Positions 1 through 64,000 of a stretch of 64,000 nucleotides of DNA are shown in pieces (position 1 is the first letter of the stretch; each line of letters starts with the position of its first letter). The position numbers and the translations under genes are program-made. Below the pieces are notes generated by a model that worked only from the letters and a program-made list of their open reading frames with translations, did not search any database and was not told the DNA's origin. This stretch comes from Phytoseiulus persimilis. Its lineage: Eukaryota; Arthropoda; Arachnida; Mesostigmata; Phytoseiidae. The DNA is taken from NCBI GenBank assembly GCA_037576195.1, contig CM075102.1, positions 16,302,745-16,366,744 of the forward strand. The letters run 5' to 3'.

Positions 1-1681
1 TCACGTCGCAGGGGTATTACACGACTAATGGGGTCCACTTGAGACCCTGGACGGCGGTCTTATTGTGGTGAAGCCACAGCCTGTGCGCAGTCTCCCCACG
101 CTAAATCACCCGATCGGGAGATGGCGAGCTCCACCATCACGACGGATCAGTAGGAACTTGTTGAGCATAAACAGCTCGTTACGATCATAGACGAGAAACC
201 TGATAATCCATCATTGTTTTGAAAAGAAATCGACTGCGACATGGAGAGAAGAGATACCCGTTCAGTGGTTCGATTGAATGTTCCGAGCTGGCGAATCTTC
301 GGGATCGGGGGTCGCATCGCATGCCTCGGAAAATTTTCTCTGACCCAATGATTTCCGACCTGGTCTTGTCTTTCCCTGATATTCGCCAGATGGACTGAAG
401 GCTCCTAGCGATCCCCCCTTCAAGCAACATGAATGAAAACCACGACATTGATCATAACGATCAGGACAACGACGAGGATCTCCCAGCCATTCGATGCAGT
501 TGTTAACAAACAGGAGAGTTTACCATTTCAGATTACAAACCACGAACTCCCTCACGTGCTGCGAGAGGAGAGTGACTTTGAGGGCTCTGAATTCGACTCA
601 CAGAATGGCAAAAATGTCTGTGGCAAGAACGTATTATCTTCGATCTCACACAGAATCTCATACCGGACCGGCTAGCTCCAACTAGTCATTGCTTCCATCG
701 CGCGCACCCTTGTACGCCCCTTTCCCCCGCTGAACTGACGCGGAATCGCCATTTTGAATCCTACTCTATTGCCGTGTGCCCTGTATTGTCGGTGTTGGTC
801 GGCCGCCTGTCGTCGTCCGCCTGTCGTCGTCGATCGGTAGAGCTGTCGATGGTTCGACGAAGCAGTACCAGTCTCTATCATCGCATGTGTGCGTGTTTGT
901 GTCTCCATCATCTCCCGTGTCAGTTGTGGTTTGCTTGCCATTGAGGCAGGATAATTCGTTCTGTTTGAACGTCGTCAAAATGTTCCAATCTGCTTTGCTG
1001 TGAAATCGTCTAGACCGTCGGAAACGGTTCTGGAAGTGGGAGCTTCAGGGAATCGAGGTGAGGATCTCTCACGATCTGAGAATGCTTCTCGGGTCCCACC
1101 GAGTGTTTACATTAAGTAGAAATTGATCATCGCCATGCGAGAACCTCTCATGCACAAGTGTTTGTCTGATCATGGGAATGAGTGCTTGAGTGGCCGATTA
1201 GAACGTGCGCTGTGAGCGCTTCCCGAAAGTAACACAGTTCTCCTCCTCCTTGGTGCTGTTGTTGTTGCTGCGGCTGCCGTTGCTTTCGTGTGCATGATAT
1301 TCGTCCGAAGCCGACAGAACCGGAATTTCCCAGCTCATTTGATCTTGCCTGCATGACAACACGAAGATAACGTGAGGAGTAATGCAACCTCGAGTTCCGA
1401 TGGTACAGCGAACTCCCTCCCGTGTCTGTCGGCGTATCTTTCCCTCTGTTCATTCGACTGTTTTTGCGCTATGTTTCGCCCCCTAGTAGCCACAGTAGTT
1501 GCCTGTGTTTATGTTCTGGCTGAGACGGTCGGATGAACTGTTCGACCGATGTGATCTTGGAGAAAATCATGCCATTCGAAGGTAGACGAATAAGGAGAGG
1601 AGGACAGTGAGGGAACGGAGGCTGATGAGTGCTATGTTGTTGCAGAATTCACCGATGAAGTTGCGGTAAACTGAGACAACA
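1..1681. other. 5' flank of the FCHO gene, no gene seen
   Basis: No ORF here resembles a known protein. The last part is probably the 5' leader of the FCHO gene. A pyrimidine/TG-rich tract ends in a good acceptor AG at 1644-1645, so a non-coding first exon further upstream is likely. Between that acceptor and the gene start lies a four-codon upstream ORF (ATG at 1655, stop at 1667-1669). Confidence 0.5.
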
Positions 1682-3994
1682 ATGACAGTCGACTTCCGGG
1701 AGTTCTTCTGGGGCGAGAGAAATGCCGGATTCGAGCTTCTCTACCGAAACTGCAAACAGAGTCAGGCGACGGCGAAAGAATTGGTCGACTTCGTCCGAGA
1801 ACGGAGCCAGATCGAGGAGAACTATTCGAAGCTTCTAGGGAAGTTAGCCACGTCCCGACTGCTGGGCAGCGGGTCTTCCGTAGCTCCGTTGTGGGCTGTC
1901 CTCAGGAGTTCGACCGAGAAAGCCGCATCCGTGCACTCTCAGCTGGCGCATCAACTCAGCGACTCGGTGAAAGATATTCAGCGTTACGCCGACGAGCAGC
2001 ATAAACGTCAGAAATCAATTAAGGATGAAGAAGCCTCCACCATGGAGGCTGTTCAAACGCTACAGCAAAACTCGCTGCTTCTGGTCAAAGCCCGAGAGGC
2101 GTACGACAGTCGGAAATCTGAAACGAATGATCTGAAACGGAAGAAAGCTTTCGAAGACTATCGAACGCAGAGCGAACGACACGAACTAGCCAGAGTGAAC
2201 TTCATCCAGAAAATGAGCGAGGCCTGCGCTCGCTTCCAGGTGCTCGAGGAGAATCATCTGAGTGCGGTGAAGAGCTTCATTGACGGCTACATTCACACTC
2301 TGATAAACAGCTACGCTATGTGTGCTTCAATGTGTCAGGACCTGCAGACAAACGTCGACGCACTCAGCATCGAAGCGCTGCTCGACCGCTTCTGTAAGGA
2401 GCGCGGGACGGGGCGAGACAAGCCTGAGCCTCAGAAGATGCTGCAGGACACGCCTCCACTCTCCAGCAACTCGCTCCACCATGCGCAGCTGCACTCGCAG
2501 AGTTCCGAGGACGTTTTCAGGTCCGGTCACACGAACAGCACAGGAAGTATTCCCGGCTCGACAACGGCGGTAAACAGCCAACAGCTGAATCATCTAGCGA
2601 CGATGCCGCACCAGTCGTCGCAGTCGAGGCTCTCTGAAATTTTCGATACAGTTCGAGGGCGGCATAGATCCACGAGTAGCAAAAACAACGACCACTCCTC
2701 ATCCCACGACCCCTTATCCGGGCTCGGCTCAGCGGCCTCGAATCTCAACTCATCAAACGTGATGATGCCCACTTCCGGGGCACTGATAGATAGGGACGGT
2801 TACAGCATACCTCCACCGCCCACTATAAGATCTTCGGCGGCGCTGACGAAGAGCAACCAAGACAGTTCTAGTGATGAGAGCAGTGATGACGAGACGGAGT
2901 CTCGTAGGAAAATCAAGATCGAAATCAAACCGATTTCGGAGGCGAGCTACGCGACGCAGGTCCAACCGGCTCGGTTGGTGTCCCCGCCCGCTCGGAACGT
3001 CATGAGCCCGGAATTCAACGGGAACCGAACCCCTCCCACCCTCGCAGACCTTCCGAAAAGCATAATTCCTCGACCACCTTCTCGGAGGTCGGTCGATAGG
3101 TCTTCGCCGTCCATGACGCGAGCCGAGTCGGTCACATCCATCGGATCCGTTTCGACAGAGCGCTGGTCTCGAGGCCCCTCTCCCCTTACGCTCGGATACG
3201 GCGACACGATTCCAATAGCAGTAGCTTTCCAAGAAGTCGTCAATGCATCGTTTCGAGGAGCAGAAGAAGGTCTTTGTCAGGTGAGGATTTTCGGAGACAT
3301 GAAAATGTGCTTCCCGGCCGGAATTCTAAACGTCCTGATATCGCACCCGAATATTCCGCAACTGACATTCTCATTGGGAAATCTTCCTCTGGAAAACCTC
3401 ACTCCCAACTCGCTTTTGGTCAACTCCGTAGAAGAGCAGCCGGGCACTTTCCGGATAGATATGAACGAGCTCTTGTCGCAGTTGAAGCGTCTCCACGACG
3501 CTCACCCCGGCCAGTCCTACTTCAACGTTGATCTGATGAAGTACAGTCTAGCCGGTGGGCCTGGGGCAACGTCCGCCCCCCTACATCTTGTCACCTACTG
3601 GAACTGCGACTCGACAAAGTCCGACCTCAAGGTGGACTACCTGTACAACGCGACGGACAAGTGGGCCCAGCGGCCGTGCAACGCCATAATAACGGTCACG
3701 CTCCCGCCGTCTGCCGCCGTCAGCAACGTACACTCGAAGCCACCCTGTAGTTGGAACGGTGCGTCCAAGAAAGCCTCTTGGAAGGTAGTCAACATCAAAG
3801 CTGGCTCGATTCTCGCTCGCTTCCAGCACGACGGGCCCCTGCACGCCGACCCCCCGGGAGAAGTGGCGGCCCAGTTTTCCATAGAAGACGCGTGCTTCAG
3901 CGACGCTTCGTTCACGCTTGCTCCCGCCTGCGGTTATCGTGTGTCTCTGATCAAGAAGAAAATCATCTCCGGTCGCTACACTGCTGCGATGTGA
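1682..3994 (+). CDS. FCHO: F-BAR and mu-homology domain endocytic protein (FCHO/Syp1)
   Basis: This 770-residue protein is encoded by one uninterrupted exon. Residues 1-265 are an F-BAR domain, opening with the FCHO signature FFWGERNAGFELLY and including DFVRERSQIEENYSKLL. Residues about 270-500 are a Ser/Pro-rich linker with an acidic cluster (SSDESSDDETES near 400). Residues about 504-770 are the mu-homology domain (GYGDTIPIAVAFQEVVNASF, then the mu-like beta strands to the C-terminus). In animals FCHO proteins bind PI(4,5)P2 membranes and help start clathrin-coated pits by recruiting Eps15/intersectin and AP-2. Domain order and length fit the family. The start is the first in-frame ATG, in a good context (ACAACAATGA), after an upstream stop. 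The lack of introns is odd, because FCHO genes are usually many-exon; an old retrocopy or wholesale intron loss would explain it. There is no frameshift, so it looks functional. Confidence 0.95.
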   Translation: MTVDFREFFWGERNAGFELLYRNCKQSQATAKELVDFVRERSQIEENYSKLLGKLATSRLLGSGSSVAPLWAVLRSSTEKAASVHSQLAHQLSDSVKDIQRYADEQHKRQKSIKDEEASTMEAVQTLQQNSLLLVKAREAYDSRKSETNDLKRKKAFEDYRTQSERHELARVNFIQKMSEACARFQVLEENHLSAVKSFIDGYIHTLINSYAMCASMCQDLQTNVDALSIEALLDRFCKERGTGRDKPEPQKMLQDTPPLSSNSLHHAQLHSQSSEDVFRSGHTNSTGSIPGSTTAVNSQQLNHLATMPHQSSQSRLSEIFDTVRGRHRSTSSKNNDHSSSHDPLSGLGSAASNLNSSNVMMPTSGALIDRDGYSIPPPPTIRSSAALTKSNQDSSSDESSDDETESRRKIKIEIKPISEASYATQVQPARLVSPPARNVMSPEFNGNRTPPTLADLPKSIIPRPPSRRSVDRSSPSMTRAESVTSIGSVSTERWSRGPSPLTLGYGDTIPIAVAFQEVVNASFRGAEEGLCQVRIFGDMKMCFPAGILNVLISHPNIPQLTFSLGNLPLENLTPNSLLVNSVEEQPGTFRIDMNELLSQLKRLHDAHPGQSYFNVDLMKYSLAGGPGATSAPLHLVTYWNCDSTKSDLKVDYLYNATDKWAQRPCNAIITVTLPPSAAVSNVHSKPPCSWNGASKKASWKVVNIKAGSILARFQHDGPLHADPPGEVAAQFSIEDACFSDASFTLAPACGYRVSLIKKKIISGRYTAAM

Positions 3995-6582
3995 GATGTT
4001 AGGCAGATGCGAGCAGAAGACATAAGAACGCGCAGGACGGTGAGAAACGCTAGTCAGGGAGGGAGAAATGCAGGAGTGCCGCTCACGAGGAAAACAAGGA
4101 GACCAAGCCTCATCTGTAAATTCTTCGATTCCCAGTAAACTGTTGCTTATCAAATGCCAGAAGGCCCCTCGCATTGCAAAAACAGGACGTCAACGTGAGA
4201 ATCCGTAGAGTCGCCTGAGACAAACAATCCCTTGTCAATCCCTCTACGGCCAATCGATTTACAATAATTTCTGATCATGAGTAACGTGTATCGAAGGCAG
4301 GAGACATCAACAGAGTATTTTGCGAACGGAAGATGGGAGTTACTTACCGTGGGAGAGATCAGTGCTCGGGCTGACTGATGGATGATTGAGATCAGTAAGT
4401 TTGCCTGTGTGATGGATTGGTGTCTGATATTGATTGATAGATTTGTTCAATGAACGGATGATCACTGGAATGAATCGATTACCGATCCATACGGTCATCG
4501 ATGGAATTCTCCTTTGAAATACATACGATCTGATTCACGACAGAGGCTGCGTTACTGTGGTTGACCATGACTTTAATATATCATCCGCATCATTGATGCC
4601 GTTTTTCACTTTTGTCACAGTTTGGTTGATTCGATCTGAACCGGTGGGCCGAGCGTCGGACTGCGTGGTACTCAGCCGAAGTCGGAGTCTCAAGGACTCG
4701 AGCGTCTCCTCGGTTTATTTGACAGGACAGAAGCAATGGATGCGAGCTGTATGTACATAACGACGAAATCATAGAGTGAAAATATTTTCTATGGGCCGAG
4801 CTCGGCCGTCGCAAAAAGAGAATGAGTGATCTTTATCAGTCGAAAGTCAACTCGCCGAGATTTGGGAATTCGACTTTTAGGAAGGTTCCCGCTCCGACTT
4901 CAAAGACGTCAGAAGTGGGTTTCGCGGTGGAGGACTCGTCGTTGGTAACTAAGGGAACGATGGAGTGGCGGCGACGAAGTCTGCGGCGATGGTCAGGTGT
5001 TACCTTTGACATGCATATGAACTATTCACATTTAAAGTTTCGTATGACCTACGATTATCATGAGGACGACGACTCCGAGCTATGTGTCATGTCGGTCTGC
5101 GTTGCACTTGCAACACAGGAGGAAGGAATATCACAAAGGAGCAGCCAATAAAGAATATTTGAAGATTGTACGCATCGATTTTCCTCCAGAACAGCTCCGG
5201 GCCGTTAGTTGGGGCATGGAGTCTGAATCGAAATGACCAGATATACTCGAGATCATCCATACGTTCCTCGGGCGGAGAGAAGGGGTTTGACTACAACGAA
5301 AAATTTCACGAGGTGGGGAAAACTTTCCCTCCGTTTCTCATCCTAAGGGCTCTGGAAGAGCGATCATGCGCGCGGCACGTGATGTATTTTCGGAGGAAAT
5401 TCCTTCATTCTTACGACTCCCTCGCGCATACTCGTCGCTCACCGTGGCTCCAAACTCTTGAATTAGCTTCCAAGTCACCCCAGTTTGCCCGAACTCGTTT
5501 CTTCTCTGAGAAATATTTCCTTTATCGAACATCAGATCATTCTGGGAAACATTTACTCCCTGATCCATTGGCTATACACTCTCCTACCGACCTAAGCGAA
5601 AAGGGATGCATGTTGGTCGAAAAGGAAGTCTCTGAAGGCTGAATCCGTCGAAAAGCAGAGAGATTTCTGGTCCAGCTACTTTTATCGTCGGCCGGCTTCG
5701 AAGAGGAGAATGTCTGGTGGATGATGCAGCGGCCTAGAGTGAGCGCTTGATCACACATAAAACGCACGGTATAAGCGTAACAGAGCTTTGAAACGGAGCT
5801 TTGCTGGTCATGACCCAACAGACTGCGAGTTTGTCGCTTCCTAGAGAAGGATTAATAATTCGCTTCCAATACCGCAGTGGTTATCTCGGGGCCAGACAGA
5901 ACAGTTCTCTCGCTATTTCTCTGCGTGTCGGCGGAGCACTCCTTCGCGGTCTCGATTGTGTCGCTGAATCAATATTTATTGGCAGAATCAAACTGCCTCA
6001 AATGCTGCCTGCGCTCACATACCCGAAAAGTACGAGTACTTAACGACTGAAGGTCAGTCGTCACTCTGGAATGTATACGTTTCCGCTGATTCTGATTCCT
6101 TCACTTCCTCGACGTTCTCACCCGAAAAGGCGTAGAGGATTCCGACTCGGTGAAGTAATCCCCTGTTCAAAAATGTTTCGCGGGAAAAGTGAGATCACAC
6201 CCGTGTTCAAAGTAATGGTACACGGTCGCTTGTAACGGAACTGAGCCCAGTCTTTCGGAAACGCCGACAACGCCGTTCAATCGGCATCCGTGCCGAGTCG
6301 TCCGAGCTTGAGGAATACCGCAGTTCCTTCGTGACTGCCCGGAGGTCCCATGGTTGGAATAGCGTGGAATAATGGAGTGAGCTACGAACCGGTTGTGGTC
6401 AACCAAAAAGAGATGACTTGCCGACGTCATGTCCAATAATGTCATTCCTATGAGCGACGAAGCCGGCTACGCATTTAAACCGAGCTGACAGAATGCTCCA
6501 GGCCGAAGCTAGATCCTTCGAGATGGATTGCGGGCGACGTGGTGTCTCACTGATGAAAACGTCTTGGACAGTTGAATAAGTA
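3995..6582. other. Downstream of FCHO; probable 3' UTR, then intergenic
   Basis: No recognisable gene is present. An AATAAA at 5147-5152 is the first canonical poly(A) signal after the FCHO stop and could end its mRNA, giving a 3' UTR of about 1.2 kb. A 109-codon ORF at 4822-5151 ends inside this signal and has no familiar features, so I treat it as chance. The last 70 bp before 6645 end in a pyrimidine-rich acceptor (TTTCAG, 6639-6644) for the next gene. Confidence 0.45.
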
Positions 6583-6651
6583 ATGAAAAAGCGAGAGCGC
6601 GTAGCGAGCAAGCGACGTCACCGAACTCCACTGTTTCCTTTCAGATGGTCA

Positions 6652-8026
6652 ATGATGAAATTCCAATTAAGAGTTGTCTTCCTCGCCGGCAGCTTCCTTG
6701 GATTTTTCGTTGGGCTGCTATCGCTCATGGCGATCAGAGGTCACCGGGACGGCACAGTCTTGTTTTCAGGATCACCACCTAGCTTCGACCAATGGCTTCG
6801 TTCGGAACACCTGAAAGCACTCAAGGAGCCTCTGGCCGGCAGCGTTTCTACTGCTCAGTATCTTTATGACAGAGTTCGCGTTTCGTGCGTTGTTTTGAGT
6901 TCGAAACAACGACAAGCCCGCGCTATAGTTGGGACCTGGGGCCGCCATTGCAACTCTTTGAGTTTCGTAGCAAACTTCGAGGACAAGTACGTTCCCGTCG
7001 ACCTCAAAACGTCGTTACAGGATCCGCACATCATGTGCAGGACGCTTCATGAGATCGTAGAGCACCATTTCGTTGCCAATGCCAATCAATGGCTGTTCTT
7101 GACGGACGACACGACGTTCGCTGTCGTGGAGAATCTCCGATCTTTAGTGGCGCCTCTGAATACAACTGACGTTCACTACTTGGGTCACGCAGTCGGCAAA
7201 TCAACGATTCGAGGAATGCGACTGTTCGTCAACGTTCTGAGTGGTGGTAAGTTGTCGTCAGACTGGAGTTACTTCTATGTTGAACATATCATCTAAAAGA
7301 GAATTCTTTCGATGATGCCCGTCAGCAGTCTACCGAACGGATGTCAAGTTCTCTGAGCACTTTGCAGGCATCGTCTTGAGTCAGGGTGCAGTCCTCGCCC
7401 TGCTGCTGGCGCTAAACCCGGACTGCAACGGAGACGAGGAAGCAGCGAACCTCGACGAAACAATTGCGCAATTTCTCCTGCGAACGGATGTTACTAGTTT
7501 GGACACCCGCGACGGAAACGGATCTGCAAGATTTCTGGCACGACCTATTGAGAAACTTCTCATCCAAGATAAACTCTCTCCATATGACGGTTTCGCGAGA
7601 GAATCGTTATTTGCTCCGCAGCTGGTGAGTTGACAGCCGGTACGAAGACTCTTCGGATCTGCATATTCTCCACGAAACTCGATGGAGAGTGCCGATCGTT
7701 AAAGTTGATATGGAATCAGATCTCAGCCGTGCTGTACTCTAACTTCGAAGCTTCGAAGTTATCGTCCCGCTTCCAACAACTCATATCTTAGGAGACCGAT
7801 TGGTCACTCGACTCTGATTTCGCAGGGAAGTCGGTGCTGCAGTGCCCAAGCTATTGCAGTTAATGGAATCGATGCTCTGGACATGCACTTCTTCGAGTAT
7901 CTGGTCAACAGGGTTCATGTTGGGAAGCCAAGTAAAGAAGCTCCACCCCTACGTAGTGAAGAAATGCCGCCTGTCAGCCTGGAGGGCGATATTCCCGACC
8001 TTCCGGCGGCGCCGCGTGATCTTTGA
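6652..8026 (+). CDS. C1GALT1C1: Core-1 beta-1,3-galactosyltransferase chaperone-like protein (Cosmc family)
   Basis: Three exons: 6652-7246 (donor GTAAGT), about 7326-7624 (donor GTGAGT) and 7826-8026 (acceptor CGCAG). Phases agree and give about 364 residues. A signal-anchor helix lies at residues 5-28, as in type II Golgi/ER enzymes. Then come a short stem, GTWGRHCNSLSFVANFE (family TW..HC motif), TTFAVVENLRSLV and HYLGHA, a VLSQGAV segment, and CCSAQAIAVNGI near the C-terminus. TTFA..ENL and YLGH resemble Cosmc more than T-synthase, whose DDDTY acidic motif reads DDTT here. Cosmc is an ER chaperone needed to fold T-synthase, the enzyme adding galactose to O-linked GalNAc. The second acceptor could be 7325 or 7328 (one residue shifted). 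The ORF also extends upstream in frame to 6583, but an acceptor at 6643-6644 favours the ATG at 6652. It could instead be a divergent active galactosyltransferase. Confidence 0.8.
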
Positions 8027-8961
8027 AGCTACGCGCCAGCGCTCCACGATGATTCGTTTACTTGACATTCTTCATATTCACCCGTTTTTAACCCTTGTCT
8101 CGTACTTTGGAGTACATTCCGCAAATAGATGGACAAAATGTTTCTCGTTAGGCGAACGGAAAATTCCGACAGGAGATCATATCGAGTGAGCAACTGTATA
8201 AGATAATTGGTTCAGCTCCGGAAAGGAGTAAAAGCCTTCTTTCATTCTCTTTCCTCATGGTATTTTCTGCTCCTTCCGACTCAAATCCATGGAACAGTCT
8301 AAAATCAGAACATTCGTAGTAGATTTTCGCTGAACCCGATGAGAGGGCGTCCATAGAAGCTTCTCCGACTAAGTATCCAGTTATTCGGTACATTTTATCG
8401 ATCAGCCTACTAGAGACTTCCTATGTGATGGATTCGACACGTACACGCGGATTCTCGGAGAACAAGTGTGTGGTTATTGCCCAATTATCTAAGGATGTTG
8501 ACAGTCAGGCATCCTAATCTCCCGGCTAGGAGGACAGTATCGCCTTTCTTGAAGAGTGGAAATCTATTTTTATTCTTTGATTTTTTTACATATAGCCGGA
8601 GCTCAATTTTGTTCTCTCAGCGCCACTATGACTCCCGGAGGTCTTTTCGGGAACGGCGAGGATATTTCTAGTCGGACTAGCTGCAGAAGCGCGGATAGCA
8701 CACGCACGACAGAGAAGTAGAGAAGTTAGGACGGAAATTCCCCGGTTGCGAAGGAGGAGAAAGAACTCACGGTACCGAAAAGAAAATAATATTGGGATAC
8801 TGATGAATTCCAACGTGTGAGCCTGATTCTGTCTGAAATACATTGGACAACAGATTGGTGATTGGGGTTTCGTCAGCTGGACTCCCTGAGGGGGTAAGAA
8901 TAGTTCAACGCCCTTGCTCGCGCGCTCCTCGAGTGGCTTGCATGAACAACATCTACGAACC
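8027..8961. other. Convergent intergenic space between Cosmc-like and SLBP genes
   Basis: The two genes converge here. I see no coding signal and no AATAAA that I would assign with confidence to either 3' end. Confidence 0.4.
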
Positions 8962-9460
8962 TCACAACTGTTCGTCGTACACGTGAAGTGCCCTTCTCCA
9001 GAGCTTCACTTGCATGTCCCACGAACGTCGGCTATATTTCAACTCCTTTTGAGGCGTTTGAGGATGGACCGGCGTCCTCTTGTCGCGAGCCACCAACTGG
9101 ATATATCTGGAAGAGTGGATCAGCCCCTCAGCCTCCCACAACAATCGAGCTCAGGATTCCCATGGGCGAAAAATCGAGCAGTAAACTCAGGATATACCTT
9201 TTATAACCTTCCGTAGCCTTTCCGAAGTTGATCTGCTTTTGTCTCCGAGCCAGCACTTCGGGATCTGTTTCTAGTCGATCATCCTTCCCATTACCCTTCG
9301 CACCATCTCGTTTCCGTTTGAGATCGCCGGACTTCTGTGGCGTTCGTTCATGGTTCTCTACCACTGAAGCCCAGTCGGTGCTGTTTTCTGCGCGATCATT
9401 CGCCTCCCAGAATTCCGTATGGCTTGGATCTTCGGAATCTTTTTCCAACAGGATGCGTGG
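8962..9460 (-). CDS. SLBP: Histone mRNA stem-loop binding protein (C-terminal exons)
   Basis: Two exons are clear on the minus strand: 9460-9198 (acceptor TTTCTAG, donor AG|GTATAT) and 9106-8962 (acceptor CTTCCAG), joined in phase 2. They encode DWASVVE, then the RNA-binding domain: [37 protein letters not shown] and [18 protein letters not shown], ending shortly after the domain. SLBP binds the conserved 3' stem-loop of replication-dependent histone mRNAs and directs their processing, export and translation. The usual TPNK phosphorylation motif reads TPQK; its threonine is kept. The protein stops five residues after the domain, much shorter at the C-terminus than vertebrate SLBP. The 5' coding exon or exons were not resolved. 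The first exon shown starts in phase 0, and a 13-codon ATG exon at 10078-10040 with a GTAAGG donor would fit but is speculative. Confidence 0.9.
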
Positions 9461-12400
9461 CTAGAAATTCACCAGAAATTAGCTTCGATGGGGATATGAA
9501 ATCAGACAAGGGACATGGGAACTGAAACCGTGACGGCTCATTCGAGGCTGGTCACAACATAACGTACGTTCTCGATTGTTTGTGGATAAATGTAACAGCT
9601 CTCCAGGTAGGAAGATCACTCGGAAAAGCTGATCGCGGAGAGCTGGAGTTCTCTTTAGATCTGAGTTTGACGCACGCTGACGAAACCCGCGGGAGACCGG
9701 GGACAGGAGTGAGTCGCCAGTTTGGTGAGATTTTTACAGATCCAAAATTTGACGAGAATGTGTAACAACGGCCTAGCAGCGGTGAAGTAATCAAGAGGGC
9801 AAAATCGCCCAAAGGAGGACTCCCGGAGGGGCGCCATCGGCCTCGTCGTTTTAAACCTCCTTCGAAGTGAAACTTCATACCCGGGAGAGATGTGGTAGAT
9901 TGTGAACTACGGAAATTTGATGTTGACGGGAGTGGTTTCACCGCAGGGGTTGACGTTCCCTAACAGTGCTACTGTTGCAGCAGATGGCGCTTCCCGAAAC
10001 TGTCCGATTTCAGTCGACTGTGCTTGGCGCGCCCCTTACTAGCAGCATTTCAAGCCAGTAATCGAGTTTCCCGCGCATGTTAAACTGAGTCCTCTGCTCC
10101 ATATTCGAACTCCGATCAGTCACAACTAGACTCCTCTGCTCCCATCGCATAAGGTGAGAATTATTTTCAGCTCTCCAATCCCGAAGTGCTCAAGGTAACC
10201 GCGAACTTTGCGTGACAGCCATCCACTGAGCAACACTTGCCTTCTCCTCAGACCGGGTGCGAGCTCGCCGCGATTTGGCAGCCGGAGAGTTTGTCTCATT
10301 GTTCTCGGCCATCTTCACTCTTGCCTCCAATTGGACGAAGTTTCAATTATCGCGCAGCCCTCCGCACCTCCGGATTAGGTTGTGTGATTCCTCAGTCCAC
10401 AATTCACCGCGGTGAGGATCAAATCTCGGGCGCGCGCCTCACAGACAAAAACAAACTCTCGGCGCCAAAATGCTTTACGAAAGCCCGCGAATTTTCGAAA
10501 AGAAGGCCTACGTGACTGACCAAGTGAGGGTAGCAGCGGGAGCTTGGGAGAGCAGATACCACACCTGACAGGGCTGATTCTTTCACGGTCCGCGTCTGGG
10601 CCTGGGAGGGGTACCCCCGGATGGCGCCTCTCGGGGCGAAATCATGATAGGGCTGATCATACGTGAGCTGGTCTTCCCTGAGATCGAAGTTTCGAGTCGC
10701 ACAAACTCGAGAAAAGCTTAGCGAGAAAAAATCCAGCGGTTTGGTTCACCCGAAGAGGACTTTCGCCACTGCCTTCAGTTAGGCTGGGAGGAAGACTCCG
10801 ATTTTTTTAATTAGCCTCCGTGTGCCGGCTGCGTTCATTGGACCATGCGTAGACTTGGATAGCCAGAAGATCGAGAACGGTCCGAAGTCAGATAACCAAC
10901 TTCATGGGAACATATCAGCCCGAAGTCGCACCATGCGAATCTCGAGGGGGAAACGCTGGAAACATGGAAGAAATAAGTTTGTTGGACAAGTATTCCCGGG
11001 CACGGCCGCTCCAGATACTTACGATTGCCCCTGGGACAACCGTACTGTCGTATTCGCACGGTGCGACATCGAACTATGAGAGGGCTTCCTGTACTGGTTG
11101 ACATAAAGTACACATTCCGCAGCTATTACATGTATTGCATATTTCCGAATGATGCGGATCGGATGAAGCTGGAGAGGATATCTCCAGACCATCGTGAAAG
11201 CTTGCGACGCCGATACCAGAAGCGAGATCATCGCGACATTCATCGGATCGACCATTACCCACGGACGAAAATTCCCTCAGTAGAAGGATTTCCTAGAGTG
11301 AATACAGATCCATCTTCGTGCTCTCCTGAGGCCACTTAGTTTCTCGCAATAACTGAACTGGGGCAGGCGAAACCGTGTGAGCAACATTCAGCGATGACCA
11401 TTCCAAGGTTGAATCTCTCGACGATAAGACACAATGGGCTCCGTTGTAAAGAGCAGTCGGCTTTCTATATTGCTAGAAACCTATATTATGTGTTGCAGTT
11501 CGCTGAAAGATAACTCCCGCCGGTGAGTTTCGCGAAATTTCAGGGTCGTGTTTCGGGTAATTGTGTCACGCGTGGTGCGGTTACTAAATCGTTCACACGC
11601 AATGACTTCATTGGGGACATGCATCTGGTGCTTCGGGGGAGCATGGGTGGCCGGGCGGCTCTTGGAGGCGGGGAAAAACATGAATACTATCGCGTATTCA
11701 TCTCACGCGGTTTCTCCATTGCAAACTAGTTGGAAATCTAAAAAATCCTCGACCGCTAAATTGAGAGCTCGTCTTGAACATCAACTGACGATTCAACAAC
11801 GATCTGCTCGCTTCATTGGATAGTTTCGCTCCTGTTTTCATCCAAATGCCTCTTTGGCTTTCGAAATGACAGCGAAGTCATGTATCGAAGTAACAGGGCT
11901 ATTTCTGTACGTATTCAATGAAATGCCACGCCTGGCTAACCGACGACTACACATTACGAATGCTCACGAATGAAGACTTTGAGACGGATTTGTGCAACAC
12001 GCACAAATCTTTTTCGAAGTTAGAGCGTGATTCACAGATCTTCCATGAATCAACTCGAGTGAGGCTGCCCAGTGTTTGGGGGTTTCCTCACACGACGTAT
12101 ATGGACCTCAAAGCTGCAGCCCAGATGCCGTTCCTCGGGCGCTAACATCATGTCGATTTCGCAGTAGCGAGCATCGAACAATTGACTAAGACGGATTCGC
12201 GGGCACTTGCTTGAGACTCCGGGTGGACCTTGGTTCTTATAGGACGCCATCATCGCTCCGCACTTTGTCCATCGTTATGTTTCTGTGCTCACTCGACCAC
12301 ACCGCCGGACCCGGAGTAGGCTTGGAACGGAATGGCTGGACCTGAAACTTTCCCATGTATTAATCCGATCCGAAAGAGAATACAGCTCACTCGAGCGTGC

Positions 12401-15400
12401 CGGAGCGGGAGCACAAGAAGAGGAAAATACGAAAAGCATGTGTTGATACGCCTTTCGCATGTTTCGTTCACCATCGGCACGTGGGCTCCTCTTGGGCTCG
12501 GCGGTGCTATAAGGAACGATGTCTGAGCCTTTCATAACGCGGACAGCCGTACAACTCCACACATCGACGGAGCATCCATTTTCCGCGAAAGGGATCCGTG
12601 CTAGCGACTCGAGAACGATTCGTCGACAGCTCTATTTGAGCCAGACAGAGCTCTTGCTTCAATGAGCTTTACTGATGTTGACGGAGGTTTTTCTTGCTTC
12701 AACCTTCACATCTTTTTTTTTTCCCCTCTTCATTCCCTACCGAAAGAAAGCATCATGGAAACACTGAAACTGGCTGACTGTAGCACTCGTGCCCTACGCT
12801 TGGCTCGTTTTCAGCAAGACTGACGCTGGGTTTGAGGTATCAGCCAACTCCAGACAGGAAAACATTCCGGCCCTGGGCACGATATTCCGTTCTTTCATGC
12901 TCTTCCAAGAACCGACGGGTGAAACATATCTCTGGAGATCACCGTCATCGGTTATCATGAGCGCACGCTGAAGCGCTCGCCAGTTGAAGACGTCGGATCG
13001 GTAGCTTTGTTGGCAATAACTTGGCTAAGTGGTGCGCGGCTCAAGCGAACATGAAGTGGAACAAACTGCCGTTCCCGCGAACGATGTAATGGAGAATATG
13101 ATGACATTCGAATATACCCGAAAAGCAACCAATGCCGTTATTATGTAAGGCGCGGTTTCCAGCACTTTCATTCAAAAACAAAAACTGAAGAGACACAATG
13201 TATTCAAACGACATACTTTGGGGAGATCGATTTCGAACCGGCTGATATGTATCTCAGAGCTTCTGAAGCTTCGACAGCGACTTCCAAGCGCAACTTGAGC
13301 GCTCACAGCGGATCCGATTTGATCTAGACGCGATCTGACGCTTCCCATGGCTCAGACGTCGCGGAGTTATTGACGGGAACGACGTCGTTTCACAGGACAT
13401 CGGTGATGTTTCTTCTGAGCCCATGAAAAATGTCGGTCGAATTGCTGTCAGTGACAATTGTGGTTTAGACTAAATGGGAGCAGGCACGCCCGATGCCTCG
13501 CAAGGTTGTGAAGACAAGGCGTCCAATTTCCATAAGCCGTTTTCGGCTAGTGAGAATTGGCTTTTTATGCGGATACAGAGGACATTGCTCAAGTGCGTGA
13601 AAATCTATACCGATCAACAGTTTTTTCCGGTGGGATGCTCCCGCTCCCAAGAACGGAAACGATTCTATGAACATCTTCCAAACGAATGAAGTTCTGCGCC
13701 GGGAATCGGATCATCGCAAGCCTTCGCCCTTCCTTACTGAAATATTCTTGTCGAGTGTCAGGTGCCGATCAAACGCATAGATGAGGAAAGGCTTAATCCG
13801 ACCTCATTATTTGACCAAGTAAGCTTGAAGTGCTCGGTTTCGGAGAGCAACGCTAAAACATCCGAGACCTGACGTCCTCTCGATCCTCTTCCATGATGGA
13901 ACTGACGTGGTTGTAAAGTTCTTGGTTCCACAACGCCCGAATACCGAGACCGCACTGGCTGGCCAAATGGTTTTTGTGCGGAGCTCTTCTGCTCGTTATG
14001 CCGTTTGCGCGACTCGAGAACGGGCATTCCAGTTTTTCTTGGTTTACTTCAGAGTGGAAGACTGCTTACGACATTTGTACCACCATTAGAAGACTTTACG
14101 TCGACGGATTCATTCGCGAGGCCATTCAACAATCGACCGCGGGCTGATCAGTGCGACCGCGAGCGAGTCAGTCCGTTAGTCACACGGAAAGTCAACGAGT
14201 GAGTCGGCAGCTCCGCTGATGTCAGGAATCGTTCTAGCGGCGAATCGTCAAACTTTCTGCGTCATCGCAGAACACCGAGTGAAACCTACGACAAAACTCT
14301 CGTGACCTTGAAGTGCGAATGCTGTCCTACTTTCTAATTGCTTTCGGTACCCGACTCGTGGCTAATCGCTGAAATTCTAGCTGGTGCTTTAGCAATAGCG
14401 AAGGAACCAGAAGCAAATTTACGAAATGACGGGCACCAGACTGAGTGGAACCCAGTCTTGCGTCAGCCAAGGCGGGTATATGAATAGAAATGAGCGGAGC
14501 GCTCCCTCGCGGACTGTCACAGGGGGAATCAGAACCTGAGATCGAGAGAGAGAGAAATCGCTCGCTCAGTAGCTTGAGCTGGATCGAATCCGGATGTCGA
14601 TTTCTCTGATGTGGGCAAAATTGGAGTGCCCCGAATTCGGCGGCGGCCGTGTGTTCATCCTGGCGTTACCGGTATCAAGAGTTTGCCGGAATCGACGCAG
14701 AGGCATCCGGGGCGCTCTTCGTGAGCACTCTCCTCCTCCTTTATGTCCGATCGTCGTTCAGGTCTTGCATGGCCGGCGAAGTCGCCAATCACAGCTCGGA
14801 GTGAGAACGACGGCGGACAATCTTCGCAATAGGTCGATCAATACGAAAATGATTCAATGACCCCTGGCCTTCTCTCTTTTTCACTTTCACTCGATAGGGA
14901 TCTGGCCCACGAGAATATATACTTTCTTCTAATTCCTCACCGATACACGCGACGGTCACTTGCGCAAGTCCTATCTAAGCTCACGGCGTCGACGTCTTCC
15001 CCGCCGGCGGAGTGTTCTTGGTCAGGGCTAGCTTCGCGGCGAAGCCCACCCAAGCGATTGCAAAACGCGCACAACACGACATGAATGCCATGCGGATTTT
15101 CTTGTGGACAAGAAACGTGAACGCTATGAATCGTCGGGGGAACACTGACGCAGGCACGCATTCGGTCCGGTGCCGATCGATCAAGCTCCGAAGAAAATTC
15201 GGATTGTTTTCTGCTCACATCGGATTACGGCGAACTCGAGGTCTACGCCCATCAGCAGTAGCGAGCCGTTCCGTCGCGGACTCTGGGAATTCGCAGCTGG
15301 AGACCGCGGCCTCGAGACGATGGCTCTGTCCAAGATAGAGAGAGAGAGAGAGATCTCAAATCTGTTCCGCTTCTCGTCGGTCTGACGTTCGGACTCCTCG

Positions 15401-16118
15401 ACTTCTGATCAACAAGGTGACGTCAAACGTAATCACAACCTCCAGCAACGGCCGAAGAACGCTCGCATCTAGTCGGGTTTATGATGAATCGCGGGGGCGC
15501 ACGAGCTCATTCCCAGTTTTGATGCGAGAAGAGACTCTATGGTTCTTCGGAAGAACACTTTCGCTTGTGTTTTCTCTGGGTACTTTTCTCTTCCAAGAAC
15601 AAAAGACCCCGACCAGATAATCGGCGGCCGCCAGATCGAGCAGCGGCTTGTAGCCGTTCGCAGTTGCGGGATTCGACGATGAAACGGCTTACGTAACGAT
15701 TGTTGAACACCCGCTAAGGAGCCGATCTATGATCAAATGCAATTGAGACATTACCGCTCTGCGGCCGAAGTCACGGAAAAGTGAAGCAAACACGAGCAAG
15801 TGAAGCGGTAAACCTCAGACAGAGCGGAGCCAACATACTCAAACCAAATGACTGCTCTTTCCCACTCGGGTATTATTGGTTAAGTAATAATTTATTTCTA
15901 GAGGAAACGGTTTCAGTTTCAACTCGGATTCGTGCCAGACGATCCAGACATCGATGGTTAGATGGCCTTTCCTAGACCACCTAGACCTTTCTTCACATTT
16001 TTTTCGCTCTCTTCCACCGGAGACGAGGCGCCGCCGATCGGGCTGGCCAAGAGGAGCTATGGCAACTAGTATTGTTGCTGTCGGTGCTTCAACGACGCAG
16101 CGTTGAGCGTGGTCGCGT
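9461..16118. other. 6.6 kb without a recognised gene
   Basis: This stretch should contain the SLBP 5' exon and promoter at its left end (about 9.5-10.6 kb). I found no other coding family here on either strand. It has short GA runs at 14541-14555 and 15338-15352. The right end carries the SDR poly(A) signal. Confidence 0.4.
15891..15896 (-). terminator. Probable poly(A) signal of the SDR gene
   Basis: AATAAA on the minus strand (TTTATT on plus), about 225 nt beyond the SDR stop codon, is the nearest canonical signal in the right orientation. Confidence 0.5.
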
Positions 16119-17114
16119 TCATGCGGCTAAACCTGTCAATTTCTCCGATTCGTTCCAGAGTTTAGCTGCCAGCTTCATATCCCTCGAAGCCGAGCTTCCG
16201 TTGGCAATACGGCAGTCTTTCCAGTATTCTCCACTGACTCCCTCAACTTCTTCCGCGATGCTCAAATGCAACGACGTCTGAGCTCCCTCGAGAGGCGTTT
16301 TCCCGAAGAAGAAGAACAAACAGTTGAGGCAGAAGTTGAGGAATCCTACGTAGGTGCTGTTGATGTCGGTTTGCACAGCCCCCGGATGGCACACGTTCGC
16401 GGTTACTCCGGTGCCTCGAAGTTTTCGAGCCAATTCCCGGGTGAAGAGGATGTTGGCCAGCTTGGTGTCCGAGTAGACTTGCATGGGCACTTTGTACGCG
16501 GAGTAGTCCAGGTTCTCGAGGTCGATCTTGCCGAAGTGGTGCAAGCTCGAAGACAGAGTGACGATACGGGACGGAGAGTTCTGTTTCAGTTTGTCCAGCA
16601 GTAAAGTGGTCAGGAGGAATGGCGCCAAATGATTTGTCTGGAAGGTCTGCTCGAAACCGTCCACGGTCTCAACGCGCTCTGGGAACGGAACGATTCCGGC
16701 GTTATTGATCAAAACGTCCAGACGTTCCTCCTCTTGGATGATCTGCTCTGCGAAGTCCTTCACCGACTTCAGAGAGCACAAATCAAGCTTCTTGATGAAG
16801 ATCTGCCTGCCGGTCTCGGCTTCGATTTCCTTGGCAGCTTCTGAAGCCTTCTGAAGATTCCTGCAGGCGATGATCACTCGCGCATTTCTTCTCGCGAGCT
16901 CTCGGGCGGTTTCTTTTCCGATTCCTGCGTTCGCACCGGTGATGATGACAGTTTTGCCCTTCATGCTTTTGGTCGAGCTGCACACTCCAACGGTCAGTCT
17001 CGAGTAGAGTTTGCACACTACACAAACGACGAGAACCAGCACGGCGGCCAACGCCAGCGGCTCCAACCAAACCGTGGGTACTCCATCGTCGAACCTCTGC
17101 GTATCGACGGCCAT
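16119..17114 (-). CDS. Membrane-anchored short-chain dehydrogenase (retinol dehydrogenase 11-14 like)
   Basis: This is a single exon of 331 residues starting at a true ATG (17114-17112). A hydrophobic helix at residues 17-36 would anchor it in the ER. A classical SDR fold follows: the TGANAGIG nucleotide-binding motif at 59-66, NNAG at 137-140, catalytic Ser in LSSS near 188-190, and YSDTK (Tyr214/Lys218) as the active site. A basic residue in ACRN near 85 suggests NADP(H) preference. Length and order match the RDH11-14 group, which reduce or oxidise retinoids, other lipid aldehydes or steroids; the substrate cannot be read from sequence. The gene is intronless and intact. It stands alone, with a poly(A) signal about 225 nt downstream. 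Confidence 0.93.
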   Translation of the reverse strand: MAVDTQRFDDGVPTVWLEPLALAAVLVLVVCVVCKLYSRLTVGVCSSTKSMKGKTVIITGANAGIGKETARELARRNARVIIACRNLQKASEAAKEIEAETGRQIFIKKLDLCSLKSVKDFAEQIIQEEERLDVLINNAGIVPFPERVETVDGFEQTFQTNHLAPFLLTTLLLDKLKQNSPSRIVTLSSSLHHFGKIDLENLDYSAYKVPMQVYSDTKLANILFTRELARKLRGTGVTANVCHPGAVQTDINSTYVGFLNFCLNCLFFFFGKTPLEGAQTSLHLSIAEEVEGVSGEYWKDCRIANGSSASRDMKLAAKLWNESEKLTGLAA

Positions 17115-20100
17115 AGCTCGTCCGTCCTACTCGGAGCTCCGCATGTCACTAAACCCAACTGTGCTTGGCATCCATTGCCCCTCACCCTTACGGCTTTCAC
17201 TCCCTCAGAACAGGCCCTCACCGGTTAAGCCACGACCGCGCGCTTCGATGACGCCGCCCCTTGTCTTAGCGTGCCGCTGGATCAGGGGGTTCGACTGATT
17301 CTACGTTTGGTGAGTCTCAGCGCGGTTGAGGATCCGCGCGTTTGATTTCGACCCGCGCGGCCTCTCGGTATTGATTCCTCCAGTTCGACGCGGATCGTTG
17401 TTGGTATTAGCGCAACGTTCGACTCCTAACGCGAAGCTAAGTAGGCGCCGACGGGTTCAGAAAGCCGGTCTGGTCCGAATCTCGGCGGTTTCAGCGGCCT
17501 TGAGAATAGGAGGAAAATGCAAGATATGGGGTCTGTTCTCTAAAGAACGGAGTGATCGTTGCTTGACGTAGTCCCAGTCCGAGCTACATTCATGCAAAGT
17601 GGCCACGAAATCGCTTGAGGAAAGTCTTCCCCAGTTTTCTCCCGCTAATTGTCTTGTTTTTTCTTCAATGCCAAATGACGGGGCCAGCCGTGAATCCGGC
17701 AACCAATCTCAGAACGTGAGTTTGAGGAATTTCTGTCGCGGGAACAGACGGAGAACATGCGATTCCGTGAAAACTTGGCGTGCCGCGGGGCTCTGAAGCG
17801 TTAGACGTCTGGCGACCGGGAGCACTGGCCGACCAGGGCTAATTTGTTCCAATCGGTCTCTGCTATTGACTTTCAACTTCTCCGTTAGAGGATTGAGTGC
17901 GTTCGAGGCTGCCGCTGACTCAAGGCTGAACCCTGTTGGTAACCAGAACTATAAAATTACCAACTGAGAGGTCCGACTTTCTCCGTGGAGACGTTGAGCA
18001 AGAGCATTCGATTGAGATGCCGCAGAGGAATTTTCCGTCAGGGGAAATTTGTATTCCTGTGGACTGTACCCGGAGCTATCAAGCAATCAATCCGGCAATC
18101 CGGCTAAGGAGCCGCCGGCGTAGCTGGCCTCTTTTCGGATTGGGCTCCGAGTTCATCGGATCTCAGGATCAGAATACTTCAACTGAAGACTCATCGCGGG
18201 AATCGTGATTTCGTGCGAAAAGTGCGTTCCAAGCTCTACATATGTTGGGTCTCGCTCTGAACGAATAGCAAGCCATCTAGCACTTGCCTCGAGAGGCGTC
18301 GAATTGTCGATTTCGATCGCGATCACGGTGAGGATTCTGTCGCGCCCCGGGGCTGACGGCTTAGGCCAAATTTTCTTGCAAGGGAAACAGGTGCTTTTCT
18401 CTCTTCTTTCGCACTTACTCTTACTGCATGTGTCACTTCTTTATTTCTGAAAATGGTGAGCGTCGAAGCGGCGCGTGTTTCCAATTGCGATGAATTCACG
18501 TGTCGCCTTTACAATATTTAACACACGGCAGTTGTTGACTGACAAGCGAAAACCGGGAGATTTGATCCCTTTAACGTGTTGCTGATCGGCGTGCGACGAG
18601 GATTCGCGTCTCGAGTATTTCTGGACCCTGTGAAACATCTTCTAAGCGCCATCGCTCTCGATTCCCTCAGCATCTTGCTACAGCAAATATGTATTCCTGC
18701 AAGGAATATATATTTCGCACTATCAATCGGGGGAAGGAGTGTATTCATGTGACTGAGATTATTTTGTGTTCGCTGAGCTTAGCTCCCTTCGAATCATCTG
18801 CAGCGTGAGGCACCCAATCTGCTCCTGTGCCCGAAACGTAATCTGACGAGCTTAGTGACTCTATCGCCCCCAGAGTAGCGAGGAGGGGGGAGGGGGGGGG
18901 GGGCAGCGGCCCGCGAATCACATCGCAAATGACAACGGAATGCCTCTCCAAGTCTGGGTCACTGCGGAACTTCTGATTCCTTATTGCGGGATTTTTCCCA
19001 AATTTCCAGAGCAGGGTAAACATCGAATGGTAGCATCTGAATTCTCGCCATTTCCACGGCCCATCATGTATTTTGTGCTTTCAAACCATACCGCATCGGC
19101 GGCTCACTTGACGGCCCACTGATTCGAAGACGTGTGCACACGACGACGATCACCGGGAATTGAGGGACAAGGAGTAGGAAATGACAGGGTGGTTCGATGC
19201 TGGCCGAAAGCGCGGGGGGATGTCTAGAAAGCATGTTGTCGCATGATCATGGAAAAGTGAAGTTTCCTCATCTGAGAGAGCAGATGATACACGACCGGAG
19301 TCACTCGAACATTCGTCAAACTGTCACTGGCGCCTCCGATTGCTACTCTTTGAATATTCCTGACGAAGAAGCGAGCGCAATCAACGTTCGTCTCAATCGA
19401 GGGATTAGGTTCTCCGTGTTCTCAACTGATAGTTGGTAGTTGGCAGGAGAACCCCATGCCTCTCAAGCAGACTCATCAATGTCGATTCCCGGAACTCATT
19501 TTGCCAAGCCACGGGGCAGTTCCTCACCGTGATTTTACCTCATAGAGATGTCTACTTGCAAACTCTCCGAACGTCTGCAGTTGAATAATCGATAGGCCCT
19601 GGTACTCAGGGAACAATTGAAGTTCAGGAACGAGATAGGAGCACTCTTCATCGTGCAAGCATGGAGGTTTGTATCCATTCGCGACCCTTATACTTCGACA
19701 TCGAGCTTTACGATGGCTTCCAGATTAGAGAACTTCAGCTGGGCCAGTTCTCTGGATCAATATTTCATTCGCTAGCTTCTCGGAATGCATGGAACAAGCC
19801 GGGCCGAGCGGGAGCCAGAACCGCAAGGGAAAAGAGCGAACCTGCAGGGGCATACCAAGGGCGCTGGTATTACGGGGATGCCTGGACGATCGAGAAACGA
19901 CAGGTCTTCGAATCATCGGATAAAATTCATCATTCTAGGGTATTTCAGGTAATTCAAGAGAGCAGTCAGGTCGCGTCGAACGCATTTCTTTCCTTGGACC
20001 TCACGAAAAATTGAGCAGGGGGAAAAGAATCATAGAATCGCCCCGGGCACCAAGGAGGCCCGCTTCGGAGGCTCGCTCCCAGACGATTTCAGGATTCTGA

Positions 20101-20995
20101 GATGGGAAAAACCAGAGAAGGCGCACAAGGACGGTTGTGAAAAGCGAAAGGATATTCACGAAAATACTTTCTCAGATTTTTGAATTTATGGCTGCAGCAT
20201 GGAGGTCGAAGTTCACGTTAGACACCGAAGTCCCTTGTATAATGTCTCGCTGCCGAATGTTTGCCCGGTTCTCTGGATGCCACCATTGATGTCAGCCAGA
20301 TGGCCACTCAGCTTATGTAAGCGCGTGTGATTCCGCGCACACTGTTTCAATGCTCCACGTAGCACACGTTTTCAGCTTAGGAATGAGCCAAGGTTTCCGG
20401 CTGATCTGAGGGGGATATTCAAATGGGATAGCACGCTGAACTACCAGGCGAGGCCGCACTGAGCCGAAACATTACTAAAAAGCTCAATCGGCTGTTTGTT
20501 CATGTAGATTATTAGATCCAATATTTCAAAAGCGGAGACATTCACCAAGCTCATCACGTCTGGAAACCACAGAATGATTCGGACACGGGGACCGTGTTTC
20601 TCAAGATGACTCGTAATAACGTCACATCGCTGAAGTCTCGAACGGCAGAGCCGTCTCATGGGTCAGCTGACGGCATCCGTTTGAGCTTCTATAGTTCACT
20701 CAGACGTTCTGACCGGCTATTCAGGAACTATTCTTGCCAAGCTCCTTCGCCATGAGCGAGTCAGATGCAGTGAGACGTGAGGGAACGCGTGTCAACGACC
20801 CTTAACAAAAGACTAGTCGAGGTAGTTCTCGTTGTTGCAATGGTTGAGGAAAGCTCGCAGTGTCGACATCTGCACTGAACGGTCGTCTGTAACTCTAGAT
20901 AATCAATGAGGCGATAGCGAGACTCGAGAGGGAAAGTTTCATTCAGCCAGCTACTGTCATATCGCTGTATAAACTATCAATCGTCTGCTGAAAAT
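17115..20995. other. 3.9 kb without a recognised gene
   Basis: The left end is the promoter side of the SDR gene and the right end the 3' side of IFT80. A plus-strand ORF at 19661-20014 (117 codons, ATG) has no family resemblance I can name. A purine tract with runs of seven and thirteen G lies at about 18882-18903. I see no further coding signal. Confidence 0.4.
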
Positions 20996-23900
20996 TCACA
21001 GCTCTACGACACTTTGCTGAGAAACCATCTCCCGGATTTTCATGTAGTCCATGTCATCGGCTTTATACTGGAAAACAACGGGCATCATCAGTTACCGACC
21101 TCCCTTGCCTCTCGCCAAGCCCAGAGCGCCGACTTTCATTCGCAAGGTTACCATTACCTTCCTGTTGGTTTCGATGAACAGGGGCTCGTCTTCAGCTTTG
21201 TTGAACCGTTCCAAATATTTTTTCCGATACGCCAGGACAACCTCTATGTTCGCGTTCTGCTTCATCGCCAACGAAAGCGCTCTGCAACGTGAATCATGCA
21301 GTTTCGAAAATCGTCTCATCACTGCTGTTGCGGATCGCTCCCTCGCTGAGTTGAGTTCGCTCACCTGTCCCATTGATGCGCGTGCACATTCAGCATGATA
21401 GCATCGAGGATCTTCCCCATCTGCACCATTTGACTCTCGACTTGTTGCCGGGCTCGACCTCCTGGTTTCACACAGCAATTTATAATCTTTTCCTCCGTCA
21501 GAATCGGGAGTTAGTCCTGGAGTTATGCAAGCCATGGAAATCGCACCTGTCACAAGTAGCTGCACCAGAAGCCCTTCCATTTGGCCTCCTTGTTCCCGGA
21601 TTTTTTCGAGATAGTCCGCGCGATCCACTTGGCCAAGAGCCGTGAAAGCATCTCGGGCGACCGTCAGTTGGCGGCCCAAGAGAGAGATACACGCCAGTGC
21701 GCACCAGGTCTGATTCGTCTGCAAAATATCATGTGAAGCTAGGATTCGAGAAGTCGACCCCTTGAGACATTCCTGCTACTCTTCCTGGAGACAGGAAGTT
21801 CTTGGTGCCATCCCAGAAGACTCCGGCAGGAGTTTCCAGTCGAAAGATCTACGTTGATCAGAGATGTGACGAAATAGCTCAGGTAACTTCTAATCCAGAA
21901 GCTGCCGCGAAAACGAGCGGAAGATAAGCGTTTGCGGTGGACTTTTTGCATCGTTTTGGTGAAGCTCTGTGGCGTAATCTTGCCTCGCGGACAGGGGAAT
22001 CATTTATTTACGCCGTCGCCGTGCCGTTCCCGGATGGGAGATAACCTAAGACCGACTCCTGCTGAAATCACTCACGTCGAAGAATCGGGCGATTTTCAAA
22101 GCTGAGTCCCATTGGGATTTTTCTACAGCTTGTTCGATCTTCTCACTGAACAAAGGGACAGCCTGAGTGAAGAGCGAACCATTTGTCCGCTTCAATGTGA
22201 TGAGACTCCCGTGGAAAGTTTCCAAGCTGCCTCCGATGCCGACATCAGCCATGGGGAAGGTATGTTTTGAGAGCTCCATGAGCTTCGCAGCGACGTTGAA
22301 GCTCCACGGGCACTCCCACATCAGGAGCTGGCCGTCTCGAAGAGCGCACAGCTGTCGTGAAGTCTCGCTCCACATTGTGCTGAGAATCTGCGATTCTGGA
22401 ACCACCAAACTTTTCAACGTCGCGCACTTCATGTGCACTCTGGTCTGTGGACAGGAGTCTGGTGAAGTTTCCTTCGTGCCGATATCCGGGTGGCCGGGCC
22501 CGATATATGATGCAGGTTGTCATGGTCGGGAGCGACTTGGGACTCACCCGTGAACAAACTGTACGCCTGTTTCCCGCGCAGACATAACATATGCATCTGG
22601 CCCTCGGCATCCACGAGACTCAGGAGGTGCTCCCCTCCCGACAAAGATTCTGGCCAACTCTTCTGCTCTATTCGTAGCTCCCTCACGGCACGCTATCGGG
22701 AGTCAATGGTCAGCGTTACGGCAGATGAGCATCCCAGGTCGACGTAGAACAACAATTAGACACTGCAAGCTGAACTCCATCGCATCGCCACCGTTACAAT
22801 ACCTCATGGCTGAAAGGCGGAGCTAGCTGTTTTCCAGTGTTGATGTTGAAGAACTGGATTGAGTTATGGTCGGCAAGCACGACGACATCGTCATTCAAAT
22901 CGAAGGTTTTCGAGATGTCCGCGCTCAAGAAGGGATGCCGAATCGAGCACAAGTTTTTCCCTGGGGAAGATGAGCACCAGTACCGGATAAATTCGCTCGA
23001 GACGTGTCGGAGCGAAATCTCTGATCGGATAAGCTCCCGGGGATTCTGATTCTCAGTAGGACCCGAGCCTCTATGCACTTACTGGTTAGAGCGAATCCCA
23101 GAAACATGCGAGCTCTGTCAGTCAAGTACGGAGGTCGTGGATGAAAATTTTCTCTCCCAATATCTCTCTTACATGTGTGTCACACATATCTCTGAGTAGA
23201 ACTTGCATTTCAATGGGAGTAGCTCGTATCGGTCCGTGCATGAAGTCTTGGGTCAGAGTTATGAGTCAAGAAGGTCGTTCGAGAGCGCTCCAAACGGTAA
23301 TCAAGGGCCGAAATTTCGTATCCTTACGCATCCGCGCCTGGTTACGCGGTTGGGAACTCGCCAGTCTCATGGCGAATTGACGTTGTTCGCCATCTTGAGG
23401 TGAATACTTACCATTATAAGCGTACACGTGAATCGCTGAACTATCAGTGAACGCCAAATATTTGCTGCTCTGCCGGAAACATTTGATGGGCGACACTAAA
23501 GATGGCCGGATGAGTGTCGGTCGTTGCCACTGGCCTGCCGCGTACACGAACACTCCGCCCGTCTGATTTGCGGAAACCACAAAGTGTCCGAATCGGAACG
23601 CCAACTGAGCAGCGCTCTGGCCCTGAGAGCAACAGAGTTCGTAGAAATTCGTCGTCTGCGGCGATCTAAACTATTATGAGCCTCTCAGTTTATCCCGCGA
23701 AAGCTAGCCTACCTGGAAAGTGAGCTCCACACCTGAGCCTTGTTCCATGTTGACGTCAGTGACGAGACAAAGCTTCGTCCCAACAGTGGACACCTCGTAT
23801 TGATTCCATTCGAGGGTTCGATCCACGAGGGACGCGAGGAGAACTTTCCCGTTCGAGCTTGCCGCCGCCAGCTGTGTACCGCAATCGTTCCATGCCAGGG

Positions 23901-25360
23901 AAGAGAGGCTCTGACACGAAGGGTAGTCCTTCGAAATCACATACTGTAACGCCGGACAGTCATATAAAGGCGATAGGGGATTCACGCTGAAATCATATCG
24001 CTCAAGGATGCCTCGCTCGATCTGATGCAGTAACGGACCCCGGTCTTGTGACAAAGGACGAGCGTTTCGAACGAGGCCACCGCGAACAATTCGCCGCTCG
24101 GCGTCCAAGCCACTGAAGTCACCGGCTGGTCCATTACACCTCCGTTGAAAAACGATTTACCCGCAGTGTCCCATAACTTGTATCTGCAATCCTCGCCGCC
24201 TAGAGTCGTGAGAATCTATTGAGCAAATGAACCTTGGCGGCATTTCATTCGACCAACTGAGGAGAGTTCGAATTTCTGTCCGCTTGGGCCTCAATTCATG
24301 TGACAACCGCTCATTCCGCCTCCCAACTCACCAGAGACTATGATCCCTTGAAGGCTAATCGCCACTGTGGTCACCGTCGCGGAGTGAGCTTTCCACGTTC
24401 TGGCTTTTTTGTCTTCACCTTGGAGCGTCCGCCAATAAATGTTTTGCTCAACCGAATACACCAATTCGGCTGAGATTGGGCTCCAGGAGACACACGTGAC
24501 AGGCGTTTCTGCAATTTTTCGGGTCTCAGTAGGTGGAATGAAGACGAAGATTTGAGTATTTGAACCTCAGATAGAGCCGAAAAGAAGCTCCCGAGAGCTT
24601 CGCTCACGGTTCTTCGGCTGATTCGTCCGCCCGGTGCCCTTGCTGGTCTCCGGCGGCGGAACCTTCAGCTTTGTTCTTCAACTATACTTCTTCCGATTCG
24701 CCTCCTTCGGAGAACGTTCCGTAGATCTAGGCTCGAGTTTACCGACTCTCAGACATCCATTCTGCTCACCGTGTTCCGCCAAATTGGATTTGAAAGACCC
24801 GTTCCGCAACCACAGTCGGAGGGTTCCATCCTCGCCAGCCGTCGCCAACAGCGATGCATCGTGACTCCATCCGGCACTCAGTATTGCGCCAGTATGGCCA
24901 TCGATGACACGCTCACTCGTTTTGCTCGCGAGCCGGTACTTCCCTGTTGACCACGGTACAGTTTATTTGCTGGGATGGACCTGGATCTTCTGCGTTCACT
25001 CCAAAGTATTGATACTGACCGTCGGAGCATATAATGAGCACGATCTCCGTCTTCTGAGCTGAGGGGATTGCATATATTCCAGTCGGGAAGACCCCTTCCT
25101 CGAACCTGGTAGAGAGGTCATATCGACATCATCCAACTCCGATTTCTATCTCATGCAGCGAATCGGATCTTCTCCGAGCAGGGGATGTTTTTGTTTCGCA
25201 CTCACCTCCGCTCTTCGATCGAGGTTCTGTCGACATCGGGTTTGAAGCTCCTGACTGTGTGATCTTCGCCGCACGACACTATACTCGAATCACCCCTCCA
25301 TGAAACACCGGTGCACACCTTGTGCTGTATAGAGTCGCAGATAACGCTCTTCAGACGCAT
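20996..25360 (-). CDS. IFT80: Intraflagellar transport protein 80 (IFT-B, WD40 repeats)
   Basis: I rebuilt 14 exons from splice signals, phase and family order: 25360-25206, 25105-25020, 24943-24770, 24508-24332, 24199-24039, 23943-23713, 23622-23412, 22960-22803, 22692-22548, 22395-22076, 21718-21547, 21461-21365, 21281-21158 and 21067-20996. All phases close, giving 760 residues against about 777 in vertebrates. The protein starts MRLK and runs through two WD40 propellers (GEDGTLRLW, GEDCRYKLWD, SLAWNDCGTQLA, DDVVVLADHNS, DGQLLMW), then a helical repeat tail (IEQAVEKSQWDSALKIARFF, ARDAFTALGQVDRADYL, VVLAYRKKYLERF). IFT80 is a peripheral subunit of the IFT-B complex needed to build cilia; in arthropods these are mainly sensory neuron cilia. 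Exon 10 has a second in-frame acceptor (start 22458) that would add 21 residues. There are no breaks. Confidence 0.95.
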
Positions 25361-25529
25361 GTCGTCTCCGCGCGACGACACCAATCGACTTGCAAGGCAG
25401 GGAATAATTCTCGCCTCCGTCTGAGTCTTTTTCCGAACGATTTTGATCTAGAAGTTCGCGGTCTTCTTAGGGGGGAATGTTCATCACAACAGCCGGACGG
25501 AATCGCATGCGGAGTCCGAGTCTCGAGAG

Positions 25530-25543
25530 GTTGCCTTGGCGAC
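25530..25543 (-). promoter_or_regulatory. X-box (RFX binding site) upstream of IFT80
   Basis: On the minus strand the site reads GTCGCC-AA-GGCAAC, an inverted repeat with a 2-bp spacer that fits the RFX X-box consensus. Its centre is about 176 bp upstream of the IFT80 ATG at 25360, the distance typical of RFX/DAF-19 targets. Many ciliary and IFT genes in nematodes, flies and vertebrates are driven by such sites. Confidence 0.75.
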
Positions 25544-25677
25544 CGTTCTGTTTACCGGCGCTCCGAGGAATTATGTCATTGAACGATGCGTCGTGGAATC
25601 AGGCCGAAGCAAAGCCCAACCATCTTCGGAGGGGTCCGAAGCGCTCATCTGGGCTTCTAGAATTGGGTTTCTAAGTC

Positions 25678-26058
25678 TCAAAATTGGTTATTTCTCGGAA
25701 CGATCGTCCTGAGCAAGCTTCCAGATTTAGTTCTGAAGTTGGCCGTCACCGTTGATGCTGCTTCGTCCGACCCTCGCTTCGGTGTCGTCCATTCCAATAG
25801 ATGACGGAAGCGGCGGGGGAAAGTCATTTCCCAACTTTCGTGCTCCGTAGACACTGAAGAAGTTCCCTTTTCAATTGGGAGCGCTTCCAGGATCGAGACA
25901 GTGAAGCCGTCCGAACGTTCTCCGAGGAGGATCATCGCCTTGGCTGCAACGAGAGACCACCCGTATCTTTCTGATTGGCCTCCTCCTGTGCGGTGTCCAA
26001 CCCTGTAATACGGCTTACTATCTAATACGATCTCTAGCAGAAGTCCTGGATTGGTCAC
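25678..26058 (-). CDS. Unrecognised ORF, possible last exon of an upstream gene
   Basis: An open frame of 126 codons ends at a stop just upstream of the IFT80 promoter. In frame it extends upstream to about 26113, where an AG (CTGTAG) could be an acceptor. It contains a YGWSLVAAKAMILLGER segment and a Ser/Thr-rich tail. I do not recognise the family. It could pair with the ORF at 26286-26636 as the end of one minus-strand gene, but I could not find a donor/acceptor pair joining them, so it may be chance. Confidence 0.25.
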   Translation of the reverse strand: MTNPGLLLEIVLDSKPYYRVGHRTGGGQSERYGWSLVAAKAMILLGERSDGFTVSILEALPIEKGTSSVSTEHESWEMTFPRRFRHLLEWTTPKRGSDEAASTVTANFRTKSGSLLRTIVPRNNQF

Positions 26059-26285
26059 CCGTGGACGCCGTGTAGATCCAAAACGGCGTTCGCCCTCCGA
26101 GCGAAGATGTGAATTCTACAGTATATGGCAACCATTCTCGATGAATACCATCGAGCCGTCTCATCTGCGAATGTGAACGTTTCTCGAAGCGGTACCCAGC
26201 CCTCCTCTTTCTCTCAGCGACCTATCCAATCACATGAAGATCCCTTCCTATGACCCTCCCTCGAATCAAGGAATCCGAGATGGCG

Positions 26286-26636
26286 CTAATTAGGAGCCAT
26301 CTTTGGCGGCTCTCCGTTTCGGGCGAGCTCCGCCATCCTTTTCATCACTTCTCCCATAGCACCGCAAAGAACTCTCAACGAATGTGGCTCGGCGTTTCGG
26401 AGTTTTGCCGCATGTTTCAGACAGCGACTCGAAGGAACGACTTCGGAACCCTTTGAGATGACGGGAGCTTTGAGCGGCGCCACCGCAAGAAAATAGTGGG
26501 CTGCGACATCTCCGCAGAGCAACGTTGGATCTCTATGGATAGGCCTCACACCGAGAAGTTCCGAGAAAATTTGAACTCCCAGAGAGTAATGCCGATCTAA
26601 GACTTCAGGAACGAACCGAGCTAAATTCGGTTTCAA
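26286..26636 (-). CDS. Unrecognised ORF with helical, protein-like composition
   Basis: The open frame covers 116 codons with regular amphipathic segments (RFVPEVLDRHYSLGVQIFSELL, broken here by my reading at its ends; CGDVAAHYFLAVAPL; LCGAMGEVMKRMAELAR) and an even codon composition that looks coding. It has no ATG of its own, and the nearest upstream AG is at the TTTAG near 26619, so it would be an internal or terminal exon. It resembles HEAT-type helical repeats, but I cannot assign a family. Confidence 0.35.
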   Translation of the reverse strand: MKPNLARFVPEVLDRHYSLGVQIFSELLGVRPIHRDPTLLCGDVAAHYFLAVAPLKAPVISKGSEVVPSSRCLKHAAKLRNAEPHSLRVLCGAMGEVMKRMAELARNGEPPKMAPN

Positions 26637-27899
26637 ATGTCAGTTGGGATGGGGAATATTTTTTAGGATCATTGCTTTATGTCATGCCGTCGAGTTTACC
26701 ACCAGTGCTCATGAAAAGAGCTTTGAACCCAGAGGTCGGAAGAAACCCCGTTATAACGGGCCGTCGGCTGTGAGATTGCTGAATGGACCTGATAGAGCTC
26801 GGTGACAACTTTGGTTCGTCTCAACTCCGGAGCTGCGTAGTACGCTAGTTGAGGCAGGATAGGGGTCAGGTAACGTAACTAGTCCGTGCTAGCCGACTGG
26901 CCCGATACCCGCGCCCATTACCGCCGCTCTTCTCAAAAAGGACGAACGGAAGAGCTCGCCGGTAACCAATGAAAAGCTTTAGATAGCCAAGGGTGCGCTC
27001 GACTACAATCTTTGACAACGTGGTTCTACTGGATCGGCGAGAACGGGATGAACCAATGATTGCGAATCCTCTGAGCAACAGTTGTGAGCGGATGCCGGTG
27101 TCTCGATGGACCCTGAAATTCGGGCCAGGTCTCCGCTTGATCAACCAATGAGGTGTCAACGAAACCTCATAGCTCCAGGTGGACTCGCGCCCGAGATTGA
27201 GACCGAATGCACTCTGATGCTCAACAGGGTCAAGAAGGACTTCCCACAGCCGCTCGTTGTTCCTGTTCCCACCCTGAAGGTTCTAAATCTCAAGGCTCTG
27301 TTACCCCGAGCTTTGAGATGAGTGACACGTTGTTCGACTCCTCGTGAAACATCCTCCGTTCCACGAACTGGTCAGTGAACGCGCGGTTTGGAGGCTAGGG
27401 TGGCTATGTCTCCGTACAGTGAGTCATACTGGACCTGTTCCACCACAATCAACGAGGCGAAATAATCATCCGAAAAAGCTTCTAGATATTTCCCCCATCA
27501 CGAGAAGAGGTCACAGTTATCATCGCGCCGCGGTTCTCATGAACTTAATAAGGCGGGAATTCCTCGTTGGAACATTCTTCGTCGTCTTCTTAGATGATTC
27601 GTTCTTTCTGACTCTGGTACAGAGAGGTCAATGAGTGGCTGTTTCGAGAAGCTTGCTACTGGCTCATAGTGGAAAGCAGCGAGCATCCCTCACAGAGCCC
27701 ATTCAAACGATCCCCATCATCTTTTGTTCGGTCCCTCGAGAGACAACAGTCTGCTTACGCGTCAAACCCGGACTTGAACATTGTGCTGGTATTCACGTTC
27801 CGAAATGGTGTCAGAAATGCTCTCCCGCCCACTGCCTCGGAAACTCACGGTGGACCATCGAGCGAGGTGATCGGCTCGACATGAAGGTATTGCAGCATC
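26637..27899. other. No gene seen
   Basis: I found no coding family, repeat array or transposon end here on either strand. Confidence 0.4.
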
Positions 27900-28375
27900 C
27901 TACCCTTGGCTGACTGAAATGATGAGACTTTCCGACCTCTCAGTGGCCGCATGCTCATCGGTTCGAAGCTGAGATTCGAAGAAGCCAATCTCGGGAGATG
28001 AACTCCGGAACTGGGGAGGATAAACCCAGGGATATCCATCGCAGAACGCGAATGTTCACGTCGATCAAGCTCGGCAACTCGGACCTCGGCTCAGCCGTTG
28101 GCTCGTTCCGTATCCCCCCTCTGCTGCTAGCTACGAAACATCCGCATACAGTTTGATGATGATTCTGTACCTGCCAGCCATTCATCTGAAGGAGCAGGAG
28201 ACAATCAACGGGGGCATCATGCAAAACATCACAGATATGGTCAGATAGGTCCCGGAAGACATTCGCTCTCGAAGAGTGCAACGAGATTGAATTCTTATGA
28301 GCACAAGACACACGAAGCTCTGGGGACAAATCCAACGGAATATGTATCCGGTTCTTGTAAGAGTCATTCCGGCTT
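27900..28375 (+). pseudogene. Decayed cytochrome P450 fragment
   Basis: Two blocks match the intact P450 at 33654-35132. One, near 27930-27990, corresponds to RPLSGHVLTGSKLRF. The other, near 28122-28375, corresponds to the I-helix GYETSAYTLMM through ExxR to the MYPT region. Roughly 300 bp of coding sequence between them is deleted, and both blocks have frameshifts and stops. The heme-binding end is missing; a mariner remnant lies immediately downstream. It is older than the duplicate at 41.5 kb. Confidence 0.75.
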
Positions 28376-28420
28376 TCGAGGTGAGATTGTGAACACTCTG
28401 TAAATTCTTAATGATGACCA

Positions 28421-28800
28421 CAAGTGAGTGAGGACGAGCATTATAGTGTTGAAAGCTTTCTCCGCTCTGGTTGGCCGAATGTGGGCGCTTATTTCACATC
28501 GCTTCCTTGAAACGGTGCAACTTCTGACAGCAGACATTGCTGTTTATGGTTTGGTTCTCCGGTGCCATCTCGTGGTGCAGCACTCCTTTGTTATCCCGAC
28601 AGATACTCAAGATGACCTTTTCTAGATGCAGCCCAGGCTTCGCGATGGCTTGAGGGGAGGTGGCTTTGGGAACCCACGGCGTCAGGCGCTCCACGTTTTT
28701 ATGCGGTATCCAGGTTTCATCGCCATTCATCAAACTTCTCAGGAACGTATACTGGTTGTTCTTGGAGAGGGCACCGATGTTTCCACTCCCATTAACTTTA
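28421..28800 (-). pseudogene. Broken mariner-family transposase
   Basis: The minus strand encodes FLRSLMNGDETWIPH, then a mariner-like run through TPWVPKA, KPGLHLEKVILSICRDNKG and NQTINSNVCCQKLHRFKEA, followed by an in-frame TGA and HYNARPHS. These are the first catalytic Asp region (TGDEKW in active elements) and the HDNARPH motif of DD34D mariners. In the second motif the catalytic Asp has become Tyr. Only the middle of the gene survives. It abuts the P450 fragment. Confidence 0.85.
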
Positions 28801-31441
28801 CAGAGACAAAATGTGGATTCATGACGAGCAGGACCGGGAGTGCCGGAAGGGTAACTGATGGAATTATCTCACGAGCGAGTTTCGGTGGTCGCGTCTGATT
28901 CTGAGCAATAGTGTCCGTGTGAGAGAGTCTTGTTGCTAGCCAGGTTGACTGCCCATTTATTGCCATGTATTTTTTCTTGTATCAGCTCCTCGGATCCGAC
29001 TTTATCGGAATGGCCCGATTGACTGCGTCCCCAATATGACGGGTACCAAGATTAGCGTGTTCTGAAGAATATCAGCGGCATTTTGAGCATAGGTGTGAAC
29101 CCTTCGCAGCTCAAGGGGTGGATTCCGCGCGTTACAGTACAGTAGACTCCGCTTATTCGTATCCGAAACATTCGTTCCAAACCATGCTCCCATTCCGAAT
29201 GTGTTCAGATGCTATGCTTATTCGGATCAAAACGGTTCGGTGTCCGGGGCCGGCTGGTCACCAGGGCCGGGTTGTCGCCTGGCCCAGTTGACGCACTGCG
29301 CCGAGATAGATATCGGAAGGTTTCTGGGTTCACCTTTGAACTCCACTCATTCGAACTTCGTGAGGTGCTGTAAGCTCACATATGATTCGGATCACTCCAG
29401 GTAGATCTCGAGCAATCTGTGAATGACTTCGGGATGACTTTGAGATCGTTCACGAAATGAGTCCCCTTCCATCTGGATACAAGCGGATTCGCGATTGCGT
29501 CTGGATTTATATGTAGGTGTTCTCGAAGAAATACAAATATCATCGAGCTTCACACGGATTGGGAACTCAAGTAGCACCCGCTTCACACTCATTCCTCTTC
29601 CTGTGCGTCAGCATCTCATTCGCGCTAGAGAACTCTTTATCAACTCTTTGGTCATCATTCGGATTGCAAAATCCAAGAAATTGTTTGAGGCCTGGAGAGC
29701 GTGCATCCCTCACACCCAGTTCGAGAAGCGGCAGCTCATTTTCAAGACGCTGCGACTGGGCTTTGCAACGGTTATTCAACAGCAATAACCGCGAGCGAAT
29801 CGCTGTTATAACCGCATTTAACCGCAATATTTCGAAACGCTTGATTTTTCGAGGAAGCGTCTCGTCTAAGAGACTTGTCTGATTAGCGCATTCTGGCTGA
29901 GGATCTGGCATGAGGCGCTGAGAATTGAAGAGAAATTAATTGCTTCTGGAACTGTGACATCTTGTGTGATGACTCTCTTCAAACGAAGTTCGTACACGCT
30001 TCCGAAAGCCGGACCGGCTCGCAATTATACCTGGAGATATTATACATCCGCCACCAGCGTAAGCGGGCGAGAAGGGGTACTCACACAGGGCGCCAAGCTC
30101 ACAGGGCGCGAAATCGAGGTTTCCAGTGCTCCTCATTGACAAAGCGCTGTGGATGGCGCGTTCCGCGCCTCGACATTGAGCTCGGTTCATTATTGCCGAA
30201 GGCTTCGCACCGACACAGGGGCAGATATTTCGCACGGTTCGCGTTCAGGGCGGAAGGGGGAAACAATCTCTCGATCATGATTTTGGGCGGAAACCAAGCT
30301 CAGCTTCTTCCACCGCTCTCATGTTGACCGCCGGCCGCTGCCTCGGAATTCGGAAGAGTCACTACCTGGAACTCACCGTGCTCCTATTCCGACGAGAATA
30401 GGGGGGCTTGTGACCTTTGATCGTCTCCACTAATTGAACTCCCATCCCTCGCTTGACTCACTCAATGAGTTTGCCTCTCTTCTCCATACCTCAGAGCTCG
30501 TTTCCGGTCCGACCGATGTATGACGAGCCAATTTTGGAATCCCCATGCAACTTCATAGAAATGATGCGTATATGAGGAACTATACTGTATAACAACAACT
30601 CTACTCAACTCTTTGACGCGGTACCGAGAGCTCTCTGCCTCGCCAGGTATGTATACTTTAACTCGGCGGAGGGCATTCCGGCCCGTATACTTCGGGCGCA
30701 GAGAAACCTCGATCCGGCCTTGTTGGGGTTGTGAGGGAGGAAACATCAACTGACAGAGTCGTTCTCATGTTCACGCAATAGCTCCACAGCGCACTTTGTT
30801 TACATGGTAAGCAACCCTTTCTGCGAGAACCAACCCGTGTGACTCCCCTCAAAACTATTCCAGATTCTGTTACCACAATGAGACTGGTCTGGGCTGAATT
30901 AATGATATGCACCATAGTACGCCGGCAACCGGGCCTGGTTTGATCGTTCAACTGACAAATATCAATGAAATGAATCCGAATGTGTTTGAATGTGGACACT
31001 CTTCGAACGCGTGCGATTCACGTTCAGAGAGGGCTAGATAAGCAGCTGCACTTTTTCGAAGAGAAACTCTGTGGCTCACAAATGACAGCAATATCAACTA
31101 TATATGACATCTGCTCGCGGTTCAAGAGCACTCGAGAGGAACCAGACGAAGAGCACTCCAAGAAGCCAAACATTCGCACCTCCGAAGATCGGATCGATTC
31201 GTATGCCTCATCCAGAATCGGGATTGAGCTGGGAGTAAACTTTACGAAGAGTCTCATATCGGGACCAGCATATCGTCAGCTGCATCACGGAAGCCGATAA
31301 TCGGCTCGGATTCTGATGTTTTGCAACGAGATTGATATCTCGCCACTCGTGGCCAATCTATACAGCTTTCCGCCACATGCCAGTTCAGTGCTCCACGCTT
31401 AGATAACCTGATCCGCTGGATACATGCAGATGCACTCTTGG
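28801..31441. other. No gene seen; possible old DNA-transposon end
   Basis: No coding family recognised. At about 29139-29158 the sequence CAGTAGACTCCGCTTATTCG resembles a Tigger/pogo terminal repeat, but no matching inverted end was found nearby. Confidence 0.35.
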
Positions 31442-31706
31442 CGGAGTTGGGCACAATCATAATCATTATCATGATTATTAGTCACAATCAAAGTCAAAAA
31501 TCAGTTCCCCAAAAGTATGGCCAGATCGATCCCGGAATCACGTCCATGGACCCCGGTCGCCCACAAACCTCGTGTGCGTGTCATCCTTCCACCGGGTACT
31601 TGACTGTACCAGAAATAATCATGATGATGACTTGATAATGATCAGTGATCATACCCATGATTATGATGATTGATCCTAATCATGATCATGATTATGCCCG
31701 ATTCTG
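31442..31706. mobile_element. hAT-type MITE with AATCAT tandem arms
   Basis: The ends are inverted: CGGAGTTGGGCACAATCAT on the left and, reverse-complemented, CAGAATCGGGCATAATCAT on the right. Both resemble the hAT end CAGAGTTGGGCA. The subterminal DNA is a tandem AATCAT/ATGATT repeat. The core holds one copy of the GTATGGTCAGATCGA-type module near 31514-31555. The flanking 8-mers ACTCTTGG and ATCCCTGG agree at 5 of 8 positions, compatible with an old target duplication. It has no coding capacity. Confidence 0.6.
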
Positions 31707-33515
31707 ATCCCTGGCCCTGGATCTCCCCTCATGAGTTTTGCTCCTGTTCTATCGACTCGGCTTGTGTTTCGGAATTTCTCTCCGTCTAGTATCTTTGTAG
31801 CGATCTGGAACCGTCGGAAACGTCGTAAAAGTTTATATCATTGTTATTTTGAAGATGGAGAGCTGCTCCGCCGAACGACACGAGAATCGGCTGATAGCCC
31901 TCTCGCAATGGAGATGACATGCATTAGAAGAGCGCTCACATTTCAACTCTCCGATTCATTTGATGTTTATCGACCTGATGAGCCCTGAAACGAGGCGCAG
32001 TAGACGGCGAGCCAGAGAGGGTGTCAATCTGTATCAGGACTCTTCGCTCTGTGGTGGCAACCGCCCATCGTTCAATAGCGGAAAATAGCTTCCCTAGTCA
32101 GTCCACTCCAATGATGGGAGCCGCGTGCGGGACTCCCTGTTCGACAAGAACTTCGTTTCCCTCATTTCCGGAACTACTCACCATCGGCGAAGTCCTTCCG
32201 GGGAAAGCGATTGTAAGGGGCTGGTTCACCAGAATATCGGATGTGTCCATCAACCCATGGGTTCCTCCACTTAACGATATGAGTCGAGGGACGGCGACCC
32301 TCCCGGTCACGCGCGTTGGACGGATGCTCCTGCCCAGTAATGAAGTTGTTGTTCATGCAAGGCCCTTGTTATCGTGACTCGAACCCATTCCGTCAGTTTT
32401 CAAGTCTCGAGGTGATTGACCCATGAAGCATTGATGGGAGACTGCATGAAAACAAAGATAACTGTGGCGGATGCCGAATGACGTGGTAGAAGAATTCCGG
32501 TCCCAACTGATTTTCTCCTTAAATATGTTCGACATGAATCTCCGAAAACTTTCTCGCTGTGCAGCGCGAAAACCTTGCAATCGGACTTACCGTGTGTTTC
32601 AACGAGGAGAATCAGCGCGGCGTTCGTTTGAACGCGAGCTGTCATGGTTTTTCATATGAGTTCGCGCCCGTTTCGTGCTACGTTTCAAGTCAACTCCATT
32701 CGTTCTGCTCCCACCTCAGCAACAGAGCTCGATGGTTCGCGTGTTCTGTATTCAGCGCGGCGCCAGCGGGGGTGACTCGTCCGGGTGTTTCACTATACGT
32801 GGTTTTGGCGACCACCGGATAAAAGCATTAACTCAGGGCAGTACGAGTGAATATATCCGCAGCTCAACTTCGATCGCTCGGGACTACGCTTCCAGGAGAC
32901 GCTGATCCGACCTAACTCGTGTTGATCATACGAACGGCCCACACCGACGGTTCTATTGAAATGGTCGAAAATCGCTATTTCGCGATTCAGGCGACACCGA
33001 GGACATGACCCCCTGTTTTTTTTACAGGATTATAAAGTTGGTCGACCATCGGGCTGTTTCAGGCAAAAATCGACTGAATCGACCGCCGCAAATCGGAGAT
33101 ATCGGTCGCGGAAGTCGGCCTTCTTCATCACTTGGAGCCGGTCGAATCTGGAAGCTGATCTCCGCGCCGAACTTTTGCAAGCACCAAATATACATGTACC
33201 ACAGAAAAGTAGATTTCAATCTCGAAGCTGTGAAATGAGTTACATGTTCCTGAACTTCTTGTTAACATCCTCAACTCATTGACGTGGTCTCTGAACGCGC
33301 CAGTGACGAGAGAAACAATGCATCGCGGCAATGAATCATGCTTGACCTGATTCATCGAATTCAGCGGCGGACTTTGAAACGGTGACCCTGAAATGAGGAT
33401 CATGTACCTTGAATTCCTCCTTGAACTCGGTGATCAAAAACTCCCAAGATGCAGATCCATCGTTCTGTGACGTTATTCTTTCTTTCTATCTCCATTACGG
33501 AGACGGTTTCCCAAG
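31707..33515. other. No gene seen upstream of the P450
   Basis: I found nothing recognisable up to about 33516, where similarity to the duplicate locus at 41353 begins. That shared stretch (33516-33653) is the P450 5' flank. Confidence 0.4.
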
Positions 33516-33653
33516 TGGCTGCTTTGGCGACCTTGCACGGGCCTTTCTTCGTCTCAGCTTGCTAAACGAGTACCACTCTCTTCTTTTCATGAGAGCGTCC
33601 GCACTGTCAGTTATCTGGCGTGGGTTGTTGTGTCGACACCTCCTCAGCGAGCC

Positions 33654-35132
33654 ATGATTATTCTCTGTCTCTCTACCATTTGCCTTGTGCTGGTGTTGCT
33701 ACTTATCCGGAAGATCCATAGAACAGCTACCTACTGGAAGAATGCCGGCATCCCCTACGAGTCCTACCTGAGCTATCTCCACTATTTTTTATTCCGTCAA
33801 GGAAGCGAGGACATCTACACCATGATGGGGGAGTACTCGAGAAAGTACGGGCCCAGATACGGTACGTACCAGGGCTTGAACCCGGTTCTTCGCGTAACGT
33901 CTCGCGACGATATAAGCTCTGCTCTCTCACTCAACTTCTCTAAAGCGCATGGCAGGACAGTGAGCGCAGTCACTGGATCAAAACTGTGGGACAACAATAT
34001 TCTTGCCTTGGATTACCAAAAATGGAAGATGGTTCGACCTCTCAGCGGTCACGTGCTCACAGGGTCGAAGCTGAGGTTCATGAAGGACAAGCTCGAACGA
34101 GTCGCAAAGAAATTAGCTTCGAAGCTTGGTGAACTTGCAAAAACAAACGCGGAAGTACCCACGGCACAATACGCGCAAAGTGGGATCATGGACGGCATAG
34201 CTGCGGTGACTTTCAGCCTGGAAGTCGATGCGCTCGAGGATCCGAACAACACTTTTGTCAAAAACTGCAACGGTATATTTACTAGCAGCCTTGGCTTGAC
34301 CTTGCTCTTCTCGTTTCCCAACCTCTTGAAATACTTGCCCGGCATTCAGTTCCCCTCTGTGGAAACTGAAAATTTTTTTGTTCAATTCTCGCAAACGATC
34401 CTGAAGGAACGTCGAAGGCGAGAGCGCAAGTCGGAGGAATCGGATATTTTGGATCTTTGGCTCGAAACCCAGAAAAATAACGCAGAGCTGACAGACGAGA
34501 TATTAATTTCTCAAATATTCGTATTCTTTGTCGCTGGATACGAAACATCCGCATACACTTTGATGATGAATCTCTACCTATTAGCCACCCATCCGAAGAA
34601 GCAGGACGCTATTTACAGGAACATCATGGAGAACATCTCTGATCCGGCCAACATCACTCTCGAAGAGTACAACAAGATGAAGCTCCTGGAAGCTTCTATA
34701 TACGAAACATTGAGAATGTATCCAACGGATTATGTAGTTGATAGGATCACGGTCGAGCCGTGTTCCGTAGCAGGAATTCCGTTGGACAAGGGAATCAACA
34801 TTCAAGTTCCGCTCACTGGCGTCCACAGAGATCCAGAGCGTTTCCACGAACCATCGCACTTCAAACCCGAGCGATTCGTTCACGGAGGTGAGAGCATCCA
34901 AGATTTAATGGCTTTTGGCGAGGGACCGAAGAACTGCGTCGGAAAACGCTTCGCCATCTTCCAGCTGCTTGTTTTTCTGGTCGCTATCCTGCGCGCCGTG
35001 CGTCTCGAGCCCGTCGACGATTCTTACGACCCGTCCTGCGAATACCAGGCTGAAATAGAGCGATTGCCTGGACAGATGTTCTTGCCGTTCCCGAAAAAGG
35101 CCCTGCGAGTGAAATTGACTCCCAGGAATTAG
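33654..35132 (+). CDS. Cytochrome P450 (CYP3-clan type), intact
   Basis: An intronless gene of 492 residues from the ATG at 33654; the frame is open 24 nt further upstream, but only from a GTG. An N-terminal anchor (residues 1-20, MIILCLSTICLVLVLLLIRK) holds it in the ER. Hallmarks are in order: oxygen-binding I-helix AGYETS at 294-299, ExxR as ETLR at 351-354, PERF near 408, and the heme loop FGEGPKNCVGKRF at 421-433 with Cys428 as heme ligand. Length and motifs fit microsomal P450s of the CYP3 clan, which oxidise lipids and foreign compounds. The substrate cannot be deduced. It is the only intact copy in a local cluster with three damaged relatives. An AATAAA at 35600-35605 may be its poly(A) signal. 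Confidence 0.95.
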   Translation: MIILCLSTICLVLVLLLIRKIHRTATYWKNAGIPYESYLSYLHYFLFRQGSEDIYTMMGEYSRKYGPRYGTYQGLNPVLRVTSRDDISSALSLNFSKAHGRTVSAVTGSKLWDNNILALDYQKWKMVRPLSGHVLTGSKLRFMKDKLERVAKKLASKLGELAKTNAEVPTAQYAQSGIMDGIAAVTFSLEVDALEDPNNTFVKNCNGIFTSSLGLTLLFSFPNLLKYLPGIQFPSVETENFFVQFSQTILKERRRRERKSEESDILDLWLETQKNNAELTDEILISQIFVFFVAGYETSAYTLMMNLYLLATHPKKQDAIYRNIMENISDPANITLEEYNKMKLLEASIYETLRMYPTDYVVDRITVEPCSVAGIPLDKGINIQVPLTGVHRDPERFHEPSHFKPERFVHGGESIQDLMAFGEGPKNCVGKRFAIFQLLVFLVAILRAVRLEPVDDSYDPSCEYQAEIERLPGQMFLPFPKKALRVKLTPRN

Positions 35133-36241
35133 AGTTTCATCCAGTAGATGTGTAGCCGAAACGGGTAGAGCGACGATGCAGAAGGCGAAGCGACTGCACT
35201 GAGCGGAGGAGAGGGCAAATACATTGAAAACAGCAATACGTTCGAGATGACCTGCTGTCGTTCAAGCGCTCGTCGTTCGAACAGAGTTTGCCCTCGATCC
35301 TGTTTTTCTGCTCCTGGTGCCCCTTTCTCGATCTTCTCCTCAATCGACGCATCGAAGTGAACGTGTTGAGAAAAACTACCGCGAGCGAGAAACGAGACCA
35401 TGTCAACGGAGAATGGAGTGGTTGTCGTGATTGATCAAGTGATTCCTCGAACGGTTTGACGCACACGGTTTGACGTTTGCACAAAGCACCTTTCCATGGC
35501 GGGATCAGTGCCAAACGAAGGAGACTTTCGATCCTACCCCTTCGTGCTTAAAGAGCTTCCTTATTCTGAGCCTCGTTGCATGAACTACATTTGAACTGGA
35601 ATAAAATCTTGGCGTCGCCCGAAATGATGATATCGAAGAGAACTCTTAGACCATGTGCTCATCCTCCGTTCAGTGAGGATATCGATTCCCTACCATCCAG
35701 ATTTTCAGCATCACGTTTTGGGAATCGTTGGAGGGCATTTCTTCATCTGATTACTCATTCTAGGTCCGGAAAGCGCGTGGTACCAGGGTCCAAACATCAC
35801 TCTCAACAAGAACGACGGTGATATGGGACTCGAAGAGACGTGAGTGTCGGTATTTAATGAAGTCTCATCGTGGAAGTCAACGTATGATGGAAGTCCACGC
35901 ATGTATCAGTATGCATATAACGCTAAGGGGAGAGAGTATGGATGTGTATGAAATCACGTTCAATTTATATTGTTTCGCGAGGAGTTCCAAAAGTGGCCTC
36001 GAGGGGCGGCAGTTTGCCGATCCGTTCTCTGCACTGCTTGGAGGGCTGATTTAGATGTGATCCGTTTTGATCGAGCATTGGGCTCAATCGGTTGCTGGAG
36101 TCGCAGCCTGCCCCTCCCCAGGTAGCCAAACAGTCATGATGCCTTGATCAGGGGATACCTTGGCAGAGTTGAAACCCGTATTCACATCCCGTTGGACTGT
36201 TCTCGTTCTCCGTGAAAGGAACCAACAATCGAGCGCCGCTC
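35133..36241. other. P450 3' flank, no further gene
   Basis: Contains the AATAAA at 35600-35605, then nothing I can assign. Confidence 0.4.
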
Positions 36242-36298
36242 CCTAGCGTCCACAGAAATCCAGAGCGTTTCCACGAGCCATCGAACTACAAACCCTTA
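36242..36298 (+). pseudogene. Tiny P450 remnant
   Basis: About 55 bp closely match the P450 codons for GVHRDPERFHEPSHFKP at 34819-34869, cut off directly by an AATCAT-type repeat. It is a relic of another P450 copy destroyed by element insertion. Confidence 0.7.
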
Positions 36299-36682
36299 TG
36301 ATTATGATTATGCCCAACTCTGCGCTGTATCCACACAATCATATTCAAAGTCGGAAACCAGTCCCCGAAAACTATGGTCAGATCGATACATGAACCCTGT
36401 AAACGGAAGTTGGACACGCACATGGGGTTTTTGGGGGCCCGGCCTCCACGGACATGATTCCGAGATCGATCTGACCGCACTTTTGGGAGACTGATTTCAA
36501 CTTTGAATATGACTCATAATCATAACTTGATCATGAATATGATTAATAGTCATATTCAGGATATGATTATTTGTCATAATCGGGATATGATCAATATTCA
36601 TAATCGGGATATGATTACTTGGACAATCGTAACTTGAATATGATTATCAATCATAATCATGATCATGATTATGCCCAACTCG
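36297..36682. mobile_element. hAT-type MITE remnants with AATCAT arms
   Basis: Two right-hand ends read ...ATTATGCCCAACTC (near 36311-36324 and 36669-36681); no left end is present. Between them a core inverted repeat (about 36335-36390 against 36440-36515) carries the 45-bp type module twice in opposite orientation. A long run of AATCAT/ATATGATT units follows from 36515 to 36675. This is probably two nested or partly deleted copies of the family seen at 31.4 kb. Confidence 0.6.
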
Positions 36683-37523
36683 CATACAGGGCAGATACAA
36701 CGCAATGACGGGCGGGCTAAACGGGATTCCTTCCTCTCCATAGGCTGGACCATTTTCATTCCGGAGATGCTCCCGGTAATATCAATGATTGTGGGAAAGA
36801 GACAGAGAGTCGGTTTCCGTACCGTGGACAGAAATTTCGCAAGACATTCGCAATTGGACCGGTCAGTCCTCGGCCATCGACCCTCCGACTGTCGACATCG
36901 ACTTCTTTGAGAACCCTAGCTATATCACATTCTAAACGGATTCTCATGACCCGATGTCCACGCTCAAGCCACCGAACGTTTCTCTCAGTCTTAAACTATA
37001 ACGAAGACTTTCTTCATCAAACGGAGGCGAATGTCAAACCTACCTAGCATCGGCGCAGATACAGCTCTTCGAGTTCCAAGAACTCTCTCGAGAGAAAAGC
37101 TGATTGCGGTGTTGGATGGGAAAAATCAAAATCTCTCTATTCGTGAGGACACGGGACGATTCTTTGACCATCTGCTCAACCCGCAGTCTAACCAGCTCAT
37201 TCGTCGACTACGTACAGCGATGCTCGAACACTGAGTGGTCCTCGTCTGACGTTGTACTCACGCTACCCTCTCCGGGCATGCGAATATTCAGAGGACAAAC
37301 ACTCGATCACTGCGATGAGCTTTGATCTCATTGAACATCTGGTTCCGGAGACCGCTGTCTGCGGAAGGAGAATATATGCTCGGGTCGTCAATCGTCTCAT
37401 CCTTCTGAGTCATCTCGAGCATAACAGCCTCCGATGATTGGGAGGAAACATTGTCAGATAAGTCATCTCAGTTCGATGCCTTCAGGTATCCACGCGGAGA
37501 CGGACCAGATTCCCGGATGAGTT
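36683..37523. other. No gene seen
   Basis: No recognisable coding or repeat signal. Confidence 0.35.
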
Positions 37524-37877
37524 TTAGTTCAAACAGTTTCTGAACCAGCTCTTGTTGCTCATCGTCCTCATCACAGAGACCTGGGCAGGGATCGATATAT
37601 TTTCTTCACGCAGTGCTCCCAGTTTACGAGGGTCATAAATCGAAAGTGCTGACACAGAAAATCTTGTGACACAAACTAGGAGACCAATCGCGAGGGCGCC
37701 TCCAGTGCCTATGAGAAGAGTTCCTGTCAAACTTCCTATTTGAGCTCCTATGGAGTGCCCCACAGTGCCCCCTGTGAGACCTAAGGCGGTTCCAGATGTT
37801 TTGGAACGCCTAGCATCATGAGCTATGGAATTGCGCTCTCTGAATGTCGGTTCACAGCCGGTGATCCGCTCAATCAA
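37524..37877 (-). CDS. Possible ApoL-like glycine-zipper membrane ORF
   Basis: The 117-codon frame has a polar helix with RNSIAHDARRSKTSGTALG followed by a long Gly/Ala/Leu membrane segment (GGTVGHSIGAQIGSL, then GTLLIGTGGALAIGLLVC). This order, a short helix then glycine-zipper hydrophobic hairpin, resembles the apolipoprotein-L-like proteins common in arthropods. The frame lacks an ATG and overlaps by 4 bp an unrelated frame at 37874-38113 that could hold a first exon. The family call rests only on pattern. Confidence 0.3.
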   Translation of the reverse strand: MIERITGCEPTFRERNSIAHDARRSKTSGTALGLTGGTVGHSIGAQIGSLTGTLLIGTGGALAIGLLVCVTRFSVSALSIYDPRKLGALREENISIPAQVSVMRTMSNKSWFRNCLN

Positions 37878-38113
37878 TTTTCGCCGACACCCGCCTCAGC
37901 GGTTGCATCACCCATCATTGCTGACTTTCTGAAGGCTGTGTGTCGCAGACTGTGCGATCTAGGCCTCCGATCTTCTTCGGTTTGAGGCTCCCCTCTCGGA
38001 GGATATCGTCGACGAATGCTTCCAACTATTCTCTGTAATCTTCGGTGATATCTGCGCATGGAATGAGAGGGAACATCATCAGAGGATGTTGACAATGGTA
38101 GCCAATTCGGCAC

Positions 38114-41100
38114 CGAATGGGGAACATTGGAGACTCGAGCGGCAGCATTTCGTCACCCGAGAGTCTCATTCGCAAGAAGTCCGAGGCGAGCACTTTTTCA
38201 CCTGGAAGGCGCGCCGGTTCGCGAGCATTTCGCCGTCAGAGTAAACTCTCTAGATTATCGACCAGTCTTTGGCTGAACGAGTATCAGCTCATCAATTATT
38301 CTCCATGGCGGGAGCTTATTCAGATCGGTTCAAGATGCTGAGGTCATCGCAAGCTGAGTCCCTTTCGCGTTCTTTTCTCCCGGCGACGACCGTCTTTGGT
38401 TTCGCAGAGGTCGATGTGCTCGAATCCGATTCCCGAAAATGCGTAGTAGCGAGAGGTCAGCAAAGTCTGAAACTTTCTCAGGTGCCGATACTGACAAGGC
38501 TGGTGTTCAAAAATTGCGAGTTCTTGCGATCAAGTGTCATCGGAGATTCGCAGACATGCTCTCAGCTTCATGACCGCCAAGAGCGGAGCAACGAATAATT
38601 CTCTGAACACGGAACTATGGAAATATCGACCGAAAGAGCATCGCGAGAGTCTGGATGTCATTCCTTCTCGGTTTCGCTCCCCAAGTCGAACGTTATCGAG
38701 TCCCCTCCTACGGCACCCTTTTTTCCTTGGAGGAGCATGCTTCGTCATTCATGGCCTGGATAAACGTTTGGAGCGTACCCGGACACTCTGTATTCTACGC
38801 GAAAACTGTCGATCAGGCTCGCTTCAAGAAAAACGAGCATCGATTCCGATGGGTAAGTCTCGAATTATTCCGGCGTGATCGCAACAGCGCTTCTCGGAAG
38901 CATTGCGACGACTATCGATAATGTGCGCATGACTCACCGACGATAGTCTCGATTGAGAAAAATCGCTGATTTCTCGATGAAATATCGTCATCGATGCAGT
39001 CCTCCAATATCCCCTCAGAGAAGCCGAACTCGGAAACTTTGAACCGAACTCGGAAACCCGATGGCGAAAGTTCCCAGATTGGTCCAAACTACCCCACCAT
39101 GGAGTTGCTGGGTCGATCCGACCGCTTTTTTTCACACGTGAATGGAGCCTTCTCAGCTTTCGTCGGGGCCTGGAAGTCGTGATTGTCCTCAGCATCGAAG
39201 AGGAGAGAGTAGGCATGTATTCCCGAGACTCGGGACTCGGAAAATAATTTCCAGCTCGGCTCCACCAGTTCTCAGACGGGTTTGGTGGGTTGGAAGCGCG
39301 AACGCCAAGTCTCGGAAATTCATTCCCAGGAAAGAGGTCAACGCCAGAATGAATGACGATCGGTTTCTTGCCACAGGAAGACTAGCTTATATTCGTTCCA
39401 TATCGTAAAACATTTTAGCGGCTCAATCGCTTCACATTCAAATGGACGAGTTTGAAACCAGAAACCAGGGACTGTCACTGGTCGGGTACGAGGAGTTGTA
39501 CACACAGAGATTGCTTTCCCTCATGGGACGTGTTCTGTCACTTGGAACAACGGGGTGTTGACTGAAGCTCCGCTCAGCGGCAACGCTGTGGGCCGGCAAG
39601 CTCAAACATTAGAGCGAGGTCGGCTACTTTGCGGGATCGGGGAGTCGCATAACAATAAAAATCGGAGACAACGAATGAAAAGGGTCCCTCGTGCCCCATT
39701 CACGTGGCGGGACTCCGCCGAGACGTTTAAAAATGTGGAAACTCCGGTGACAATCATTTCCGGGAAGCTCCGGATACCGTAACTCAGCCCAAATCTCTCC
39801 GATATCGCGATCTTTCTCCCGGGAAGCTCCAAATGAGACGCAAATGTTGCCCCTTCATTTGACCCAACCAGGGCGTGTTCATGGGGGCGAGGGGTGGCCT
39901 AAGTTTTCATATCTTTCCCTATGTGGCCGAGCATGCCCTGGGATCGCAAAGAGTGATTCTCCTTGCAGACTCATGGGCGACAAAAAAGGACTCTACTTTC
40001 CCAGATGTCTGGACGCTGGCCGGAATCCAACTCATGAAAAGAATTGCTCCTGGGGGATGCACCGGTCTGAGATCCAGCCATTGGAGTTCTCTTTCTCACC
40101 ATATAAGTCATTCGCTTGATTCCTAGATCCATCGTAGTTGTTGAGCCAAATTGATATATTCAGGAGTCAATATGATGCTTAGGCTGAAAGCACCCCTCCT
40201 ACGCGCGGTCCCCGACCGGAAAAATTTCAAGCCTCGGAGCTACAATCTCCAAGAGGTATCAAAGCGATGCGGTATCCGAGCGCAGTGAAAGTCACAAGTT
40301 AATAGTGAGAATTACACACGCTTGATCATGGAGTTTAGCAGAAACTCCTCCCTGCTCGCATAACTCCAGCGACTGAGATCACGGAAACCTTTTGATCAGG
40401 CTTCTCGTCTTTGAGCAACTTCTTCAACTTGGCGCGATCGGCGGTGCTTGTGAGCTCGCACGGCAGGAAAATGGATATCGGTTCTCCGGTGTTCTTTTGC
40501 ACTCGAACACGGGGCATGATCGAAGAACATTGGCAGGACTCAGTTCGATGTTTGTTCCAGTGGGTTCGACCGAAGCTACGTCGCTAAACGAAATGAAGCT
40601 GTGAGTGGAATGAGCTGCCATCTGCCGAGAGCGAAACAGCGTATGGCGATTCTACGGGCAAAGGGAGGGGGAAATTAACGGAGATTTAACAAATACTCTA
40701 AGTCTCTCCAAGCCCAGCTTTTTCGAATCGTGATATTGATTGGTATGGTTTGCAAATTTTGGTCGGATGATATCATCTCGTTTGCGAATAGGTTCGATCC
40801 TGACAGAAGACTTGTCGTTCAACCACGAATCGAGTCAAGCCCGCGGCAGCTGTACAGGGTGTACCAATGCGGGCAGGATTTTTTTTTCGTCATTTCTTCT
40901 CGGCTGCTATCCGGAGCCCAGTGGGCGGATTTCGGATTTTTCTCTTCTGTCAACCTCAATTTCTTCTATCGTTTTTAGTCTCGTTCTGATTTCAAGTTTG
41001 CGGAAATTATCGACTTCTCTCCCCTCAAATTCAGGTGGCTCGCCAATGTTCCATAGGCAGCGCAGCTGAGCTCGCTCGTTGTGGTGTGGATTGGTGTCCA

Positions 41101-41352
41101 TCTGACGAAGAAGGCCCCAAGTCACCAGCATCCCGCTCTTGACTGAGAAGAACTAACGAGCCGAAACATGATAAGCTCGCCATGAAAGATCGTTCGTTTC
41201 TGACGTTCCCGCCGGGAACCGAACACCGGGATGGGGAGTCCAAATCTGATGAAGATAAAAATGGACCGGGAGATGTCTCATCGGTTGAATGGGGGAAAAT
41301 AGGAAAATCCATAGTTTCGTAACGTGATCCGTTCTTCAAATAATACGGAAAA
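38114..41352. other. No gene seen; one transposon relic
   Basis: Nothing coding was recognised. The segment 39008-39135 is listed separately. Confidence 0.35.
39008..39135 (+). repeat. Relic of the long-palindrome element
   Basis: This segment matches one inner arm of the palindrome at 62.5-63.56 kb (about 62908-63015). Shared blocks include CCCCTCAG, AAGCCGAA.TCGG, AGATTGGTCCA.ACTACC, GGGTCGATCCGA and a T tract. Only the part near the palindrome centre is present, and the opposite arm is missing. Confidence 0.6.
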
Positions 41353-41495
41353 TGCTGCTCCGGCGACCTTGCGCGGGCCTCTCCTTCTCGCAACTTGCTG
41401 AAGTTGTTCCACTCTATCGGGTTCCTTCCCATGTGAGCGTTCGCTTTTCCAGTTGTTCAGCGTGGGTTGTTGTGTCGACACCGGCTCAGCGAGCC
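41353..41495 (+). repeat. Duplicated P450 5' flank
   Basis: About 143 bp before the truncated P450 match 33516-33653, including the block TGGGTTGTTGTGTCGACACC. The duplication therefore began upstream of the coding region, at the DNA level. Confidence 0.75.
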
Positions 41496-42011
41496 ATGAT
41501 CACAATCTGTCTTTCCACAATTTGCTTCGTGCTGGTGTTGCTACTCATCCGGAAGATCCATAAAACTGCTACCTACTGTGAGAATGCCGGCATCCCCTAC
41601 GAGTCCTACCTGAGCTACCTCCACTATTTTTTATTCCGTCAAGGAAGCGAGGACATCTTCACCATGATGAGGGAGTACTCGAGCAGGTACGGGCCCATAT
41701 ATGGTACGTACCAGGGCTTCAACCCGGTTCTTCGCGTGACATCTCGCGACGGTATCAGCGATGCTCTCTCGCGTAACTTCCCCAAAGCGCATGGCAGAAC
41801 AGCGAGCGCCGTCACCGGATCGAAACTGTGGGACAACAATATTTTCGCCTTGGATTACCAAAAATGGAAGATGGTTGGACGTCTCAGCGGTCACGTGCTC
41901 ACAGGGTCGAAGCTGAGGTTCATGAGAAACAAACTAGAACGAGTAGCGAAGAGATTAGCTTCAAAGCTGAGGAAACTCGCGAAGACAAATGCAGAGATAT
42001 CCACGAGATAG
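41496..42011 (+). pseudogene. Truncated P450 duplicate
   Basis: Starting at the ATG equivalent to 33654, 171 codons follow the intact P450 closely (anchor, AGIPYESYLSYLHYF, SGHVLTGSKLRFM) with few substitutions and no frameshift. They then run into a GA microsatellite that supplies the stop. The I-helix, ExxR, PERF and heme Cys are absent, so no P450 activity is possible. Some 35 bp beyond the stop, TGACTCCCAG..ATT resembles the last codons of the intact gene, suggesting that the middle and 3' two thirds were deleted or replaced at the GA tract. The high identity marks this as the youngest duplicate. Confidence 0.85.
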
Positions 42012-42050
42012 AGAGAGAGAGTTAGAGTGAGAGAGAGAGACAGACTGAGG
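42004..42050. repeat. GA microsatellite at the P450 break
   Basis: An impure (GA)n tract sits exactly where the truncated P450 loses homology to the intact copy. Confidence 0.8.
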
Positions 42051-44097
42051 GTGACTCCCAGAGATTGATGTTTAACCCACTCAATGGGTAAAATACGGCA
42101 CTAAATGAAAAGAGATTTCCGATAATGCTCTTTCTTGAAAACCCTGTTTTGATTTTGGCTTGACTCCGGGGAACAGCCAGCTATGCGGCATCTCAAATCG
42201 GCTCGTTCCTGGGTGAAGAGGGAGCGTTTTTTGAGAAGGCCCGTATTTTTTCTATTCACTCGACGTAGATCGAGAGGGCTGAAAATCGGAACTTCCGAGG
42301 CCGATATCTCCGCTTGGCAGCGGCCGAATCGCTCAATTTTTCTTCCGAAACAGCTCACTTCTGGACGAACTTTATGATCCCGAAGAGAAAACGGGGGGTC
42401 ATATTCTTAGTTTCGCCGGAATCGCGATCTTTCGATTTTCGACGATTTCACTGAAACCGTCGGTATTGGCAGGCCGATCTAGAAGCTGACTGGATTCCTC
42501 TTATTTTGAGCGTTTCATCATCTTCCTGCGACTCCTGGAAGCGGAGTTATGAATTGTCAAAGTTAACTGCACTGTCCCCGCACTGTCTTTTCTGAGGTGA
42601 GCGTTTGAATGAAGCCAGGAGGCTCGAGACATGAACGTATCCGCGCGATGAGGAGCTCAAGATAACTGTCTCCCAGCAGCTGGGGGCAACGGAAACTGGA
42701 ATTCAGTCCGCAGATGCATTTGCGTTCGAAGTTCCGAACCCAGTCACTCATTTTGTTCGTGCTTCGAATCTCAGGAATCGAAGAACGAAAGATCGACGAG
42801 CTTTTTGGGCGATCATTCGATAGCATGGGTTGACAGAAAACTGTTCTCTGTCGACTCTCGACGCATCATCATTAGATAGAGCGATATGCAGGTTTACGTC
42901 CAGTTACTTTGTAAATGACTTTGTGCTCATGTGAGTTCCTTGGGATGGAACTGATGTGCGTTTGTGAACTGCTCGAAGGCTGCCCGTATCATCTCGGTCG
43001 TTGGTCGTGGTTCTTCGCGGTTCCGAACCGCGGTTCTCACTTGCGGTTCTCAAGAACGAAGCGTCAACGCGAATATAATTAGTTTTCAGTCGGTGTTCAG
43101 AGCTCCGAGATTGGTGTAGAGAAATTCCCCGGCAATCTGGGTTCCAAAAACTGGATTCAGGGAACTGGCTCTAAAGATTCTGTGTTTCGAGTGTTTCTAG
43201 AACAGGCCGTTGAGGCAGTAAGCCGGCATCCCGCATAAAAAGATTCCTATCGATCGAGTCAGATTCGAGGGATCCTATTCTTCCGGATTTTTCTCCGACA
43301 TCGTCAGAGCAGGGGCAAAGTCCGATCGATACATCTGATTTCTCACGCTCTTGATGAACCTCATCTATTTTTCGTCCTCCTTCCTTATCGAGGGGCAACG
43401 TTCAGTTAATGTTCTCCTTGCCTCGGATCAGAGATCGAGCCAACTAAGTTTACAAACCTCGCTTTCCTATATATCGAGATGTGCATCACGGATGAGTTTA
43501 TATCTCGAAGAGCCCAGCGAAGAGTTCGCAGCTCCTGATGCGAGGAAAACTACCCTCCCAGAATAGGTAATCCAGTTGCTCATGGAATGATCTAGTTGCT
43601 CACATTTGGATTTGCTCGCACAGGCTGTCTCCATTTCTCTGAAGATCCCGTTTGAGATCTCCATTTCAGATCATTCTTTGTGTCTTCAAGAATTTCGTAT
43701 CTGAGAATACAATCAGTGAGCATTAAACGCATTCATCCTCTCGAACTCGAAAAACGGGAGGGGGCATCAAATATACCCTGGGCATCATGGGGGCTCGCTA
43801 CGCCACTGGTTGGGAGACCTTGCATGAGAACTCTGGCGGTACAGTCATACGCGTTTTATTTCAAAGTCTTGATCGGCGAGCGCACTTTGGTCACACAGGC
43901 ATACGTGAACAACATCTTTGAACACCGCGCGGGATGACGTAAGCCTGCGTTAGCAGGAGCCAGTCCTGGAGACCGTTAAGAAATACCTTCATCGGGTTGA
44001 CCAACTGACAGAATTGTTCTCAGGTTCTGGGTTTCCAAAATCTGGTGTGAGGAAAAAAGCTTTAAGGTAATGGTCAGGGTGGTCAGTGAGGATGAAG
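42051..44097. other. No gene seen
   Basis: No recognisable gene or element. GCGGTTC-type repeats cluster near 43015-43050. Confidence 0.35.
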
Positions 44098-44301
44098 TTA
44101 AAACTTGATACCCATTCCCTTGACAGTACGCCAAGGTAGATTGACAGGGTACTCGAGAGAGTACGCATGACGCCACTGCAATTCCAACGAGACGGATCCG
44201 AAACTAGGTGAAAATAAACTCAAGCGCAGAAAACTTGAAGGGCGGGCCATAGGACCAGAGTCATCCGTCCCCATCCTGATCCAAACATCAGAGGGAACGA
44301 A
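44098..44301 (-). pseudogene. Gustatory receptor pseudogene fragment
   Basis: The minus strand aligns with the first third of the intact receptor at 50091-51035: FGSGWGRMTLVLWPAL against CGSGWRPMTLVIWPAL, then VSDPSRWN.SGVMRTL and LGVLSREWVS. There is an in-frame TGA (plus 44220-44222), and the rest of the receptor is missing. It is a relic of a once larger receptor family. Confidence 0.75.
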
Positions 44302-44739
44302 GCTAGCTTCTGCACACTGTACGACTCCTGCGCTCACTTCGTGAACCAGAGCGGATATCGCCGTTCCACTGGAGAACTCCTCCTTTCGCAAATAACGGAC
44401 TCGCTGGAGCATACCGCTGGTCGTGACCATTTGTGTACTCACCGCTCTGTCCAGCTCTTCATGGGGTGTCGGCTGCTATGTTCGGGCTAATCAATCAGTC
44501 ATTCCGAAGTTGTCATCTCTGCCGGTGACGCCGGATGTTAGCCGAATGAGACGTTCGTCGAAATGAATCACCTGTCGCCACTTCAGGGTGCTATTGATTT
44601 GATTGATTTTATTCCGATGTTCCATATGCACCTATGGTCCCTTCCGTTTCAGGGGCGTCGTAAGATTTCCTCCGTCCTCCTAATGTCCTTCGGTGTTGAG
44701 TCGGGGTGAAATCGAATTCGGAACGGGAATTCCACGACG

Positions 44740-44983
44740 ACGTGTTTCTCGGTGTCAGGTCTCCACTCATGTTGCAGTTTACGTCGATGGAAGGATCGCG
44801 GCTATGTTGTTGGGTTCTGGTGTTAAGCATTGTTGCTCTTGTTAACGTGAGAAGCCGACTGCCCCGCGAGTTATCGTACATTTCCACTCGGAGACCTCTC
44901 GTCTCTTTGAATTGTCTATATTTGCACAGGGTGGATTTGGATTCCATGTTTTTTTTCCATGTGTAATCCAGCTTACTCTGAAC
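44740..44983 (-). pseudogene. LINE ORF2 C-terminal fragment
   Basis: The minus strand encodes KSTLCKYRQFKETRGL, YDNSRGSRLL, TRATMLNTRT and a decayed Cys motif (VNCNMSG). This matches the C-terminal region, after the reverse transcriptase, of non-LTR retrotransposons common in ticks and other arthropods (YDNS.GS.LL.EARAG..L.T followed by CxxC). Only this tail is present. Confidence 0.65.
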
Positions 44984-45037
44984 TTTCGTTTTTCTTTGTT
45001 CCCATTGATCCCCCTCACCGACGGGAAATCCCGCCAC

Positions 45038-46797
45038 CTTTGGGGCCTGTGGAAGTCTTGGGACGCGAGGTGGGATTTGGCAAATGCCGTCGCTGGATTC
45101 CTGATGGACGTCGAGATGCCTGGGCTGGACGATACGCTGCCCCAGACCCCGGTCCCAAGACCTTGATGCTCAGGGCGGACTGCCCCCTCCGCCCCCTCGC
45201 TACGCTAGTGGAGCGACCTCTGGGAACAAGAGAAGCGTTACCTAGAGCTGCTTACAAGTCACCTGTGGGGAACGAACTCCGTCTGCCCTCGCTAGGCTAA
45301 AGACTATGGCCTTGGGCCGACCGACGGCGTTAACGAATATTTCCAGCAGAATGAAATATTCATACTGATACTGCTCACCGACAAACCCTTCACGATGCCA
45401 GCTCCATTCATCGGCGGTCAATGTGAACACCGCCCCGGAATCGCGGAGACTGATCATCTCCTGCGCCAGGCATACGAAAGCTTTCCTGGAAAAGTTATAT
45501 ATTCACGGTCATGGTGAGCAGCAGAAACATCCAGCAATCAATCATTGACCGATCACTCCTTGTCGATTGGAGGGGAAGTTTCCTCCACTCACACTGCTTC
45601 TGCATCCGTCAGCTGCCTCGAGATGTTCTCGTTGATCACCCCGTGTTTCGCTCGCTCGAAGAGTTCTTTGATGTAGACTGACTTAAATGCATTCCCTGGA
45701 AAGCTAAGAAACGCAATCACGCTGGCGGTGTGCGAGCCTTTGCTTCGTTCTCCTCAGACGATGTGTCTCTCTTGCGCCGCCGTTATAGGCTAGTCTCACT
45801 CCTTGCATTCAAAAATCATTCCAACGAATCGATCTCTTTTTTTCATCGTTGATCGCAACTGACTTATCACGGGGACAGGGCTCCCGTCGGTTACGAGACG
45901 CCCTCTGGCTCTCGAAGACCGTTTCTTCTCTGGTTTCCCGAGGCTGCTTTGCGACCTTCGGACTTCGAGGCTGAGGCTGCTTCTGATGCAGACGACCTCG
46001 CTACGTCGGTCTCGATGTCTTCGCTACCGTCGCATTGAACCGTCCTCGGCTTTCATTCTTCGTCCTCGTCACTCTAGTCTTCAACTCCAGACTCTTTCTC
46101 AGAACTAACTTCTTCAGGTAGAAATCGGGCGTGAACCTATACGGACACTGACACCACTATCGACGAGGGCGATTCAATCTACCTGATTTCAAAGAGTTGG
46201 AAAATGAGATACTTACACCTCGACCTCCTCGACACATGTGGGATGAAAACGTAAACACTGATCGAAGTAATTTACACTAATCATGCAACAAATTCACTTG
46301 TCGAAGTCCGGGAACACAGAGCGCTCCCGATTCACCGATGCACTGTTCGATGACAGTGAATGAGCGCGACCAACGAATAGATAGATGCACATGGAACTCA
46401 CTGTTGTAGACATCGCAGAGATGTTTGGATGAACATATTTATCTAACAAGAGAAGGTTCTGAATTGAACGACTCCGATTCCAACCAGATTGATTACAGAT
46501 CAGTAGGCCTACCAGAGATATGAGAAACGGCTGATGAAAGCCATCGTTTCCGAGCAACAGAGCCCTCAAAACTCGAAATTTAACATGGGCTCCTGTGGGA
46601 GCCTGCCGGATTGGTGGGAGCCGAAGCCAAGTGAGCTCTGAAAATCGTAGTGGAAGGTTTCTGGTATCGGGCAATGTCCGGAAAATCGCGCCACGCGATG
46701 GTGTTGTCACCAAAGCGCTGGTTTTAATTTCATATACAAACCGTCTGCGCTCTCCACGCGCTCTGTTTTTCTTTCTGTGGCATCACCTGGAGCTTTG
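45038..46797. other. No gene seen
   Basis: No recognisable coding family. It should hold the left end of the transposase element at 46.8 kb, but I could not define a terminal repeat. Confidence 0.35.
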
Positions 46798-47796
46798 ATG
46801 AGATCTTTGTTCGAAACCAGGAAAGTCGTTGAACCAGTCATTGTGATGTCGATCAGTCAATGCATTGGTGTCGCTGAAAATCAGCAACAGCTGGAGTCCT
46901 TGCATATCGCCCCAAGTGCTCGAGAAGACGCCCGGGAGATCGAGAAGAAACTAGCGGCAGATATCCTGTCAACGGTGAAGAACTTCACCGTAGACAAAGA
47001 TTCCGTAGACGTTGAGGAGGTCGAGGAACTGTACGAGTCGTACGGCCATGGCGACGAGTACGAGCCTCTGATCGACGACCTGCACGTGGAAGGACCGCAA
47101 GGACTGTTCACGTTCGGGCAAATCCGTCGGATCCTGGACTGCATTGATGCCAACCCAGACTGGACGTTCAAATCGATACAGCACAACTTCCCACGTGTAC
47201 GGCGATCGAACCATATCACGAGATTCAGATTCTACAGAGGACAAATGGGAACTCGGAGGGATTGGTTGATCAAGATATCCGAACACTGCAAGAAGATGTT
47301 CGACGTCTCGCGGGCGAATGGACTGATCATTCACCATCGGACCATAAACATGTCTCACACAGGAGAACGATTGACAACGGCGACCGTGAATGCTCTCGGA
47401 TCCCTAGCTCACAGTTCCACAATCCAACCTGTGATCAACATGGACGGAGCGCTCGTTGGAAAACTCTACGTCAACTTGAAAGAAACGGCCAATCAATTCG
47501 ATCCGCTCGTGGCGGTGGATAGTTCGGATTCCATGCCGAACTATCCAAATCTGTACGTCACCTGCCCAAAATCGGGAAAGTTGACGAAAGAGCTTGTCCG
47601 CACGTGGAGTCAGAGCGTCTTCAAGGACATCGTGGATCGCTTGCATGACAACAGATGTGTCCTGTTCGTAGACTCCTTGGGAGGCCACAACGATCAAGAA
47701 CTCTACAACATCCCGGGGAAAGTCGTCGCAGTGAAAGTTTTTCCTGCCGGTTCAACGAGCTTCGTGCAACCTCTCGATCTTGACTGTTTCCGATAG
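46798..47796 (+). CDS. pogo/Tigger-like DDE transposase, nearly full length
   Basis: A frame of 332 codons from ATG 46798. The N-terminal half has an HTH-like region (TFGQIRRILDCI through FKSIQHNFPRVRRS). The catalytic half has INMDGALVGKLYV (Asp codon at 47443), LFVDSLGGHND (Asp at 47671) and STSFVQPLDLDCF (Asp at 47776). The second and third acids are 34 residues apart, and QPLD is the hallmark of the DDE_1 (pogo/Tigger/jerky) superfamily. The frame stops right after the third Asp, while the next codons in another frame (FQKLSDCQLRRS) look like the expected continuation. A late frameshift or stop has therefore cut the C-terminus. The DDD set is complete, but activity is doubtful. A tandem-unit inverted-repeat element follows directly. 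Confidence 0.85.
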   Translation: MRSLFETRKVVEPVIVMSISQCIGVAENQQQLESLHIAPSAREDAREIEKKLAADILSTVKNFTVDKDSVDVEEVEELYESYGHGDEYEPLIDDLHVEGPQGLFTFGQIRRILDCIDANPDWTFKSIQHNFPRVRRSNHITRFRFYRGQMGTRRDWLIKISEHCKKMFDVSRANGLIIHHRTINMSHTGERLTTATVNALGSLAHSSTIQPVINMDGALVGKLYVNLKETANQFDPLVAVDSSDSMPNYPNLYVTCPKSGKLTKELVRTWSQSVFKDIVDRLHDNRCVLFVDSLGGHNDQELYNIPGKVVAVKVFPAGSTSFVQPLDLDCFR

Positions 47797-47908
47797 TCGT
47801 TTCCAGAAGCTATCGGATTGCCAATTGAGGCGCTCCTTTCGGTGGGAGACGCTCCTTCTCATGATCCAAATCTCGGACAAGCTTCAACTGTCAGGGATCA
47901 AGACGTTC

Positions 47909-48772
47909 CGGCCCCTGAGACTTCGGCCCCAGACATTTCGGCCCCAAGACATTCCGGCTCCTGGACTTTTCGGCCCCAAGACATTCCGGCTCCTGGACTT
48001 TTCGGCTGCAAGACCTTCCGGCCCAAATACTTAAATCTCGGCGGACGTCTTCCCGAAAATGAGGCTCTGTGCAACCGTAGACCCACGCACGACCCGTTTA
48101 TTCCGGCTGAAGACGGGCGGTCTCACGGGCAGCCGTTGCGTTAGATCAGTGGTTCTCAAACTCCACTGACCCATCGACCCCCTAGGCGACTTCGTTGAAG
48201 TTTGTGGACTGCCGTCCCCCGAGGGGTCGACCGTCGACCCTTGATCCACCTACGTGGACGCCAAGAAGTATGGTCAAATCCACGCCGGCACCACCTCTGT
48301 GAATCGGAGATCGGCTATCGACCCCCAGGGGTCGATATCGACCACTTCGAGAACCACCGTGTTATATGAACAAAGTTTCCAGTCGCAGTGGATTTGACGG
48401 TATCTACTCATCACAAGGACTCACACAGGGGCTCCCACAAAGGCATAGAAAGCTAAAAAAGGAGAGCGATCAAGCTCGGTAGGACAAGAGGAAACGACAA
48501 CAATCTGTGTGAAACTCTGAGTCATCGCCGCATGATGGTTTCGGAATCTCATACTTCGTCACTGAATCCTAAGTCCCTGAGTTTCCAGGGGTTTCCTCTC
48601 TGCAAAATGCAGATATTCTTCTAGGGTGAAAGGCGAATGGAGGAAAAATGATGATGAATTAATGAACTTCAGCTGGAATCCGAAGATCGCGAGCGAGTTC
48701 GGGGCGAGGTGTCCGAGGCCGAAGAGTCTCGGAGCCGAAGTGTCTTGGAGCCGAAATGTCATGTACCGAACT
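47909..48772. mobile_element. Array-armed inverted-repeat element, 16-bp units
   Basis: The left arm (47909-48030) is about eight units of a CGGCCCCAAGACATTC-like 16-mer. The right arm (about 48696-48772) holds four or five units of the same 16-mer in reverse orientation. The interior has no coding capacity and contains a hAT MITE at 48147-48359. Inverted arms of short tandem units are the layout of Drosophila Foldback elements. No convincing target duplication was found. Confidence 0.6.
48147..48359. mobile_element. hAT MITE with CAGTGGTTCTCAA ends
   Basis: The left end reads CAGTGGTTCTCAAACT and the right end, reverse-complemented, CGGTGGTTCTCGAAGT, each followed by TCGACCCC-rich inverted sequence. 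This is the widespread animal hAT MITE end type. The flanking 8-mers CGTTAGAT and TGTTATAT agree at 6 of 8, consistent with an aged 8-bp target duplication. One diverged copy of the 45-bp type module lies near 48262-48300. Confidence 0.75.
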
Positions 48773-50090
48773 ATCAGGATGCCCGGACACAGGCGAGTCG
48801 CGAGACCACTGACTCCGAAAGCCGTCCGCTGATCTCCTTCCTGAGTGCGTCTATGTCCAGCTCTGAGGGCGGACGAGGTGAAGTTCGCCTTTGGGCGGCA
48901 ACGACGTATGCGGCCTGAACGCCAGCAACTTGAGGAGCTCCATTAGCGACAGAAGGACGTATAGTCTCTGTGCCCCCCCATCCCACGCTTTGAGGGACGA
49001 GTACGTCCCCAGGGACGACGCCGAACAGGAAGTCTTCGTGAGCGATAACGCCAAGGGTGCCAACCACCTCAGAACGCCGCTGGCCATAGTGGTAGGCAGA
49101 GTTGATCGCTTCCGATCATGAAGTACCACAAGAACTCGTAGATTTTTCCGATTTTGTCCGCAAAGAAACGCGTCGGATGAGCTCGTCCACAAGTTCGTTG
49201 TGTGATAAATTCATAGTCTAATAAGTTTGTTATCTGATGCGTTTTTCTCGGGAAACGAAATGGAAAAAAATGGTTAAAAATGGTTCGTTATCTGCGGGAT
49301 TTTAGGGTGTCTGCGCGCGAATAGGGAACGCTCCATATCAAGGAGGAAGGACACCGGAGCAGTCAGCACCCCGTTCGACCTTCGTGCAGTCCTTCGAGAG
49401 ACGGCCGAGCTCGGAGCATAGTCGTAAACCTCCCATTGGTCTTGACAGCTCTTCGATACCAGGCCGAAAACATTGCCCCCACAGGGTGGCTTTTCTAGGT
49501 CGGGAACTCTCGAACCCGATTTTTTTTGGTGACTTCTTCATTTTTCGGAATTCAAGAATACGTCGATTGAGGGCATCAAGGTAATTCTGTCGAGGTCATC
49601 CAAGAAGTGATCGGGAAGACGTCAAGTTTCATTGGATCGCACTCGACGGGATCGCGCAAAAAAACGACGAGGTCGAGTCCACTTCTTTATTGAAGCCTTC
49701 CCACTTGACCAATCTTGTTTTCCTCGCATGACCTCTCCCAACTATTCACCGGAGCGGGGTCGGGGGTATTTCTTGGAATTGGCCGAATTCTCTGGATATT
49801 GAGTTGCCGGGTCGATTCGTCGATCCCTGAAGTTTCACCGTAGAGACATATTCATCACACCCAGATGCTTTGTCTCGATGCACGACTCAATCAAGAAACT
49901 GTGAGATGACTAATTGATTTTTCCAAGCATAACCGTCGCCACCCCTCGATGAGCTGGACAAAGAGGCGAGCACACAAACAGTCACCACGAGCAGAATCCT
50001 GCAGCAAGTCCATTCCTTCGCGGAGGGCGCAGTCGTCCAGCAGAACGGAAACATCCGCTCGGGTTGAAGCTGTGAAGTCGTTCGGTTTTC
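48773..50090. other. No gene seen
   Basis: No coding family recognised. It contains the presumed promoter of the gustatory receptor. Confidence 0.35.
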
Positions 50091-51035
50091 ATGCAAAAAC
50101 TGACTTTGTTCCGTCTGTTGTGTGGATCGGGATGGCGCCCGATGACTCTGGTCATATGGCCGGCACTGGAGTTTATTGGCGTTTGCGTCCAAGTTCGCCT
50201 AGTTACAGATGCGTCTCGTCAGAATTTCAGGGGCGTCATGATGACTCTCATCAATATATTGGCGATCTTCCTGGGCGTATTGTCTAGGAGATGGGTTTCA
50301 CGGAACAAGAAGGTTCTCGAGGGGTTTTTCTACGTGACGCGCCGTCAAGTCACCGCTATCGAGCTATTACTGGGCGTTGTTTTTATATATTTTTTCCTGG
50401 AGCTGTGCTTCCTTCCCATGGGGCACGCAGCCTCGAGAAGAGCATACCTTCACATGGTTACCATTCCGCTCACGGTTTACCTAGTCATGTTCCGCTTCTT
50501 TTGGATCAACTTCATCCTGATGCTGTTCTTCGTTGACTTGCTCGTTGCCCTGCGAGGTTTTCCCCCACGGCAGCATCTGACGACCTACAAACACTGTTGT
50601 CAGTTGCTCGACTCGACGAATGTACTTCTCAGCGATCTACACGACTGGCTCCTATTGTATTCAGTGTTTTCTTTCGTCAATTTCGCATCTTCAGCCACGT
50701 TCTCCAAATGCTCTGTTCACCTCTGGTCGTTTTCTGCTGGTCTCAGTATTGCGATACCACACGGTGTTTTGATATATCTAGGGGACCGCATCGGGACGAT
50801 TATGTACGAGAAGAGGGCCCGAGTGCGACGGATGTGGCTCAAGGAAACCAGTCCCATTCATGAAGTTTTCACCATAATGAGTCACCGAAACGCTCTCGGA
50901 ATCAGATGGATGATCAATTCGGAAATCATGAATTTCTCCAGTGATTTCTTAGTATTTTCGAATGTTTTCACCTACGTGGGTCTGGTTATGACCACACCAG
51001 GTTTCTCCGAACACAGCCACCTTGCTCATTGCTGA
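50091..51035 (+). CDS. Gustatory receptor-like seven-helix protein
   Basis: A single exon of 314 codons from ATG. About seven hydrophobic segments are visible: near residues 18-36, 47-64, 86-110, 118-150, 184-203, 206-230 and 283-302. The end, VFTYVGLVMTT, resembles the TY..hh motif of the last helix of arthropod gustatory receptors. These are ligand-gated cation channels with an inverted topology in sensory neurons; the ligand is unknown. It is shorter than the usual 370-420 residues, mainly at the N-terminus, so an upstream exon may be missing or the copy may be truncated. No stop or frameshift interrupts it. A clear relative, broken, lies at 44.1-44.3 kb on the other strand. Confidence 0.75.
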   Translation: MQKLTLFRLLCGSGWRPMTLVIWPALEFIGVCVQVRLVTDASRQNFRGVMMTLINILAIFLGVLSRRWVSRNKKVLEGFFYVTRRQVTAIELLLGVVFIYFFLELCFLPMGHAASRRAYLHMVTIPLTVYLVMFRFFWINFILMLFFVDLLVALRGFPPRQHLTTYKHCCQLLDSTNVLLSDLHDWLLLYSVFSFVNFASSATFSKCSVHLWSFSAGLSIAIPHGVLIYLGDRIGTIMYEKRARVRRMWLKETSPIHEVFTIMSHRNALGIRWMINSEIMNFSSDFLVFSNVFTYVGLVMTTPGFSEHSHLAHC

Positions 51036-51389
51036 GATCGGATTGACTCGGAAAGCGAAAATCGACTCCTCCTGTGATCAACTAACATCGACCTCGCGGC
51101 CGATGTCATGCAGATATATGCGAGCGGCGCAAAAACTTCTCTTATAGTGAGGTTCCTTAGTGGAACTCAGGATTGAGGTCACGCAGTCCATTTGTGAGAG
51201 CGATACTGCGTAGGCAGCACCAGTAATTGAGCACTGAAAGTTATCCGACTCACATGTTCCCACAAGAGACCACGCTGATCTAGTGCTGGAAACTGTAGTG
51301 GAGGTGGAGGGAAGGAATTTTTCAGCGGTCAATGACGAGGGTTCTGGAGGGTTTGCGAAGGGGATCAGCTCCTGTACAGGAGAGATGTC
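51036..51389. other. No gene seen
   Basis: This is the 3' flank of the receptor; no repeat or coding signal was recognised. Confidence 0.35.
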
Positions 51390-51498
51390 GGATATCCTCG
51401 GCAAGAGTGAATCGAGCGAAAGCTACGGGCCGGACAACATACCAGCCGAGATACTCGAGGAAATCAACGAGGATGGCAAACATCTCAAGATCAGCTAG
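51390..51498 (+). pseudogene. Possible LINE reverse transcriptase scrap
   Basis: SYGPDNIPAEILEEINEDG resembles the start of the reverse transcriptase domain of non-LTR elements (..GPD.IP.E.L). Nothing else of the element is present, so the assignment rests on one motif. Confidence 0.4.
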
Positions 51499-51887
51499 GC
51501 TACCATCGGCATGCGGACTCTAGTGAGTTTAACCCATAAGTCCATGTTGACCATGATGATGGGTCTCGTGGAATATCCGAACCATGGTGACTATAGACGC
51601 GAGGGCGTTGTTGCCCTCGCTGCAATTCCGTGATATCCTCGAGGGTCGCGGTATATCTGTGTAACTCGGCGAAGGGTTCGATGGAGTTCCTGTCCTTCAA
51701 TATCAATCCTCATAGAAGTAGTCTCTTTCGATTTCACAGGATATATGGAACCTTGCTCTGGAGAAGATCGCGGATAATCTCGAGTGTCTGTGCGGGGCTC
51801 ACACGACCAAGAAGGTTGGGCTCAACTGGTCCATAGGGAACTCCAGCTGGGAGGATCGTCCGACCGTAGTGAGTCCCTCATGTCTTT

Positions 51888-52859
51888 GGTGAGTACCCAC
51901 GACCCCGAAAATTCGACCCCGAAACAAATGACCCCGAAAAGAATGATCCCGAAAAAACGACCCCGAAAACAGGGACCCCGAAATCCAGGACCCCGAAAAC
52001 CTCCTCTCCCAACAGGGGAGTGCTTGAAGCCGTTCTAGCGGGACTGAACTTTCGTTTCGTTCGGGTGGCTCTCTCCCGCACAACTGGTCAAAATACATAT
52101 AGATTGCAGGTTGACGAGCTTCAGTGTTGGACCAGAAAAGTGTGGTCAGATCGATCACGAAATCACCTCCTTAGACCCAGAAAAGTATGGTCAGATCGAT
52201 CCCGGAATCACCTCCTTGGCTTCCAGAAAAAGTGCGGACAAACAGACAAACTGACAAACTTACAGACGAAGCCGATTAAATATAGTAAGGATAGCAAACA
52301 CAGATGAGCTCCAATATTCTTGCTCCCGGATATGAGATCTCCTATCAAAGACTCGATTCTCTGAGAGAAAATCCCGATTGATCCCCTGCAGGAAGGAATT
52401 CAAGTGTTCTGCCACACGGACCCGAGGATTGATTCCGGGTATGAGCGGAGCATTTTCCTTCAAAACCTAACAGCGCCGAGAGACGAGTAGAGATGGTAAT
52501 TGAATTCACTCTGTCTTTGGCATTGATCTAGAGCAATCGCTTGCGGTTGAAACATCGTTGAGAGAGTCGAAAGTGGCTCTCCAATGAGACCCAGTGTTAT
52601 CTGACACTCTACCGACCTCCGTCATCACTCATGTGGAGGAATCCATCTATTTCAACTGGGACGGAGTGAGAGAGCAGGCTAGCAAAACAAAGCAACAGCT
52701 CTATCTCGCTAAGGCAGCGTTGACCGCTTCGATTTTGGGAGAGGGTGTTTTCGGGGACCTGGGTTTCGGGTTCTTCGATTTCGGGGTCGTTTGTTTCGGG
52801 ATCATCGTTTTCGGGGTCATGTGTTTCGGGGTCGAATTTTCGGGGTCCCGGACCATAAC
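51888..52859. mobile_element. Array-armed inverted-repeat element with 9-bp target duplication
   Basis: The left arm is seven units of GACCCCGAAAA plus 3-5 variable bases (51902-52010). The right arm (52740-52845) is the reverse complement, and the variable spacers occur in the same order in both arms, so the arms are one inverted repeat. The element is bracketed by the direct repeat CATGTCTTT (51879-51887 and 52860-52868). A 9-bp duplication with arms of short tandem units fits Foldback or Mutator-like elements. The interior has no ORF of note but carries two and a third copies of the 45-bp module. Confidence 0.8.
52133..52288 (+). repeat. 45-bp module, tandem, with AT-rich tail
   Basis: Two full 45-bp units start at 52133 and 52178, each with CAGAAAAGT.TGGTCAGATC and a later AATCACCTCC. 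A partial unit follows, then GCGGACAAACAGACAAACTG and an AAGCCGATTAAATATAGTA tail. The same tail follows the module at 58.55 kb. Confidence 0.8.
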
Positions 52860-53200
52860 CATGTCTTTCATCTCTGTGAGAAGCTACCTGATCACAGCTG
52901 TTCGGGATTTCTGCTCAGCTCCGGTTATCGATCACGACTGTCTCCGTCAGTCACGCGACCTTGTTTCCGTTTTGTGAGTGAGCCTGTTCTCCTCTGCTCG
53001 ATCACAGTTTCGATTGAGGGCGTCATCGGAATACTCCTCGTTCCTCTGTGGATTCGCAGCTCAAGGGCGAACACGCGAGGTGTCGCAATAATGCATGCAT
53101 CACAATCATAAACGATACAGTGGCGCGCGCACCAGCAGAGTCAGATTTCTATACCGTAACGGGAATTCGATCACCGTCTGAGCGATCATGAGTCATGGGT

Positions 53201-54946
53201 AGGGCCAAACGGTTATGCCTCAGATGCCAGAAACTCAGATGCCAGAATCTCAGATGCCAGAAACTCAGATGCCAGAAACTCAGATGCCAGAATGAAACCC
53301 TCTCCCGATCCCGGATGGATCCCCGCTAATTAAGCGGATTTGGGAGCAAAGCGTCTCCGACGTCTGCAACGAGCGCGAGTCATGCGGCAGACCCTTTGTA
53401 CATATGGTACACGCTGCACCGCACCCCCTGTGATTTATTGATGGTTTGCTGATGATGGCAACGAATGAATCATGATGAATGGAGGGACATTCGATGCATG
53501 TCTCCAATCTCGATCAGCGTGGACGTTCGGGGACTCGAGCTCCGGGGAAATAGAAAAGCGATCCTTCGCGCATTCCGAGCGGTCGCAGCCCCCTTCGCCG
53601 AAAGCTCGCTCGGCCTCAACTTGGCAACTTGGGCCGCTAGCTCGGCGATTCCTCACTCATGCACGGAGTTATGGGAGGAGTTACCTTCCTTTCTACTCGT
53701 CGCTAGCGAATCATCACTGTCAGTGACGGAGAGAGTGTAGGATTGAGGCGGGTCCGGAGACCCGCAATGAGGACGTCGTTGAGTTTTCCACGTCGATCGA
53801 CAATAATCACATGTCCGGGGTGGTTCTCAAGCTGATCCTGTTGGCCCAAGGAGGGTAACAGAGGTAGCCTGTGCTAGAACCTTTGGAGCTGTAGCTTTCC
53901 CCATCGAGCTCCGCGGTTCTGCCTAACTTCATTCGCGGCCTCCAATAACCCGCTGAATCAGCGGGGACCCATCCGCAGTCGGGGGAGTGTTCTATTCTGG
54001 CATCTGAGTTTCTGGCATCTTAGAGTCTGGCATCTGAGAGTCTGGCATCTGAGTTTCTGGCATCTGAGGCTACGCCGGCAAACTCCTAGCCCTAGTGGTT
54101 ATGCCTCAGATGCCAGAAACTCAGATGCCAGAATCTCAGATGCCAGAAACTCAGATGCCAGAAACTCAGATGCGAGAATGAAACCCTCTCCCGATTCCGG
54201 ATAGATCCCCGCTATTTAGGCGGATTTGGAAGCAAAGCGTCTCCGACGTCTGCAACAAGCGCGAGTCATGCGGCAGACCCTCCTCCACACCGTACATATG
54301 GTACACGCTGCACCGGACCCCCTGCGATTTATTGATGGTTTGCTGATGATGGCAATGAATGAATCATGATGAATGGATAGGACATTTGATGCATGTCTAC
54401 AATCTCGATCAGCGTGGACGCTTGGGGACTCGGGCTGCGGAGAAATGGAAAAGCGATCCTTCGCGCATTCCGAGCGGTTGCAGCCCCCTTCGCCGAAAGC
54501 TCGCTCAGCCTCAGCTCGGCTTTTGGGCCGGTAGCTCGGCGATTCCTCACTCAATGCAGGGAGTTAGGGAAGGAACTACCTTCCTTCTTACTCGTCGCTA
54601 GCGAATCATCACTGCCAGTGAAGGAGAGAGTGTAGGATTGAGGCGGGTCCGGAGACCCGCAATGAGGACGTCGCTGAGTTTCCCACGTCGATCGACAATA
54701 TTCGCATGTCCGGGGTGGTTCTCAAGCTGATCCTGTTGGCCCAAGGAGGGTAACAGAGGTAGCCGGTGCTAGAGTCATTGGAGCTGGAGCTTCCCCCACT
54801 GAGCTCCCCGGTTCTGCCTAACTTCATTCGCGGCCTCGAATAACCCGCCGAATCAGCGGGGACCCATCCGGAGTCGGGAGAGTGTTTTATTCTGGCATCT
54901 GAGTTTCTGCCATCTGAGTTTCTGGCATCTGAGGCCACGCCGCCCC
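53201..54946. mobile_element. Two tandem array-armed elements bracketed by a 10-bp direct repeat
   Basis: Two copies, about 53217-54070 and 54103-54935, repeat with a period of 886 bp. In each, the left arm is five 15-bp units of CTCAGATGCCAGAAA followed by about 50 bp with GGAT.GATCCCCGCT. The right arm is the reverse complement of the same. The pair as a whole lies between two copies of AGTCATGGGT (53191-53200 and 54947-54956), as expected of a target duplication around one composite insertion. The interior has no convincing coding frame. Confidence 0.8.
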
Positions 54947-54956
54947 AGTCATGGGT

Positions 54957-55999
54957 GTTCATCGCGGAATTTCTTCGAAACATTGGAGAGAATGCAGGGT
55001 GTAACCAACTGCAATTCTCGCTGTAACAGCGGAAGTTATATTCACTCCGACAAGCGCGGAAGGCGATTCGAATATATCACGGTGAAACGAAGTGTTCATG
55101 GAGCATAATCTGAACCTCCTCGTTGTTCTGGTGCAGTGAATTGCTATACTCCATTCGGCGTCTATTATCAGTGATTACTGATAACCTATCACGTTATGCC
55201 CCTACATATTGAAGGCAGAGGGGGCACGTGCCCGGGCTCGAAGCTGGCGGAGCGCTCAGCTAGGGGACGCAATGCTGAGGGGCGTGAGACCATGGTTGAC
55301 TTTTCTCCGTACCCGTGACCACTGAATAATCTTCACTCAACCCCATTATCATTGAAATGCCACACCAGATCCAGGACTGGGAAGACTCCAGTTTATCCTT
55401 TTTCTACGAATTGAATCCAGCCATGAAACACGAGCGACGCAAGCGATCTGTTGCCGTCGTGTTCGCCATGGGGGAAAGTTGAACTTCGGAGGACCACGAG
55501 GGAGATTTTGGGCACCGATTGCTCAAGCATCATCACACTACATCTTCCCCATTCTTCGTGAGCCGCTTCGAGAAGGTGCTTTGGGACGAGCCGGAGCCTC
55601 GAAAGCCAGGACTAAATCAAATTCGACAGAGAGTGGAAATAGTCGTTGCGGTTCTCCGGGGAAAATACGCCGAGTTCGAGATGTTCGGCGACGAGTCATG
55701 CGTCAACATCACCAGTCCCCGGAATGAATTCGAGTTGTTCGAAACATTTTACGGAGTCGATCTCACGATGGTCGTCTGCGTTACGCTCTCAAATAGTTTT
55801 TTATACTACGTTTCAAGCGTGAGAATCGAGTGTTATGAACACCTGAATTGTGCCGGAGCGAGGGACTCTGCGATTCTCCGACGGATGGAGGACCAGATCC
55901 TTTGGCTCGCTCTCGGAAATTCAGTTTTCCGAATCTACTAGGTCTCTCAAATGGGTGAGATACCATGAATGGGTTCATGGTATTCGTCGCTCAGTCTTT
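54957..55999. other. No assigned gene
   Basis: A plus-strand frame at 55519-55941 (140 codons) contains hydrophobic stretches but matches nothing I know. It runs up to the LINE remnant and may belong to another element. Confidence 0.3.
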
Positions 56000-56850
56000 T
56001 GCCCCACACGCAGCTCCAGGCTGGAGCCTCTCGAGGGAAACGGGATCCGCATAGAGGAGACGGCGAGATACCCTGGAGTCCTCATCGGAACAGACGTCAA
56101 GTTCAACGCACACGTTAGGAACGCCGTCTATAAAGCCTCAAAGGCCGCAGCAGACATAGCAAGGATGCTTCCGAGAGATTCACGGAGCTTCAGAGGGACA
56201 GAGACACGTGCTCTCTACCCTGGTGGAGTCGATAGTCCTCCACGCGGTCCCCGTCAGGGCCCCACCGCAATGAAAGTGCCGAAAGACAAATAACTGCTCG
56301 AACGTACCCAACGCGCAATGGCGGTAAGGACGACGCGAGCCCACCGCAAGAGCAGTACCATGGTCATTACTGGCCCAGAAGTGGGCCCGACTTTGGCAAG
56401 AATCGAAGAAGGAGTCGCACCCTACGACGCTGAGGAGGGGCAGCAAAACAAAGAAGCAGACGAGGCTATAAAGGCAGAGACGATCACCACATGGCAAGCT
56501 CAATGGACCAAGGCCTGGACACACAAGAGCAAACTCGATATCAGATAATGGTACCAGAGAAGCTTTGGAGAGCTTGATGACCATACGACTCAGATGCTCT
56601 CCGGGCACGGAGACTTCCGAGCATATCTCTGCGGCATCGGAAAATGCGGGCCCAAAACCTGTGTTCACTTGACGAGCGGTGTCGAACTTTCGACCCTTCA
56701 TTGCGATACATCCAGAGAACAAAGAGGAACAGTCGAAGCATTGGACATTCTCACCCTCGTCGAGGGAACGATTCAGAAGCACGGAGAATTGGAAGAAAAC
56801 CACCGACATTGTCACAAAGATCCTCAGAAGGAAAGAAGTCTTGGGTAAGA
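56000..56850 (+). pseudogene. R1-clade LINE, 3' end of ORF2, broken
   Basis: The frame encodes the end of the reverse transcriptase (GIRIEETARYPGVLIGTDVK, HVRNAVYKASKAA) and the linker LLERTQRAMAVRTTRAHR. A C-terminal block typical of R1-type elements follows: WQAQWTKAW.H, WYQRSFGELDDHTTQMLSGH, GDFRAYLCGIGKCG, and ENWKKTTDIVTKILRRKE in another frame. A TAA at 56546-56548 and at least two frameshifts break it. R1 elements copy themselves by target-primed reverse transcription; this is only a dead 3' fragment. Confidence 0.85.
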
Positions 56851-58282
56851 CAACAACAGTTCTTGATGAGACCGCATCGACCTTCGAGCAGTGTTAACCA
56901 TGCGAAGTTTAATAACAGAGGAATTTTGGACAGCTGAGCTCGTGTTGCACTGGACGCCACACAAAAACACCTAGATTAGTCTCGGTTCCCTGTCACTGCA
57001 AAGCAGAGGGAGAGTTTTTCAGACGATCCACCTCACTAGCAGGGTAATGGACCCGAAACGGATTTGGAGTCTTATCCCTGGCGTCCGGAAGGATTTTCAA
57101 CCTCCCTCCAAGGAAAAAAAAAAAGGCTGGGGCCCAGGGGTGCTCGAACTCTGGAAGAACAGAGTCTCACTCCTAAGAGCTCAAAAAATCCAGGGCCATC
57201 AGAATTACCCGCTGCCATCAAACAGTCTCAACGGCCTCCCTGTGCCTGATCGCAGCCCCCATCCCATGGTCTTTTCTGGTTGCTGAAAGGTTTGATATGA
57301 AATCTTCGTAATAAGAGAGGAGCGTGGTCGATGGTAATACGATCTTGACGGTTTTCGTACCTCTTGATCTTGATGACTTCAGTCCTGATAGTGCTCTTCG
57401 TCATTAGGTTACAGACTTTACCCAATCCTGCTTGAACTTATCCCGTAGTTTCCCCGTCGAGGAACCGACACAGGTATTCTTTCAAACGAAATGTCTACCC
57501 TGCCCGCAACCACCAACCACATGATTCCGCCAAGGAGGTCTCTGAACTTCGGCTGATTCGTTGGTCCTGCTGATTTGATTGAGTGGATGAATGCGTCAGA
57601 AGGGGCATTGGCGCAGCCGGGATTCTCCTTGGGGAGGGGGTGAGTTCTGTTTTCCGTCCGCCTACCTTCCACGCGTTCTGGAAAACCTCGAAGAAATCTT
57701 TGCTTTATCCTCTACCGAAACATTCATAGAGAATCCATGAATTCTATCCATTTATAGAGTCCAACGAGAATGGTCGGATCGCCATGTAAACAACAACAGG
57801 AAAGCTTGCGTTCGACTCCGAAGCTCAGAAGCGAGGCGTTGAGGTTTTTGTTCCTCATGTAATTGAAGAGCCCAGATGCAAAACTTCGCCACTACAAATT
57901 CCTAAAAGTCAAGTTGTCAGTCGGAAATTCACCGAACTGAGTTTCTATAACATTACTAGGCGCTTTCTTTGGCAACGCAAAAAGTGGAGGGAAACAAGGA
58001 GTGAAGGGTTTTCGAAAAAAACGCAAGATAACGCTATCGGAAATCGGTTGAGTTGGTTTCTGACTGACAACTCGACTTTCAAAAAATTGGAGTTACGACA
58101 TTTTGCAACTTGGCTCTCCAATCCAGGATCGATGGTCTTCATTGACCGCCTTCTTTTACCACATGACACCAGCCAACTGGAGCCGGCTGCGGTTCCTAGC
58201 GTAGAGGCACTTTCCTCTCTCTCTTCATTGGGCCAGTATCGTTTCTGAAGCAATCTTTGGCTTATCGGTACATGTTATCAGT
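56851..58282. other. No gene seen
   Basis: No coding family or element recognised. Confidence 0.35.
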
Positions 58283-58775
58283 CAGAGAGTCGAATCACTT
58301 TTGATTCGAATCAAGAAACATCGAATCAAAAGTGATTCGAATCAAGATCGATCATCTGATTCGAATCACACGATTCGAATCAAAATTTGATTCGAATCAT
58401 TTTCTGATTCGAATCCTTACTACATATAATCGGCTTAGTCCGGGACCAGTCTGACCATACTTTTCAAAAGCTGGAGGGGTGATTGCGAGTTGGGAAGCAA
58501 TGCTCAGATTGGTCTCGGAATCACCCCTCCAGAGTTGGAAAGTAATGTGCGGACAAACTGACAAACTAAGCCGATCATATATAGTAGGGATTCGAATCAG
58601 AAAATGACTCGAATCAAAATTTGATTCGAGGCACGTGATTCGAGTCCTCTGATTCGAATCAAAAATGATTCGAATCAGAATAATCGAATCAGAATGATTC
58701 GACTCAGAAGCTATCGAATCACGTGATTCGAATCCAATGATTCGAATCAAAATGATTCGAATCTGCCCAACTCTG
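58283..58775. mobile_element. hAT-type MITE with ATTCGAATC arms and perfect 8-bp target duplication
   Basis: The element lies between two copies of TTATCAGT (58275-58282 and 58776-58783). The right end, reverse-complemented, is CAGAGTTGGGCAGATTCGAA, a hAT-type end; the left end is a shortened CAGAGAGTCGAATCA. Both arms are dense tandem GATTCGAATC units. The core (about 58420-58587) is itself an inverted repeat beginning and ending with TACTA.ATATAATCGGCTTAG-like sequence, and carries the 45-bp type module in both orientations. It has no coding capacity. Confidence 0.88.
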
Positions 58776-59194
58776 TTATCAGTTTTCTGTGTAGCAGTTT
58801 GCTCGATACTGATCGAAGATTCTGACTGAAATTAAGGCATATTGTCGCAGATTGGAAAATGTCTCCAGCTGTCTCTGGAGTTTCTCTCGTTGGTTTTGCT
58901 CCAGCTTCATGAATATCACTTTGAAGCGCTTCATCGTGACTGTTAAGAGCTCGTGTTGTGGTTCGCACTTCGGCTCCTCGAAATCGACGTTTAATCGTTG
59001 GATCCTTCCTCCGGATGTTTATGAAGCCCTTGTAATGGATTGCGTATCAGCTTCTCGAATCTGACTCAGAACTGCGTCTTGTCTCGCAGACGGTCCTGCA
59101 CGCTCTTAGACACTCGAAAACGGTCTTGCGAATTCTCGAAGACGGCCTCGTAGGCGCTCGTAGACAATCGTATGCGTTGAATCATCCCTATTAA

Positions 59195-59362
59195 CTCCGA
59201 AAAGTATGGTCGAATCGACGCCGGAATCAGCTCAACAGACTCCGGAAAGTATTACCAGATCGATGCCAGAATCTCCTCCTTGGACTCCTGAAAATGTGAT
59301 CAGATCGACCTCGGAATCCCTTCCTCAGACTCCAAAATGCATCGACAGATCGACCCCGGCCA
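59195..59362 (+). repeat. 45-bp module in a 3.7-unit tandem array
   Basis: Units start at 59195, 59240, 59285 and 59330 with an exact 45-bp period and clear divergence between units. The array is followed by CAAACTGACAAAGTAC, echoing the ACAAACTGACAAACT tail seen at the 52.1 and 58.5 kb copies. Confidence 0.85.
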
Positions 59363-60639
59363 AACTGACAAAGTACAAAAAAAGCCTCCGAGAGAACGGA
59401 ATGCTCGAAGACTTTGTGTTCGAGATCGGGAAGATATGGAGACTTCGGTTTCATTCCGTCGGAAAGTGCTTTAAAATTGTATCCTTCATCCTGCAAAGTT
59501 CTACTACATGGAAGAGAATTGTATGCAGACTCAAATATACAGAACACTAGGGAGCCATGCGAGTTGAGGGAAATATTCACGCTAGGCGCACCTGAGACCC
59601 ATCTATTATGCATGCAGATATCAGCCCGATCGAGAGAGTCCAAATGATAACGAGCAGCAATTCTTCATCCTGGACGCCTCTGACGGTTGTCATGCCTGCG
59701 GCGCTACAGTCGATGAGCTTGAGCTCAGTGATGGAAAGCTTCAGCATATCTTACATCCGAGCTGATGGATGGAAATGTGTGTGTAAGGTTCACCCGGGAC
59801 CCATCTATCATGCATACGTTCGCAGTTCAAAGTTTTGACCAAGGGGAGGAGGATCCAGCCGACTCTGGACGAATATTCTTTGCTAATCGACTCCACACAG
59901 CAGCTCGAACGGGATGATCGGCAGATCGAGCCCGGCCAACGACATCGATCGGAACTTGTCATCATTGGTCAGACACCGGGAACTCGGAAACGTGCTTGAC
60001 CACTCGGGACTTCTGAAGCGCTTGAAGTCAGTTGAAGGCTTTCGAGTTGAAAGACTTAGAGCACGTGCGAAATGATCTCGCTGCATCGTCGCCGATCCCA
60101 TCACGTATCTCGTGGCGAACCCTGGCGATGTTTTCTCCGCGGCGGCGAGTTTGTCAGGAATCAGGAGCAAGTCAAACGTGGAGATACACTGATCAAACTC
60201 GATCTTGCCTAAAAAACACTCCCAGCCGATGCAAATCGACCCTGAGTCCGGATAGGACACTTCCCTCGCGAATAAGTGTAATGGTTGGAGCCGCTCACGG
60301 TGACCTGGTGTTCCCGACGAGGAACTTATCTATACCGATGTTTTTCCTCGGTCCATTGTTCGATGGCTGCCATTGTCTGAATACGTTACCGAGCCGTTAT
60401 AGGAGCGCGTGGGCCCGGAAGGTTCAAAATGATTCGATCCAACTTCCTTTCAGGGGAAGAGATGCGAAGTTTTCCCGAAACGGTCCCAATTCTCTCGCGC
60501 TTGGACTGCCTAGACAGACAAATATCCATCTCGTTCCATCTCGAATGAAACTGCTCTCCAAGAATCTGAGGTGATCGGGCCAAAGGTGATACTAGCCTAG
60601 ATCGCGGCGTCTAGGCGAATTTCGCTTGTGCTCAAAAAT
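59363..60639. other. No gene seen; a diverged duplicated motif
   Basis: Plus 59590-59620 and 59795-59825 both contain GACCCATCTAT.ATGCAT within similar context, suggesting an old local duplication. No coding family can be named. Confidence 0.35.
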
Positions 60640-61390
60640 TAGATGGAGTGTTCCCCCATATTGTTATTCGTCGATCCGCTCGCCTTGAGGGTGACTGAAT
60701 GGCCAGCAGATCGGTGGATCTTACGAAAGTCTCCACGTACAGGAGCGATTGGCTGGCCGATTGGTCTTCGGAGGTCGCGCACGAGTCAACTACTAGGAGG
60801 AGTAGGTTCGGCGCATCGGGGATGAGACATCCTAGCAACCATTCTTCCATGAGCTTATTCGTCAAGATAGGGGAAGTGTGACGTTCTACGACCGAATTTC
60901 AGGCGGTGTTTCGGAAAATTTGGGGAAACTGGCCGTTCTGTTCTTCCAGGATGAAGAACAGCTTCGGTGAGAGGCGTCCATCCGCGAAGAGGTGTTGCTT
61001 CAGCGAGTACGACTGCGTTGCTTAGCTCTCGCTCTGTACAATGCGTTCCACAGTTCCCGAGCCAGCACCAGCAAGAGCTCGATCGGATGGCTTCGTCCAG
61101 CCGCTTCGATCTAAACTCACCACTAGCCACGGCTCCAACTGAAAAACATCAGTCAGTACTCCGATCACTGCCACTGATTGACGGCCTGCTTGTTGAAATG
61201 CTGCGCAGTCTATGCGAGACCGACGGGAAACGATCATGCTTATACGACTTGATACAATGCTACTCTTAATCTTAAAGTTCGTGAACCAGCGCAGAGAAGC
61301 ACTGAACCAAGGAATTTTCAATTCTTCATTCAGGTTCTGAGCAATTATTGGGAGGGCGATGTCGTGGAGTGTGATTCTTGCTTCCATCTT
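60640..61390 (-). pseudogene. Broken pogo/Tigger-like transposase
   Basis: Reading the minus strand from 61387: an HTH/CENP-B-like part (ALPIIAQNLNEELKIPWFSA, SLRWFTNFKIK), a linker with VSRRSRIDCAAFQQAG, a SLDRSGW block matching the usual DQSGF motif, then after a frameshift HLFADGRLSPKLFFILEEQN (first catalytic Asp region), an in-frame TGA, and MEEWLLGCLIPDAPNLLLLV with VVDSC (second Asp region). The third acid and C-terminus are lost. It belongs to the same superfamily as the ORF at 46.8 kb but is a separate, older copy. Confidence 0.7.
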
Positions 61391-62508
61391 TGAAAATGTG
61401 AGGTCCCACAGAGAATCAGAGAGAAACCTCGACTGCCGGAGGCGATCTATGCAGGATCCTGGATGTGTTCCAAAGTCAAGGAGTCAGTCAAGATCACTCG
61501 AGATGCGGTTGAATGAAGAGTGGTCGGTTATCGATGATAATGATCGATATCTTTGTTTGGGCAATCTCTACATTGACAGCGCTTTTTCACTCGATCGACT
61601 CTAGCAGAAGTGTCACTGCTGATTTTGTCTGAAAGCTTGATATCTGCACGGGTAGCATGAACAACATTTGAGGCAACTCCGAATCACTGAACCGAGATCG
61701 CCATAACGTTTGGAGAAAACATCGTAGGTGTCGCTCATGAAAAGCACGAGCTCTTTGAACAAGTCGGAACGTTTCCCGCTTTCAGAGAGCCTCGCTTGTG
61801 AATATCGTTCCCACTCTCCGACACGTTGTCTCAAGTCGAGATATTTGAACGCGCCATGGTCTCAAGTTGCCGCAATGAGAGAATCGGAAGATGGTTTGAA
61901 GATCTGACACTCCGTGTTGCGAATCCCTCACCGGTGGGGCTCATTCAGCTTAGCTCAATAAAGGAACCGTAGAGTACTGGTACAATCATCGCTCGTCTTC
62001 GCTCGTGGTCGTCGAGTCTAGGAATTCAGACGGAAAATATCTTTGAAAGTCGAAGAAGGAAGTCGTAGGAAAACTGACATGTGTATGAACCGCGAGCTCT
62101 TTACGTGAGCATTGAGCCCAAGTCCCGATCTCTGAGCAATCAAAGTTAGAAACTGCTGGTAGGAGGTCGAGGAGGCGAAGGGAGAGACCTTTGATGACAG
62201 ATTTCTCGAAAAGCTCATGAACGAAGTACCCGAATACATAGGTCGCAACCACACATACACTCGAAATCTATGAACACTCTGAATACAGAATCTGTTAGCT
62301 CGTTCTCGATGAACTTCCACGCGATGGATCGGATCGTCGTCGAACCAACGGCAAGTTGTGGGGCGACTCACAAGGGAGGACATATTATAGTTCATGCCGA
62401 GGTCTATCTGACCATACCATTTGAGGACCATGGAGGTGCTTCCGGGATTGATCTGACCAAATCTTTCCGGAGTTCATGACGGATAATCCGTAACTGGATG
62501 TACGGGTT
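61391..62508. other. No gene seen; two reversed 45-bp modules
   Basis: No coding family recognised. Two minus-strand copies of the 45-bp type module occupy about 62392-62477. Confidence 0.4.
62392..62477 (-). repeat. 45-bp module, two units, minus orientation
   Basis: On the minus strand the units read CTCCGGAAAGATTTGGTCAG... and ...AAATGGTATGGTCAGATAG, with CACCTCC between them. This is the same family as the plus copies at 52.1 and 59.2 kb. Confidence 0.7.
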
Positions 62509-63556
62509 GGTCATCGTAAGTCGGGAATTTTCTTACTCTCTCTTCTTTTGCTCATAAATCGGTGAAAAATTATCCGATTCTGGACTTTTTTTTTCATTCG
62601 ATAGCTGGAAGGATGGCGCATCTTTTTCTCCTCGACTTTTGTGAATCGGTAGACAACTGAATTTCGCAAATTGGCTCAAATATTGCCTTTTTTTTCAAGT
62701 TTTTCAAAAAAAACAGTCGGCAAACTTCTGAAGTCGACCGATCGAATTCGTAAGTGTCAAGGTCGACGCAGGATAGGATGCTGCTCAAACGCCCGGCAAC
62801 TCCAGATTTCTAGCTCGGGACCTGTGAGGAGGACGAAAGATCGTTTCAACCTTGACCTCAAGATCGACCTCCTGACAAGATCGCGTCCTCTTTGCATTTT
62901 GGCCCTTAACCCCTCAGGGAAGCCGAATTCGGGAAATTTCCCAATGGCAAAAAGCTCTTAGATTGGTCCAGACTACCCGACCAGGGTGTTGGCGGGTCGA
63001 TCCGAGAACTTTTTTTCCCCCCCCGCAAATCCCGCCTCCTCAATTTTTTGAAAAAGTTGTCGGATCGACCCGTTAACTTCTTCGTCAGGTAGTTTGGACC
63101 AATCTAAGAACTTTTTGCTATCGGAAAATTTCCCGAATTCGGATTCCCTGAGGAGTTAAGGGCCGAAATGCAAAGAGGACGCGATCTTGTCAGGAGGTCG
63201 ATCTTGAGGTCAAGGTTGGAACGATCGTTCGTCCTCCTCACAGGTCCTGAGCTAGAAATCTGGAGCTGCCGGGCGTTTGAGCAGCATCCAATCCTGCGTC
63301 GACCTTGACACTTACGAATTCGATCGGTCGACTTCAGAAGTTTGCCGACTGTTTTTTTTGAAAAACTTGAAAGAAAAAAGGCAATCTTTGAGCCGATTTG
63401 CGGAATTCAGTTTTCAGACTCACAAAAATCGAGAAGAAAAAGATGCACCATCCTTCCAGCTATCGAATGAATAAAGAAAGTCCAGCATCGGATAATTTTT
63501 CACCGATTTATGAGCAAAACAAGAGAGAGTAAGAAAATTCCCGACTTACGATGACC
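62509..63556. mobile_element. 1-kb near-perfect palindromic (foldback-type) element
   Basis: Two arms of about 495 bp (62509-63003 and 63060-63556) are reverse complements with only scattered differences, around a short centre of T and C tracts. The ends read GGTCATCGTAAGTCGGGAAT and its complement. Both arms contain the blocks GATCGACCTCCTGACAAGAT and AGATTGGTCCA. There is no ORF of note. The whole unit would snap back into one hairpin as single strand. A partial relative is at 39.0 kb. No clear target duplication was found. Confidence 0.85.
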
Positions 63557-63962
63557 ACCCTTTTTGTTTTTCGGCTGAACCTCTCAGCCAGCCCTCAGGA
63601 GTGCACCGGAATCACCGGAGCATTGCTTCAGTAACACTCCCTATCGCCTCGCAAATCCCATTGCGGGCGGTGGGCTTGGGTCTTAAGATGGTTCAGATTC
63701 AATTCTGATATGAATTAAATCCTCTATTTACCACATAAGAAAGATTTTAGCGCAGAAATGCGCTTTTCTTCGGGCGTGTTTACTGGGGTGTAACTGGGAG
63801 TGGAACGAAGAAATGGGAACGAAAAAATCGCAGCGGGAGGCCTTTAAGATTCTTTCCGGAGCGAGGGAAATTTGAATTCGAGTTGAATTTCATGTGGTGA
63901 ATCTCCGTGTCTCGTCATAGGTCAATGACGATGGAGTGATGGTTGTTAAAGTATTGTCCGTT

Positions 63963-64000
63963 CCGGAATCACACCTCCAGACTTGAAAAGTGAAGGTCGG
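63963..64000 (+). repeat. 45-bp module cut by the window end
   Basis: CCGGAATCACACCTCCAGAC followed by TTGAAAAGTGAAGGTCGG is the second half of one unit and the first half of the next. The array probably continues beyond the window. Confidence 0.6.

Follow-up and report, generated by a model that had tools for sequence, protein, structure and literature searches.

The Muta Mutator-like elements (MULEs) of Aedes aegypti are described with target duplications of 8-9 bp, a FLYWCH finger in 13 of 14 families and many non-autonomous derivatives (PMC5225508). Muta1 carries a 10-bp imperfectly palindromic terminal motif, followed by nine copies of a subterminal 12-bp unit with spacers of 3-4 bp. In the same description it is classed as a type-2 Foldback element and was found to be mobile in yeast (PMC5225508). 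Rehavkus elements are reported to have a PHD finger in the transposase and a 9-bp target duplication (PMC6446971). For Galileo, THAP-finger binding sites in two repeats were confirmed by EMSA, which sets a precedent for arms that act as binding platforms; in 2013 the same source still gave the reading of arms by the transposase as untested in Foldback and Phantom elements (PMC3688188). In the main text of a 2026 survey of arthropod MULEs (PMC13359780), the word "tandem" is absent. No paper on the MULEs of the genome studied here was recognised in our literature searches.

The window, i.e. the whole analysed stretch of 64,000 nt from Phytoseiulus persimilis, contains four elements at 47.9-54.9 kb (A, B, C1 and C2), the inverted arms of which are built of tandem units of 14-16 bp. 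The arrays were located with TRF and inverted-repeat searches. Within the four arm pairs, units match at 0.85-1.0 in inverted vs. 0.40-0.60 in direct orientation. As a control for chance, 20 windows were resampled with a Markov-1 model; 18 of these contained no array and two contained one (period 10-40, TRF score ≥60). By these searches and this control, the repeat-armed arrays of A, B and C claimed in an earlier, sequence-only reading are real and correctly placed. Arrays of similar period were also found by TRF at 36.5 and 58.3 kb of the window. An Rfam search of positions 46500-59000 at gathering thresholds gave no match.

Element A (47894-48768, plus strand, 875 bp) is a non-autonomous member of the A MULE family with the ends GGGATCAAGACG and CGGTACATGAC (minus strand). 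Its left target duplication, AACTGTCA, is located at 47886-47893 and the right copy, AACTATCA, at 48769-48776 (7/8); the exact borders were set with the help of this duplication. The left arm (47899-48024, plus strand; TRF, unit collection) comprises eight units of 15-16 bp with the core CGGCYCC and a period of 16 bp. The right arm (48718-48768, minus strand; TRF, inverted-repeat search, unit collection) consists of inverted units, with the array at 48718-48760, and is irregular in the window. The tips of A are similar to the short GG-beginning motifs in which B and C end outside their arrays, a likeness that is less certain. Arms and subterminal DNA match the loci L001, L002, L006 and L071. 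A 213-bp hAT-like repeat is found inside the core of A (48147-48359; flanks CGTTAGAT and TGTTATAT, 6/8), with ends that we take to resemble those of hAT elements. It is present in at least 39 further places of the genome (40 scored of 437 candidates), and its joined flanks match L001, L002, L071 and L006/L007, all without the insert. A genome search with the A unit gave 135 sites (100 among the matches listed) vs. 45 in the control and was not used for pair counts.

Element B (51888-52860, 973 bp) has the ends GGTGAGTACCCAC and GGTTATGGTCCGG (minus strand) and is flanked by ATGTCTTT at 51880-51887, with an identical right copy at 52861-52868. The arms have a period of 14-15 bp. On the left, seven units GACCCCGAAA, each with a variable spacer of 4-5 bp, are found at 51899-51999 (plus strand; TRF, unit collection) and on the right, inverted units at 52749-52847 (minus strand; TRF, inverted-repeat search, unit collection). 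An interspersed repeat of about 160 bp is located inside B (52135-52293), with dispersed copies that are mostly 83-89% identical.

The C repeat region had been read as one element, but its CTCAGATGCCAGAAA units mark two adjacent insertions. C1 (53211-54076, 866 bp) has the ends GGTTATGCC and GGCGTAGCC (minus strand) and a 15-bp period, with five CTCAGATGCCAGAAA units in the left arm (53219-53292, plus strand) and five inverted units in the right arm (53994-54068, minus strand; both TRF, unit collection). Its left target duplication is GGCCAAAC (53203-53210); the right copy, GGC-AAAC at 54077-54083, is one base short, so that 5/8 positions match when scored ungapped, the one-base gap being placed by eye. 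C2 (54097-54941, 845 bp) is 91.6% identical to C1 and represents a separate second insertion 20 bp away. Its period is likewise 15 bp, with arms at 54105-54178 (plus strand; TRF) and 54890-54933 (minus strand, three inverted units; TRF, unit collection). The target duplication is GCCCTAGT at 54089-54096 and GCCCCAGT at 54942-54949 (7/8). The asymmetric ends GGTTATGCC and GGCGTAGCC were present in 30/30 fetched C loci; the right end of C2 in the window, GGCGTGGCC (minus strand), carries one change.

Evidence across the genome comes from targeted searches with patterns, DNA and families. Of the fetched C copies 27/30, and of the distinct B copies 7/9, lie between exact 8-bp target duplications. 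The border scan of B covered 27 of 30 loci (L039-L065); both ends were present in 13 rows, which correspond to the nine distinct elements, and not in the other 14 loci. With swapped flanks, duplications were found in 0/870 cases for C and 4/156 for B, the latter because two elements had each been fetched as two loci. For one C copy (L023), the uninterrupted paralogous target, i.e. the empty site, is present in a 45-bp repeat of L028. The duplications are in the range of MULEs (8-11 bp): 8 bp is common to B and C, and in the A family 7/8 positions match for the window copy and 8/8 for L071. That the arrays are ordinary minisatellites, inverted by chance, has a negligible probability. Arrays of similar period do exist elsewhere in the window, at the two places named above. 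This reading is nevertheless refuted because of the 8-bp target duplications, the empty site, the dispersed near-identical copies and the MULE-bearing versions. The sequence-only reading had named this outcome as the one that would speak against it; what was found in these families are inverted pairs at the ends of elements, with 8-bp target duplications.

Relatives with the same arms encode a MULE transposase. The MULE domain (PF10551) was found above the cut-off in L070 (C arms), L071 (A arms), L069 (B) and L075 (sister family F), and FLYWCH (PF04500) in an exon of L070 and in L071, L074, L075 and L076, which covers the families A, C and F. The two pieces of the broken B gene that were searched gave no FLYWCH match. 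L070 is 4.3 kb long, with 7+7 units, the target duplication GTCTCGAG (8/8), an open MULE frame of 464 aa and the FLYWCH exon. L071 (3.9 kb) contains FLYWCH and MULE frames and is flanked by GCATTCTA (8/8). The B-armed relative (C1:8990751-9000510, 9.8 kb) has a broken MULE gene and an imperfect duplication (5/8); retroelement and mariner-like frames are nested inside. The left arm of F is short and degenerate. In the stretches examined, L074 and L076 show an array on one side only, and element ends were not found for L072.

MULE matches were also located relative to family ends, using all 150 scored of 220 candidates (147 over the family cut-off). A match within 4 kb was found inward on the same strand for 15/138 ends, inward on the opposite strand for none and outward for four. 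For C, 9/86 ends have an inward MULE, at a distance of 2.1-2.7 kb. The C-end pattern gave 113 sites vs. 9 in the control; 86 sites with 1-2 mismatches entered the count, from 100 among the matches listed, and these mismatch counts are inflated because the pattern was one base too long. For A, 32 of 55 ends entered (0-2 mismatches; control 2) and for B, 11 of 18 (0-1 mismatch; control 3). The F-end pattern at three mismatches was not far above the control (51 vs. 25), and therefore only nine ends with 0-1 mismatch were included.

A, B, C1 and C2 are probably non-autonomous Mutator-like elements of the Phantom/type-2 Foldback kind that FLYWCH-MULE transposases mobilise in trans, with arms that would be arrayed transposase-binding sites of fast turnover. 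Points against this reading are the imperfect duplication, broken gene and missing FLYWCH match of the B-armed relative and the one-sided arrays of L074 and L076. The inverted arms, the 8-bp target duplications and the same-armed MULE relatives agree with the earlier proposal of non-autonomous elements of one plan. The MULE reading also explains the striking repeat-arm pattern of the window.

The families had further been called unrelated, which does not hold: A, B and C all have same-armed MULE-encoding relatives, and the transposase identities and the common tip GGTTATG make B and C sisters. In the aligned catalytic parts, identity is 52% for C-F, 56% for C-B and 53% for F-B; for the N-terminal piece of B, identity to C and F drops to 37-40%. 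In B, C and F, the tip GGTTATG lies at the gene's 5' end, where the longer tip sequences are GGTTATGCC twice and GGTTATGGTCC once. B and C also share the inner-edge motif CTCTCCC. The arm units of B, C and F are completely different despite the common tip and the related catalytic parts. A relative of B in L075, "E", has kept the inner edge while its units have drifted (e.g. GAAGCCGAAAA). As to the suggestion that one transposase type tolerates changing arms, there is indeed one type (MULE, PF10551), but every family encodes a transposase of its own, with 28-56% identity among A, B, C and F in aligned catalytic parts.

The arms could instead be functionless by-products of slippage, hairpin repair and gene conversion on inverted repeats, with a transposase that reads the short tip only. 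This is unlikely. The C arrays are nearly homogeneous, with 3 to 7 units per arm (six arms), as slippage predicts, and a MULE of the same genome without a FLYWCH match (L073) has plain long inverted repeats. However, B has kept a 10-bp core and its pitch (first 14 bp, then 15 bp with one exception) while the spacer bases vary; the 10 core columns hold 1.1-2.0 bits and the five spacer columns 0.15-0.57 bits. Units were gathered by their match to a chosen core, with ≤3 mismatches (≤2 in A and F), a procedure that favours core columns; in B, where no unit was skipped, this bias should be small. The contrast between core and spacer is weaker in A and F. Furthermore, the A and C MULEs bear arrays at both ends, and the C arms are conserved like the tips. 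Between the autonomous L070 and non-autonomous C copies (four complete comparisons of six planned), tips plus two units are 95-100% identical and, in the 5' arm, the four units lying innermost 97-100%, whereas the next 300 bp are 81-83% identical, i.e. about 20% diverged. A fifth copy, with a single comparison (97.4%), agrees with the other four. Arms could also stay alike through homogenisation without selection. Arms as arrayed binding sites under selection would fit the pitch and core of B, the arm conservation of C and the Galileo precedent.

If the arms are such sites, the MULE domain would cut at the short conserved tip and the FLYWCH finger would read the arm unit. Several transposases may be loaded onto units that lie in register, from which each end would derive its specificity. 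Units could drift, and homogenise along the array and between both arms, because finger and site need to match only each other; arms would change from one family to the next, with no change in the tip, the catalytic domain or the length of the target duplication. We tentatively propose, at somewhat less than even probability, a replaceable address code. Finger and arrayed unit would co-diverge as lock and key, with concerted evolution sweeping both arms, one cutting site (the GGTTATG tip, perhaps partly common to nematode Tm1) and one catalytic domain kept, so that sister MULE families could not cross-mobilise. In 9/10 pairs the FLYWCH finger is less conserved than the MULE domain (identity for C-F 43% vs. 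59%), as co-divergence predicts, but one pair shows the reverse and such fingers may diverge fast anyway.

Alternatively, the protein bound by the arrays might serve a different function, e.g. in anti-silencing or in promoter control, like VANC on VANDAL repeats (PMC10398659), where related MULEs are described with the same pattern of family-specific tandem motifs. We consider this quite improbable. The arrays here are terminal and inverted, beginning 10-16 bp from the tip in the seven ends measured, and they are retained in short gene-less elements. No Pfam match was obtained for five other open frames of L070, although a novel protein may still be encoded there. The address code, if true, would be the animal counterpart, within the transposase, of the arms race between VANC and VANDAL motifs. 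The genome offers a natural experiment, with closely related transposases, the same tip and different arrayed units. It thereby allows direct tests of two questions: does the transposase read Foldback-like arms, and does their fast change isolate families from one another?

Compared with the described systems, Rehavkus does not apply, as no PHD was among the Pfam matches at E 0.01 and duplications are 8 bp, not 9. Galileo (P superfamily, Drosophila) has similar Foldback-like arms with direct repeats, but a P-element transposase, and two of its four long repeats hold the binding sites rather than every short unit (PMC3688188); the proteins of our Pfam search gave MULE and FLYWCH matches and no THAP or P-element match. 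The VANDAL MULEs of Arabidopsis likewise carry tandem motifs that are specific to each family, diverge rapidly and are bound by a protein encoded in the element, but this protein is the anti-silencing VANC, the motifs are described in non-coding regions and the terminal inverted repeats (TIRs) are degenerate (PMC10398659). By domain content, an N-terminal FLYWCH plus the MULE domain in A, C and F points to Phantom for these families, and the long inverted ends of tandem units are those of type-2 Foldback elements. Tm1 of Meloidogyne is described as a Phantom-type FLYWCH-MULE with tandem units (14 bp), MITE-like derivatives and a purine-rich motif at the inner edge (PMC3169594), all as here. 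Beyond the inverted repeat, the C family ends in asymmetric terminal motifs as Tm1 does; by eye, CGGTTAA / CCTACCC of Tm1 resemble GGTTATGCC ... GGCTACGCC (top strand). The unit sequence differs, and target duplications are 8-10 bp, most commonly 9, in Tm1 (PMC3169594) vs. 8 bp here, which does not match a 9-bp rule. Compared by plan, Muta resembles the families here in duplication length, FLYWCH-MULE (in A, C and F), terminal motif followed by tandem units, and non-autonomous derivatives. The A, B and C families therefore belong to a kind already known from Muta and Tm1. Muta3 and Muta11 are reported to keep similar TIRs (76%; PMC5225508), whereas three sister families here have the same 5' tip and different units. 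Mosquito and nematode elements already show this plan; what sets the present case apart is a wholly changed arm unit in sister families that have retained the tip and related enzymes.

Every tandem array that the sequence-only reading had described between 47.9 and 54.9 kb of the window was recovered in place by TRF and inverted-repeat searches, with units of 16 bp in the arms of element A and of 14-15 bp in those of element B. The 15-bp unit family was also recovered as an array, but its reading as a single element was not: it consists of two separate insertions, C1 and C2, that lie 20 bp apart and are 91.6% identical. The window covers positions 16302745-16366744 of its contig, in a genome of 181 Mb that has four large contigs. 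Comparable arrays (score 60) hardly ever arose by resampling, with two in 20 resampled windows.

A short terminal motif is located outside each array and is seen in dispersed copies of A, B and C. The C elements end in GGTTATGCC on one side and GGCGTAGCC on the other, and the B elements in GGTTATGGTCC and GGTGAGTACC. The A ends, (A)CGGTACATGAC and G(A/G)GATCA(C/A)GAC, are less certain because their borders were set with the help of target duplications. From tip to first unit core, the distance is 10-16 bp at the seven ends measured. Target duplications of 8 bp lie immediately outside the terminal motifs; 27 of the 30 C copies and seven of nine distinct B copies have them without a mismatch (one other B copy 7/8, one 4/8; the B border scan covered 14 additional loci without both termini visible). 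Among the three remaining C copies, L034 matches at 7/8, C1 of the window is one base short (by eye) and L029 has no duplication; A and C2 of the window match at 7/8 each. Among the 36 exact duplications (34 distinct), no strong consensus was found. The C copy at L023 interrupts a 45-bp tandem repeat whose intact counterpart, with the duplicated octamer in single copy, is present at L028. Within the window, GTCATGGGT occurs only at 53192-53200, just left of C1, and at 54948-54956, where it extends into C2's target duplication on the right; the pair may reflect either chance or a larger rearrangement.

The genome contains at least 150 matches to the Mutator-like transposase (MULE) domain PF10551, 147 of them above the cut-off, and the ends of A, B, C and a further family, F, point toward MULE genes. 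A MULE lies inward on the same strand within 4 kb of 15 of 138 such ends, on the opposite strand of none, and outward of four; for C this concerns 9 of 86 ends, at 2128-2734 bp. L070 is a C element of 4315 bp with 7+7 units and perfect 8-bp duplications; its MULE frame is open over 464 aa, and a separate exon encodes a FLYWCH zinc finger (PF04500). The A element L071 (3.9 kb, an array at each end, duplication GCATTCTA) carries FLYWCH and MULE in separate frames. In a B-armed element of 9760 bp, the MULE gene is broken, reverse-transcriptase and mariner-type frames are nested inside, and the duplication matches at just 5/8. L075 represents the new family F and encodes FLYWCH and MULE; its left end is GGTTATGCC, its units center around CGTTTCCC, its right array is detected by TRF, its left array is short and degenerate, and its duplication matches at 6/8 by eye, one base shifted. 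Window positions 46651-47793 hold an open frame of 381 aa that includes a transposase domain of the DDE_1 type (PF03184); the frame stops about 90 bp short of the target duplication of A.

The C, B and F transposases share 52-56% pairwise identity over their aligned parts (for B, the second piece), and the B N-terminal piece is 37-40% identical to C and F. Identities to these three are lower for the A transposase of L071 (28-36%) and for two MULEs without a FLYWCH match (24-31%). The 5' tip GGTTATG is common to C, B and F, and the inner-edge motif CTCTCCC to B and C, while the units are TCAGATGCCAGAAAC in C, GACCCCGAAAnnnnn in B and CGTTTCCCCGAnTCT in F. Judged from these alignments, B, C and F are one clade with different arms. 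A diverged B relative in L075, E, known from one end since the other lies outside the fetched stretch, still has GGTTA as its tip and CCTCCTCTCCCAAC as its inner edge, with units GAAGCCGAAAA, GAACCCGAAA and GAGCCCGAAAA; such an intermediate form is expected if units drift in concert. In contrast, the inverted repeats of L073 are plain, about 650 bp long and 94-96% identical, and accompany a 650-aa MULE frame in which no FLYWCH match was found. L074 and L076 have an array on a single side within the fetched stretches, and element ends looked for at L072 were not found. The array of L076 (reverse strand, 13-703; 24-bp unit x 29) lies upstream of a FLYWCH-MULE gene, and the fetched 5.2 kb showed no inverted counterpart to it.

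Most scored C copies are near full length at 91-100% identity (40 of 170 candidates scored). For B, five near-full and about a dozen partial copies were found (40 of 1377 scored), many scored candidates being a repeat inside B. The window copy is the sole full match of A among 40 of 437 candidates scored. Its middle is formed by a 213-bp hAT-like repeat that occurs in at least 39 other places among the same 40 scored. With this repeat removed, the joined flanking DNA aligns through the junction with L001, L002, L071 and L006/L007; the arms and subterminal DNA match L071, L001, L002 and L006. The A terminus plus first unit occurs at 55 sites, versus 2 for a reversed control.

Several features hint at a function of the arms. 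Units were gathered via a chosen core, which biases toward core columns. Across 27 B units from four arms, ten core columns carry 1.1-2.0 bits and five spacer columns 0.15-0.57 bits. The B pitch is first 14 bp and then 15, and a single arm has one later step of 14. Among the 40 A units, spacings run 15, 15 and then mostly 16 in four of six arms; one arm begins 15, 14, and the right arm of the window copy is irregular. The C units are spaced uniformly at 15 apart from two steps of 16, and the F left arm is irregular. Over tips plus two units, four non-autonomous C copies agree with L070 at 95-100%, and over the innermost four 5' units at 97-100%; beyond the arms, identity is 81-83% over the next 300 bp and about 80% over the next 90 bp at the 3' end. 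This pattern is consistent with selection on tip and arms, and homogenization could add to the likeness. Most likely, cleavage at the tip would fall to the MULE domain and binding of the arrayed unit to the FLYWCH finger, and an in-register array would allow several transposases to be loaded. Galileo offers a biochemical precedent for finger binding in Foldback-like arms (PMC3688188).

A second, unclassified group shares a common end, TGCCCAACTC, and arrays. This end is found at four window positions, 31444, 36311, 36672 and 58764, adjoining different, mostly AT-rich repeats, and was found at none of the fetched loci; two such elements share a 140-bp core (78%). The element at 58286-58773 carries palindromic units TGATTCGAATCA on either side of its core, ends in TGCCCAACTC, is flanked by TGTTATCAGT on both sides (by eye), and is not evidently a MULE. 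A 45-bp unit forms satellite-like tandem arrays in L028 (1-766) and L075 (3-224 and 568-688) and by eye seems related both to a 45-bp repeat within B and to the core of the element located near 58.3 kb.

The repeat-armed MULE design is already known. The Muta families of Aedes (PMC5225508) and Tm1 of Meloidogyne (PMC3169594) share this architecture, combining FLYWCH-MULE enzymes with short tandem units and short motifs at the termini, so the elements described here are of a known kind. What merits following is that sister families here clearly keep one tip while their arms have been replaced.
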